In this document: positions 1-64,000 of the stretch, piece by piece
Position numbering within the stretch: the first letter of the stretch is position 1
Layout: each line of letters opens with the position of its first letter
Source of the DNA: Morinoia aosen
Lineage: Eukaryota > Arthropoda > Malacostraca > Amphipoda > Talitridae
Direction: 5' to 3'
DNA: 64,000 bases
NCBI GenBank assembly: GCA_030386875.1
Contig: CM059566.1
Location: 41,886,068-41,950,067 of the forward strand
The notes under the pieces: model-generated
Database searches by the model: none
Told to the model about the DNA's origin: nothing
The model's input: only the letters and a program-made list of their open reading frames with translations
Translations under genes and position numbers: made by a program

Positions 1-337
1 AACTCAACTGATGGGTGAAAATCTCGTCGAACGAGCGTAGGTCATCCACAGCAGGAGATGAGGGGAGTTCATCATTCAACACACTACACGGGCTAGCCCC
101 ACTCGCAGCAGCCCCGCCGGTATTTTTGGTGCCTCTCTTTGGACGCCCACGAGATCGCTTCCCAGCAGTTGGTTGACCAGGGCGAGTCCTTCCCGGCTGA
201 GAATTCCGGAGACGAGAAGTCAGCTGAGACATGAGGCTCTCCATCCGACACACGTCCTCATCGAGACCAAGGTCATTGTCACTCCAGTCAGAATCCAGGG
301 AGTCTCGCTCAAGCCGATGCGCCGCGGAGTGCGCCAT
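1..337 (-). CDS. Partial ORF, 5' end of unrecognised protein with AT-hook-like motif
   Basis: An open frame starts at an ATG (337-335) and runs without a stop to the window edge, giving 112 codons. The predicted N-terminus begins MAHSAAHRLERDSLDSDWSD. It is acidic over residues 12-30 (many Asp, Glu and Ser). A basic patch follows near residues 58-70, KRSRGRPKRGTK, which holds the Arg-Gly-Arg-Pro core of an AT-hook, a minor-groove DNA-binding element. After that comes an Ala/Gly/Ser-rich stretch. The region is clearly more GC-rich than the DNA just downstream, as expected for coding sequence. I recognise no family. It could be a host nuclear protein or the first ORF of a retroelement. The continuation lies outside the window. 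Confidence 0.45.
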   Translation of the reverse strand, partial: MAHSAAHRLERDSLDSDWSDNDLGLDEDVCRMESLMSQLTSRLRNSQPGRTRPGQPTAGKRSRGRPKRGTKNTGGAAASGASPCSVLNDELPSSPAVDDLRSFDEIFTHQLS

Positions 338-3300
338 TATACTGGCACCACAGGGACCACCGAGGTCCCGTCGGCAGTAATTACACTCTTTATGACAAAT
401 ACGTTAGAGACGTGCAGGCTCGCAAACAAATACCTGTAAAGCCTGGGTTGATCTGTAACACACTTTACCAGCCACGTCTCCCGCCAGTAAAAACTTGGTA
501 AAGGGAACAGTGGAATTCTTTCGATTAGTTTTATTCGAGTGGTGAGCTGATAGCTATCATATTGATAGTTTTGTTATTCAAACCCATCACTAATGATCTT
601 GTTACACCTCTTGAAACCAATATCCTGTACACATATTAACTCCCAAATATACATGTGTGGAGGTACGAGCACCAATCATTTACCCCCAATATCAGAAAAA
701 TTGAAGTAGAGAGAGGAAAACAATAAAGCATATCACCATAGTAAAACCCGATTTTGTTCCCCTTGTCCTTCGCCTGGTAGTTTGGAGCCCGCGCCTTTTA
801 CGGGAAGCGTAGCCAATTCGTTTCCAACAATACTAGTTCTGTGATTGTCTAAGGTAAGAAAAGAAAGAGCTTTGCCATAATTCCCCATACGACCCAGGTA
901 TCGGAAATGGACACCGTTTCAACAGGGGGAAACCGTCACTGCGGCCTGGTGTTAGTCAGAAGGCAGTCGAACAACCAATGTTCAGCATAATATGCATAAG
1001 GCTTGATTGGAATGAAACACACTTTTAGGTCAGTTGTATGTAGAATTTCGGCGAGTTCTTTTTTCCCTTAACTGGATGAAACACTATGCTTAAAGCTTGC
1101 ACTGAAGAGAAAATAGAGAAGAAAAACCGTTTATTTGAAAATAAAAACTGATACAATGAAAGTTATTTCCGAAACTGTTCCATAACCAATTAGATTGTAG
1201 ATATATCTTAACATAAATGGCTCGAAGTTCATAGACACCTTAGAAAATTAACATTAGTCATGTCCAAGGATTGGAAGCGTCAATAAAGAAGCAAAATAAC
1301 AAATCTGTTTTATTGGATACTTTACTCTTGGCATGAGGACACAAATCTTGCGAATTCTGTAAATACTGATGACGGAAGCCTCGAAAGATAGTCTTATTTA
1401 TTCACTCATAAGTTAAGGTTTCTGCAGCAGCCGCTGGTATTGAATTGTTGAAGGTATAATGAGTAGAAACAAATAATTAGACACCTAAGGGGAAAAAATG
1501 TATATTTAAAAAACTCGAAACTAGTTTTCGAGCACACAAATCAACGAGCAGGTCCCTACATAGCTACCAGTTCGGGGAAGTTCCTTTTCCACCCAACAAA
1601 AAAAAATAGTGAAATATTTTCTGCCTAAAAATAAACAGGTACGAAATTTCGAGAAGTCATAAACGAGAAAGAATTATCGCATAAGGCTAGCAAAAACATT
1701 TTACTTGTGCAAAAAGAGAACATAATCGAATATTTCCTATAAGTTTGAAAGAAAAGTCAACATATTGGTTCCAAAATTGAAAAATTAAACGCATTTTGTC
1801 CGCTTCCTGAAACGCCGAGGGTTGATTTCTAGTGCTGTGCTCTGCTTTTCACTTTGGATGGCGAAGTTGTATGTGCTATTGGTTGTTCAGACAACAGTCG
1901 TAATTATTTCATTAACCGAGGGGTTCTTCCTGAGTAAAGACCATTTCAATTATTTAAAGAGAAATCAAATCAGGTACAAAAAGTGCGAAAAGGTTGATAA
2001 AATGAAATGAAATTGAAGTTTTAAAACCTCAGCCATTTTGGTGTCCATTCAGTAAAGCGAATCCACGGTGAGCAAATCCATCCCTGATTGCATGGAATTA
2101 AATTGTTGTCAATATATTATGTTCAATTCAAATCTCAAATTACATTGCTGACATGCTTTTATAATTAAACCTCACGGTTGTATACTTACAATATATATTG
2201 CTCTTTTACTTGAAATTAACGGTATTGAATTTTTCTTTGATATATGTAAGCTCTCTTGGTTACAAGTCATTCATATAAATGTACTTGAAGGGAAAAAGAA
2301 TTCCAATACGAGCCTTGTTTATATACTATTCATGAATTACATACACCTTTAATAACGTCATTGGTTGCAACACCTTCACAACGCGTTCGTTCCTGCCCAC
2401 TTGCAGTGACGCAGCAACAGCAGGCGGGACCAAAATCGATAAAAGGTTCAAGGTGAATAACCCTCATTTGGGGTAACTCGACTACGTCGCGCTGAAGGTT
2501 TCATCCGAGCAGAGATATTTTTAGCAAACTGCTTTTAGCTTTGCTTTTGTATCTAGGCTGTACGAAATTATTAGACTCTTCATCGCATTCATAAAAATTA
2601 CCCAGATGAGTTTTCATAAAGTTTCGAAACTTCTTCGTTGGTTATTTTAATTTAGCTGAAACGATACTTAACTTCCAGTGACAGGAGTAAAAGTTTTTCA
2701 AGATTAGTTTTTAGCCTTTCATTAAGTTGTTATTAATAACAGAAAGTCAATTATCCGTAGAAAGTGAAATTTTTTACGTGCAATCAATGGGTGATAATAT
2801 AATTGCTGATCAATGCATACCAGAAAACTTTCAACATAAGCACACAACTGAATTGTACTCCCCATCTTATTTAATGACACAAGCACTGAGGTTTTGCAGA
2901 TATAAGTACATGGCTGAGTAATTTCCTACGGGAAACCTGTACTTTTATCTGCAGAATCATAAGAGAGAGCACCCACAATTTAGGCTTGATATTATATTCC
3001 GATGTATGCGGTTTTGCACTTCTACTTTATGAACAAATAATCATAGGTGTTCTTTCATATTTGTGTATTCATATCACTGTTGGACGTCATTATGAGGTAA
3101 ATGACACAGAATTCTAGGGTGCTAACAATTCTCTTGGCTTATATCAGTCTACCCTGAATTAAATTGCGTCGCAGGAAGCCTGCGAGACTGAAGTCAGTTA
3201 TACGTGCCTGTTGCTATCGTACAAGATTGATAAGTTTCAGGTTTGATATTGCATTGTGTGAACTGAATGTTCCTAGTATTATATTGTGAGTTACTGTGCA

Positions 3301-4092
3301 TCCTTATTTTGTTCATTAAAGGTGCATGGTGTGTTTCATGTACGTGCAGTGTAATCGTATCAATAACGTTGACGTTAAGTGTATGGGAGAAGCTCGATAC
3401 TTCCTCTGAGCTCTTGTTTCTTTTTATTCTACCTGTGCCTGTGAAGAAGCAGATATATCGAGGGTTAGTTTGGTCTGTCTATCTCATCATGTAGGGGCTA
3501 ACGCCGCGGAAGTTAGACTTTGAAGGTAGCTCTGCTACAGATAGGCTTGGGGGACTCTCATGTTTTGAGTCCACTTTGCACCACAGTTTTCAAGCCTTTT
3601 CCACTCTCGTCTTTGCTCATACGCCCTTTTCTTTCACAACTTTTATATGAGAAGAATATGATGTGGGGGTACATACTTTGTGTACAAAGTCTCAGTTGGC
3701 TAAACTAAATACTTGCTTGTACCTTTCTCCTTTATTTCCTTAAACACTTGCTTGCATTGTGAATGGGGATGCCTTGAATAATCTATCCCTGCTATCTACA
3801 GTTCATACCAGATGGTATCTTTTCTTCACTATCTAGAGATTGCCTTATATGTAAATAGAAGGTCTTACACTTCGCAACTTTATTAAGAGGACTATAGTTG
3901 TGAAAATTCAACTCCGGCCGGCTTGATGCTGAGTTCGGTTAACACTTTCTGTCAAGCTGAACGGATAATCGGTGATAAAAAAAAGTTTGTAGTAAATCAT
4001 AAAATAGTAAGACGGTTATTATGCACTTGACCTCTTACGAAATCTGCACACCAGATCAGGAAGCTAGTGTATGGTAAAAAACTGGGCAAATC
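338..4092. other. AT-rich stretch with no recognisable gene
   Basis: The open frames here are short (under 80 codons), AT-driven and look like no known family. I see no tandem array, no terminal inverted repeats and no RNA gene. The first 150 bases may be the 5' leader of the minus-strand frame at 1-337. Confidence 0.4.
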
Positions 4093-4105
4093 TGAAGGAT
4101 ATGAT
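4093..4105 (+). repeat. Left target-site duplication of the Penelope-like inverted pair
   Basis: The 13-mer tgaaggatatgat occurs here and again at 8105-8117, immediately outside the two arms of the palindromic element pair. It is a direct repeat, as expected for a target-site duplication. The base 5' of it continues into sequence (ggcaaatc) that resembles the unoccupied paralogue near 8628-8650, read on the minus strand. Confidence 0.7.
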
Positions 4106-4187
4106 TAAATTAGGTTGGAGCACTCTTGACAGTTTTAAAACCAAAAAGATAGCAAAGATAGCTGATTTAAAAACCATTTTAATACGT

Positions 4188-4226
4188 GAACGTTTCGGCT
4201 TAAAGCTCAAGCCATTATCAACACCT
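4188..4226 (-). ncRNA. Hammerhead-ribozyme-like motif, left PLE copy
   Basis: Read on the minus strand this is tgttgataatggcttgag, then ctttaagccgaaacgtt. The order (TGATAA-like box, stem II ggctt/aagcc, then GAAAC) follows the hammerhead core CUGANGA - stem II - GAAA. PLEs are known to carry hammerhead motifs at their ends. The core has T for the first C and A for the G, so activity is doubtful. The same sequence occurs in the right copy. Confidence 0.4.
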
Positions 4227-4347
4227 GTAAAAGCGAATTGAAATACAGAAAACAAGACACAGCTAAAAGACAAAATGAATACAACTTTAAAGAGTACAAG
4301 AAACAAAAAAAAAAAACCAGAGATTATACTGCAATTAATTCTGAGAG

Positions 4348-5946
4348 TCAGGCTATTTTTAACTGAAATGATGATAACATTGAATTTAGAGCTGGCTTTA
4401 ATTCTTTGATGTAACGAGATTCTAGTATATGTAGGTCGTTTTTATTTGCACAGAAATTTAAAATTGAAAAATCAGATTTGCTTACTATTACACTACACTG
4501 CTCTGCGTGATACCTAATGGCTGAAAAAGATGGCTTTGCTAAAACTCTACCCGCTCTAGAGCTCCTGCCAACGTGCTCAAAAAATCTTATTCTAAGACTA
4601 CGCTGGGTGCAACCCACGTAGCTAGACCCGCACAGCGGGCAACAATACTTGTAGATTAAGCGATAGCACAGTTCAGTAGGTAGGCGGTCTTTAAATCTAA
4701 AAAATGATCCTATACTACGCTTGTTTGTCAATATTGGAATAAAATCTAAGCAATTGTAAAATTTCTCCACCAGCTTTGAAACTTCACTGGCGAGCTTCTC
4801 AGACTGTGCACCGTAAAAAAACAAGTTACAGTAGAATTTCTTTTTCTTTACAGTTGTCTCAGAGTAGGTCGGCATATATATTTTGTCTAAAAATAGCCTT
4901 ATAATTTTAGAGACTAGATTATTCGGAAAACCGTTGTAACTGAAAAAGGTTTGTAGAAAATTAAATTCATTATGCATATTGTGGTACGTTGAACTTAAAT
5001 GAAAAGCTCGATGCAACAAGGTTTTAATGCTATTGAGTTTAAACCTAAATGAACAAAAACTAAAAAAGCTAGTGCCCAAACCCGTAAAGGTGTTTTTCCT
5101 GTAAACAGAAGTTGTGAACCTTTGATTTTGTTTTTCAACGGAACAGTCCAGAAAAGCAAGCCTATGATTAGTTTCACATTCCAACGTAAATTTTAAATTG
5201 GCGTGTTTGGAATTGATGTAGTCCAAGAATTTACTTGCATGACACTCCTCACGGAATATAACAAATGTGTCGTCAACATACCTCCTGTAAAAAATTGGCG
5301 CAAAGTCTAGCGGACACTCGGATAACCAGTTCACCTCATGATGACACATAAAGATATTTGAGAACGTCGGTCCTAATGGGAGACCCATTCCTCAACCTTC
5401 TGTCTGCCGATAAAATCTACCTTGGAACATGAACACAGAATTCAGCACAGCCATTTCGAGTAAGGTCTTAAAATAATTCAGAGTCAAACCTAACACTACT
5501 TGACTAGACTGATACAGGTACCCTAGGCAAATTTGTACTGTCTCGTGTAGAGGAACGTTAGTAAAAAGATTCTCGACGTCATACGACACCATAAAACAAG
5601 GGGTATCTATTTTCAAACTACTGATTTCAGCGGCAAATTGTTGAGAATTTGAAACAGTGAACTGGTTAGAGGTGTACGGATTCAAGACAGAGACAAGATA
5701 CTTAGCTAGTTTAAAGGTAGGACAATTATATGCAGCAAATATTGGACGCATTTGAAACATTGATGAAAAATCCACTTTATGAATTTTAGGAAGACCGTAA
5801 AGTATACCAGGGGCTGAGCCCGAGGCATACAGCTCTTTGTAAAGAACTTCTGAAATTAGTTCAGATTGCTTGAGTTTACGTAAGAAATTATTGACTTTGT
5901 CTTCAATTCTCTGAATAAGATTGTGCACTGGCTCTTTGATTTCCAC
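4348..5946 (-). pseudogene. PLE reverse transcriptase / GIY-YIG endonuclease, broken
   Basis: The product would copy element RNA into DNA at a nicked target. Reading leftwards, the visible parts are: the LYGLPKIHK motif near the start; the YDVENLFTNVPL catalytic block (first Asp); GMGLPLGPTF; RRYVDDTFVIF with the YVDD active site; LECETNHRLAFLDC; and a C-terminal GIY-YIG domain introduced by a Cys pair, CCPLCGSSYVGCTQRSLRIR, with FFEH downstream. RT followed by GIY-YIG is diagnostic of endonuclease-bearing Penelope-like elements. The frame is split into two open segments (5392-5946 and 4348-5388), with one interruption between the TEG and GMGLPLG blocks. More 5' coding sequence (DKGNGVV block) extends to about 6070. 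It is very similar to the right copy, differing at scattered residues. Confidence 0.85.
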
Positions 5947-6082
5947 GAATTTAGTGCGGTCTGAAATTATATTGCAAGGCTTTCGACGTAATTCCTAAGA
6001 TCCAACAAAACTACGCCGTTACCCTTATCGGGCCGAGTGACAATTAAATCTTTGTTTCTAGCTAGATTCCGTAAAAGAGCGT

Positions 6083-6164
6083 TTTTGAAACAAATAGCCC
6101 TTCGGTATTACCATAACTTCAAATCGTTCAAAAATTTTTTCTGCCATTTTCAATTCTGAAGACT
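6083..6164. other. Spacer (loop) between the two PLE arms
   Basis: About 82 bases separate the arms. The inverted match (ttccgtaaaagagcg on the left, its complement on the right) ends at both edges. The spacer is not itself palindromic and I recognise nothing in it. It may be filler DNA or further PLE 5' sequence present in only one copy. Confidence 0.6.
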
Positions 6165-6471
6165 ACGCTCTTTTACGGAATCTAGCTAGAAACAAAGATT
6201 TAATTGTCACTCGGCCCGATAAGGGTAACGGCGTAGTTTTGTTGGATCGTAGGAATTACGTCGAAAGCCTTGCCAATATAATTTCAGACCGCACTAAATT
6301 CGTGGAAATCAAAGAGCCAGTGCACAATCTTATTCAGAGAATTGAAGACAAAGTCAATAATTTCTTACGTAAACTCAAGCAATCGAACTAATTTCAGAAG
6401 TTCTTTACAAAGAGCTGTATGCCTCGGGCTCAGCCCCTGGTATACTTTACGGTCTTCCTAAAATTCATAAA

Positions 6472-7896
6472 GTGGATTTTTCATCAATGTTTCAAATGCG
6501 TCCAATATTTGCTGCATATAATTGTCCTACCTTTAAACTAGCTAAGTATCTTGTCTCTGTCTTGAATCCGTACACCTCTAACCAGTTCACTGTTTCAAAT
6601 TCTCAACAATTTGCCGCTGAAATCAGTAGTTTGAAAATAGATACCCCTTGTTTTATGGTGGCGTACGACGTGGAGAATCTTTTTACTAACGTTCCTCTAC
6701 ACGAGACAGTACAAATTTGCCTAGGGTACCTGTATCAGTCTAGTCAAGTAGTGTTAGGTTTGACTCTGAATTATTTTAAGACCTTACTCGAAATGGCTGT
6801 GCTGAATTCTGTGTTCATGTTCCAAGGTAGATTTTATCGGCAGACAGAAGGTTTAGGAATGGGTCTCCCATTAGGACCGACGTTCGCAAATATCTTTATG
6901 GGTCATCATGAGGTGAACTGGTTATCCGAGTGTCCGCTAGACTTTGCGCCAATTTTTAACAGGAGGTATGTTGACGACACATTTGTTATATTCCGTGAGG
7001 AGTGTCATGCAAGTAAATTCTTGGACTACATCAATTCCAAACACGCCAATTTAAAATTTACGATGGAATGTGAAACTAATCATAGGCTTGCTTTTCTGGA
7101 CTGTTCCGTTGAAAAACAAAATCAAAGGTTCACAACTTCTGTTTACAGGAAAAACACCTTTACGGGTTTGGGCACTAGCTTTTTTAGTTTTTGTTCATTT
7201 AGGTTTAAACTCAATAGCATTAAAACCTTGTTGCATCGAGCTTTTCATATAAGTTCAACGTACCACAATATGCATAATGAATTTAATTTTCTACAAACCT
7301 TTTTCAGTAACAACGGTTTTCCGAATAATCTAGTCTCTAAAATTATAAGGCTATTTTTAGACAAAATATATATGCCGACCTACTCTGAGACAACTGTAAA
7401 GAAAAAGAAATTCTACTGTAACTTGTTTTTTTACGGTGCACAGTCTGAGAAGCTCGCCAGTGAAGTTTCAAAACTGGTGGAGAAATTTTACAATTGCTTA
7501 GATTTTATTCCAATATTGACAAACAAGCGTAGTATAGGATCATTTTCTAGATTTAAAGACCGCCTAACTACTGAACTGTGCTCTCGCTTAATCTACAAGT
7601 ATTGTTGCCCGCTGTGCGGGTCTAGCTACGTGGGTTGCACCCAGCGTAGTTTTAGAACAAGATTTTTTGAGCACGTTGGTAGGAGCTCCAGAACGGGTAG
7701 AGTTTTAGCAAAGCCATCTTTTTCAGCCATTAGGGATCACGCAGAGCAGTGTAGTGTAATAGTTAGCAAATCTGATTTTTCAATTTTAAATTTCTGTGCA
7801 AATAAAAACGACCTACATGAACTAGAATTTCTTTACATTAAAGAATTAAAGCCAGCTCTAAATTCAATGTTATCATTTCAGTTAGAAATAGCCTGA
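6472..7896 (+). pseudogene. PLE reverse transcriptase with GIY-YIG endonuclease, 5'-incomplete
   Basis: The open frame covers 474 codons of the PLE protein. It begins inside the conserved KVDFSSMFQMRPIFAAYNC block and has no authentic start, since the upstream coding sequence is in another frame. Motifs in order: MVAYDVENLFTNVPL (about residue 63), GLGMGLPLGPTFANIFMGHHE (about 127), RRYVDDTFVIF with the YVDD active site (about 163), METCETNHRLAFLDC-like block (about 197), and the C-terminal CCPLCGSSYVGCTQRS ... FFEHVGRSS GIY-YIG domain (about 383-425). Key RT aspartates and the GIY-YIG Tyr and Arg positions are present. The frameshift and the 5' truncation make an active product unlikely. Confidence 0.85.
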
Positions 7897-8022
7897 CTCT
7901 CAGAATTAATTGCAGTATAATCTCTGTTTTTTTTGTTTTTTTTGTTTCTTGTACTCTTTAAAGTTGTATTCATTTTGTCTTTTAGCTGTGTCTTGTTTTC
8001 TGTATTTCAATTCGCTTTTACA

Positions 8023-8062
8023 GGTGTTGATAATGGCTTGAGCTTTAAGCCGAAACGTTCAC
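8023..8062 (+). ncRNA. Hammerhead-ribozyme-like motif, right PLE copy
   Basis: The same TGATAA-like box, ggctt/aagcc stem II and GAAAC as in the left copy, about 130 bases after the stop codon of the RT gene. PLE hammerheads are thought to process element RNA. Two core positions deviate from the consensus, so it may be degenerate. Confidence 0.4.
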
Positions 8063-8104
8063 GTATTAAAATGGTCATTAAATTGGTATCTTTGCTATCT
8101 TTTT

Positions 8105-8117
8105 TGAAGGATATGAT
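8105..8117 (+). repeat. Right target-site duplication of the PLE pair
   Basis: Exact 13-bp copy of 4093-4105. It continues into agttatcga, and the reverse complement of about 8628-8642 contains the same join (aaatctgaaggatacgacag, then ttatcga) with no insert. That paralogue has the left flank and the right flank fused, so it represents the empty site. Confidence 0.7.
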
Positions 8118-8650
8118 AGTTATCGATTTCCACTTTCTGGTGCCTGAACCTAATTATTTGAATCATAATAAACAAGTTTTCTTCTATGTACTTTCAGCTT
8201 CAAATGAGTATTTCACGAGTCACAGCGGTAGGTATAGTTTCGTCTCGGATGACGAATGCGCTCGAATAAGCAGCTCCTCGTCGATTTTCAAATATTTGTT
8301 GCTCGAATCATAGTAATAGCATCGAAATGAACAACTTATATTCTATACACTTTTTTCGTCAAATGGGTACTTAACCGAGGTATAGCGGTAGGTTTGGTTT
8401 CGTCTTTGATGACGATCGCGCTGGAAGCGAATGCGCATTGCAGTGTTGCTGTCAGACGTGCTCCTTGAATTACTTGCCGCTTCAAACACTGGAGTTGCGG
8501 TAAGTCATTTACCGCTGTAACCAATAAAATACTCATTTGAGACGGAAAGTGCATAGAAGAAAACTTGTTTATTTCGATCTAATTAATTATGCTCTGGCCA
8601 TCGAAATTTACACAATCGATAACTGTCGTATCCTTCAGATTTACCAAAAA
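8106..8650. repeat. Complex inverted/direct repeat (insertion target of the PLE pair)
   Basis: Plus-strand sequence from 8106 to about 8236 reappears inverted at about 8642-8507. Shared segments include gttatcga, aaacaagttttcttctatg and caaatgagtat, then acagcggta. A third, diverged copy in direct orientation lies at about 8295-8440 (gcggtagg, tttcgtct, gatgacga). This is a foldback-type repeat with three related units. No coding capacity is seen. Confidence 0.55.
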
Positions 8651-8757
8651 TTGAAAACAGATTGATTACTTGGACATTTCTTTGCCACGTACCGTCCGAT
8701 GGTAGCATGTTCAGTGTATCAAATTTTCTATGGCTTGGTTCAGGACCTCGTATTTTA

Positions 8758-8936
8758 AGCGGCCCATAGACGATCAATATCAGTGACTCGATATATTAAT
8801 AAAATTTTTTATGCTCACTAAGTCAATTTTTTGACGGTCGTCAATCAAGCCCACAGACGATCAATAAAATTTTCGATATTCATTATTGACAATTATATTG
8901 ACAATGAAATTGATCGTCTGTGGGCTGCTTGAGAAT
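8758..8936. repeat. MITE-like foldback
   Basis: The motif cccacagacgatcaat at about 8850 returns inverted as attgatcgtctgtggg at about 8909. A third copy, gcccatagacgatcaat, lies at about 8762. The interior is A/T-rich. Short inverted ends and no coding sequence suggest a miniature inverted-repeat element or a fragment of one. I could not define a target duplication. Confidence 0.45.
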
Positions 8937-9640
8937 TGGTCAACTAGCTTATCAATACACATACAGTGGAATGTGACCAGGGTCGCAGATTTGTTTGAAG
9001 GTGAATGTTCACTTCTTCGCATGCAGACACATGGGCTTACGTACGGTTCCGGACGATCCTTTCAATTACTTTATAATTTTCAAGATTTGGTCATGTTATA
9101 GTTATGTGTACTCACTCTTTCGTTGTGAAGCAAGGAAAAAGTTTGTTATAGTACTTAGGTAAATCTACTGACTAGAGTCGTTCATATGAAGTTATTTGCT
9201 AAAATCGTTGTTGCTGCCGCGACTTCTCAACAGAATGTGGTGTCATTCTTTTCGCAATAAATTGTTTTGGTCGATATAGATTTTAATGCGCTCACGGAAA
9301 TTGAAAATTTCGTTTCCACGACTCTATAGAAGAACTCTTTAAAAGACGTTTCACACGAATGACATTTTGCTCGCAAATGTGTAATTTTCGAGATGGAACA
9401 ACAATTACGTTCAGGCAGGAATAACATAGTATAGTCGGTTGAGTAGTCGCCGCATTGTTGGAACACGCCCACTTTTTTAAGCGGAAACGGCATCGGTTTG
9501 GTTACGGTAAGGTAAGCTACTTAGGGTGTATTTAGGTTAGTTTTTTTAACTAACCTAACGTTACCTAACCTGACCTCGCCCATCCTTACGTCAATACCGT
9601 ATTACAGCGTATTTACGTGTCTTTTCCTTCACTTTTACAT
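8937..9640. other. No gene; contains a perfect hairpin
   Basis: Nothing coding is recognised. At 9533-9557, taggttagtt and aactaaccta form a 10-bp hairpin with a five-T loop, followed by more acctaacc motifs. Such short aacctaac repeats are common in arthropod intergenic DNA. A transcript-level role cannot be inferred. Confidence 0.4.
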
Positions 9641-9649
9641 ACGTCGTTC

Positions 9650-9835
9650 CTACATGTCTGGAAATCGGTGCATCCAGGGGGTAAGTGCGAGGTCTCGAGC
9701 TATGGTTGGGCATACCTCGTTCCGTTAAGTAAAGCAGTTTCCTTTTTGTTACGCGTCAATTTCTACTCGATTCACGGTGCTTTCCTCTGCACCTATTGCT
9801 CTCTTCATCTTTGCTTCGGTTAATAAAATTACCTC
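9650..9835 (+). repeat. Diverged copy of the dispersed (SINE-like) repeat family
   Basis: The order gcgaggtctcgagctatggt, a T-rich block, gattcacggtgctttcctc, cacctattgct matches the order in the better copies at 19190-19515 and 41927-42290 (gtgaggtcccgagctgaggg, T-rich block, ggttcactgctgtcc, cacctactact). It has drifted far from them. Confidence 0.4.
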
Positions 9836-10592
9836 AATCTTGCTGTTTCTTTGAGAGGGTGTGGAGCATACATAATGAGGGCATCTACGGATGCTTTATT
9901 TCCAATTTCAAGCCTGATACATATCACCTTATACATTGGATTTTCAAATGCCTTATAACTAACGCCAGGACGCCATTACTGATGCAAAGAAAAAAAGAAA
10001 CGGATTCTCATCAAGTAGCGGTGATGGTCGTTAAGTAGGACGAAGAAGAAAAATTAACCGTGCAAGCCACGAAGAGAGCTCAGAACAATTCATACCTTGT
10101 GCTTAGCTACCCTGTTCATTTAATTCCATACTAATGGTGATTTCTTCTGTTTGGCATTCGTTTGAAATGGTTGAATCGCGAAGCCTTGCTTATTACAAGT
10201 TTGGACACCGTTAGGTGATTTTACACAGCATGAAGAACCAGGTAATTCGGGTAAATTTGAATGGAAAAAATTGTTAGGCAGTAAATAAATGAACAAATGG
10301 TTAGCTTATCGGATCACCGTTTGAAGAGCTCCAGCATTTGCCTCACAGCCGTGATACTTTTGTAGGCGGACTTGTGATATCAGCTAGGCATCCATCTTTG
10401 AAATATCTGGGAAACGGTGATATCATGGATACCTTCGGTATTCATTCCTGGTTTGCAACACGGTATACGTCTGCCATATTTTACAAGTTTAGGATTTAAC
10501 GTGAAATAATTAAATCTTGTAATATTAAGTCTCGTAGGACTAATTACGAGAAAGTGATTTAATGTTATTAATATGAGTTATCTTTATTTCAG

Positions 10593-10829
10593 AAAAAATG
10601 CCGAAATTTCCAGTGTGTGGGGCTTGCAATAAGTCGTTTGACTCAGACAATCGAAAGCCGCTCCTGTTACCTTGTGGTGATGCGTTCTGCAAGGCATGCT
10701 TGTCCAGCCGGGAAGATGAAGACAAAACCTTCTGCCCACTGAAGAAGTGCCGCCGCAATTGGGGCGAATTGAGCCTCTCTGACCTGCAAATCGTCTACGC
10801 TCTCATCCCAGCTGACACCACCGTCTCGG
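10593..10829 (+). CDS. Exon 1 of RING-RING-UBL gene (RING 1)
   Basis: Acceptor ttatctttatttcag precedes 10593; the ATG is at 10598. The exon encodes MPKFPVCGACNKSFDSDNRK and the rest of the first RING, ending after TVS with donor G|GTAACT in phase 1. The fourth metal position, normally His in C-G-H, is Asp (CGD). The last Cys pair is spaced by four residues (CPLKKC). The RING is thus degenerate or a variant. Without splicing, the frame continues into intron sequence and stops at 10976. Confidence 0.75.
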
Positions 10830-13800
10830 GTAACTCGTTGTGCTCTATTACAAGCTGGTTATTGGATCTATGCATCCTGGGGAGCTTTAATGCTTTTCTA
10901 TGCTATGCTTTCAATGCACAAACCAATGACACGCGTAAATCTGTGCTGACCGCTTGGTGTCTTCCATCTGCAGATTGATCTACGGGCGCGCGTTTCTGAA
11001 AAGCACAGTTTGTTCTCGCAATTTGTTTGAATTAAATTATGTGGCAATCGCTGTTTATCGGAAATGATTCCAAGCTTGAAATAAAACTGTCAAATTGAAG
11101 CTTCCTAATCCTATTCATATTTTTATATTGTGGAGCTAAGTTAAGCCCCATCTCCCCAGGAAGCATAGGATAATAAATAGGTTTAGGTAAGCTGGGTCTG
11201 TAACCTAAGCTACGGGGCCTCGTGCTTCTAGGAGGGATCCTTATTGTAGGTTACCTCAACTATTGGTAGACCATCGAGACTCGCATCTGCCACGATCACT
11301 TCGATTCATTCCGTTTCATGACTTCTTCCCTTCTTCGTTTTTTCTTTCCCTTCTTAACTTTCTGTTTCTGAGCGCATGGTACGCAGAGTCCGTAAACAGC
11401 TTCTGCATGATTCCTCGTTTGCTACAGTTCGTGCTATGTGATTTCTTCTCTTCGCTCTTTTCAGATAGCCGTTGTTGTGGCTAAGAAGCCTTAAACTAAG
11501 GGGTAAATATGCGTTGTGATCACCGATTGTCACTGATTCGCATCGTTTGATAGTGTTTGATAGATAGTCCATCAAAGAAATGCTCGGATCACACAGCCAC
11601 AAAATATTTTTTACGAGTGCGCCCGTCGGAAATTCTGCTTAATCATTCGTGTTCATCAACCCTGGTTAGCACTCAACGAAACGGTAATTCCGGTCAAAGT
11701 GTCGCGAGGCTGACATGAAAATGGTCGGAAGCAATTGAAGACGAGGTTTTGAGTTGAAACGGGAGAAATTTCCCCAACGTGAATTATATGCACTGTTGAT
11801 CGAGAAGTTGTTTACGCAGGCAATAGAAATCGTGTTCATGTTGAATTAGCCCCCCGTCGTAACGATTTCTTTGATCTTAGACCCATTACAATCCCACACT
11901 ATGTCCATACTCGGATATGCTAGAATGGTTGTAGTTTGGTATGGATACTAATATCCTCGGTGTTCATGTGGGGACACTTAAAACCACTCTGAAAATTAAC
12001 TCGAGATTACGATGACACATTCAGCTGACGAAAGAAATATTAATCATTTCAAGACCCCAGTTGGCATTTGCAGAGGTGCAAATGTTCCTATGAGGGAATG
12101 CCTAATGAATAGTACCTATGGTACCTGCTGGACTATTTTGCAACGCAAAGATTCATAAACATCTGAATTTTTGAACATTAGGATGTGCGTATCTCCTCCA
12201 CAAAGTTACATGTTCTCAACAGAAACTTCATTTAATGTTGCTGCAATGTGCACAGAGGAGAGGCAGGTCACCCCTGGGCCCCGAAAGGGAACCAAAGGCG
12301 GGCGGCGTGATGTCGCTCCCGCACCAACAGGGCGGCTTTCCAGGCCGCCTACTGGACGTGAAGTTGTGCCCTTGGACGATTCGGACTGTGCATCATCCAC
12401 GTCGAGTGCGTCATCCACGTCCAAGGCTTCGGGAAAGGCAAGTGCTATTTTTTGAAGCTACTTGGTTGACGAACTCTAGTCTGGTAAATTTTGACATTTT
12501 GCTTTTCAAACTACCCACCGGTGGGTCGTGCTTAGGTCTTTTCAGCTGAGAAACGGGTCGTTCGAAAAATTATAACAATTTTTTTTAAATTAATATGGTA
12601 ATGAATGAGCCCAGTTAATGTTGGGTATTAATGAAATTGCTGATCGCTTCTGACTTTAAATTTGAGTTGGAGATTGGACTTCAATTTAACCCATCGCAGT
12701 GAACGTGTCAAGCAGCCATTGGGAGTTTAAAGTATTTGAGGTCGTAAATTTTTGTCGGACGGTAGCCTGTATAAAACTTGTTTCCTACGTTTACGTTACG
12801 GCAAACTAAATTTATTTGATGTGCTACTGTAACTTACAGCGTCAAATGTGACTGGCGCACACTTCTTCATACTGCACTGCTGTCCGAGCAAATCGTATTG
12901 CGTTCTTGTTCAAACGATTCGTGTTTGAAAGTCAAAGAAATTTATATGGACTCTTTTTTTTTTTTAAAGACTGGTCTAATATGCCGCCGGTGCGTTTGAG
13001 TAAAGTTATATTGTTTTAGGCACTATTCTTTCTCACACACGGTATAATTTTTCCATAACAATTTTCTGTGTAGTTTTTAGCGAACTGTAATTTTTACTTG
13101 ATTATTTTTGAGAATTCTTCAAATTTCCGTTTTTAATTTTGGCACTGCTCATTTCTGAAATTTTACGTATTTTCTGTGTATAATTGTTCTTATAAACATT
13201 GTGCATGGGTTAAGGATTGGTTTCAATTCTCCTAATGACGCCATTTTTCCTTTGCTTTGTTTCTCTCCACCTAAATCGGTATATTTTTTTCATTTGGTGC
13301 ACTAATAATTTTTGTCGTAACGCTTGGTATTAAGAACAAAAGTTACATTTAGACTTGCTGCAAAAAAGCGTTTACTAGTTTCCTTTTGTCTTGAATGTTC
13401 TTGTTAATTCATAAGTTATAACCCGTCTCTAAGTATTCAATTTGCTGTTCATTAACGGTTTCATTTATTGCTTTAACCGAGTAATGTTTTTGTTCTCAGA
13501 CAATTTTCAATTCTAGCTCTTTTATTTTTAAATATAATTTTGAATTTTTTTGTTGACTTTTTTTTTCAAGGGTAGCTACCACTTTCATTATTTCAGGCAA
13601 GCTGCATCACTTCTAGGTGCGATTACTTCTATATCTGACATATTTTTCTCCTGCATCTGATGAATTTTTCTTACTTCCCTGACAAAGTTCGTTGCGTTTT
13701 GAGACTTTCTTTCCATCATTTCTCCTAATTTAAGTGACTTTTCTGTTGCTGTATCTATACTTTGGCTCTGCGAGAAACACACGTGAAACGATTAGTATTA

Positions 13801-15759
13801 GCAACTGCTTTCCATTCACGATATTTCCTCATCTCCTTCCGTGCATTCAAAGTGTTACGTGGGATCGCTGTTTGCCACAAGAAATGAGAAGAAAACTTTT
13901 TGTTACAAATCTATTCTAACTTGACTTCAAATTGCCAATTGCAAGAAAATAAAGTACAAAGCTATTAAATTTCACTTTCCGGTGTCTTTCCTAAGTAGTT
14001 TATTATTTCTTATTCAAAGGGTGTCAGCGGCTCATCCTTCCCAACTTGCGAAATGTGCACTGAGGACTTCAACAAGAATGAAAATCTTCCTCTTTTGCTT
14101 AAATGCGGCCACGTTGTGTGCATGAGGTGCTTAGAACAAATGGAGAAGCAGGAGGATTTCTCCTGCCCTTATTGTCGCAAAGTAAGTATTGTCGCTACGG
14201 CAGACAACACGTTTTACTAGACTACCGACCAACGGAAACCATTGTTTCAAATTTAGCGTTCTACAACATAGTGCAAGTAACCAACTATAAAATTTTTAAT
14301 AGTATGATAGTTGTGGACAGCATTTCAGGTTTCAGAAGGCAATACTGTAAAGGACCTCGGTTATGATGTAGTTGGCCTAAAAATTCCGCTTGAGAGGTAC
14401 CTTCTAAATTTAGACGATTTCTGGAGTTACCTGTGATATAATGTTTATCTGGTTAACAAATCCGTGTGAACCCGATTTCAAACATCCTGAATTGTTGCTC
14501 GAAGCCACGCGAGAGAGGAGATTTGCAGAGGCTGCCTGTGGTGAAGACCCTTATCCACCACAACAACGCGAACAAGAGGTCTTCGGCGCCGCCCCTCTCC
14601 CCTCAGAAGATGGACGACAAAGTAAAAGAGCTCCAGCAAGAGTACGACCGGCGCGAATCCTTTTCTTCAGGCTCGAAAACTGTGAGTGAACTTCAAAGTT
14701 CAATTACGCTGTTTAACTGGAGTATTTTTCGCCCCCAATCATTTGTTTCTACAATTGACATGAGAATTACGATACCCATGTGTGAATACCAACTAAGGAT
14801 CTTGATGTGAAGATATTTTAAAACCCAATGTTATACGTTTCATTTGTCAACTTTAATGGTAATACCGTTTTATTTATTTATTCTTCTTTCTCTCAATGGC
14901 TCGCTTCAAACTTTTTTCGATCAGAGATTTAACAATAACAAATTATTTCTTCTTGTAACAAGACACAAAAGCACAGTGATCGAAGATAAATTTATCTTTA
15001 TTTAAAAATTAACTATTAATACGTTCGGCAAGCTTAACGGTACGATTCCAATGTCATTGTTGTAATAAAGTTGACTGACTTGTTGCTCGGTTCAAAGTAC
15101 GTAAGACCCTTTTGTGCTGTTATCAGTTATTTTAAAGTCGAACATTTAGCCTCGATATATCCTTTAACAGTTTCTCTTGTATTAATTCCCCTACCTGATA
15201 CGTATGTGTAAATTTCCTCGAAAAGTTATTCAAATTCCGCAAATTTACGTCGCAAACTACGTTCGAGGTAATTTATCAAGGTTACGAAACATATTAACTC
15301 TTCTATTTGCATATTTACGTAATTTTGTACCTCTCTGCATTCGAAATATTACGTTATCATTGTTCGCTATTAAAAAATAAGTGTAACATTTGTTCTGAAT
15401 GTATTCTAATTTCATTTCAATGTCATACGGCTATCATTGGGTTTTCGGCTTGTGTTATCTGACAATCAGCTCCGTTACAACTCGGAACGCAATTTCAATT
15501 TCCTAATTATGGACTTGTATTACAGACCGAGCTCGAGCTGTATATCAAGGATCTTAGAGGACAAACTCATACAGTTCGCGTGAACCCGCACACGGAGACC
15601 GTGCTGAGGCTGCGACAGAGGCTCCGCATTGCGACCGACTGCTCGCGCTACCTCACGTACGAGGGCCAGACGATGCAAGACGAGTGCTGCCTCGCCACGT
15701 ACAACGTGCGCCCGTTCCACACTATACGGGAGCAAGCTCGCTTGGTTGGAGGAAAGTAA
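10593..15759 (+). CDS. RING-RING-ubiquitin-like protein gene, five coding exons
   Basis: Exons 10593-10829, 12223-12437, 14020-14181, 14529-14681 and 15526-15759 join in phase (1, 0, 0, 0) to give 331 aa. RING 1 (residues 7-55) reads CGAC ... LPCGDAFCKAC ... CPLKKC. RING 2 (about residues 159-202) is a canonical C3HC4: CEMC ... KCGHVVCMRC ... CPYC. Between them lies a Ser/Thr/Pro/Gly-rich linker. A basic, charged linker (KMDDKVKELQQEYDRR) follows RING 2. The last exon is a ubiquitin-like fold, ELELYIKDLRGQTHTVRVN ... ending RLVGGK. RING proteins are usually E3 ubiquitin ligases, so a role in ubiquitin transfer, probably cytosolic or nuclear, is inferred. The start ATG (10598) lies 5 bases after a splice acceptor, so a 5' untranslated exon is likely upstream. 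No good poly(A) signal was found close to the stop. I do not recognise an orthologue. Confidence 0.75.
11150..11500 (+). repeat. Diverged dispersed-repeat copy in intron 1 of the RING-UBL gene
   Basis: A T/C-rich block ends in ttcagatagccgttgttgtgg, then ctaagaagccttaaactaa. This parallels cttcagatcacatttgtcgc, then gggaggctaaaactaa, at the end of the 19190-19515 copy. Same strand as the other copies. Alignment is weak in the middle. Confidence 0.35.
12223..12437 (+). CDS. Exon 2 of RING-RING-UBL gene (linker)
   Basis: Acceptor ttctcaacag precedes 12223; two bases complete the split codon (Glu), then TSFNVAAMCTEERQVTPGP. The exon is low-complexity: basic GTKGGRRD, then DDSDCASSTSSASSTSKASGK. 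It ends AAAG|GCAAGT, a strong GC-type donor in phase 0, which matches the phase-0 start of exon 3. An alternative acceptor at 12254-12255 is also in phase and would shorten the exon by 11 codons. Confidence 0.6.
14020..14181 (+). CDS. Exon 3 of RING-RING-UBL gene (RING 2)
   Basis: Acceptor tatttcttattcaaag precedes 14020. It encodes GVSGSSFPTCEMCTEDFNKN through CPYCRK and ends at the consensus donor AAA|GTAAGT, phase 0. All eight C3HC4 metal ligands are present with canonical spacing (C-x2-C, C-x-H-x2-C-x2-C, C-x2-C). It resembles RING 1 over PLLLxCG, suggesting internal duplication. Confidence 0.8.
14529..14681 (+). CDS. Exon 4 of RING-RING-UBL gene (linker after RING 2)
   Basis: Acceptor gatttgcag (weak pyrimidine tract) precedes 14529. 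The 51 codons read RLPVVKTLIHHNNANKRSSA ... KVKELQQEYDRRESFSSGSK T and end at ACT|GTGAGT, phase 0. The first residues continue the usual post-RING pattern (R-x-P-V-x-x-L-x-x-N). The KVKELQQEYDRR part could be a short helix. Confidence 0.65.
15526..15759 (+). CDS. Exon 5 of RING-RING-UBL gene (ubiquitin-like domain)
   Basis: Acceptor cttgtattacag precedes 15526. The 77 codons form one ubiquitin-like domain: LELYIKDLRGQTHTVRVN corresponds to ubiquitin's first hairpin, TETVLRLRQRL to the helix, and YLTYEGQTMQDECCLATYNV to the [20 protein letters not shown] region. It ends ARLVGGK, then TAA. The Leu-x-Gly-Gly close to the C-terminus resembles processed ubiquitin tails. A GT inside the last Lys codon (AA|GTAAAC) could be a donor to a further exon, so the end is likely but not certain. 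The exon is much more GC-rich than its surroundings. Confidence 0.75.
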   Translation, partial: TELELYIKDLRGQTHTVRVNPHTETVLRLRQRLRIATDCSRYLTYEGQTMQDECCLATYNVRPFHTIREQARLVGGK

Positions 15760-16955
15760 ACTGCTATTCTTTTATATTCTTGACTTCTATGTTTTAATTT
15801 TAGATTTTTTCGCTGTGGGCTAAAGTGAAGACCGTGATGAAACTATTCACCATTTTGGTTTTAACGATGGAGTTAAATTTTGTACATCGCTGTGATTATA
15901 ACGGGCTAGGTGACTTGGCGATACAACTATTCTTTTCTTTTAGAGGAAAAAAATGTAGTTTGAGGACTGGATTTTCGAACAATATACGAAGCTATTGGGA
16001 TACAGCCGGCAGAACAAGTTCTTCTGTTAACTTCACGCGTTGCGTGCCATTTTCTGTTCAAAATTGCGGACTTGGAGCTTTTCGGATGCATAAAAGATTA
16101 GCGCTCTGCATTTGGCAGCTATGCAGTCAGGGAATTTTCTAAAAACTAAAGCGCCGTGCGAAATCGACAGATCCCGGTGCCGGCTGCATCACTAAAATGA
16201 AGTGAATAGGTTAGAAAAAATCTAGTCCCTTCCTAACTTAAATTCGGCTTGGATAGCGCAGGCTGTACTGAACGCAGAAAACTGCTCATCGCTAGCTTGT
16301 AAGGCGTAAACGGCGAACATTGCCAGCAAATTGAATAATTAGAATAATTCTACGCTTTAAGAATCAATAGTTGAATTTGCAAGAGTTCATTCGTGTGCAA
16401 CGTGCTGATGTTAACATTCGCCAAACGTTTATCACTTCAGTGTCTTCTCATTGGTGCCAATTCAAATTAAATCTAATGTTCTGCTAGTGCATCAAAGAGT
16501 AGTAGTTCGGCAGGATATCTGCCGAGATAAGAGTATGTAGGCTTTTTCAAGTTGAAGAATTCAGGCAAAACGGATAATTGGTTAGACAGATTGTTTTAAA
16601 TGGCAAGGGATTAATGTAAGGTTTAGATGATATAAAACTGGAATAGTTGTAGATAATTACACCAATCATATGAACAGAACAAAGGCGTGCTTATTATGGA
16701 GATAGATTTGACAGAGGCGTTGGTATCCTTGGCCTTGATCTTCGTTATTAGCTGATGACCCCGATAGAAAAGTGACCATAAACAATACCATAAATACATT
16801 GTAATAAATGGTCTTTGTCTATCAATTGGGTACCTCACTCTAAAGCTTCACTGCACATGTTTCACACCTTTCAGTGAAACTAGAGTATACTTACGAATGA
16901 GCGTTCAGAGGATGAAGATATGCAGGCTCCCGATCTGAAGGCTTGCTGGGTCTTT
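15760..16955. other. 3' flank of the RING-UBL gene, no further gene seen
   Basis: Probably contains the 3' untranslated region. An ATTAAA lies at 16466, about 700 bases past the stop; no AATAAA was found nearer. Open frames here are short and unrecognised. Confidence 0.3.
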
Positions 16956-16959
16956 CATC

Positions 16960-17240
16960 TGTTGTTATAAAAAAGATTTTCTTCTGTTTTGTTTTTCTCC
17001 ATTCACTGCTGAAATATCTATAGGTCTTTCTTACTTCCCTGAAATTTCTTCGCATTTCATAAATATCTTTTTGTCTTGCTGTTTTTATGCGTATCTTGGT
17101 GCTTCTGCGCACCTTGTCCATAGATTCTGAATTCCAAACAAAATGGTGCCTTCTTCTTTCAGAACCCCATTTATTTCGGATAGCGACGGTTAAACGAGAA
17201 TAATGGGTCACTTTTGGCTCACGGTATTACGTAGCTACTT
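16960..17240 (+). repeat. Diverged copy of the dispersed (SINE-like) repeat family
   Basis: Shares the ordered blocks ttctgttttg, cattcactgctg, ttacttccctgaaatttc, gattctgaattccaaac, atggtgccttcttctttcag, then ggatagcgacggttaaac with 19190-19515. Same orientation. Confidence 0.45.
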
Positions 17241-18090
17241 ATCCAATTTTCTTGTTGGGTTTCAACCCGAGGACTTGGATTTTTTTGCAGAGGTTTAGTC
17301 GTAACGAACGGAACACAAAGTTCTTATATTTTCGGTGAATTACCCTTGCTATCAAAAGTTATCACGAGCACCGTACCTCACAGCAACATAGCAATCATTG
17401 ATGGAGAACTGTGCTCATCGAACAACTTGAATAGATGCACGGTCTGTGGAGATGGTTGGGCTTTAGGGCTTTTTCGAAGTGCGACTGCATACAATGGTAT
17501 TCAACCCTCCGACGTATGAGATGCGGAAGAGCATTTGTTGAGAGATGGACGTGCGTTTCATACATAGTTCCCATATTTGCAAACATTTATTACAGATGCA
17601 TTCGTAAATTGAAGAATGCTCATTATATGCATAAACGCGTCTTTAGACATTAGATTTAATGGTGTTTCATCTATAGTACCCGGCTACAACCAATAGTTTA
17701 AACGCTAGTCAAACTTGTAAACTATTTTCTCGATCATTCTTGCTTGACTGTATTAGGGCGACAACAGAAATCTTCGAAGGAATTCTGTATGGCTTTGATC
17801 ATAATTAGTGTATTCGTTGATATTGTAGTTTATTTAGATAGTAAGATGATAGTATAGTCTTTCTTACCTGGAAGAGAATGGTTGTGAAAGGTAACTCGTA
17901 GGATAATGATATTTTTTTACGGAATATGCCTTGAATTCTAATTGGAAAATAGTACATCACGTTGGGCTGTGGTAGTTTCATTTTTGCACAGTGCTCGTGA
18001 CGGTTATATGGGCATTCGCATTCTAGCGAAACGTTAGTCTGAAGTGGCAAGCTCCGCAGGCAGTAGAACGCATGTTCTTGCCACCATCCC
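17241..18090. other. No gene recognised
   Basis: Short AT-driven open frames only. No repeat structure was noticed. Confidence 0.3.
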
Positions 18091-18094
18091 AGTC

Positions 18095-18186
18095 TAACTT
18101 TTTCGCCGGAGCATGCATGGTTTTCGCCGCCAAGTAATTAAATCGTTTGGGCGGCCGTAAACGTGCATGCTCCGGCGAAAAAGTTA
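18095..18186. repeat. Small foldback with 23-bp perfect arms
   Basis: taactttttcgccggagcat(gca) at 18095 is the exact inverse complement of the sequence ending at 18186. The match continues imperfectly into (t)ttcgccgcc / ggcggccgtaa, around a loop of about 18 bases. The arms are GC-rich against an AT-rich background. Either a short MITE or a palindromic regulatory or insulator-like element; no target duplication is clear. Confidence 0.6.
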
Positions 18187-18965
18187 CAGGGTTGAGAGTT
18201 GGAATTTTTCAGTGTCTCATTAAACGTATAAAGGTATTGTCCCTTGCATTTTCATATAGAAGTGTAAAGGCACAGGGCGAAAGTGCACATGTAGTAAATA
18301 TTGTGAGAAATGAGACTTTCAACTGGTGACTAGGGTGGTGATTATTTATTATAGATTAAGACTATATAAATCATGTTGAGGGTAGTTCCCTTTGTAAGCT
18401 TAGATACCCTTCGTGATTCTTGTACCTTCCCTTCCTGCAAAGGTGGTATTTTCATCCCATTTATTATAATTCCTACATAAAATATCTTTCTTCAATGTAC
18501 CGTGGATTTCTAAATATATGTAAAATGTCCGTCAATAGATCAAATGAATTGAATTTGCTAGTACATGCTAGATGCCGTGCCACAATCGAGAAATAATGAC
18601 CTAATACTACATAAAAATGTATGTTTAACCGTTTTTAGTATAATCGTACACATGTAATCTTTTACTGCTCTATATTAATATTGCTCTTCTGATTTTGTCG
18701 ACCATAAATATGCGTATCATAATTATTTTCATTATCCTAAGCCAGATGTGAATGCGCTCAAACATGGTGAATTTTAACTAGTAAAAAAACTTCGGAGGAA
18801 GATTCATCATTTGAAATTTTATTCGGGCTTGGCTTAAAATATTGAATTTGTTGATCTCGTCCTCCTTGAGAGCTAACAGTGCTGTTCGAACCTCGCAATA
18901 CAGTAGAAAAAAATAGCATTTTTCGCGAGCGAAGAGTTCATTCCTCACAGGGAGACACAATCCTT
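18187..18965. other. No gene recognised
   Basis: AT-rich; the only open frames are short and without family resemblance. Confidence 0.3.
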
Positions 18966-18968
18966 TCA

Positions 18969-19640
18969 TGTGTGGGCATTGGTGCTTCCAGGAGGAGGGG
19001 ACGAGGTAGTGCCTGGAAGTCAGGTAGACTTTCTGCGTGTTGGAAAAGTGTATGGTTTCTGCTGTGTTACAATCTTTTTCGGTCTACTGCTCTCCGATTT
19101 TTTCAGTGCCTCTTACCTTTCTGAAATTTCATCTTATTTGATGAACTTTCAAACTTTTTTCTGTGCAAGGGAACTTATATGGAAGCACACCCCCTCAGGG
19201 GGATACAATTATTGTATCTATGGGAATTAGCGCTCCCAGAAGGACAATGTGAGGGTTGAAATCCTTCTTTTTGGTTGAAATAAAATTTTTTTGTTATGTT
19301 AAAGGACCATCTTTTTTCGGTTCACTGCTGTCCTGTTCTTGAGCACCTACTACTTTCCTCTTCAACTTTGGTCTTGTTTCATGATCTTCTTTCACAGCTT
19401 ACTGTTTCTATGCCTTTCTGCGTAGATTCCGAGGTTTCCTTAACTCTATACTAAACGGTGCCTTCCTCCTTCAGATCACATTTGTCGCTGGGTAGGGAGG
19501 CTAAAACTAACGACTAATCTAACCTATGGAAGCACACCTTGTGCTTAGATTACTCTTTCTGTGAACTTTGTGCTAAAGGATGTTTTCTTCCTGCCTGTCT
19601 TCAGGATACCTTTGTTGTGCTTGGTCGCTTAAACTTGATT
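18969..19640 (+). repeat. Cluster of dispersed-repeat copies (one good copy about 19190-19515)
   Basis: The best copy starts near ggaattagcgctcccagaag, has gtgagggttgaaatcc, a T-rich stretch, ttcggttcactgctgtcc, cacctactactttcctcttc, gattccgaggtttccttaac and ends gggtagggaggctaaaac. It aligns from end to end with 41927-42290. Partial copies flank it (about 18969-19170 and 19529-19640). The head (short GC-rich part with ggtt-aatcc) resembles a Pol III-type SINE head, but I cannot identify the boxes firmly. Confidence 0.55.
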
Positions 19641-21030
19641 TTCTTGTATGGAAATAGAGCGTTTTGTTTCACCTGGAAAGCTAATGAAAGACCAACTTAC
19701 TTATTGCTGCAATATCGAGGCTTTCGTACATTTTTATCCAAGGGTGCCCTGTGGTGAACGAAAATCGAAGGTTTTCGATGGCGGGAGGCTGTCCTTCGTG
19801 TGCTCGCTTCTCCTGGAAGGAGAGTGAATGCTGTAGTTTACAGATGGGGAAGGAATGCAATTCAATATTAGTTTTGATTGAATTTTAGGGAAAAGAAAAC
19901 GGCTGCACACTGATCCTACTGAGTAATAGTAACGAGGCGCGCCTCTCACGCACGAGTTGGGTAGGTTTAAGCTAATGGCCTGGTCACAGTTGCTGGATCT
20001 CCAATTGACTTTTCGTTATTTCCTGTTGGGAATTTCGTATTAAATTTCTGAATTCAAATTGTTTGCTATAGGAGCCTGCTCTTGAATTCCGTTAAGGAGA
20101 TCGAACTTGTTATTTTTTCTAATTGATCGTGTAGCACTCCTCGTTAGAAAATATTTGAATAATTGTTCGCTCTTAGTGAGGCAGACGTGAAAAGTATCTA
20201 ATCTAATGATTGAATGCCAGATTTATGTTCATTTTTGCGGTCTTACGCGTCCAAATTTTCTAATGGGTAAATTCTATTAAAAGTTTACCTCAATTAAAGG
20301 GAATAAGTTTTTAGAAAAATATTGATTTGTTTGCACCGAACTTTGGGATAAGTGTTCGTAACATCGGGGTAATTTAGTATTTTTAAGTGAATAATTTCCT
20401 TCAATTAGCCCCTCTTCATAAAACTTTCTGTAGCTTGGAAGATAGGCAATAGAATTTCTGCGCACGGGAAATTTGATCGATGTGCTCTTCGTACAAAATT
20501 ATCAAGTAACAACTATGTAGTCTCGGACCGAAGTTGTCGTTAACCGAGTTTATTACTACAATTCACGACATAATTACCAGATTTAAAAATTCATGAAAAT
20601 CTACTGTGTAACTGTAGTAGTGTTTACAGAGTGCTAGTTCTTTTATCTAACGTCAAATTCTCTATATTTGATAGCGCAGGAACATGATGGTCCATAATTT
20701 TGTATAATTAATGAAATTTTGTATAATTATGGTGTGGTAGTACTGAGCCTTTGGAAGCTTCTTCAATAAGCGAATATATTTTGCCGTATTATTATTGTAT
20801 ATTAGCGAGACTTGTGTATGGTTTTTATAGAGTCCGTTATCCAATTTTCACAGGGAGAGAGAAATGCATACCCTTAAACCACTGATACTATAGCCATTGC
20901 TCTTGCGAGTACCTGGCCAATTTCGGTTCATTAGCCTCGAATAGCAGGAATTGCTTTGTTGTTTGCGAATGTCCAGCCCGCGACCGGCCACGCTCGGACC
21001 CCCGCGTCGGGCACGTGCACGTGAACAAAA
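19641..21030. other. No gene recognised
   Basis: Short open frames only. A short GC-rich patch at about 20970-21020 (gcccgcgaccggccacgctc) has no identified function. Confidence 0.3.
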
Positions 21031-21044
21031 ATGATGCAGTTGAC

Positions 21045-21245
21045 TGAAAAGATCCGACCTGCGTTTCAGAAATGCGGTCCTCAGAAGAACATGGACTTCT
21101 TAATGCAAATAAAAATTACACGTTTTGCTATAAAGATCCGACCTGCGTTTCAGAAATGCAGTCCTCAGAAGAACATGGACATCGTAATGCGAACAAAAAT
21201 CACACGGTTTGCTGAGAAGATCCGACCTACATTTTAGAAATTCAG
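21045..21245 (+). repeat. 84-bp tandem repeat, about 2.4 units, open in one frame
   Basis: gatccgacctgcgtttcaga starts at 21051 and 21135, and a diverged copy starts at 21219, so the period is exactly 84 (28 codons). The plus frame stays open across the units, repeating KIRPAFQKCxPQKNMDxxMx then KITRFA. Either a fortuitous minisatellite or a remnant of a repeat-protein exon. No splice sites or start context support expression. Confidence 0.6.
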
Positions 21246-23165
21246 TTTTGACAGGCATTATCAATACTTTCCCCAGAAACTCTTCGCTTCCATCAATTAA
21301 AAAAATAAAAGTACATTACAACAGCGTAAATGAACCTTTCCTACTGAAAGCTCACGTAGAGGATGAAAGTAGGTGGGTAGATGAGATGGGCAACCAAAAC
21401 GAGTGTTATGTGGACATGTCATAATTTTTATTCAAGCTCTCTTTAGGTAGTAGAATTTTGAAATGATTTTCTTAGATGACAGTGTTCATGAACGATAAAA
21501 ATGTTTCCTAGCGGCAAATGTAAACGATATTAAAATTAAGACATTGTGGAAAGTGTAGAATGCATTTAAACTATAAATCAGGTATGTAATTTGGAAACGA
21601 GTATGGTTGTCCTGAGATATTATGACAACACAGTATTTAAATCATCCTAATTTCTTGAAAAATGGGCCTGGATAGGCGATCGTCAAATTGCTTCTAGTTT
21701 TAATTAGCTTCTAATATTAATATCTGTATATTTTGAAGTGGGACGACGAAAATTAATTCAGAAATATTTTCCAGACGTGGCCAGAGCTAACTGAAGGTAG
21801 CTTGGCCCCGTATTATATTTTAACAAGACAGCAAGAGCGTGCGGTATTTCATTAAGTACTGTGCACATGGATTATTTAATTTCTCGAGAAAACTTACGTA
21901 TTTATGGAATAGGAGGATTCATGATAGGGATAATTTACCTTAAACAGGTATAAATTATTTCTTCTAAAGACCTTAACGTTAAAAGAAAATAAATAGTTCA
22001 TTTTACGCACACTGCTGATTATTTCGAAAATTCATTTCAACCAAAGAAACTCGAGCGTGAATCTGCACGAGCTTCTCTCTTTCTTAAAAGAAAGTTCCTC
22101 CAACACTGCACCGCACTCAAACTCGTTAATTCTGGTCACTTAAGCCAAACAGTGCAGCCTCAAACAAAGTAACTCTTTAGAAAATGTGCAACAAAGAAAA
22201 TGTGTCGAAAAGTTACCCTAAAGCGACAGTTTTTCTTCTTGCGTCGCTGCCGCATCGACAGCAACGCGCCAGGACGTCTTTCGTGACAGCGACAATGACC
22301 TGCTGCCGCTGAATGGGACTTGGGAGGCGAGACGCAGCTGTTCCAGTTAACGGCTTCAACACTATGCTAGCGGTCATTTTATTTTAAATTCTACTGGCGC
22401 ACAGAGGAGCACTCATCGCTGTAAGGGCATGCGCAAAGGCGGGGTGTTATAGGCTGTCAGATCCATTAGAATGGTCTGAGCTTGCATGATGAGACGAGGC
22501 TTAAAATGGGTATAGTGTATATTTTGCGTCAAACTTGGGAAATTGTACGAATTCGGCATTCATGAGCTTTTCGACTGAGAATGAAGTCGGAGCTGTAATG
22601 AATAGAATAACTTCATCTTCTGAGTTTTTATCTTTAATACGGACTCTGGATCTAAAATTACACTCATTATATTCGTTTTGATTTGGTAATTTTAGAACGT
22701 GCTAGAATAATTCTATCAGGTATGGCAACTATGCACGGCGTACATGCAACTACCATGCACGTACGTGCATGTATTCATTAGCCACCAAGTGTTGTTGGAG
22801 GTATGCACCGGAATATAAACTTGAGCCCGACATTATTGAGTATATATTTCCTGTTGAATTATATGTTTACGGAATTGTATACATGGTGTTTCAGAACAAG
22901 AGGAACAACGTTGCACACCAAGTGAAAAATGGCTAAATAAACACTTTTTCTTTTATGGAATTTTCTGAAAAAAGTTCTGGCTTCTGAGATATAATTCAGC
23001 CAGCATTAGGAATAATAGTAGCCGATGAAAGATTAAGTTCAGGCACATTCAAGAATACTACAGAGGAACGAAAAATTGCAGGCGTTCCTGTAGGTCCCGC
23101 TTAATATCTCTCAGTGCTTTCTTTCCTGTTTTAAGGATTTATATTCCTTCGTTATTCGTACGGAC
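21246..23165. other. No gene; GC-rich patch and an 18-bp perfect palindrome
   Basis: 22220-22460 is GC-rich (gctgccgcatcgacagcaac, then others) and may be a promoter-like or exon-like island, but no family was seen in any frame. 22754-22771 is the perfect palindrome catgcacgtacgtgcatg. The remainder is AT-rich. Confidence 0.3.
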
Positions 23166-23169
23166 TTAT

Positions 23170-23430
23170 GGGTCATTTAATTTGCTATTTTCCCCCTCAT
23201 GTTTGCTATGCTTACATTAATGTCACCATCTATTCATCAATTTACGCTTCATGCCATCCATTTCGTAAAAGCTACTTTCATAACGTCATCTATTCGTACG
23301 TATTCACATTCACGTCCTCATCTATTTATACGTATTCCCTTTCATGTCCTCATCTATTCATCTAAATTTACTTTCATAACGTTATTTATTTTTTTAATCC
23401 AATTCAAGTCTTCATCTATGTTTACTTTCA
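23170..23430 (+). repeat. Pyrimidine-rich degenerate repeat
   Basis: Repeated catctattcat, tttcatgtcctcatctattc and tactttcat motifs in imperfect tandem. The plus-strand frames over it are low-complexity and not genes. Confidence 0.4.
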
Positions 23431-24049
23431 TGCTCCCTCCCCTCGCTTCAGCCTCACGGCGCAGGCTTTTCGATTCGCGTTTTTTAAATCCGCTCAACAA
23501 ACAAGCGGCCATGGAAGCATCTCCCTTACCCAAATTAAATTTGCAGCTCCAGCGTTCGACCTCAGAATCAGAAGCATACCCTTGAAGTTACTGCATAAGA
23601 GGACCGTATAGAGGCGGGACTTTTTCTTCCCTTTCTTTGTGTGCAGAAGAAAATGGAAGCTATAATTACATGTCTTTTTTCCTTCGTAACCTACACTAAA
23701 CTTGACATTTGTTAGCTTGTTTTACTTGAATCTGCATACACAATTTTAAGACTAAAAAGGATCAAGTGTTCTAGTAGACAGTATGCTAATGGTCGTAACA
23801 CCAAGAATCGCACAAAATACATTGGCACCGGGTGAAGAACTCTGCATGTTGATCCCATAAATTACACAATATTCATAAGCTCTCATTGGTTTCAGAACTT
23901 ATGAGCGTATCTTTGCAAATGCAACAAACGTATAAGATTATTCACATTTTTATTGCCTTAACGTCGTCTTCCACAGTAAAAATTATGGCATCTTTTTGTC
24001 AACTACGCTGATGCAATGCTACCTCTACTCTCTCATATACTAAATAAGT

Positions 24050-24380
24050 TGCTGTTCGGGTGCACTGCTTCTACTATTTTTATACAGTGCTGTTGCTATT
24101 CGGGTGCACTGTTGCTATTATTTTCATACAGTGCTTTTCCTGTTCTGGTGTACTACTACTATTTTCATTCACTGTTATTGGTACTTTTGTATACTGCTGC
24201 TGCTGCTATCTTCACGTAGTGCTGTTGCTGCTCTGGTGTACTACTACTATTTTCATTCACTGTTATTGGTACTTTCGTATACTGCTGCTGCTATCTTCAA
24301 GTAGTTCTGTTGCTGCACTAGTGTACTATTACTACTACTATTTCCATTCAGTGGTGCCGTCGGTGACGTACGCTGCTGCT
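24050..24380 (+). repeat. About 88-bp minisatellite with internal CTG/CTA triplets
   Basis: ctggtgtactactactattt occurs at 24145 and 24233. Between them lie tcattcactgttattggtac and runs of (ctg)3-4. A third degenerate unit continues to about 24380. Triplet number differs between units, suggesting slippage. Tyr/Leu/Phe-rich frames here are artefacts of the repeat. Confidence 0.6.
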
Positions 24381-25599
24381 GTTGTCCATGTTTGCCTTCC
24401 GCTGATGAGTTCTGTCCTTCTGTTTATCTTCCAAAGTTCAATTAAGTTCTCGTGAGCAGCCAAGATTAGTCTTCAAGGATTGCCTTCTAACTGCACCTCA
24501 GGGCTCACAGATCCACCTCGGGGCCTGACGTTTTATATTTCACTGAGAAAACACTTCTCAGGTTCTGGAACAACTTTATGTTGCTTATGCAGGCCTATTT
24601 TTTTCTGTAGCGTAATTCTGTGCTTCAACTTTGATTGAATATCCGATGAAGCAACAATTTCATATGTTAAGGCAACCCAAGGTTCTACCGGGAGATAAAT
24701 GTTTGTTCATAGGAGAAGTCCATTTTTTGGATGAATGATGTACATCGAATCTCTTTCTAGATGTTATATTTTCTCCACTCGATAAATATTTTTACAAGCG
24801 CTAAACCACAGCCAGGTTGCTGATACTGCAACAGAGTAAAGCAAAGAGGATGCAGCTACGTTGAAGGTTAATTAATCGAGATGAAACTTATAATGGTACT
24901 TCGGGAAAAAATAGCTTCTGTTAATTATATGGAGTGCGATATTTATACTCAGGAATTGGGTGAGAGGGATTACGAACCCTGTACATCTTTGGGTCGGAAT
25001 AGTATTATATAATATAAGCTATAGATCATTTCTAGAATAAAAATTTTGATCTGCAGAAAAGAAAAGCACTTTCATGTGTTCGGAATGTTGAATCAACAAG
25101 ACTTTCAATTCTGGCGCAGCAATAAAAACTGATGAATTTTATTGTCTTGGTTGTCGTGAAGTGTTCGCCTTGTAGAGTCATTTATTTCGATGAAGAAAAA
25201 CTTTCTGTGACTGATCTCGTACATTTGCTGTGAAATACGTGAGAGATTTTACTGTCTATGAGTTGACCGATTCCTTACCGATAATGATCTTGGCGATATG
25301 GTTTAAACGAAATGGCTCAGATTTGCATGCCTCTCGAGGTTCATTGTGCAGCCTTCGCGAAATGTTGCCATATCATCTTTCAACAGGCATCCATATCAAA
25401 AATCTATAAAGCCTGCAACAACTCACGACGGCAATGTTCCACCTGACATGATGTACTCGTAAATGACTCTGGACAACTTCCGAATGGGAGTCCATTTTTA
25501 ATGGGCAACTTCCGAATGGCTTAAAAATGGTGTCAACATTGGCGGTCGCGATATAAGAGTAGGAGTTCACAATCTCTTTAAATACATTTGCAATTAATG
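24381..25599. other. No gene recognised
   Basis: No conserved frame. A local duplication of caacttccgaatgg lies at about 25470-25525. Confidence 0.3.
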
Positions 25600-25601
25600 T
25601 A

Positions 25602-26186
25602 CAGGGTGGCCTAGAAGTAACTGACCCTTTTAATTTGCTAATAAAAATAAAACTAACTATGAACGCTAGAAATTTGAAACTTGTTTTATTGAAAAGAATA
25701 ACAATTTTATAGTTTACTAACACTATGTTTTGAACATAATATCCTTCAAATGGCCGCCCCGGTTGTTTTGACAAATTAGGGCTCTTTTCCTTGTTGCTTC
25801 CATAACGCTCTTTAGTGTTTCTGGCGAGTTGAGCTATTTCAGAAGAAATGTTGTTTTTAAGTTCTTGTAAATTTGTTGGATTTGTTCCATAAACTCGTGA
25901 CTTGAGGTAGCCCCACAAGATGAAGTCGCACGGGGCCAAATCTGGAGAACGAGGGGGCCCATGAATGTTTCTAAATCGGGAAATTAAATGATTAGGAAAG
26001 CAATCTCTTAACAATGTTGGAGTTTCTCTTGCCGTATGGGCTGGGGCTCCATCCATATATAGGATGCCATATAATAAACCATAAAAATGTTATTCTTACA
26101 AATTAAACAGGTTTCAACTTTCTAGCATTGAAATTTTTCATTTTTATTAGCAAATTATAAGGGTCAGTTACTTTTGGGCCACCCTG
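25602..26186 (-). mobile_element. Internally deleted Tc1/mariner-superfamily transposon
   Basis: Terminal inverted repeats of about 48 bp: cagggtggcctagaagtaac and on to ctaataaaaat at the left, and the inverse, cagggtggcccaaaagtaac, at the right, each flanked by the TA dinucleotide typical of this superfamily (25600-25601 and 26187-26188). The 585-bp element retains only the 3' end of the transposase gene. The TIRs differ at few bases, so it is not very old. It depends on a transposase from elsewhere. Confidence 0.85.
25733..26056 (-). pseudogene. Transposase C-terminal fragment (Tc1/mariner superfamily)
   Basis: Reads DGAPAHTARETPTLLRDCFP, then PRSPDLAPCDFILWGYLKSR and ELKNNISSEI. DGAPAH carries the second catalytic Asp and SPDLAPCDF the third acidic position of the DDE/D nuclease. 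After ISSEIAQL the frame shifts by one base; the ending RGGHLKDIMFKT followed by a stop is found in the next frame, near 25733-25740. The N-terminal DNA-binding part is deleted, so the product cannot be functional. Confidence 0.8.
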
Positions 26187-26655
26187 TACTCTAGAAACGA
26201 TTATTCCTTGGTTTGACTTTTGTTCTAGAACCATTATTATAGTGTCCTTTTCGTTAACCTTCAGAATCACTGTTTACCCTGGTTTCCGTTTAGCTAATTT
26301 TTAGAATTTTTCGTCAGGAAATCGACATTTACAACACATCGTAGCTACAATACAGCTTAATAAATTAAAGAGATTTCTGTGAAAGGTTAAATTTTGCCCT
26401 TGACGAGTATGAGCAGGCAGAGAGCTTAATTTTGCCCTGCGTTATTACTGAAAGCAGCGCGCAGACGGCGATAACAAAACAGCAGACAAACAAATTAGAT
26501 TCTAAAAGTACTGGACCGCTTCAAAAGAGTACTGTATCGTTACGCTTAAGTGCTTCAGAGTGTTAATACCGGTAGTTTTTTTCGTTACTTTCGTTGGCCT
26601 GCTGTTTCATTTGTCAGTCTTTAACGGTAGGGGAATTGACGTGAAATTAACCAGC
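26187..26655. other. No gene recognised
   Basis: AT-rich intergenic sequence; aattttgccct occurs twice (about 26390 and 26428). Nothing else seen. Confidence 0.3.
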
Positions 26656-26659
26656 AGAA

Positions 26660-27240
26660 CTGTTAATCTAGATAAAAATAAAGACTCGCTTTAATTTGGA
26701 TCTAAAATCGCTACCAATTTGAATCACCAAGATGCAGAACTAGTAGAACTGTAAATATCGAAGAGAATAAACACGCCCTTTAATTTGGATCCATAGTCGC
26801 CACCAATTTAGCTCACCAAGATGCATAATAGTGACGAAGTCCCGCAAAATAACTCTTCATTTAAAATTTATCCCCTCTCTTGAAAGACCTCTGGCATTGA
26901 GAACACCTTTAATTTGGATCATGCACTTTGATTTGGATCTATAATCGCTACTAATTTGGTTCCTCAAGATGCATGATAGTGACGAAGTCCCGCAAAATAA
27001 CGTTTCTAGACACGCCCTTTAATTGGGATCTATAAACACTACCAATTTGATTCCCCATGATGCATGATAGTGACGAAGTCCCGCAAAATAACGTTTCTAG
27101 ACACGCCCTTTAATTGGGATCTATAAACACTACCAATTTGATTCCCCATGATGCATGATAGTGACGAAGTCCCGCAAAATAAGTCCTCATTTGAAATTGA
27201 TCCCCTCTCTTGAAGGACCTCTGGCGTTGAGAACGCGCCC
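26660..27240 (+). repeat. Mosaic tandem repeat (91-bp unit plus a second block)
   Basis: cgtttctagacacgcccttt starts at 27001 and at 27092, an exact 91-bp duplication. Diverged units with ctttaatttggatc, gctaccaatttg, accaagatgca and gtgacgaagtcccgcaaaat begin near 26691 and 26779, and again near 26930. A second block (tcccctctcttgaaagacct, then ctggcattgagaac) occurs at about 26870 and again at about 27200. The structure is a nested minisatellite. Confidence 0.65.
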
Positions 27241-30200
27241 TCCTACCGAGGTGTCACTCCTGAGAGCCCTGTTGTGTCCTGGTCTCGGTCCAGCGCTAGA
27301 CCGTGACTCCAGCGGGGGAGATCGAGGGGCTCACTTGACAACACGCGTCTGTCCTCGTAATGACGCCCAAATGACATCCACGGCCAAATTTTTGGGCTTC
27401 ATACGAGGGGAATTTTCATCCCAAGAAAGCGATAATTTTAGTTCGGGGAGAATCCAACACGCGGCGTCGATGCCTGCAGCCTTTGCATGCAAAAGTTGTG
27501 GTTAGATTTTGCGGCTTACCAGAGGGAGATTTTTGTGGCCTAAGAACACTGCCTGAATAATATATTGGCCAAGAGATAGCAATGTGTACTGGGTCTCACT
27601 TGGAGAATTTCGACATAAAAGGTTTCTGAGAGCTGTTGTTGGCGAGACACAGCTGCGGACTTGAAAGACTTCGACGCTCGTACGATTTCGATGTGAAAAA
27701 CTTCTCTTCAAGCCAAGCCTCGATTCAACTTGGGACTCAACAGCGAAATTGGAGATAAGTTGACAAAATTAGGAGACTGGTTTTGATAGCCCAAAACAAG
27801 CAAAGGTATTTTTAAATCTGTCATTACTTAAACAATTTATTTACCACAATTAAGCGATACAGAAGTACATTGTTTCTTGTGTGTACAATGTGTAAGTACA
27901 ATGGTCAAATTTGAGTATAGCTACCTATATATGAGTCCGAAACAAAAAATAATTTGATAAAAAATTGATTTTTTCAGGCTCTGGATACATATGTCTACAA
28001 TTGTGAACAATTTGTTACATATGCTGCACATATAGTTGGGGACTGCAACAGTAGACTGCAGTCTACTCCAACAGTAATTGGTGGAATTAAAAGACTGCAA
28101 CAGTAATTGGTGGAAATAAAACAATTTTAAAAATTGGCTCAGCATTTCTAAAACACCTACTTGATCGTGCTTTGAGCTGGAAAAATAACAATAACGCCAA
28201 CAATGGTCAACAAACTGGAAAATTTTTGAGTTTCCCTCGTCGCAATGGTGTATCTATCACAAAATTTTGAAATTTCAACGCCTTTTCCGTATTAATTGGA
28301 GGGGTAAAATATCAGTTACCCTAAGCGTAAAAGCTCACATGACGAGAAAATAAATCTTTCCCTTGCAGGTACATATGGCCAAACAGTGTGTTCGAATATG
28401 GTCAGTTTATACAGAAACAGCCATTACTGTTGGTAAAGAAAGAATCCGACCCCATCGGAGTTTATTTTTCTCTCTTGCTCACACCGCATTCCTCCCTATG
28501 TTTTTTTTCGCTAAATCTGCTATAAAGTTTCAATTTCTCATGAATTATCCCTATCGTTATGTCTAACTGAATTTGACGAGCTTTTGCGACGTTCTCTCGG
28601 AACGTCTTTTCTGGCCAAACGAAAAACGGAAGCTTCAGCTTTGTCTAGTTATGAAGGACTTTTATATTGAGAAATATTTAAATCCAATGTGCTATAAAAC
28701 ATTACATGTTTCAACTTTTTTTTAAATAAACGATTTTTGTTTCCTTTATTTTTTCTTTAAAATTTATCAGCATGTTAAGTAGATTGGAGAAGCCAGTGTA
28801 CTGCTTCGACGTATCGTGTTGGATTTGGAACTCTTCGCATTCACAGAGAAGTAATTGCCATGCTTCTGGGAATAATATTTCGCACAGGTGTGGGCATTCT
28901 CCTCAATTTTGTTTGTTTCAAACTCAAGGAATAAGTAAATCATTTCAAGAAGTTTTTTATATATATTTATAAAAATCCGACGAAATTGTTGACATTGTTA
29001 AAAAGAACATATTGTTTCAATAAAACATGCAAGTTAGGATTCAGATCAGCGTTAATCCAGAAAATACGAATAAACGTCATGAGGAATCAGCTCATGAAAT
29101 AGAATCTCGTTTACATTTTTCAAACATAACATGATTGAATTTATGTTACGCAGTGTATTCTTCACGCTTTATATGGCGTTGCGTCGTTAAAATAAAGCAC
29201 ACAGAAACAAAGAAACTAAGGCGAGATTAAAGCAGAATTTTATAGGGAAGCGGACGGCTTCAAAATGCTTGGTCAAGCGGTCCTCTATACAGAGGAAGTT
29301 TTGACGATTTCAGTGAAGTGTGTTTTAAAATATGGTTTGTTTTCATTATAACTTTCTAGTTGTGTAGTTACGACTGCTGCCTGTAAAAGTTTTCTCATAG
29401 CAAATCAACTCAGTGGATACGTTCTGACTAGAAAAAATCAGAAAATAGAAAAAGATCCTGAAAGTAGATTCCAACTCACGATGAATTTTATCTTGAGATG
29501 TACTTTTCTTTAACTAGTTGACTAAGTTTTTGACTAAGCCAAATTGACTAAGTTTTTGCCCGCCTTTTCATCAAGCTAAAATTATCACTTTTTCAGTCAT
29601 TGCTGTTTCTTGATTCTGACCTACTCGAAACGAAGTTATACGTACATAGACAAACGAGGGTTGTTATGTTTCCAGATTCTTGGTTTTTCTGAGACCAAAT
29701 TCTTAAGTTTGAGTTCCTTTCAATTCACATCGTACCGCATAGGCCACTCAACGTCTGGCCTCTCAGCAGTGTAATTGCCTAACCCTGAGTGGTCTTACTA
29801 GTCAAATTTTACAGGAAAAATCCCAAACTTGAAAGTTTTGGCCAGGAATACGCCAACCTGGCAACCCTGAGCCGCCACCTCAGCACTGGCGGCGGACGTA
29901 AATTGCTATGCACGGCCCAAAACTGCAGCAGATTTCTGATGTGCTTGACATGCAGCTGATGAGGAAAGTTACTGATAGGAGAAACTCGACAGCAACTGCT
30001 GAGCTAATTGCGCATCGTTATTCCACACTGCGAGTCTCTCTCCATCCACGTATTTTACTCACATTAGGAATCAATTCCCAAGTTACTATAACAATTCAAA
30101 GAAGTTCATTTTGCGTATAAAACGTAACCGAAGCAGCAACTTCAGGTGAAAACAGTGTGTTTACTTACGCTAGTTAGCTAAACGAATAAAAAATATACGC

Positions 30201-30597
30201 AGTGAACTTATAATAAAAATAAGTGCCGTCTACGGAACGTTCACATTGCGCTGATCAGCTTCAATGTACGTCATGCAAGTAAAGATGCAATATCTATTTA
30301 TCTCGTAATAACAGATTTATTCGTTTGATAAGTCTCATCTCTCAGATTTGTACAAAGATCCTAACTAATTTCACAAAACCCTACGAAGAGGCCTATTCAT
30401 TGCTGAGCTTAGAAAGAGCAAAATAAACTAAGTCAAGGAGTCAATGATGAAATCAACAAAATAAGTTTGTAAAACAATTCATAGTATGTAAAGTATCACG
30501 TATCTTCTCCTAACTCGAAATCTCTGATACTCTGCAGTACAGCAGCTCTTCAGTAAGTAAAGGTTCAAATACTGGCCTAACCTTGATCAAAAAACAA
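27241..30597. other. No gene; an 18-bp palindrome and a local duplication
   Basis: 28050-28067 is the perfect palindrome agtagactgcagtctact, followed by two copies of caacagtaattggtgga (about 28070 and 28098). 27240-27480 is GC-rich and open on the plus strand for 116 codons but resembles no family. On the minus strand AATAAA at 30321-30316, about 280 bases past the stop of the kinase gene, is a candidate poly(A) signal. Confidence 0.35.
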
Positions 30598-31057
30598 CTA
30601 TGCCACTACGGACGCTTCCATCATCTCATCAAACATCTCTAGGAGACGTGAATTCATTAAAGAATTTGTTTTCAGCTTTTTAAGCATGAATTGCTGCAAT
30701 TCTTTTTTGTCGGCATCGTTCATCTTTTTAAGCAGAATGTCAACGTCAAGGACGTCATCGGAGTTCTCGCACACGAGCGGGATCATTATCAGTCCAGCAA
30801 GGAGGCCAAAAAGCAACTTATCTTTGTATTCTTGTTTAAGCTCATCAACAGTGAATTTCAATTCCACACCCGCAGCCTGACTGACGGCAGCGTAACACGA
30901 ATAATAATTCTCCATCACAGAATCCCAGTGCTTCATCCTGAAGTCTCGGTCGACGCTGGTGTAGGACAAGTAGTGGAGGTCCGCCACCACCGAGGTGACG
31001 CGGTGGAACTGGAGATCCAGAAACTTGCACTCGGTCACGCGGCCAGAGCTGTCGTAT
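30598..31057 (-). CDS. EcKL gene A, last exon (C-lobe)
   Basis: Starts after tctcgacag with YDSSGRVTECKFLDLQFHRV, the family's second metal-binding motif, and ends SVVA, stop at 30598-30600. The alpha-helical C-lobe (FTVDELKQEYKDKLLFGLLA) is typical. Its splice position is identical to that of gene B's last exon. Confidence 0.85.
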
Positions 31058-32126
31058 CTGTCGAGAAAATGTGCTTTTAAGTGATGGAAATTTTTTACAC
31101 ATCTGTCAAGAAAAATTTCGGCTGTGATCTTATTGGAGTCCATACTGTGATAAAAGTTAGCCATTAAATTTTATACCCTTCTAAAAAGTACGCGCATCTC
31201 GTACTACCTTTTATGTGTTCACAAATACGAGTATTCATAGTGTGTAGTTGGAAGGAATCAATGGCTAATTAAGTTTAAAGGCTTAATTTACTCCTACCTG
31301 AAAAGAAAGTTGTTGTTCCAAGCATCTCCGTGGCATATCGAAAAGAAGGGAGACGAAGTTTGTCTCTGCAAATCGTAAAGCTCATGTGCCTTTGATTCGT
31401 TCTTTCTTAGGAACTCTGCCATTTTTTCATATCCTGGATTAATTTCGGCAGCTGCTATCCCGGTTGAGATAAAAGAATTAAAAAATTCTTCATATGTGAC
31501 CAAACACTGGCTTTCCTTCTTCAGGATACTGAACTGATCTTCGACGCAAGGGAAAACCTTGATTAGTTCGAGACCTTTTACTTGGTTCTTGGCCATGAGC
31601 AGAGAGGCGGCCGCGTGCAGACGCGCCAGCTCGCGGCAGATGCAAGTCATGTGCTCTAAATCGAGGGGCGACGTGCGGTCGCAGAGCCTGAAGTCTCTCA
31701 AACGCAGGTCCTCCAGGTACAAAACTTTGCCGCCATTCCTGACAACTGCCAGGTAGCATTTTGGGACTTGCAACTGGGGTTGACCGACTGCTTTAAGCTC
31801 ATCGTTCAGCAACGGAACTAATTTTGAATAAAAATCTGATTCCTTCGTGAACACAAACATAGCGAAGTCGTATACTGCTGAGGAGTGAACTGGAGTCGCT
31901 TTCACGATGAAGGAAGTCTGTTTGGCAACTCCGCGTAGGGTGTAGAACACAGCTACGCTGGTCATTGTGCCCAGGTAGTTGTCTCCTTTCTTGGTGAAGT
32001 CTCGAACTTCGTACCTTTCAAACTGAGCTTCCGCGCCCTCGGCGTCCGCAAGGGCTTTGGCGATGTCATGTTCACGAATGAACTCGTAAGTTACTTCGCT
32101 CGGGGACGTGTGATGTTCTTCCTGCA
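30598..32126 (-). CDS. EcKL gene A: ecdysteroid-kinase-like (CHK kinase-like) protein, first exon missing
   Basis: Two exons, 32126-31298 and 31057-30598, join in phase 2 (AG|A = Arg) across a 240-bp GT-AG intron and give 429 aa, close to the usual 400-430 for the family. Visible parts: the nucleotide loop GDNYLGTMTSVAVFY (about residues 39-53); the ATP-binding Lys in SFIVKATP (about 67); YLEDLRLRDFR (about 130); the Brenner motif CHGDAWNNNFLF with catalytic Asp (about 266-277); and the second metal site FLDLQFHRV with Asp (about 290). Such kinases phosphorylate ecdysteroids (22-phosphates) or other small alcohols in the cytosol; the substrate is unknown. The exon begins after acceptor tactccttcag in phase 1. 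The missing N-terminus must come from an upstream exon I could not locate. No frame break is seen. Confidence 0.85.
31298..32126 (-). CDS. EcKL gene A, exon 2 (N-lobe to catalytic loop)
   Basis: Starts after tactccttcag; gene B has its acceptor at the same place and phase (G|TG, Val). It ends NNNFLFR with donor CAG|GTAGGA, phase 2. A longer stop-to-stop frame extends to 32148 but has no ATG, which supports a splice acceptor here. Confidence 0.85.
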
Positions 32127-35108
32127 CTGAAGGAGTACATGGTGACAATTCAGCGTTATCATGACAATAAAATGATGACTTAGTAACAATATTGAAAACA
32201 CACGAGAACTAGCTTCAGACATTACAAAAATACATGATGAAGCTATTAACTTTTTAAAAATTTATTTGCCCGCTTTTTTAAAGCAAGAAGACAAGTTGTC
32301 GCGCATACCATAGTGTATAACGTTAAAGGTCCGATTCAATCAATGTGTGTGAGTAGCAAATTATGTCACTTTAGCTTCTTTTCGAACCCAATCACCTTAA
32401 AAACATGCGCTCTTGTATTAAAAATCGTTTTTTTTATTTGATTAGTTTTTAACTTATGTTAGTGAATGTAACGTAAAGTGCTGCCATCAACCCTGCAATG
32501 AAATGGTTCTGGGTTTTTAGTCTGCGACAAAAAACTTTATGAGAAGCGATGTAGCAAATCCACATTCACTTCTTGTAGAAGGTATCCCTAGAAAACTGCT
32601 TAAAAAAACTAAAAGAATATTGACTCATTTATAATATCGTATCGTTATTAATGTCACCAATTTTCAAATCATAGAATAACAAAAACTGTTAATTTTAAGC
32701 TTGTTGAAACTGGTTCAAATTGTTGCAGAAAATCAGTACAGTTTAAGTGTTCCCTTCTCAAGTATGGGAGATGTAGATGAAAACAGTAATAATATTCACA
32801 CACTTCATTAGGAGATTCAATCGTAAAATAAAATAAACAAAGCGGTTTCCTGCATTAATAAAACTCGTGAGATTAACCTTGATAGGTGAAGTCCAGCAAA
32901 GGGAGTATAGAAATATGGTAATAAGTTTATCAGCCAATGCAGAAGTCCACCTAAGCTGTATTTCGGAAGGGAACTGACGTACAATTGCTGAAGTTTAAAT
33001 TTTGCTTAGCAATAACCAGAAGACACAAAAAATTTGCATAATTTTCCTTAGGCATTCAAAAAATTCCAAATATATTACTCAGACATACTGTACTCACTGA
33101 CTTATTGTGGGAAACTCGGACGAAGTCCAACCGTGTGAAAAAATCCGATCCGACTGCGTCGCCGACTTTATTTCTGAATCTTACGTTCGATGCAATATGC
33201 TACCTCTACATGACAGTAATTTACTCTGCATGAGGTTAAAACTGAGGCCTATTATATATGCGTAATCTAATCAATAAATAAAGCTCCGCATCTTTTCGTA
33301 TCCGATACCATCGGTGGTGAAGGTAAGTATATCAGCGACGGTTGTTCTGCAGCAACAGAGCTTCACGAGAGAACAGTTCTTACCTCTTATCTTCATTTAC
33401 AGCAACTGGTCGCACTTCATAAGCATTCGATCGTAAATTTCACTATTGGAACGTATTTGAGTTCACTTGATGTCCTCATTAAAAAATTATAACTTTTTGT
33501 CATTTGCAGAAGATGTTCAACGAGTAAAAACGTTTCATTTTATCTCTGTCAACGGAAATGCTCTACTTTTCTTATTTGTTTTGCATGACTGAGCATGAGT
33601 GTAAGACTTTAGTGAGTGTCTGGTATCGAGCTTATCTGTGGGTATGCAGAGTGTGTCCGAGCTTATCACTTCAGAGTTCCTGATTGCAACACGTGGTATG
33701 TTTCCCTCGACAGAAAATCTTCCCAGCAAAAAGTTACCGTGGTAAGTTTCCTTCTAATTGATATTCATGAGTGTGCAACTTACAAGTGTTACAGAAAAGC
33801 GCTCATGATTCGGCAACTTGAAAATTCTCCATGACTAAGCCCATACCTTCTACGTCTTCAGGCCAGCTCACAGAACGCATGACGTCGTAGGAGTGGCCCG
33901 AAATATCGGCATTCGTAAAAATTAAAAGGGGAAATTGTAGCACAACGTTGATTTCACATGGAAGGGGGGCAGGCTTGAAAAATTTAACAGAGGTGCAATG
34001 ATAGTTTTCTATCAATCGTGTATATGAAAAAATTTAATTTTTCAAATATTTTATTTTACGCCCGGCGTTAGCTGCCCTACTTGGATGTCATAACGGCGGT
34101 AATGTCTTCAGGTTATAAGTAAGCAATGGCAATACCCGCGAAGGAAATTTTTGGTAGAAATTTGCGTTAGGACTTGTTTTTATTTTACGATCATATGTAG
34201 TGGATTTCGGCTTCTAATGACTCATTTCTCTTATTCACTCCGTAGAAACAACGTCTTATAAGGATGAATTGAAGCATTAGTTGAGCCTTGTTATATGTTT
34301 ATCATTAGATTGTCATCTGGTTATTGAATTGTTAACCTTCTCATCAAACTACTGATGTATAGATAGCTTTAAATTTAATGAGCTACCAATCAAAGATTTC
34401 AATTATAGTAGTCGAGAAGTTGGCTTCATCTCAATAAAAATTGAGGCGCTTCAACACTGCATCAATCATAACACAAATAATTTCCTAATTTCTTGTGCAT
34501 TACAAGACGTAAAATTTAAAACTACTGTTCATGAATACTTTATTCAAAAATTTTCTTGCGAATTGTAGCTTTATCACTGGAGCACATTATTTACGTAAGA
34601 TGAAGCTTGTTCAAATAATTTTCATGTTTAAATTAATCCCATATATAACGGGGATCTTTAGGATCGTCAGTTGCAACAAAAATTTGACTTTTTGTCGTGC
34701 CAGTAACGTTGGGAAGCCATCAGGATGATATGTGGATTACATTTTTCGGACCAAATATACTTGAAGGACACCAAATTTGCAAACTCGGCCCCAGGTGTAC
34801 TTTACGGACACCAGTGTTAATCCAAGTGTTGTCCTTAAAGATAAGTGATCCAATTTTTCATCACCATCCAACAAAACTCTTTTCCAGTTTTCAACGTCCT
34901 ATGTTTGGTGCTTCTTGTTGAACTCTAAATTAACGATCTCATTCGGTCACCGACATCGAATCTCAACGACTGACCAACCGAATTCGAATGAAGACTCACC
35001 ATTTCTTGACGATGTCAGAAGTTGACGTCTCGAGAAATTCTCACTTTGATATTTTCTATCAATCATTATTTGATTCTTTTGCTTAGGAAATATATATATA
35101 TGTAAGAT
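32127..35108. other. Upstream of EcKL gene A; no exon recognised
   Basis: Must contain, or lead to, the missing first exon and promoter of gene A. I could not identify a convincing ATG exon ending in phase 1. The sequence is AT-rich with short open frames. Confidence 0.3.
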
Positions 35109-36217
35109 GCCATTAGCAGTGGTGGGCACGATAACGAAAAAACGTTATCGCGATAACCGATAAATCGATAACGAAAACCTTATCGGCGATAACCGATAAT
35201 CGATAGTTGGCGAAAAATTTATCGCCGATAATTGATAACCGATAATTCGATAAATCCAAAATTCCGATACTAGCGATAACGATATTGGTATTTCAAATAA
35301 AAAATCATATCGAACTATTTTTTTTAAACTTCATCTTAGAAAACAGAAAAATCTTAGAAAAAAATAGAAGTCTTTGAAAACTTTTAGAAAAAAATAATAA
35401 ATGTTTATCCTGTCTACTAATAAAAACTGCGGTTTAAAGTAAAATTATTAAATTTAGACGAGGTTCTGCAGCATGTTCCCCTTCATAAACATAAGAAAGT
35501 TGAAGTTTTCATCAGAGTGCCTCTCTGATGAAAACTTGGCCCTGATGATGTCCATTCCAAGGGAGAAAAAACGCTCCAAAAGAGGTCGATGAAGACCTTC
35601 TCGCTGTTGAAGGCAGGATCTGCCAGACTGTCAGTCCCTTTGGTCTGCAGCCACACATGCACAATATGAGCGGCCTTGGACTTAGTAGACCTGTGATGAC
35701 CCCCAGTGTCATCCTCCTCATCACAAATGCTGGCGTAGTAGTCTTCCGTCTCCATGTCATCGCTGCTGCTGCTGCTGCTGGCGGTCTTCAGGTCAGCACG
35801 CCATAAGAACTCCTCCACCTTCCTCTCCATCAGGGACTTGACCTCTGACCTCCTGACCATTCTCCTGACCAATACGTGTCGTCACGGTCTCACCCACAGG
35901 GTTGCCAGATGTCCCAGTCCACATGAGGCCACACTTTTGATCAAAAAGGCCACAAAAGAGGCCTACCTTATTACACCATAACACGTACATCCTACACGTA
36001 TAGTTCCTGTCCCGAACTCGTCCCGCCCCGTCATGTCGAATCCCAGCGGGAAAAGCTGAAATTATCGATTATCGATAGTTTGGAACCAAAAGTATCGGCG
36101 ATACCGATAAATCGATAACTCGGGAAAAAAATTATCGGATAACCGATAACCCGAAGTCGTTATCGCGATAAACTATCGCGATAATTTATCGCGATAACGC
36201 CCAGCTTTGGCCATTAG
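35109..36217 (-). mobile_element. Deleted hAT transposon with 8-bp target duplication and ATCGAT iterons
   Basis: The element proper is 35117-36209 (1,093 bp), flanked on both sides by the exact 8-mer gccattag (35109-35116, 36210-36217), the size expected for hAT. Its ends are cagtggtgggc and the inverse of caaagctgggc, a typical hAT-like terminus. Both subterminal zones (about 35125-35290 and 36055-36200) are filled with gataac, cgataa, ttatcg and atcgat motifs, probably transposase-binding iterons. The interior keeps the 3' end of a transposase gene on the minus strand. Confidence 0.85.
35455..35990 (-). pseudogene. hAT transposase C-terminal remnant
   Basis: One frame reads EVKSLMERKVEEFLWRADLK, then TDSLADPAFNSEKVFIDL. 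After a one-base frame change the sequence continues ERFFSLGMDIIRAKFSS and DENFNFLMFMKGNMLQNLV, then stops near 35455. ERFFSxGxxI...R..L/FS and the NxxFLMFMKGN ending are the hAT C-terminal dimerisation region. The catalytic core and zinc-finger N-terminus are missing; the unit is non-autonomous. Confidence 0.7.
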
Positions 36218-38215
36218 CAACTCATTCAAGCATTTATCGCTGTTCCCACTGAGAATAGGACTTATTGCGTAATTGTTAGAAGATACTTTCTGTTCAAGAA
36301 CTTCATTTGGAACGATCTTGTGAGGAGCTGCTGGCGAAGAGCGCGTTTCCCTCCGAAGGCTGCAGACCGGGGCATTCTTGATTAACTAGTGAGAGGTGGA
36401 GCATAGCTGCCACTCCCGCTTATAGATTGTGTGTACAAAGTTTTTAAATTTTTCTAACGTTTTATGACACGCAGAAAGCGTATCATAAAGTATAACCTTT
36501 TGTGCAGCGATGGAATTCAGTACCAGAAAGAGCTTCTTTTTGTCAGCAAAATATGGAGTATTGCCTCTAAACTTGGAGTGATCCATATCTATGTTTATCA
36601 TTCGAAAGCCTATGAGCGATATCTATATCTTCGATGCGCTAGGTAATTTCAAACATTTTTCCTTTCAGGCAGTAAATTCAAAATGTGATTCAGTTCATCT
36701 TACCTCCCTGTTTGAAATAGATTTGAAAGATTTCTCTGATGCTATGAGGTTTATAGGGGAAACGTTAAGTAACCTTGAAACCTAAAAACCATGAAGAGTA
36801 ATGATTTTTCACTGAATATGTACTGAATCGTGCCTTCTTGATAGAGATTTGTGAAACAGTGGAGTGACAAAAAAAATGGTCACAATAACTGTAAGATAAC
36901 ATTGATAAGATATACTCAAACTGTTTACGTCATAATTGACAGGGCTGTGGTTATTTTGGAAAGACAAAAATATGAAAATTCAAGATACGAACTGAGCGAA
37001 CTCGTGATACACACATTCTTGAAGTAACATGTCATCGCAAGGAAAAAATTCGCAAAGACGGCTTTTTCATAATGAATGATGAAAAACGTTGGACGAAAAA
37101 GCATAAAAGATAGGGATCACTACATACTGCGTTTACCCTAAGGTGCGATTGCACGCTGAGACAAACCTTAACTGTGCATGTCAACGATGTGACCCTGTTC
37201 AAAGAAGTATAGCGTACGTGTTGGCTAAGCATAGTGACCCCTATATATGGTGACAACCTCTCACTGATGTTAAATCTGTGAATATACCTGCATTTGGACT
37301 TTTGGGCCACTGGATCTTAGATTTTTGATCAACTGACAAGTAGCTAAGTTACTTATCGGTATTACAAGTATTACATCGGTACCATACTTCTCGTGTAGCG
37401 TAGACATCTCATGCAAAGTAGGCACAAAACATCGCTTCAGAAACACTCACCGTTTTCATAATTTTGTAAACTTTTGTCAAAAAAACGCGGTCTCAAATCC
37501 CGTTTGACTGAAAAATGTAAATTACCTGAATTCACTGTAGTTTTTTAAATAAAACAGTAATTCAAAATTAAACCCCCAGCATAGTATACGTAAATCTGCA
37601 TTTAAGAGAATAATTTGAACATGTAGCTACTAATACAGAACTTTAAAGTTACCAAATAAGTTCTTTACTGAGGTAATTTCTCGCGTCAGTGGAAAGTGAA
37701 GGCAGGGAGCTTTTAATAAAGAAGGAATAAATCGTGTCACGATAAATTGGCCCAGGTCCCGACAAATTGCACTGCAAAACCTTACCAAACTAAATTGTGT
37801 CACAATCAAACTGATCACTTAACTATGACTTCGGCTGGTCAAACTGACAAATCATATTCCAATATCTTTCTGCGAACAAACGCGTTGGTGGTAACCCTCA
37901 TCATTGAAATTAAACACAGTCTTTTATTTCCTTCCATAACTTCTTAAAGGAGATTGTTTCCAATTTACTTATCTAATAAGCGTAACGCCTCTGTTCCTTT
38001 TTGCGTGTTATCATTTGTTGCAGTGGAAAACGTTTCGTTCAAAAAGCCTGCTCCCATTCCACATTAATTTCCATTTTGAATTTTTCCTCTGTTTTTGCTC
38101 AAGCGTTACCGCCCGTATACCGTAAAAAGAAGGAGAGGTAACCAGCCCTGCACCAACGCACTTGATAACTCGTCTATACAAGGGTCTGACGTCCATCAAC
38201 GTTAGAGTATCGAAA
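36218..38215. other. No gene recognised
   Basis: AT-rich; short frames without resemblance to a known family. No repeats noticed. Confidence 0.3.
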
Positions 38216-38218
38216 ACA

Positions 38219-38490
38219 AGGTGTTGCTATAGCGTGAGGTCTATAACACTGTAGCATTAGATCTATACCTCTAGCTAGTACTATAGCGTGAGGTCTACCA
38301 CACCATAGCATGAGATCTAGCTAGTACTATAGCGTGAGAATTACCACATTATAGCATGAAATCTACCTCTAGCATGAGATCTACCTCTAGATCTACCTCA
38401 CTATAGCGTGAGGGGTGCTGCTATAGCGTGAGGTTTCCCAAACCATAGCATGAGATCTACCTCTAGCTAGTGCTATAGCGTGAGGTTAGG
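38219..38490 (+). repeat. Irregular minisatellite built on ctatagcgtgaggt / catagcatgagatct
   Basis: ctatagcgtgagg alternates with catagcatgagatctacctc and ctagctagt(a/g) in at least five irregular units. The two sub-motifs are themselves related (atagcgtgag / atagcatgag). An inverted sub-unit, agacctcacgct, lies about 100 bases downstream at 38588. Confidence 0.6.
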
Positions 38491-40790
38491 TTACTAATGG
38501 ATATTAATTATTTCAACACATTTAATTTAGCAATTAACACTCAATTTGTGCATCTCAAACTGCACCTGGGCAGGCGATATATGGCGGTAGACCTCACGCT
38601 AAATATGGTAGCAACAAAAACTCCTCACATCGTCCAAAAAGCCATTGCACGCCAGCGCTGGTGTGATAATTTCTATAAGGGCATTTTCTTCACATGAGCC
38701 ATCGACCACGTTGAGTTAGACACACTCCCTGAAGACGTGAGCAGCCATGGGACTTCACTAATCAAATTTTAGCTACCCAATCCGCATTTGTACGATGTAC
38801 AAGTATGTTAGTTTGTAACGAACCTCCAGTTATGGATAAATTTATTTTATTTTAATCCAGCGCACACTTTTTTCGATTATTATGTTGGCTAGAACACTGA
38901 TGAACGATAAACATGCTTGAAAATACGATTATTTTTCAATGCATCTGGTTATGGAATTTTACCTGCGACCGACATGTGGTGTCGGTGGGATGCAGACCGT
39001 TTGGACGCCCCATCAATATATGGTAACACCGTCTGGCCTGTTAAGCAGGTGCTCGAAATAAAAACGAGTGGATGGTATTTATGATACGAGAAAATTATTA
39101 GTGTTTACCTACGGTATCTAAAATAAAAGATTATTTAAAATCAAGGATTCATTGAAAATTTTTTAATGCTAGTGCACACGGCCCGTCAGAAATACGGGAT
39201 TCGATATTTTCTTTGAATAAATTTTCCAGAGGTGGATGACAAACAAATTTATCCATCCTTATAGTACTTGCGATAAAAATATTCTTGTACTTGTGCACGT
39301 ATTACTCGTATTACAGATACGGTCATTAATTGAGCATCCTTATGTGAGCGTGACGGAAGACGCAGACACCAAACAAATATAGAAATAACTAAATACACCG
39401 GGGGTATTATTAGATAAGATAATTTTGACGCTTGACTATGTAGTGCTTATGGTTATCCGCGTTTGAAGAATATAATAAATGAATACATGACAACAGGAAT
39501 GAACAGCATGGCTGCTACTGAAGTACCAAGCCGCCAGCCACCAATCATGCACAGACAGCAAAACATATAGTATATGAACAGTTCAACAGTCCACAATCTT
39601 CAGGCACAAGCACAACTGAGGTCGTTCCGCGTTTGTGGGTCTTTTTCCGTATTGTGAGCGGCTTTAGAACCTTTAAATGTTTTTTTTTCATTCTTTTATT
39701 TCGCCATTCGAACGGAGTATCACTTGAGATATCTTAAATGCGCAAACAAATGCGGATTCTAGTATTGCTGAAAAATTACGAATGAGTATATTGCCTCTCA
39801 TTAACACGTTGACTTCGACGAGAGACACCGGTGGTGCACGGAGGGATTTTTCATAATGCTGTTGACCGACCACTATTCACAAACTTAATTTTCATAAGTA
39901 CTTCATCAAACTAAATGAGGGGACAATCCTGTGCGTATTTGCTGTTTTCAACATTGCTTACTACAATTGATTTTAAATTTGAGTTGAATATCGAACTTCA
40001 GTTTTGCCAGCCGCAGACAAAGTGTTAAGACCTAAACTCTTCCGGACACAAGGCTCCTCAAATGCACATCATTCTGTGGCAACAAACGAGGCTAAGCGAG
40101 CATCAGAAAAACTTAGAAGAATCTCTTGCTCTTTGTTTCAAAAGAAAGCACTTATTTCCAACAGAGATGGTACAAAAGTACCATCATTGGTTTTTAAGCT
40201 ATCTTAAAGTTAATACACTTAGGTGATACACACACATGAGTATTGTAATACTCATGTCACTAGTCGAGAAGAATTGATTGAGGGCTGTGTACTTCTAATC
40301 TTGCTTAATCTACATATGACGATACACATAATGATAATTATAAGAGAACACAATTTCATGGACGATGCATTTTTATTGTGGGTTAAGAACACTTTTTACA
40401 ATTTATGTATACATGATGTGAAACTTCGCAATTCTTGACGCCAAGAAATAATATTAGAATTTTTGTTTCGAAAGGTATTCAAAAATGTCATTTTAAGGAA
40501 GCACGAAAAAAATAAATATACATATATATAAGCATAGGGACCACGAAAATTACAAGATTTGTATTTCTAATTAAGCAATTTTAACATAACGGTCATTAGT
40601 TGATAAGCATTTTATTTAAATATAAATGGATGATCACACAACAAATGTATAGTTTTTTACGTGAACGTTTTACAATAATAAAGAGATGACGAGTTAGGTA
40701 ATGTTACGAGTTGAGCGTGAACAGAAGAAAAAAACAATTATCTCTAGTTAGAATGCCAGTTGTCAGTTTAGTGCCAGTCACAATGCCAGT
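38491..40790. other. No gene recognised
   Basis: A plus-strand frame at 40004-40207 is mildly basic but has no family resemblance. The remainder is AT-rich. Confidence 0.3.
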
Positions 40791-40796
40791 TGTTTT

Positions 40797-40900
40797 GACA
40801 TATGTGTATATATACATGTAAATATATACACATATACATGCACATACATACCTACGCACATACATACACCTAACACGTAAACATACACACATACATTTCT
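40797..40900. repeat. (TACATA/CACATA)n-like microsatellite
   Basis: Alternating purine-pyrimidine tract of catata, tacatg, cacatacata and tacaca motifs. The Val/Cys/Tyr-rich minus-strand frame across it is an artefact. Confidence 0.6.
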
Positions 40901-41926
40901 ATGCATCGAAGCAATCACAATATACATGTATGCGCGTTCTATAAAAATGCTGTGCGATGTTCTGAAATATAGGATAATGAGCAAAGGAAAATTCGTGACA
41001 ACTCTTTCAGTATGTGCTGCAGCTTACAATTTCTAATGAAATATTGTATCGATGTTCTATTGAATATTGTATCGAACAGATCATTGGTTGATAAGCGTCT
41101 TATTTATCATATGTGGGTGATCGCGCAATAAATATATTTGCATATATACTTCATAAATGCTGTACAATAATTAAGTGAAATGAAGTATTACGTAGTGACA
41201 CATTCACCAATCTACGTACGCACAGCGTGCACAAGTACACATATACACAAGTAAGCATGTGCGCAAATATCAGCGTAGACTGATCAGTATAAACTAGCAT
41301 TCCAATCGATGGAATCGGAGAAAATATCTTTTATTACGGCATGAATTTTATAAAATTTCCGTACTAAAAATATTGGCACAAAACAGTCTACCTTAGTCAG
41401 AAACATGAAAACGATTGTTCTACAACGGTTCCCAAGTACAGAATATTTCCAGAAGTACGCGAGGCTTAGGTGCGGTTGTTCTAACATACTCTAGAGCGTA
41501 AGAGATGATGTGATAATTTGCACTGCACTAGCCTACCAAGAGCATTTTTGGACGCGAAGAAGAAAGAAACATGAATGTTCTATAAGGGTGTCATATTAGG
41601 AAAGAAATCCGATTATCTCTGAAATAAATAAATAAATAAATGTCAGTAAAACGTGGTAAAGCTTATAGTTGAGTTTAGTTACAAAGCTTATAGTTGAGCA
41701 GAGAAGTTTTGACCCACTTCTCTTATGAATGAGAAGGCTCATTTTGCACAGTTCTGCCATCTCACGCATCGGTGAGAAACTGCACCACAATCTGCACTGC
41801 AGCATGACTCAAAAGTCTTTCAATGTATCGCATATCTCCGTTGGCCTGGTAACAAAACATTTGTACCTTATGGAAGGCATTGAAGCTTTACAACATTTAG
41901 CATTTTTCTTTCCTCGCACTCAAGGG
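40901..41926. other. No gene recognised
   Basis: Short (aaat)n run at about 41624-41640 and a duplicated agcttatagttgag at about 41660-41700; nothing else. Confidence 0.3.
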
Positions 41927-42290
41927 AACTAGCGGGAATCTATGTGAATTAGCGCTCCCAGGAGCAAATGTGAGGTCCCGAGCTGAGGGTTATGCAATCC
42001 TTTCTTTTTGTTGAAATAAAGAAGTTTTTTGTTTTGTTTAAGACCCTCTTGTTTCGGTTCACTGCTGTCCAGTTTTTCAGTACCTACTACTTTTTTCTTC
42101 GCCTTTCATCTTGTTTCAAAACCTTCCATCTCAACTAACTATTTCTATGCGCAGAGAATCTTCTGCAGGAATACTCTTTGGGCATTGATTCCGTGTTCCC
42201 TAACACCACACTTAATGACGCCTACATCTTTCCTCCCTTTGGCCATCTTTGTTGTGGATAGGGAGGCTGAAGCTAATTCATAATCTAATC
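41927..42290 (+). repeat. Good copy of the dispersed (SINE-like) repeat family
   Basis: Head tgaattagcgctcccaggag, then gtgaggtcccgagctgaggg and ttatgcaatcc; T-rich block; tttcggttcactgctgtcca, gtacctactact; gattccgtgttccctaac; and end gatagggaggctgaagc. It is collinear with 19190-19515 at high similarity, in the same orientation. No coding potential. Confidence 0.6.
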
Positions 42291-45200
42291 CTTCCTTTTT
42301 TGGTAGCTTTGAAAAGTTGTTGTTCGGTTAAATTAGTGTGATGATATGGTTTCTGATACAGGTTGGGATATGTTTTTTTGTGCAAAAAATGCACGATTCT
42401 AGGACGGTCTTGAGGCGGAAAATGTGATCACATCAGCTGTTGTGAATAGATTTGTTTTCACGCCACGAGCAAAGCGCATATGATCTTCTATTTAAAAAAA
42501 CTTGTGCAAATATCAATATAGTTATTTAAAAGTACATGTTATAAAGTGCTCAGATGAAATTGAGTTTTTAGCCATGAACACGTATGGATACTTTGGTTGA
42601 AGGGTGGTCGGTTTCTGATGAATTTCTATTTTATCTGTACGTAGATGTCAGGAATAAGGTTTAATTACTCGGCACCAACTGAACCATCATTCATAAACTA
42701 ATTTCTATTAATAGAATTATTCTTGCCTATGAATTAATTCAAGACGAGAAAAAGTCAAGTCAGCGTCTTATGTAGAAATCAGACATTCATTCCCTAACTA
42801 ACCAGGCGAGCACTGCCTTGTCTCTCTTGGTTTCTATTTATTCTTTGCCTTCTCATGATAAGCCTTTCGTGTTGAAGGACGGGGCTGTATATCGATATCA
42901 CGAAAGCTGTAAACAATACCTCTTGGGTACAAAAACAGTAATGTCTTTTTGATGAAATAGTCTTGTCAAACATACTAATGAGATTCATAGACTATAGCAT
43001 TTCAATGTCATAGTAATAATTTTTAAATATTTAATTAGTGCTATAGAAGTTTCCTGTAACAAGGCAGGTATTTCAATTTGAGTTTCCATGAACTTGTTTT
43101 CGAATAAAGCAGTCATCAGCAACACAATTTAGTAAACAGTTACCACTGGAGAAAGACCAACTTCCGTTTTGAGTAACTATAGCAAATATTGGCGGCATAG
43201 ATCCTCGTACGTGTGGTTTGTGAGCATGAGAGGCCTTTATAAACAATGACTAAAAAAATGTAAGAGCAAATTGAAAAAGCGTTTCGGTTCAAAAGCGCAC
43301 CCTAAAGATGAAATTGAGTTTCGTTTACGCCTTTGTTGCTTTTAATGCTGAGATCATTGTTATGATGCGATGAACTTTTACCGTAAGATAAATTGAGACG
43401 CGTAGCAGCGTGCCAGACCTATTCCTAGTGTGCAAAAGTTTTCATGCAAGCATACTTTGCCGATGTCGATGTGGTCGATGAAGGTATCACAGGAGAGACG
43501 TGCCGTTATCGACACGTGTTATCGGGGAAAATACAAACATAACTTCTTGGGAGATAAACAAGAAGTTGCGAGGAATGTAATATGCGTGTGTAACTATTGT
43601 TTTCCTCGTGCACTTAATTGAATATAGGATAGAGTTCCGCGCTAGAATTCATTCAAAATTGGAAGATGACAATACAAACTGTCATGAATTTCTTTGTGAT
43701 GAGACCGTTCTGTGTGTGTGCGAACAACACTTCAGTGCCGCCACATAATGCTAAATTTGGGCGAGAGAATTATTCTACAGGGTGTCTCTTAATTAAAATT
43801 TTACTATCATTTGACTATTACTCAAGTATTTATAGTTTTTGTTTCAGGTGCTACTGAATCATCTTTAATGACGTTCAATTTTTTTAGATTCATCATTCTT
43901 ATCCTGAATTTAGTTCATCAGACTTATATCTATGTCAATGAACACCTTCATCAAAACAAAATACCAGGACACGTGGGTTGGCAGTCAATGAATGAGAACA
44001 TTTTCTGGGACACCATGTGATATGGAATACAAAATTTATGGGAGATTTATTTTTTGACGAAATATTGCACAAAATACCAAATTTATGGAATTTTGAAAAA
44101 TATATTACATCGAATGTGCCGATGTTTCTTATTTTCCCAATGAATTCGTGGTTTGTTCTAGTTAACTTTTCCCTGGGTATAATATTTTTAAAATCAAATC
44201 AAACCCACTAAAATACTGTCTATCTTAGACTGAAATAGATAATTCGAAAAAATGTAAAAGAATAAACCAATAATTAGAGATTATTGAAGAATGCGGAAAT
44301 GAAGGAGCGGTAAATTCATTAATGGAATTTTATGGTACTTCCAAGTCGACCTTGGCGAAATAAAGCAGGCGTAAGGTCTAATTGAACTAAATGAATTCAA
44401 GTTACTTTTCCTCCTTACTTATAATTTTTTAACGACATTGTTTCATTATTATACAGACGAAAAGATAAAACTTCATGCCATACTAAATATACGCTTTGAT
44501 ATAGATAGATCAGTTAGTAAATCCTTTTTGCTTCACTCCCCCGATCACCTCAAATGTGAAGTACTAAACATATGAACGGCTTAGGCACACATCATATATG
44601 GAATTTTACTATTTCATAAATACTTTCATTTTGTACTCAAGTTGCAGATATTGTTCCACAAAATACATAAAAAAACATACAAAAAAAAAAAATGACCACG
44701 TGGCTCCTCTAAAACAACACTGGCTGAATGAACTATTAAACCATCGCTCATTATGAGAGGGGAAGGAAAGTCTGCCTGTTACATCTCTTCGTTTAGCAAC
44801 CCAGAAGGTGACCTTGAACTCGTCACGTGACCTCCGCGGAACGTGAACCGTCCCTCCGCAGCACTTCACGTCCGTGTTATCTTCAGGGCCTCTTAATGCG
44901 AACCTAATGTCGGTGCAGTTAACTGGCTGTATTTATTGATAGTAACTGGGTCCGTGAGAACGTTCACGGCCGTTTTTGAAACTTGAATTACTGATCGTAT
45001 TCTAACCAAATTAATTTAAACGCAACCTGTTCCATCTTTTTCTAACTTAGCCTCTCCCTAAACTGTCATAAATGTCTCATTAGATAATTCGGCTTATCTT
45101 AACGTATTCCAATCAAACCATGAATATTCCATCTTCTTAAACTTAGTCTCAGCAACGACTTGACGTCAGACTACCGTGAAAATGATAACTCTTGTAACTC

Positions 45201-46020
45201 AAATTGTGTTATTATCTTTCCTAATAGCAGAAACAGCATATAAAGGAGCATCACCAACGATAACGTAGATGTATTCAGAAGGCACACTTTTCAATTAAAA
45301 AAATTGTGTGCCTCACTGCGTATTTCACCGGCACTCTTAGTATGCTTAGTTCGAACCTGAGAGGGATTGAATAGTTGAGTGATGCTAGTAGGTCTCGCCA
45401 CACCATAATGGTAGTCGAGTCGAAACTTTGATGCTCATGACGCTCGGTACTTATTATTATTACTAGTCCACCCCCCTTTATTTGAAATAAGAATGAAGGC
45501 GAAATGAGAGAAAGGCCGTAAAAAATATAAAAAATACAATCACTCGAGAGTTGATGAGGCCGCGTGAACACGGCCATCAAAATATATAGGGCTGGAGCAT
45601 GTATCACAGATACGCTTATCACACACTGCAGGCTGGCTTCGGACAGACAGAGAGACGGACGGACACGGCTCTTATTATAGTATAGATTATTATTTTCGGG
45701 TTTTCCCGCCGAGACGCTCGGTACTTCACTTCAAATTTTGACCTCCTCTAACTTTTGAGCTGACTCAGTTTTTTATCTAAATCATAATTATCACACTGCT
45801 TTTATCTATTTTCTTACCCCAACACAACTTCGGAACCATTTTTAGCAACTCAAAACTACAAAACAGCAGTTGCGTTGGATCTTATCAACAGTTCTCGCTG
45901 CCTTTAGTTTCATCAGGAACAATATTTAGCAACACACGTCATTAGCATTACGTACGTGTAGCACCACGTATCCTGAGTAACACGAACGTTTGGGAGAAAA
46001 ATTTTTTAAAAGTATTTACT
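42291..46020. other. No gene firmly recognised; one exon-like island near 44.8 kb
   Basis: 42371-42423 (ttttttgtgcaaaaaatgca, then acggtcttgaggcggaaaat) resembles 48136-48190, a short shared repeat. On the minus strand 44926-44760 reads as an open, GC-richer stretch (CTDIRFALRGPEDNTDVKCC) after a tacag, which could be a host exon, but I know no family. The rest is AT-rich without features. Confidence 0.3.
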
Positions 46021-46021
46021 T

Positions 46022-46310
46022 TGAACTAGCCGGTTACCTCCGGTAACCGGCTAAGCTTAAGCCGGTTCAACCCGAGTATCGGGTTGTCCGACTTGCCTAA
46101 AAATAAAAAAATAAAAAAATAAAAAAAAATAAAAAATAAGAAAAATAAAAAAAAAATAAAAAATAAAAAAATAAAAAAAAATATAAAAAATAAAATGAAA
46201 AAAAAATAAATAAATGAAAAATAAATAAAAATTAAAAAAAAAGTACATAATCAAAAAATAAAGAAATGAAGAAAAAAAAAAAAAAATTAAAAAAAATTTA
46301 AATAAATAGT
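46022..46310. repeat. Hairpin followed by A-rich (A3-8T)n tract
   Basis: agccggttacc and ggtaaccggct (46028-46038 and 46042-46052) form a perfect 11-bp stem with a 3-base loop. ggttcaacccgagtatcggg follows, then over 200 bases of aaaaataaa. The ggttcaaccc resembles a Pol III B box and the A-rich tail fits a retroposed SINE. The Phe-rich minus-strand frame is an artefact of the tract. Confidence 0.4.
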
Positions 46311-47982
46311 TTTCTGCAAATATAGACACCAGTGGCTTCAATTTAATACCTCACTCGACCATGTAGACTCAGCCAATTTTCCAAACGGACTCGCACAAAT
46401 TTTGAGTTTTGCTATTAAGTATATAGATCATATCTTATCACGTACATGGGCAAGATTTCCACATCGTGGTGGTGCTCCCCACACAGTGATGGTGGCCCCA
46501 CTTCCTGACGGGACCCTACATCTTGACAGAACTCCCACACTCTAATAATACCCACCAGAGTGCAAAATTTTGATCTCTCGCGCGAACTCGCCTTTTTTCC
46601 TAAAAATAGAGTAATTTTGATAAGGAACTCGACCTTTTTTGCAATGGTACTCCCACACATCGAACTTCACAACACACGAAGGTGATTCGCATAAACACTG
46701 CTGTGTGTTGACAGACTGGGTGAGCCAAGGCACTGCACAACGGATTGACACATATTTATATATGTCTATTACTCCAAAAACCCTGCATATTCTTCACAAG
46801 TTCACTATTGAAATGGGCTAAACCAGTAAAACGATATCAATCAAAACCAAAGCAAAATCACGTATTCCGTATTTTCTATGTGATCTAGATTATATGATTG
46901 ATGTATGTTTTCTGTAACAGAGTTTACAAAAAACAATCGATAAATTTTCAAGAAGCATCGTAACCTCCTATATCCCCAAATTTAAACTTTATTCACGTAT
47001 TTTTTTCTGCTATACTCGATGCCTTTGAACCCAAAACGATTCCTTTAATTTTCCTGCGGTATACCGTAATGTTTATGGGGATGACACAAAATTACGTTTA
47101 AATCCTCAATCTGAACTTGCTTCAAAATCTAAAGAAATAGAAATTCTCAGTCGATTGTCATTTTTTGACATTAAATTTTTCGATTCTCCGAACTTCTGCC
47201 TACACTGTAAACCCTTTGAATTCAGGATAATCGGTTCAATTAATTAAACTCGGTTCATTATAACTTGGGAATGTTCCAGAACCTAAATCTTGGACAATGA
47301 GAACGCCATAGATAAACAGAGGATTTGACATTTATGGAAAAATTCTGTGGACATAATGCCTTATTTTGCCATTCGAACAAAACAATAAAAGTTATCGTCG
47401 TTAGCAGTTCATAATTACGTTTTATGTGCGTTCGAAGGAATTATTTTGATTCCGAAGCAACCGAAGGCAAACATTTTTCGTACTATTTCTACCGTACAAG
47501 TTTTTTAGCGTCAGTGTTGGCAAATAATGGACGGAGTGCGTGCACGCGTTTGTCTTCCGCGAAATTTAGAAGTGTTTAAACTCAGTTAGGTACTTGATAT
47601 AAAACTTTTTACAAAAGTGATAATTGCATTCTAATATCAGGCCTAGATAGTGCGTTCAGTGTTTCATTTAAACTAAAGAGTGAACTTCATTTCCGTCTGA
47701 AAATCTATGACGGACACGACCGTATTGGAACGCTCCAGTGTGATGTTAACTCTCAAAAACATGGAATCGAACATTTTCGCCGCTCATCACCCCAGAGAGT
47801 TTGACTTCACGACACAAAGTAAGGTATGTAAACCATAACTGCTTAGACATGTACAGTAATAACGCGTTGTGGTGCCAGCGATGGTGGATACGGAACAGGC
47901 GTAAAATATTCCAGCATAAAAATAAGAATATTTGCGAATCACTCGAATAATATAGCTTCACAATATTTCGTTAGATTTTACC
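46311..47982. other. No gene recognised
   Basis: AT-rich, short frames only. Confidence 0.3.
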
Positions 47983-48190
47983 CGTTATTTGAGACTTTAA
48001 TTTATTTATTTTTTGGGTATAGAATTTACAACCGTTGGTCCCCCGTAACCTGTGACTTTAATTTTTCATATATTTTTTTAGGGTGGAGAATCATACCAGT
48101 TCAATTTTTCCAGTTATCTGTGACTTTAATTTATAATAATTTTTTGTATGTAAAAAATGCACTATTCCTGGACGGTCTTCAGTCGGCAGT
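47983..48190 (+). repeat. Degenerate 61-68-bp tandem repeat, three units
   Basis: gactttaattt occurs at 47993, 48054 and 48122, each followed by an A/T-rich tattttt block and a gttatctgtgac or gtaacctgtgac link. The last unit runs into the block shared with 42371-42423. Confidence 0.45.
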
Positions 48191-48597
48191 ATACTCCTTC
48201 GCAAGGTAAGTCTCAAGATATTTGACCTGCGTGCTGTGAACTATATTTAGCTGTGGATACTGAAAAACAACATTAAATTTCTTCTAAATTGAAGTAATGA
48301 AATGTATTAAACCAAAACAATATTAATTGAAATATATATATATGTAATTGAATTCACTAAATATATTAATCCAAGATATTCTTTTGATCGCAAGAAATTT
48401 TAGCCCGTGGGTTTACTTAAAACGTTATCACTGTTTTTGACGTGTTAAATACCAATGGGCTTGTAATCGATAGCTTTTCTTTAATGCCGAAGAATTTCAA
48501 TCAATTTTATAATTTTCAGTGCCGTTTTATTTTATTTTTGAAATTGGAAGCATGTAAAATTTTTTTAGATTACGCTGCAAACCATGATGCCTAAATG

Positions 48598-49705
48598 CTT
48601 TGGGGAACGGGTCATACGTTATGGGTTGTTTATTGACTATTAAATATATTTCTATTTCTGCGAGCTATGGAACGGGTCATGAATTATGGGATGTTAATTG
48701 ACTATTGAATACATTTCTATTTCTGCGAGCTATGGAACGGGTCATGAATTATGGGATGTTTATTGACTATTAAATATATTTCTATTTCTGCGAGCTATGG
48801 AACGGGTCATGAATTATGGGTTGTTTATTGACTATTAAATATATTTCTATTTCTGCGAGCTATGGAACGGGTCATGAATTATGGGATGTTTATTGACTAT
48901 TATATACTTTTCTATTTCTGCGAGCTATGGAACGGGTCATGAATTATGGGATGTTCATTGACTATTGAATACATTTCTATTTCTGCGAGCTATGGAACGG
49001 GTCATGAATTATGGGTTGTTTATTGACTATTAAATATATTTCTATTTCTGCGAGCTATGGAACGGGTCATGAATGATGGGTTGTTTATTGACTATTAAAT
49101 ACATTTCTATTTCTGCGAGCTATGGAACGGGTCATGAATTATGGGTTGTTTATTGACTATTAAATACATTTCTATTTCTGCGAGCTATGGAACGGGTCAT
49201 GAATTATGGGATGTTTATTGACTATTAAATACATTTCTATTTCTGCGAGCTATGGAACGGGTCATGAATTATGGGTTGTTTATTGACTATTGAATACATT
49301 TCTATTTCTGCGAGCTATGGAACGGGTCATGAATTATGGGTTGTTTATTGACTATTGAATACATTTCTATTTCTGCGAGCTATGGAACGGGTCATGAATT
49401 ATGGGTTGTTTATTGACTATTAAATACACTTCTATTTCTGCGAGCTATGGAACGGGTCATGAATTAAAGGATGTTTATCGAATATTGAATACATTTCTAT
49501 TTCTGCGAGCTATGGAACGAGTTATGAATTATGGGATGTTTATCGAATATTGAATACATTTCTATTTCTGCGAGCTATGGAACGAATTATGAATTATGGG
49601 ATGTTTATCGAATATTGAATACATTTCTATTTCTGCGAGCTATGGAACGAGTTATGAATTATGGGATGTTTATTGAATATTTAATACAGTTTTCTTTCAA
49701 CGAGC
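48598..49705 (+). repeat. 65-bp tandem array, about 17 units
   Basis: cgagctatgg recurs every 65 bases exactly (48661, 48726 ... 49636; 16 copies), with a partial unit before and a decayed one at the end (caacgagccatc). The unit is gagctatggaacgggtcatg, then aattatggg, tgtttattgactatt, aaatacatttctatttctgc. Units from about 49460 onward form a sub-type with atcgaatattgaatac and gaacgagtta, so the array grew by local duplication. Units are over 90 percent alike within a sub-type. Confidence 0.9.
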
Positions 49706-52700
49706 CATCTTCCCGCACAGGGCTTCGGTCATTCTATTGCCGCGTTGACAACCTGATGATGACCAACACATGGTCTCCGCGGCCAAGTGCGTGAGCATAC
49801 AATGTGAACATTTTCTGTTCATCCTCACGGCGAGGGGAAATTTTTAATGACGTTTGCGTGTCGTCATAATTAAAAATAACCGAACTTTTATTTTTTAAAT
49901 TCAATTTACAAATTGTTCTACGTTCAATTGCTTCAATTTTAAATCACTAGAAGTATGATTTTTTTATTGTTAGAGTTTGAAATTCTGTGTTTCTCATAAC
50001 AGGTAATCTTTACTGTGGTCCACAGTCGTGCGATCTTGCTATAAGTTTTATCTCTTTTATCAAATGCTATAGGTTGAGTCAGCATGTCAAAGAGGGAAAA
50101 CGTCGAGTTAGAAATAGATGAAACAGAACCAAATTATAACTTTGCTAAGTATGTGAATATATATAGGTCATTTGCAAAACATGGGATGGACTAAACAAAG
50201 GAATAACTAACAACTCTGACTTGACTGAGCAGTGAACCCAAAACACACTCGTGCAATATGTGCAGCAAACTGACGATGTTCCTTTTTTGTCAAATGAACT
50301 TCTTTGTCTGGATTCTCAGATTAATTATACTAAAGGTGGGGAAAACAGGAAGTCAAAGACCTCACTAACCCTTTCAGGTTTTCGTATTTTTGTTACCAAT
50401 ATGTTGCCTGAGTTCGTACTCCATTGCATTTTGATATTTCTTCCCCCAAGTAATAGCAATAGAAATAACTTCCCTAATTACATGCTAGTAATTTCACCAC
50501 TATTTGTCATGCGTAAAAATAGTCAATCGAAATTGACATAAGAAGTCAATTTAGTTTGTAATTGTAAGTACAGGAGAAAAAAATTTAGTGTTAAGTGCAG
50601 GATGCAACTTGAAAATCGAAAATCTTTATTCCTGAAAAACGCAAACGAGAGTAAAATAATTAGGCAATCACACTTAATTTGTATGAAAAGAAAGATGATG
50701 CAATTTATGCTCTAAAATTTCATTAAACGTCTAAAGAACAGTAACTAGAGCAGACAACAAATATACCAGCATCTCAATAGAATGCTCCACAGCAGAAATA
50801 GAAATATTACTGGAAACCAACGTTAATACAAATAAAATGCTGCATTTTAAGTAATAAACGACATGTAACCAGGAAATCTCCAAAAATACAATTTTCATTT
50901 AATAAAAAATGTTGCGCTAAGAACACCGCAAATATTACTATAATACTTCTACAGAGTGCGAAGCCTCACTCCAAATATGTATTCAAATGACTTGTAGAAT
51001 ATCAAAGGCTGAGTTAAGATCGAAGTGATGAGTAGATTTTTGCATAGCGCATTTGGCACATCGAGGTAATAGATACAACCCTGAACTGATAATATACGCC
51101 CTACCGAGCGTTGGTGCGCAATGTGCAGAACATCGGAGGCATACCAATACTTGCGATCTAATCTGCGGTATCCTATCGGACGTCTGACTTCTGCAGATAC
51201 CGTCCACGTGGTTGTTTTTCATCCAAGAAACAGCAGTAGTATTTCCGCGAGCGCCTGAAAAAGTTAAGCTTTGAAGGAAATGAGTTACTGCATAATATGT
51301 CCGATGTTAATGATTTGCTGGAGTAAATTTATTCTATTTTAATCCTGCCCTGTCTCACTTTATAGGTAGCTATGATGAACATTCTAATTATTATAATGAT
51401 GTCCTTTTCATTCACAGCGCGCTGAGACAATTTTCGATGTGCATGTGAAACAAATTGCGCTGTGAAGAGTTGACTCGTATAAAATAGCTAGAATCTCAAG
51501 TTTACAACCTCGAACATCCAAATTATCAACCAAATTAACTGTGCAAGTTCTAAAATTTACATGTTCGATGGTCTTGATTCAACTGGAAATGAAAATTGAT
51601 AAAATTACATACCAGGTTATTACATCCACGAAATATCTGCTACTTGTATTTACGCGGCTAGGTTTAACGCTGTTTCAGTGGCTTCGAAATTCTGTAAAGA
51701 CCAGAGTCGAAAATCTATAAATGATTGAGTCGTTGATCTGATTTTATAACAACGTAATTTGGAACTTAATTAACGCGATCTTTTGTTCGAGTAAGAACAG
51801 CCAACGAAGTAAAAACATCTTCCACACGCACACCCGAGTTTCTGTCATAATATTTGGCTATGTGTAGGAGTAAAGCTTGCGTTCTGTCATTCGAACGCAT
51901 GACGCTCGCTGCAGCCAATACGAGGGGAGTAACGATGGAATCTCATCAAAGCAGAGCCCAAATCATTGTCTGTATTCAAATGCATACATCTTATTTCAGG
52001 CTAAAATTAATATTTCTATTTTATCACAATATAATGGCTATATAATGTACTACATGGGAATGTTGCTTCACTGAATCCGTCATGTTTCCAACCATAAATT
52101 ATGCTCAACTTGCTAGCTCATCTTCATTTCCTTCAAAATCTCGAGACTCGCTCGTCACTTTACAGTCATTATTACTCAGAAAGAAGACTATTACTTAGAA
52201 GATGGGAAGACTTTTTTGTACTTTCAGAGGAGCATCTTCCTCTCAGAAAAATAACTCATTAATGACATCTGGGAAGTTTTCACCACACACTTTTAACTCG
52301 TGTGATGGATCTGCACAAAAAATCTGGGTAAAAATATAAGTTCGGTGGATTATCGCTAAGACAAAATTTTAATACATGAACATTTCCCCAGCTCTACGAG
52401 CAAAAGAGACTACTTAAAAATTAAGCAAATATTCCAATTTCACAGTAAATTTTGCAACCCAAGCCCACTCCGTAGCTGCTGCAAAGCCAAACTTGAACAT
52501 TGTAGACCAACTTCCTCACTTAATATTAAAATAACTCTCAATCTAAGATCTGTTGCATACTGAAGACAAGCTTAGAATTCTCACTCGCAATCGTAACGTA
52601 TAACACAACTAAAAAATTATTACTCAGAAAATGAAAGGTCGATGACAAAAATGGAAGTTAGAATGACATCTCTCAACTGTCGCCCCAAACTTTGAAAATT

Positions 52701-52832
52701 CGATTTTGTCAAAGTTTCGAATGAAATTATCAACATTTAACTCTTTTTAAATTAAATTTCGAGGTTTTAATGTTTTACCTCTTAAGTATCTTGGAAATGC
52801 GAATCCCAACTTCATCTAAAGTAACCTTTGAG
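49706..52832. other. No gene recognised; 3' flank of EcKL gene B at the right edge
   Basis: Short frames only. On the minus strand ATTAAA at 52771-52766, about 65 bases past the stop of gene B, is a candidate poly(A) signal. Confidence 0.35.
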
Positions 52833-53292
52833 TCACGGAATTGCGCGAGAACTCATGGCGTCATCAAAGAGCGACAACAACCTTGGTTTCAAGAGAGGGT
52901 TTTCTTGGAGCAATTTCATCGACTTCTCATGATATTCCGTCGTTTTAGCCTCCATGTCCTCCCCGTAGAAGTCCTCCATTTGGAAAGCGTCTTCAGGGTC
53001 TGTTATGATCATGGGGATGAGGAGGAGTCCCATCAAGAAACCAAACATCGTTTTCTCACGAAATTCGGTCTTCAGCTCTGCCAGCGTGAACCTCATAGGC
53101 ATGCCGGCTTTGGCCACGACCCTCTCGAAGCTTTCGTAATAAATGGTGAAGAAGTTGTCGGAGTTCTCCCTGCGAGTGTGACCGTCAAGGCTGCAGTAGA
53201 AGAGCAGGTTGAGGTCGAGGGCTACAGAGCCCACTCTGCACAGCTGGAAGTCCAGCATTCTGCAGTCCCTCACCGACCCCGTGTCGTCATAC
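52833..53292 (-). CDS. EcKL gene B, last exon (C-lobe)
   Basis: Acceptor catacgcag; encodes (R)YDDTGSVRDCRMLDFQLCRV through SSRAIP, stop at 52833-52835. Same length (460 bases) and phase as gene A's last exon. The GFLMGLLLIPMIITDPEDAF helix is typical for the family. Confidence 0.85.
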
Positions 53293-56200
53293 CTGCGTAT
53301 GTTCAGTCAGTATTTACCACATCTTGGGAGGTTGTTTTGAAGTTTTAGTTTCTGGGAGGTTTACTAAAAGATGTATTTTACGTTTTTATGGGTTATTTTC
53401 AAAATATGTGCCGCAGAGACCAAATATGAATCTTTTAAATTTTTATAATTTACATCTTGTGAGGTTGTTTAGAAATAGGAATTTCTCAGAGGTTTAATTT
53501 GAGATGTGTTGTACATATTTTTCGGGGTTATTCTCAAATAGGTACCACAGAGACAAAATATGAATTTTATAAAATTTTGTAATTTGCATATTGTGAGGTT
53601 GTTTGGAAATAATAATTTCCGGGAGGTGTACTGTGAGATGCATTGTAGCTTTTGGGGTGTTATTCACGACATATGTATCACAGAGACACAAAATATGAAT
53701 TTATCATTATTTGTTGTTTTCTACATTACTTATTCAACGTCAAAATTCAGGTTTTGGATATAAGATTAGAGTAAGTGAGGGTCTTCATGGTTCTTAGGAG
53801 TTGCCATCAAATAGAGAGCATATGGTATAAAAACTAATTTGTTTAATTAAGTTGAACCTATAATAATTTCAAAAGGAGTAAATAACATCGATTTTCATTT
53901 CGCTTAGAACTCATGAACTTTGATAGATATGTCACATTTTACGAATTCTTTGCTGGTTGATGCATCCTGTCTTAATTTTCATTAAAATTACAACACGAAG
54001 GACCATGGACAAATTGAACAAGCTTTCTCATGCACAGGCGACATGAAGCATTCACCTGAACAGCAGATTGTTGGTCCAGCAGTTCAAGCATTCACCTGAA
54101 CAGCAGATTGTTGGTCCAGCAGTTCAAGCATTCACCTGAACAGCAGATTGTTGGTCCAGCAGTTCAAGCATTCACCTGAACAGCAAATTGTTGGTCCAGC
54201 AGTTCAAGCATTCACCTGAACAGCAAATTGTTGGTCCAGCAGTTCAAGCATTCACCTGAACAGCAAATTGTTGGTCCAGCAGTTCAAGCATTCACCTGAA
54301 CAGCAGATTGTTGGTCCAGCAGTTCAAGCATTCACTTGAACAGCAAATTGTTGGTCCAGCAGTTCAAGCATTCACCTGAACAGCAGATTGTTGGTCCAAC
54401 AGTTCAAGCATTCACCTGAACAGCAAATTGTTGGTCCAGCAGTTCAAGCATTCACCTGAACAGCAAATTGTTGGTCCAGCAGTTCAAGCATTCACCTGAA
54501 CAGCAAATTGTTGGTCCAGCAGTTCAAGCATTCACCTGAACAGCAGATTGTTGGTCCAGCAGTTCAAGCATTCACCTGAACAGCAAATTGTTGGTACAGT
54601 AGTTCAAGCATTCACCTGAACAGCAAATTGTTGGTCCAGCAGTTCAAGCATTCACCTGAACAGCAGATTGTTGGTCCAGCAGTTCAAGCATTCACCTGAA
54701 CAGCAAATTGTTGGTCCAGCAGTTCAAGCATTCACCTGAACAGCAAATTGTTGGTCCAGCAGTTCAAGCATTCACATGAACAGCAGATTGTTGGTACAGC
54801 AGTTCAAGCATTCACCCAAACAGCAAATTGTTGGTCCAGCAGTTCAAGCATTCACCTGAACAGCAGATTGTTGGTCCAACAGTTCAAGCATTCACCTGAA
54901 CAGCAAATTGTTGGTCCAGCAGTTCAAGCATTCACCTGAACAGTAAATTGTTGGTACAGCAGTTCAAGCATTCACCTGAACAGCAAATTGTTGGTCCAGC
55001 AGTTCAAGCATTCACCTGAACAGCAGATTGTTGGTCCAGCAGTTCAAGCATTCACCTAAACAGCAAATTGTTGGTCCAGCAGTTCAAGCATTCACCTGAA
55101 CAGCAAATTGTTGGTACAGCAGTTCAAGCATTCACCTGAACAGCAAATTATTGGTCCAGCAGTTCAAGCATTCACCCAAGCAGCAGATTGTTGGTCCAGC
55201 AGTTCAAGCATTCACCTGAACAGCAGATTGTTGGTCCAGCAGTTCAAGCATTCACCTGAACAGCAAATTGTTGGTCCAGCAGTTCAAGCATTCACCTGAA
55301 CAGCAAATTGTTGGTCCAGCAGTTCAAGCATTCACCTGAACAGCAGATTGTTGGTACAGCAGTTCAAGCATTCACCCAAACAGCAAATTGTTGGTCCAGC
55401 AGTTCAAGCATTCACCTGAACAGCAGATTGTTGGTCCAACAGTTCAAGCATTCACCTGAACAGCAAATTGTTGGTCCAGCAGTTCAAGCATTCACCTGAA
55501 CAGCAAATTGTTGGTCCAGCAGTTCAAGCATTCACCTGAACAGCAAATTGTTGGTCCAGCAGTTCAAGCATTCACCTGAACAGCAGATTGTTGGTCCAAC
55601 AGTTCAAGCATTCACCTGAACAGCAAATTGTTGGTCCAGCAGTTCAAGCATTCACCTGAACAGCAAATTGTTGGTCCAGCAGTTCAAGCATTCACCTGAA
55701 CAGCAGATTGTTGGTCCAGCAGTTCAAGCATTCACCTGAACAGCAGATTGTTGGTCCAGCAGTTCAAGCATTCACCTGAACAGCAAATTGTTGGTCCAGC
55801 AGTTCAAGCATTCACCTGAACAGCAGATTGTTGGTCCAGCAGTTCAAGCATTCACCTGAACAGCAGATTGTTGGTCCAGCAGTTCAAGCATTCACCTGAA
55901 CAGCAGATTGTTGGTCCAGCAGTTCAAGCATTCACCTGAACAGCAAATTGTTGGTCCAGCAGTTCAAGCATTCACCTGAACAGCAGATTGTTGGTCCAGC
56001 AGTTCAAGCATTCACCTGAACAGCAAATTGTTGGTACAGCAGTTCAAGCATTCACCCAAACAGCAAATTGTTGGTCCAGCAGTCCAAGCATTCACCTGAA
56101 CAGCAAATTGCTAGTCCAGCAGTTCAAGCATTCACCTGAACAGCAAATTGCTAGTCCAGCAGTTCAATCATTCACCTGAACAGCAGATTGTTGGTCCAGC

Positions 56201-59200
56201 AGTCGCCATGGTTGATGGCCCTAAATTTGTCCTCTGACTTGAGCGCTGCCCTGTACAAGTCTGTGAGGGAGTCGCGGTTGGTCCTGAGGAACTCGGCCAC
56301 TTTCTCGTACCCCTCGAAGCTCTCGGCGATCACAACTCCGCTGTCAGCCATGCCTGAAATGATCACGTTCTTCAGCCAGCAACAAGAAAACATCTTTATT
56401 GAGCCCTCCATTTTAACAGTCGTGATTGGAAATGATTTGGAAGCTTCTCAGCCTATAGGGAGGAAGTGAGTGAAGAGAAACCTCATAGGGGAAAAGAATT
56501 CCCTAGCCCTTTTTTACTGGTCTCTGTTTTTTGTTATCACCACAGGAGCTTCTCAATTTCACACGAAAAAGTTGTAGAAGCCTAACAAAGGTCGAACCAG
56601 AGTCTATCTTGTCCTAAGGGTGACGCTTTAATCTTGACGAAATTATGAAAACAATATCATTTTGTTTTGTCTCAAAGAGCAACGTCACGACCTCAACTTA
56701 TTATGCAGTAATGAAAACAGCGTTTCCTCAAAATAACAGGGTGTCTACTGATATTTCATTTCCAAATTTTACTACTTTTTACTACCTTCAACAGAAAAAA
56801 AATTACTACCTATTTTTCACACAATGAGTGTTTTCCAAATGTCCAGATGCAAGTAATCGGCCTAAAATGAGTAGTTTTTGAGTCAATAATATACGCAGTA
56901 CCATAGGTTAAAAAAATGTCCAAGTTTCTTAATACTTGAAATACTTAATACTAAATGGAGCAACCAAAGCATTACTGCAAAAAAAGTTACCTAAATTCCT
57001 AAGATACTCTGTCCTAAATGGACTCGAACGAATGTTTGGTAAAGACCTTGTCTCAACATCTTTCAACTATTAGGACAACAGTTCATCATATGAAAAAAAT
57101 AAACTGACTGGAAACTAGTAGACACCAGGGGATTGTCAGATCCCTTTACAGCAGGGTAGAATATCAGGGAATGTTACTATGACCAAACACTATGGCACTT
57201 CGGAAATATGAGTTTATGAACTATTTCTATCATACCTCAAACTCTAAATCGGCACCCTAATTGCGATCAATAATGATAACAAATAGGTTATTAACAAGTT
57301 ATATTACGGAAAAAATCACGAAAATTTGCTATGTGTAGTAGAAGAATGAACTTTGATTAGATAAAGCATCACCATGCTCCTATGACGACATCCTGGAGGT
57401 ATCTGAATCGCCATGACTGCCAAAAGGAACTTCAAAGGAACTTGACTCTCGTTCAAATGATTACTCATTGCATTGAAAGATAATTTCATAGCATAATTCT
57501 TTCAGTATTTGGACATAAATAAACGTCATTAGAAAGAGAAAACTTTCAGCTCTACGAAGAGGTAATTTTTTTCAGAAAAAACATTTATAGTTACAGTAAA
57601 TCGTTGTTTCCCCACATTGAAGTGGAAAGAATAAACTCGTCTTTTCAAAGGAAGATAATAATGCTTACAATCAAGCTCAGGTCCAAAAAAACACTTCCTG
57701 GATTTAAATTTTAAATGAACTGCGGAGAAGTTTCTTTGACGTCATTGCAATGTTTTTATCCTGCCGCAACAACTTGGAGTGTGAAAATATTTGTCTTTGA
57801 ATAAGAATTGGAAGGTTGCATCAAGTTTATGATAATCAAGATTTCACCAGCCAAATATATGACTTTGAATTAAACATTGTTCATTAGGAGGATCGAAATG
57901 TGATAAGTTTGATTCAGAACTTACTCATCTGAAATTGTAGCAGGAGTCTCTAAATGCTAATTGAGAATAATTTAATTTCTGTGCTTACGTTTGCGAATAA
58001 AATACTCTAATTTTTGAGTATCACGTGCACAATAAGGACAATTATGCCAACTATGCTATATATCCCACAGGCAACTGCATCCACTAAAGATGAAATCCAA
58101 TAAAATGTAATAATTATTTAGTGATCAGTACAACTACCTATTCGAAAATTTTGGCTAGTTGTTTAATGTTTATTCATAAAATTTAGAAGAAAAAGTTTAC
58201 AAGATGTTTGACATTAAAAGAATCATAATTCGCAATAAAATATAAATTATTTTACTTGACAAACATATTTCAATCAAAGCCACTTGATATACTTCCACGA
58301 GAAAATATGTAGCTAGAATATTTCATTTTTCCCGAGATCGTTTAATGCATATTTGATACGTAAGAATAAAAGATGTCAAATGTCGACCTCATAGTCATAA
58401 ATGCACAATTTTTAAATTCTTAATTTATTTTCAATATTAATCTCTGATATCGCAAATTCCTAAGCTTTTATTTCAATGAAGTGCGCACTTATAGAAGTGT
58501 TTTCAACAATGCATCGTCACTGGTTTTATATTCTTAAAATTTATATTCATACGATTTATGAAACCTCGATTACCGCATCAAAGCGAAAACCATTTTTTAT
58601 TTTCTCTCAAAAATTTGTTAATAATAAAATTGCTCAAATGAACCCCCATCATAAAAAAATGTGATAACTTTCAGACCAAACTGAATGAGAAGAAAAAGTG
58701 TACTATTTTTACTGTCGTTCGCAAAAATTTTGGAACTTTTTTCTATTTTGTGTCCTCCAATCCTAAAATTACACCCCGCTTTACAGGAATATTTCCCATA
58801 AGCCGAGGCAAATTTCTGATTATGGGAGAAATAAATTTTAAAAACATCTTTATACTCTATAGTATATACATATGTAACATTACTTTAAATTTGCAGAGAA
58901 TTATTCCCCTTCACAATTTTTTACTACCCTGAGGCAAATTTTACTACTTTTTATTACTTTTTTACTACTTCCCAAATTTTAATACTTTACTACCTATTAG
59001 ACACCCTGTATAAGCATAAGCTTGAATCCACATTATTTTTGGAATGTTTGGCTTTTCACATAAATCGTTGTTGGTCTCGTCAAGGTTGCTGGAGCAAGCA
59101 CCTGCATCAATCCCGAAACCAGCAACGCAACTAATGCCACAGAAAATGAGAGGACAGTAGAGAAATCTTACACAACAGAACGGCAATAAAACTGATGAAG

Positions 59201-60008
59201 TTCAAACAAATCGTTTTATTTTTGAGCAACCTAAAGAAAATATTATGTTTGATCCGTAGCAATGAAAAATTTTAAGATTACTGAAACTTACGACTTTCCA
59301 TTAGGCATTGTGAAAATATTAGGCCTAAATATGGTAGATTGAAATTTAAAATACCGTACTCCCTACCAGGGAAAAACTCGTAGATGCTGACTGTGCTGTT
59401 TTGGTCGCGCAGGATATTAAACGCTTCTTCGAGCTCTGGAAATCGAGTGGCCCAGTTCACAGCGTGATTTTCAGCCTTCCGAGTCAACAAGGTAGAAGCA
59501 GCATGGAACCTCCCCATCTCCGCAAGCACGCACTCAGCAAGCTCTTTGGTCAGACCAAGTTTTCTGTCTGCCATTTTGAAGTCCAACCGCCGAAGATCTT
59601 CGAAATAATAGGCCTCTCTGTGCTCTGAAGTCTCGCCGTGTATAAAACGCGGCACTCCCAGCGGGGGTTCCTGGATGATATCAAGTTCGTAGTTCAACTG
59701 CGGAAGGACTTTGGTGTAGAACCCAACTTCCTTCCAGAAAAGCGTTCGGGTGAACTTGTCGAAAATGGCATCTCGGAGAGGGTTGAGCTTCACAACGTAA
59801 GATGTCTGTAAATCTACACCGTTGAGCTTATATGCGATTTTGACACTCGTCAGAAAACTGGCAACGTTATCTCCTTTGGCAGTAAAATCTTCAATGGTGA
59901 AGCTTTCCAGCACTGCAGTGGCGCCCTTGTCTCTCTGGAGGGCGGCCTCCACGTGTACTCTGCGGACCAGGCCGTGGCTGCGCTGTTCCTCATTCTTGAC
60001 CCGAGTCA
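52833..60008 (-). CDS. EcKL gene B: ecdysteroid-kinase-like (CHK kinase-like) protein, first exon missing
   Basis: Three exons, 60008-59367, 56353-56176 and 53292-52833, join in phases 1 and 2 and give 426 aa. Visible parts: GDNVASFLTSVKIAY nucleotide loop (about residue 39); ATP-binding Lys in SYVVKLNP (about 67); YYFEDLRRLDFK (about 132); the Brenner motif NHGDCWTNNLLF with catalytic Asp (about 262-272); and metal-binding MLDFQLCRV (about 286). It is a paralogue of gene A, 20 kb away on the same strand and collinear throughout. The intron after LFR is shared. The intron inside YEFF-PG is absent from gene A. Both large introns are filled with repeats: a putative transposon in one, a 40-bp array and 134-bp repeats in the other. 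No frame break is seen, so it may be functional if splicing copes. Likely role: phosphorylation of a steroid or xenobiotic alcohol; substrate unknown. Confidence 0.85.
53318..53705. repeat. 133-134-bp tandem repeat in the last intron of gene B
   Basis: gaggttgtt recurs at 53328, 53461 and 53595. Units share gggaggt-ta, agatg-att, gggttatt, cagagac-aaatatgaat. About 2.9 units, 80-85 percent alike by eye. The array begins about 25 bases from the splice acceptor of the last exon. Confidence 0.65.
54046..56204 (-). repeat. 40-bp tandem array, about 54 units, made of an exon end plus its 5' splice site
   Basis: ttcacctgaa recurs every 40 bases from 54051 to 56171 (54 starts). On the coding strand each unit is tgctggaccaacaatctgct, then gttcag|gtgaatgcttgaac: 26 bases of exon 3 of gene B coding CWTNNLLFR, and 14 bases of intron with the GT donor. 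The last unit on the plus strand (56171-56204) is the genuine exon end. Units differ mainly at one site (CTG or TTG, both Leu) and a few others (for example ggtacag, ctagtcc, cccaaa). A few units lose the AG|GT join; most keep it. The array takes up about 2.1 of 2.9 kb of the intron. Confidence 0.95.
56176..56353 (-). CDS. EcKL gene B, exon 3 (catalytic loop)
   Basis: Acceptor gatcatttcag; encodes (G)MADSGVVIAESFEGYEKVAE through INHGDCWTNNLLFR. Donor CAG|GTGAAT, phase 2. The last 26 bases of this exon and the first 14 of the intron are the founder of the 40-bp array that starts immediately downstream. Gene A matches residue for residue in style (INPGYEKMAEFLRKNES ... CHGDAWNNNFLFR). Confidence 0.85.
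56737..59008. mobile_element. Putative DNA transposon in the gene B-specific intron
   Basis: Perfect 10-bp terminal inverted repeat: cagggtgtct at 56737-56746 and agacaccctg at 58999-59008. Just inside both ends lie ccaaattttactacttt and tttactacc-type motifs. No transposase is visible and no clear target duplication (caaaataa left, tataagca right). An internal near-copy of the end (agtagacacc, about 57117) suggests nested or shorter elements. It takes up 2.27 of the 3.01 kb of the intron. Confidence 0.4.
59367..60008 (-). CDS. EcKL gene B, exon 2 (N-lobe)
   Basis: Acceptor atttcattgcag in phase 1, at the same position as in gene A. Encodes V-TRVKNEEQRSHGLVRRVHV through STVSIYEFFPG. Donor CCTG|GTAGGG, phase 1. 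The open frame extends upstream to 60183 only by chance, through a 49-bp minisatellite. Confidence 0.8.
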
Positions 60009-60049
60009 CTGCAATGAAATATACATCAGTGATATTGACAACACAAGAG

Positions 60050-60275
60050 TAGAAAATGACGGTCGCAGAATACGTTGATGAGCAGAATGCAGGAATGATG
60101 AAGATAGACGTTCGCAGAATGAATGGAGTAGCAGAATGTAGGAAGGATAAAGATAAACATTCACTGAATGAATTGAGGAACACAATATAGGAGTGATAAA
60201 GATAAACGTTCGCAGAATGAATTTGAGGGGTTGAATATAGAAATGATAAAGATGGACATTTGCAAAATAAAATGA
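60050..60275 (-). repeat. 49-bp minisatellite upstream of EcKL gene B exon 2
   Basis: gataaacgttcgcagaatga or close variants start at 60103, 60152, 60201 and 60251 (period 49-50), with an earlier partial unit at about 60053. It lies 40 bases 5' of the exon acceptor on the coding strand, where branch point and pyrimidine tract are expected. Confidence 0.7.
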
Positions 60276-62890
60276 ATAGAATTGTACTGAAAAAGAGAGT
60301 GTCAAAATTTAAATATCGATGCAGTGAGTTGTGGACATCCAGATCAATTACTTTGAGTTTGAAAAATTAAATATTGTCGTAGACTAATAGGAAATGATGA
60401 ATCCGAACTTTATTTCCACGAAAATATTTCCGTATCAGTGTTACGAATTTGTTGAGAATAATACATCTGAGATGTCAGATTCACCTTCGTAAAGCGTGTG
60501 TGTGTTTTCTGTTGCCTCATTTTTCGCACGAGAGATAACGCGTTTACACTATGAGCGCCGCTCGTATACAGTATTGATCGCCACTGATATCGCAAACGAT
60601 GCGTGTGCGCGAGGACCAAGTCTTGAAAAATTTCGTGCGCCACAGTACTATTACTGAAAATTGATACTACAAACTCCACTGAAACACTGTCAACGTGCAT
60701 TGCTCTGTCTAATAGAACGAGGACCTACCGATCAAAAGGCTTCATAAATCAAGCAAAGAAGGCAGGGGCAATCCGTTGACTCATTCGAATGATATTTCAT
60801 CCAATGTCATAACCCTTTACCATGGGCAAAAGGCTTTGCGCTTCTGCTAACGGCCGAGCTGCAAGCATAAACCTTCGTGTTTGCCGCCAGACGTGGGGCT
60901 GCTTTATACTCAGTACACGCCAGATGTACGATTATTCATTGCGAACTGCATAAAGATAAGTTAAACATCCGTTATTGCAAGTTACTCTTCAATTTTCATA
61001 TTTAGGAATAGAGAAAGCAGCACACGCCACATCAAAAATAAACAATACCAAATACTCACTAGCGCTACGTCCGTCACGCGATGCAGGGACGTTGGAAACG
61101 CGAAACTGAAGGTAAACACACGCTTCGGAATGGATTAATACTTACAACCAATTGTTATACAGCTCAGTGAGTTATAATAAAACTTTAGGCAGATTGAACG
61201 TAAATAGATAGTAGAAAGGAAACAAAAGATCACATCACCACACCCGCAAACGCGTATCATTGACACTGAAACGTGAATGAAAACTTCGCGAGAAGCGTAC
61301 AGCTGATCGGATATTTGTGTTCGAAGCCCTGCTTTCAAACATGACTGCGGTTTGGTTTTGAGGATTTTATATTCAATTGTGCTCTAAAATACAGTGTTAA
61401 ATAAATTCATTAACTCTAAATGAAAATAATATTCAAATAAAAGACAGTGATGATTTATTAGATGTTTAAAAACTGGGAAAACCTGGGTTTTTATCTCTAC
61501 TTCGCACGAGGTTAAGGTCAAGCGCAGTGGCTGCGAACACTTCAGGCTCGCTCCCTCGTGCGTTTGATCGCGTTCGTAACGAGTCACAAGTGTCGTTAGT
61601 TGGCGCTCTCGGAGTGCATGACGCAATTGAATTTATTGTTTCTTCACTGTCTCATTCATTTGTTCACATCCTGCATAACAGCGCAAGTTTAATTTTAGTT
61701 AGACGTAGGTCCTCTTTTGATGTTTCCAAACAGCAACGCAGACTTGCTGCATTTTCGACGATCATGCTTCAAGACATTTTCGCAGGTGTATCTCTGTTGA
61801 TAAGAGCGAAAGATAAAAATTTGTACAACTTAAAGCATAAAAGGAATGGGATTGTTTTGTTATTTGTATATTGTAAAATTTTATCGGCCAGCGTACATCC
61901 GATATTTGAGTTTGCAAATACCTTTCGGTGACCATGAGGGGGAGCAACGTTGGCACTCAGGTTATTTTTTATGAGTTTTTAGTAAATTATACACCAGAAG
62001 TTGGTTATGAGTTATCTGCGAGATAGAACTTATTTATGAAATAACAGCTCCAATTGAGCAATAAAGTTTAAGAAAGTTGTCAATTGAACGGCAGTTAAAT
62101 ACCATAACATATGATTTAAATACCTTATTAACTATAAATGAACATGGGTATAGTTGGTGCTAGCGTTCAGGTGACTCGAAAAGTTTCATGGTTCAAACTT
62201 TGAAACAATTTTAGTTTTTTTTTTAGTTGAACTTTTTTAGTTGAAGCATATTGTCCGCTATCATACTATAGTAGCTTCGTGAAAACTACAAACTTTTTAT
62301 CTAACATACGAGATGATAAGAATATGCTGAGGTAGTACGGATTACCGTAAGAATGTATTTTGCTTGATATTTTGCTATGTCGCAATCAAGTCCTCAATTG
62401 ATTAGTTGAAAAAAATTTGAATTTCAGCCAATTGGTGATTTATTTAAATTTTGTTGAAACATTATTAAGCACACAATGAAAGTAATATTATGTACGAAAA
62501 ACAAATGACTGAACGTAACGTGAGATCAAGAGATGCATGCATGGATGTGCGAGAGAATTTCACGTACACAATTAATACCTGAGGAAATGAGCGAAAGAAT
62601 TTATAGCCACAGAATTGCTGAGTGTCATGAATCTTATAACAGAGAATTTATCCTTTTTCTATTTTAATAAACTCACAATTACGATGCACATTGCTATTGA
62701 AGTTATTTATCTCACCTTTGCATATGTGAAACAAGTTCGAACGTTTCATTTTTCTAAGTCGAGATCTCAGCAGAAAAGGTTGCACTTGAAAATCATAGTT
62801 CACCAAATAACTGCTGCTATTTCATTGTTTTTTATAATCAAGTGAGTACCCGTTGCGACGTGAGGGCGTGCAATTTCAGAGAGAACCATC
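60276..62890. other. Upstream of EcKL gene B; no exon firmly recognised
   Basis: Two GC-richer islands (about 60500-60720 and 61500-61640) could hold the promoter or first exon of gene B. A minus-strand frame there (60700-60410) resembles no family, and its donor candidate is in the wrong phase. The remainder is AT-rich. Confidence 0.3.
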
Positions 62891-62894
62891 ATGA

Positions 62895-63095
62895 GCTGTA
62901 TTACGATAGTCATCTTTGCAAATAAGCCTGTAGAGCCGCTCGAGCAACTTGCCAAGACCCACAAAAATCAACGGTTACATTGCTCCTGCATAGGTGGGTG
63001 TTACGATAATTATCCTTGCAAATAAGCCCCTAGAGCAATTCGAGCAGCTTGCTTAGACCCACAAAAACCAACGGTTACATTGCAGGGGGGTGATT
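62895..63095 (+). repeat. 100-bp tandem duplication
   Basis: ttacgata(g/a)t starts at 62901 and 63001. Both units contain ttgcaaataagcc, tagag, cgagca-cttgc, agacccacaaaaa and caacggttacattgc. About 88 percent alike; two units. Confidence 0.75.
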
Positions 63096-64000
63096 ATCAC
63101 CACACCACGCTAGTTTCTCACACGCATTATTTCAAAGCGTGACAGAGAAATAACGTTCACTGAACTCGAGTTGCGGGAATATCACGGACATGGTGTCACG
63201 CCCAGCTCGGCACAGCGGGGCTGAGCTATTGCTTCAGTGATCACGAATCATCGCTTCATTGTGCGTGAACCGAGCGACACGATGAGCCTTTTTCACGACC
63301 CCTGATTAGCCTTCTGAGTGCCCTGCGCGTCACGGGAGTGCCGGCATGCGTGCAGATCTGGTGCACCCAAACAAAAGCAGAGCCTGCATCCCGGCAAAGT
63401 GCATAACGTACGTCGCGAAAAAGAATGCCCCTGCTTTGTTGTCCTGAGAAAAGCTTCTGCATATCCAACGTGGCTATGTGTTTTATTTGGCTTTCTGCTT
63501 TGAGTATTGGGATTTATAGAAAGATGTCTTCATGATGGTTGCTTGGAGGTTTTTGCTGAGATAATTCGGGAACTTTTTTGCGGGATTGCGTCGTTCAGAG
63601 GTTGAACGACAAGACCTTGTTGTTACAGGTGTAACGACATTTCAAAATCAAAGCACTGATTTTTTGGAATTTAAAAACTGAAGTGACCTTACTAAATATT
63701 ACATGGAAGCCATGTTCTAGTGTGCTTCTGATCGTAATAGCAGAGCCACTGGTCCTCAGGCCTTTAAATTTAATAAGATTTTAATTGCTCCATGAAATTT
63801 TCGGTGTAAGTAAAAAGAAAATTTGGATTTACTTTTCATATTTTCACTTTTCTTCCTCAAACCAGACTAGTGCGATCTTTCATGAGGCTAATGACGGAAA
63901 TCGCTGCTGAAAAATACCCAATTTTAATATCCGGAGCATCTGAATGAAATACCTTGAATTTTGCAGCTTGCATCTACTTCATTCAGAGTGATTTTTATTG
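63096..64000. other. No gene recognised
   Basis: 63180-63420 is GC-rich (cgcccagctcggcacagcgg) and may be a regulatory island or exon beyond my recognition. The rest is AT-rich. Confidence 0.3.

Follow-up and report, generated by a model that had tools for sequence, protein, structure and literature searches.

An EcKL exon edge that probably became a 54-unit minisatellite, with a second array on another chromosome

At this locus the 5′ splice site of a kinase-like gene stands at the head of a long tandem array whose units repeat it, and the question is how such an array arose and whether it does anything for the gene that carries it. The window, by which we mean the whole stretch of DNA that was analysed, comprises 64,000 nucleotides of contig C11 (C11:41886068–41950067, CM059566.1) in a genome of 1.99 Gb and 29 contigs. 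Coordinates without a contig name are positions in the window.

Results

Tandem Repeats Finder reports an array on the minus strand at 54046–56203, with a period of 40, 54.0 copies, 95% matches, 0% indels and a score of 3945, in agreement with the earlier note, which had described about 54 copies at 54046–56204; the copy number is that of the assembly and of one genome. Its 40-bp units, head to tail and highly identical, fall within the range of minisatellites (roughly 10–100 bp). A unit-by-unit table places the 54 units at 56202–54043, a span of 2.16 kb, and each departs from the consensus used at 0–4 positions. There are 17 distinct unit sequences in mixed order, and when the array is compared with itself at a lag of 26 units, as for a higher-order repeat, 10 of the 26 pairs consist of identical units.

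On the minus strand the unit reads CTGCTGGACCAACAATYTGCTGTTCAG|GTGAATGCTTGAA, the last 27 bp of an exon followed by the first 13 bp of its intron. The proposal that the unit joins an exon end to an intron start is therefore sound, but its division into 26 and 14 bp is not, as the donor cut, within unit 1, separates exon base 56176 from intron base 56175. That unit (56163–56202), made of the genuine exon end (56202–56176) and the first 13 intron bases (56175–56163), is continuous with unique exon sequence and lies in an open joined frame, so that, as had been claimed, the exon truly ends in this terminal unit, and the units align to this end over the shared 27 bp. At the intron-side end, the last bases of unit 54 (54043–54082) pass into unique intron (CATGTCGCCTG). 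The array is thus a tandem repeat across an exon–intron boundary, the junction itself being placed by the reading frame and by the gene family.

The gene to which this exon belongs matches PF02958 (EcKL, ecdysteroid kinase-like, a family common in arthropods) over three exons, which score 80.3, 34.4 and 57.7 bits (cut-off 22) and make it a family member. All three lie on the minus strand: an upstream exon at 59367–60009 (match at C11:41945531–41945944), whose 5′ limit is arbitrary; the 178-bp exon at 56176–56353, which ends in HGDCWTNNLLF(R) (match at C11:41942239–41942442); and the last exon at 52833–53292, which runs from YDDTG through MLDFQ to the stop (match at C11:41939173–41939361). Joined, they form a single open frame with 426 residues and a stop, which is partial and has no located start codon, and which reads NHGDCWTNNLLFRYDDTG (CWTNNLLFR–YDDTG) over the array-bearing intron, with MLDFQ further on. 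These matches and this frame uphold the earlier reading of the unit as an exon–intron junction of a kinase-like gene. The intron (53293–56175, minus strand), as placed by the frame, runs from the donor CAG|GTGAAT at 56176/56175 to the acceptor CGCAG|G at 53293/53292 and holds the other 53 units; it is 2883 bp long, or approximately 750 bp once the array is subtracted. It also contains a 134-bp repeat in 2.9 copies (53319–53704), and downstream of the gene lies another tandem array, of a 65-bp unit in 16.7 copies with 95% matches (48604–49688). The intron upstream of the array exon carries a copy of a very common transposon (~56737–58988). Another EcKL gene is present in the window at 30898–31989 (minus strand), and many more are clustered at C11 38.87–39.02 Mb.

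A motif search of 20 family loci, which misses genes whose motif differs, returned 13 rows: the array gene, one locus that lacks the intron and 11 that carry TTCAG|GT at this position. Two of the latter are equal in the printed exon-end bases, leaving 10 distinct sequences. The array unit is absent behind the exon end at all 11, within the approximately 54 bases after the motif that were examined, and a family-wide array is therefore not seen. Because these loci share the splice site without the unit, the intron position probably predates the array. The two equal loci, L041 (C1:44254000–44261000) and L042 (C1:42043500–42050500), are EcKL genes that lie 2.2 Mb from each other and whose matches score equally; they represent either a recent duplication or a duplication in the assembly.

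The donors of the array are nearly uniform. From -3 to +6, CAGGTGAAT (CAG|GTGAAT) is the sequence in 47 of the 54 units, counting the real site; four read TGGGTGAAT, and TAGGTGAAT, CATGTGAAT and CAAGTGAAT occur once each. GTGAAT is kept in every unit, and 46 of the 53 later donors equal the real one over these nine positions, so that, as in a multiple-splice-donor minisatellite of the IFI6 type, the units carry a donor as good as the genuine one. By weight matrices that, for donors and acceptors alike, are approximate, the real donor scores 8.68, which none of the 263 GTs outside the array in 53297–60366 reaches. The ten distinct family donors of the same intron score 7.34–11.28, five below and five above that of the array gene. 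Use of a later donor would not preserve the protein: for units 2, 3, 4, 11 and 54, a stop follows straight after NNLLFR in all five, 274 residues into the partial frame, because a TGA spans the donor. All five would yield one and the same truncated product, which would presumably be degraded.

Variation within the unit is uneven. Among the 52 interior units, 1 of the 13 columns in the intron half varies versus 12 of 27 in the exon half (p = 0.03), which could hint at constraint. In 23 units of a second array, described below, the figures are 3 of 13 versus 13 of 27 (p = 0.18, not significant); with these two values, we do not claim selection on the intron half. At position 17 of the unit, the exon has C, as do 22 of the 54 array units (unit 1 included), and the remaining units have T.

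The unit is not confined to the kinase gene, a point that the earlier note had missed. A 35-place pattern searched through the 1.99-Gb genome with up to three mismatches has at least 73 places (such counts of repeats being lower bounds), on one strand and in two clusters only, the kinase array and C4:61494769–61495683. The reversed pattern has none in the same genome, and the match is thus far beyond chance. The C4 array comprises 23.7 copies by Tandem Repeats Finder, or approximately 24 units, with a further piece of the unit at C4:61499189–61499235. Between the array and this last piece lies a transposon copy (~4717–8190 of locus L009, with extra sequence inside) that is 86% identical to the window copy at ~56737–58988 and apparently landed in the C4 array. 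This transposon has 1092 first-look candidates genome-wide, so its presence near both arrays is unremarkable; we rule it out as the carrier of the array, as it lies inside the C4 array but across the exon from the kinase array. The form CAAGTTAAT occurs in 10 of 23 C4 units and is absent from the kinase array. Approximately 1 kb from the last piece, a possible coding exon (MKLESPLFDHHSKKRKMDAEDVGRIY followed by GTGAGT) was seen by eye at L009:9245–9322.

On both sides the C4 array is bordered by sequence that matches one repeat family (29 and 40 matches, the C4 locus itself included). In 13 of 13 fetched copies this repeat is uninterrupted, its flanks continuous without an array and close to TTTATGTCCATTTAGACTTTTAAAACC; the 13 were chosen for having both flank matches close together, and copies with their pieces further apart (for example C5:2783228/2784434 and C8:46498140/46498511) fall outside this set. 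By eye, no target-site duplication longer than approximately 3 bp is visible at the C4 array. PF02958 has 47 matches genome-wide and none on C4, so that C4 is most likely the recipient of the array. The unique intron beside the kinase array matches elsewhere solely through its array bases, and the probable direction of the move, from C11 to C4, rests on the exon. Both C and T occur at position 17 among the C4 units, as they do in the kinase array. More than one type of unit thus probably moved, in which case the transfer was probably later than the position-17 variant and carried several units, but recurrent mutation may also lie behind the shared variant.

Discussion

We think it likely that the array is a minisatellite that originated at the 3′ edge of a coding exon, and that it is a tolerated by-product rather than a selected device. 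Because the unit occurs at two loci only and the repeat that hosts the C4 array is uninterrupted in all 13 chosen copies, the array probably had its origin in the kinase gene, from which a block moved. A short tandem duplication across the EcKL exon–intron junction would have placed a copy of the 5′ splice site in the intron, and slippage or unequal exchange could then have expanded the duplication to 54 units. The exon-proximal donor can, by the frame, still be joined to the downstream exon and is presumably the one used, and the protein would be kept for this reason. A block of approximately 24 units would subsequently have entered the repeat copy on C4, where no clear target-site duplication is seen; a DNA fragment or circle released by the array would be the simplest source. 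As to the founding event, the ancestral segment lies between the two copies of a direct repeat (CATGGCGACTG / CATGTCGCCTG), but only 9 of their 11 positions agree and 5.8% of sampled intron places match equally, so that founding through this repeat is not significantly indicated and we have set it aside.

It is less simple to judge whether the array also works for the gene. Two related possibilities, a recursive (ratchet) splice ladder and a landing array for U1 snRNP that tunes splicing or gene output, start from the coincidence, within each unit, of a 3′ with a 5′ splice site, which reads TTCAG|GTGA in 47 of 54 units. Several observations would suit them. First, the three unit acceptors scored give 6.12 and 6.66 by a simple matrix, above the intron's own acceptor (3.67) and no lower than that of the preceding exon (6.12). 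Second, GTGAAT is kept in 54 of 54 units, and the intron half of the interior units is the less variable (p = 0.03). The acceptors are not exceptional, however, as scores at least equal to theirs are reached by 13 to 20 of the 278 AGs that lie outside the array. Moreover, the exon-side bases of the donor are altered in 7 of 54 units, and the C4 array shows the same lean toward a less variable intron half, not significantly. Finally, sites 40 bp apart leave no room for introns between neighbors. On balance, a working ladder or landing array seems improbable. One form of it deserves mention. By its sequence, splicing between two units, from the GT of the first to the CAG of the second, would leave CAG|GTGAAT at the join, and splices inside the array would thereby erase themselves. 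A tandem series of AG|GT points, each acceptor and donor at once, could in this way allow the intron to be removed in varying numbers of steps with the mRNA unchanged. We doubt that such a self-erasing ladder operates here; if it did, the rate of intron removal, and hence enzyme output, could be tied to copy number.

Two further explanations are to be weighed. The first is that the assembler enlarged a short real duplication. Assembly is difficult for arrays with 40-bp units, but the 17 distinct unit sequences are in mixed order, and the second array on C4 is diverged, with variants of its own and a transposon insertion; we regard an artefact as very unlikely. The second, that the unit is a dispersed satellite or part of a transposon that landed in the gene and came to abut the exon by chance, could appeal to the C4 array and the transposon sequence beside it, but it is extremely unlikely. 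The unit contains 27 bp of coding sequence that form the end of this very exon and run on from its unique part, and the motif that they encode is encoded by other family genes as well. Moreover, the C4 array breaks a repeat which is whole in all 13 chosen copies, and a transposon with 1092 first-look candidates is unremarkable near both arrays. A chance or satellite sequence that merely abuts the exon is ruled out, as the unit is the exon's own end.

The evidence suggests, then, that the edge of a coding exon turned into a minisatellite and afterward seeded a second chromosome. For splice-site choice the gene offers a natural experiment: its array has 47 donors identical from -3 to +6, and the right protein needs the first, so that the gene would show whether position alone, as the exon-proximal site, decides splicing.

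Several known systems bear on how new this is. One is the human multiple-splice-donor minisatellite of the IFI6 type, in which the unit is reportedly 12 bp long. It was described by Turri et al. in 1995 and is cited in PMC2572611, PMC4526556, PMC2915984 and PMC3618361, and according to PMC4526556 its downstream repeat units serve as donors. Together with a survey of boundary repeats from 2009 (PMC2812944), it overturns the earlier statement that no such case had been described. Both the human array and the kinase array have tandem units that carry splice donors. The latter differs in its 40-bp unit, its 27 bp of enzyme coding sequence and its 54 copies, in the immediate stop that follows the later donors tested, in having a second array elsewhere, and in that use of its internal donors is hypothetical.

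The 2009 survey reports internal tandem repeats at exon–intron boundaries in human segmental duplications, with 27 intron modifications; its variable repeats, exon and boundary cases taken together, average 30-bp units, 4 copies and 160 bp, and most have RNA support. Like the kinase array, they represent minisatellite expansion across an exon–intron boundary, whereas the array here has 54 units over 2.16 kb and is described from genomic DNA. In the Rogers model (PMC4974935), AGGT segments that are duplicated in tandem give rise to new introns, and one case, in fission yeast, involves repeats of 24-bp segments. There too the duplicated segment contains AG|GT, and each copy supplies the two splice signals, 5′ and 3′, but in the kinase gene the AG|GT is an existing exon end, and its copies lie within an old intron so that no new one is needed. 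Within the EcKL family, the array gene matches PF02958 over three exons and differs from 11 other loci in what follows the same exon end, within the bases examined there. Among the matches listed, which leave subscription journals mostly uncovered, none is an equally long array that also moved to another chromosome, and this absence does not prove that there is none. An array of this kind is already known; what is unusual in the kinase gene is the number of copies and their transfer to a second chromosome.
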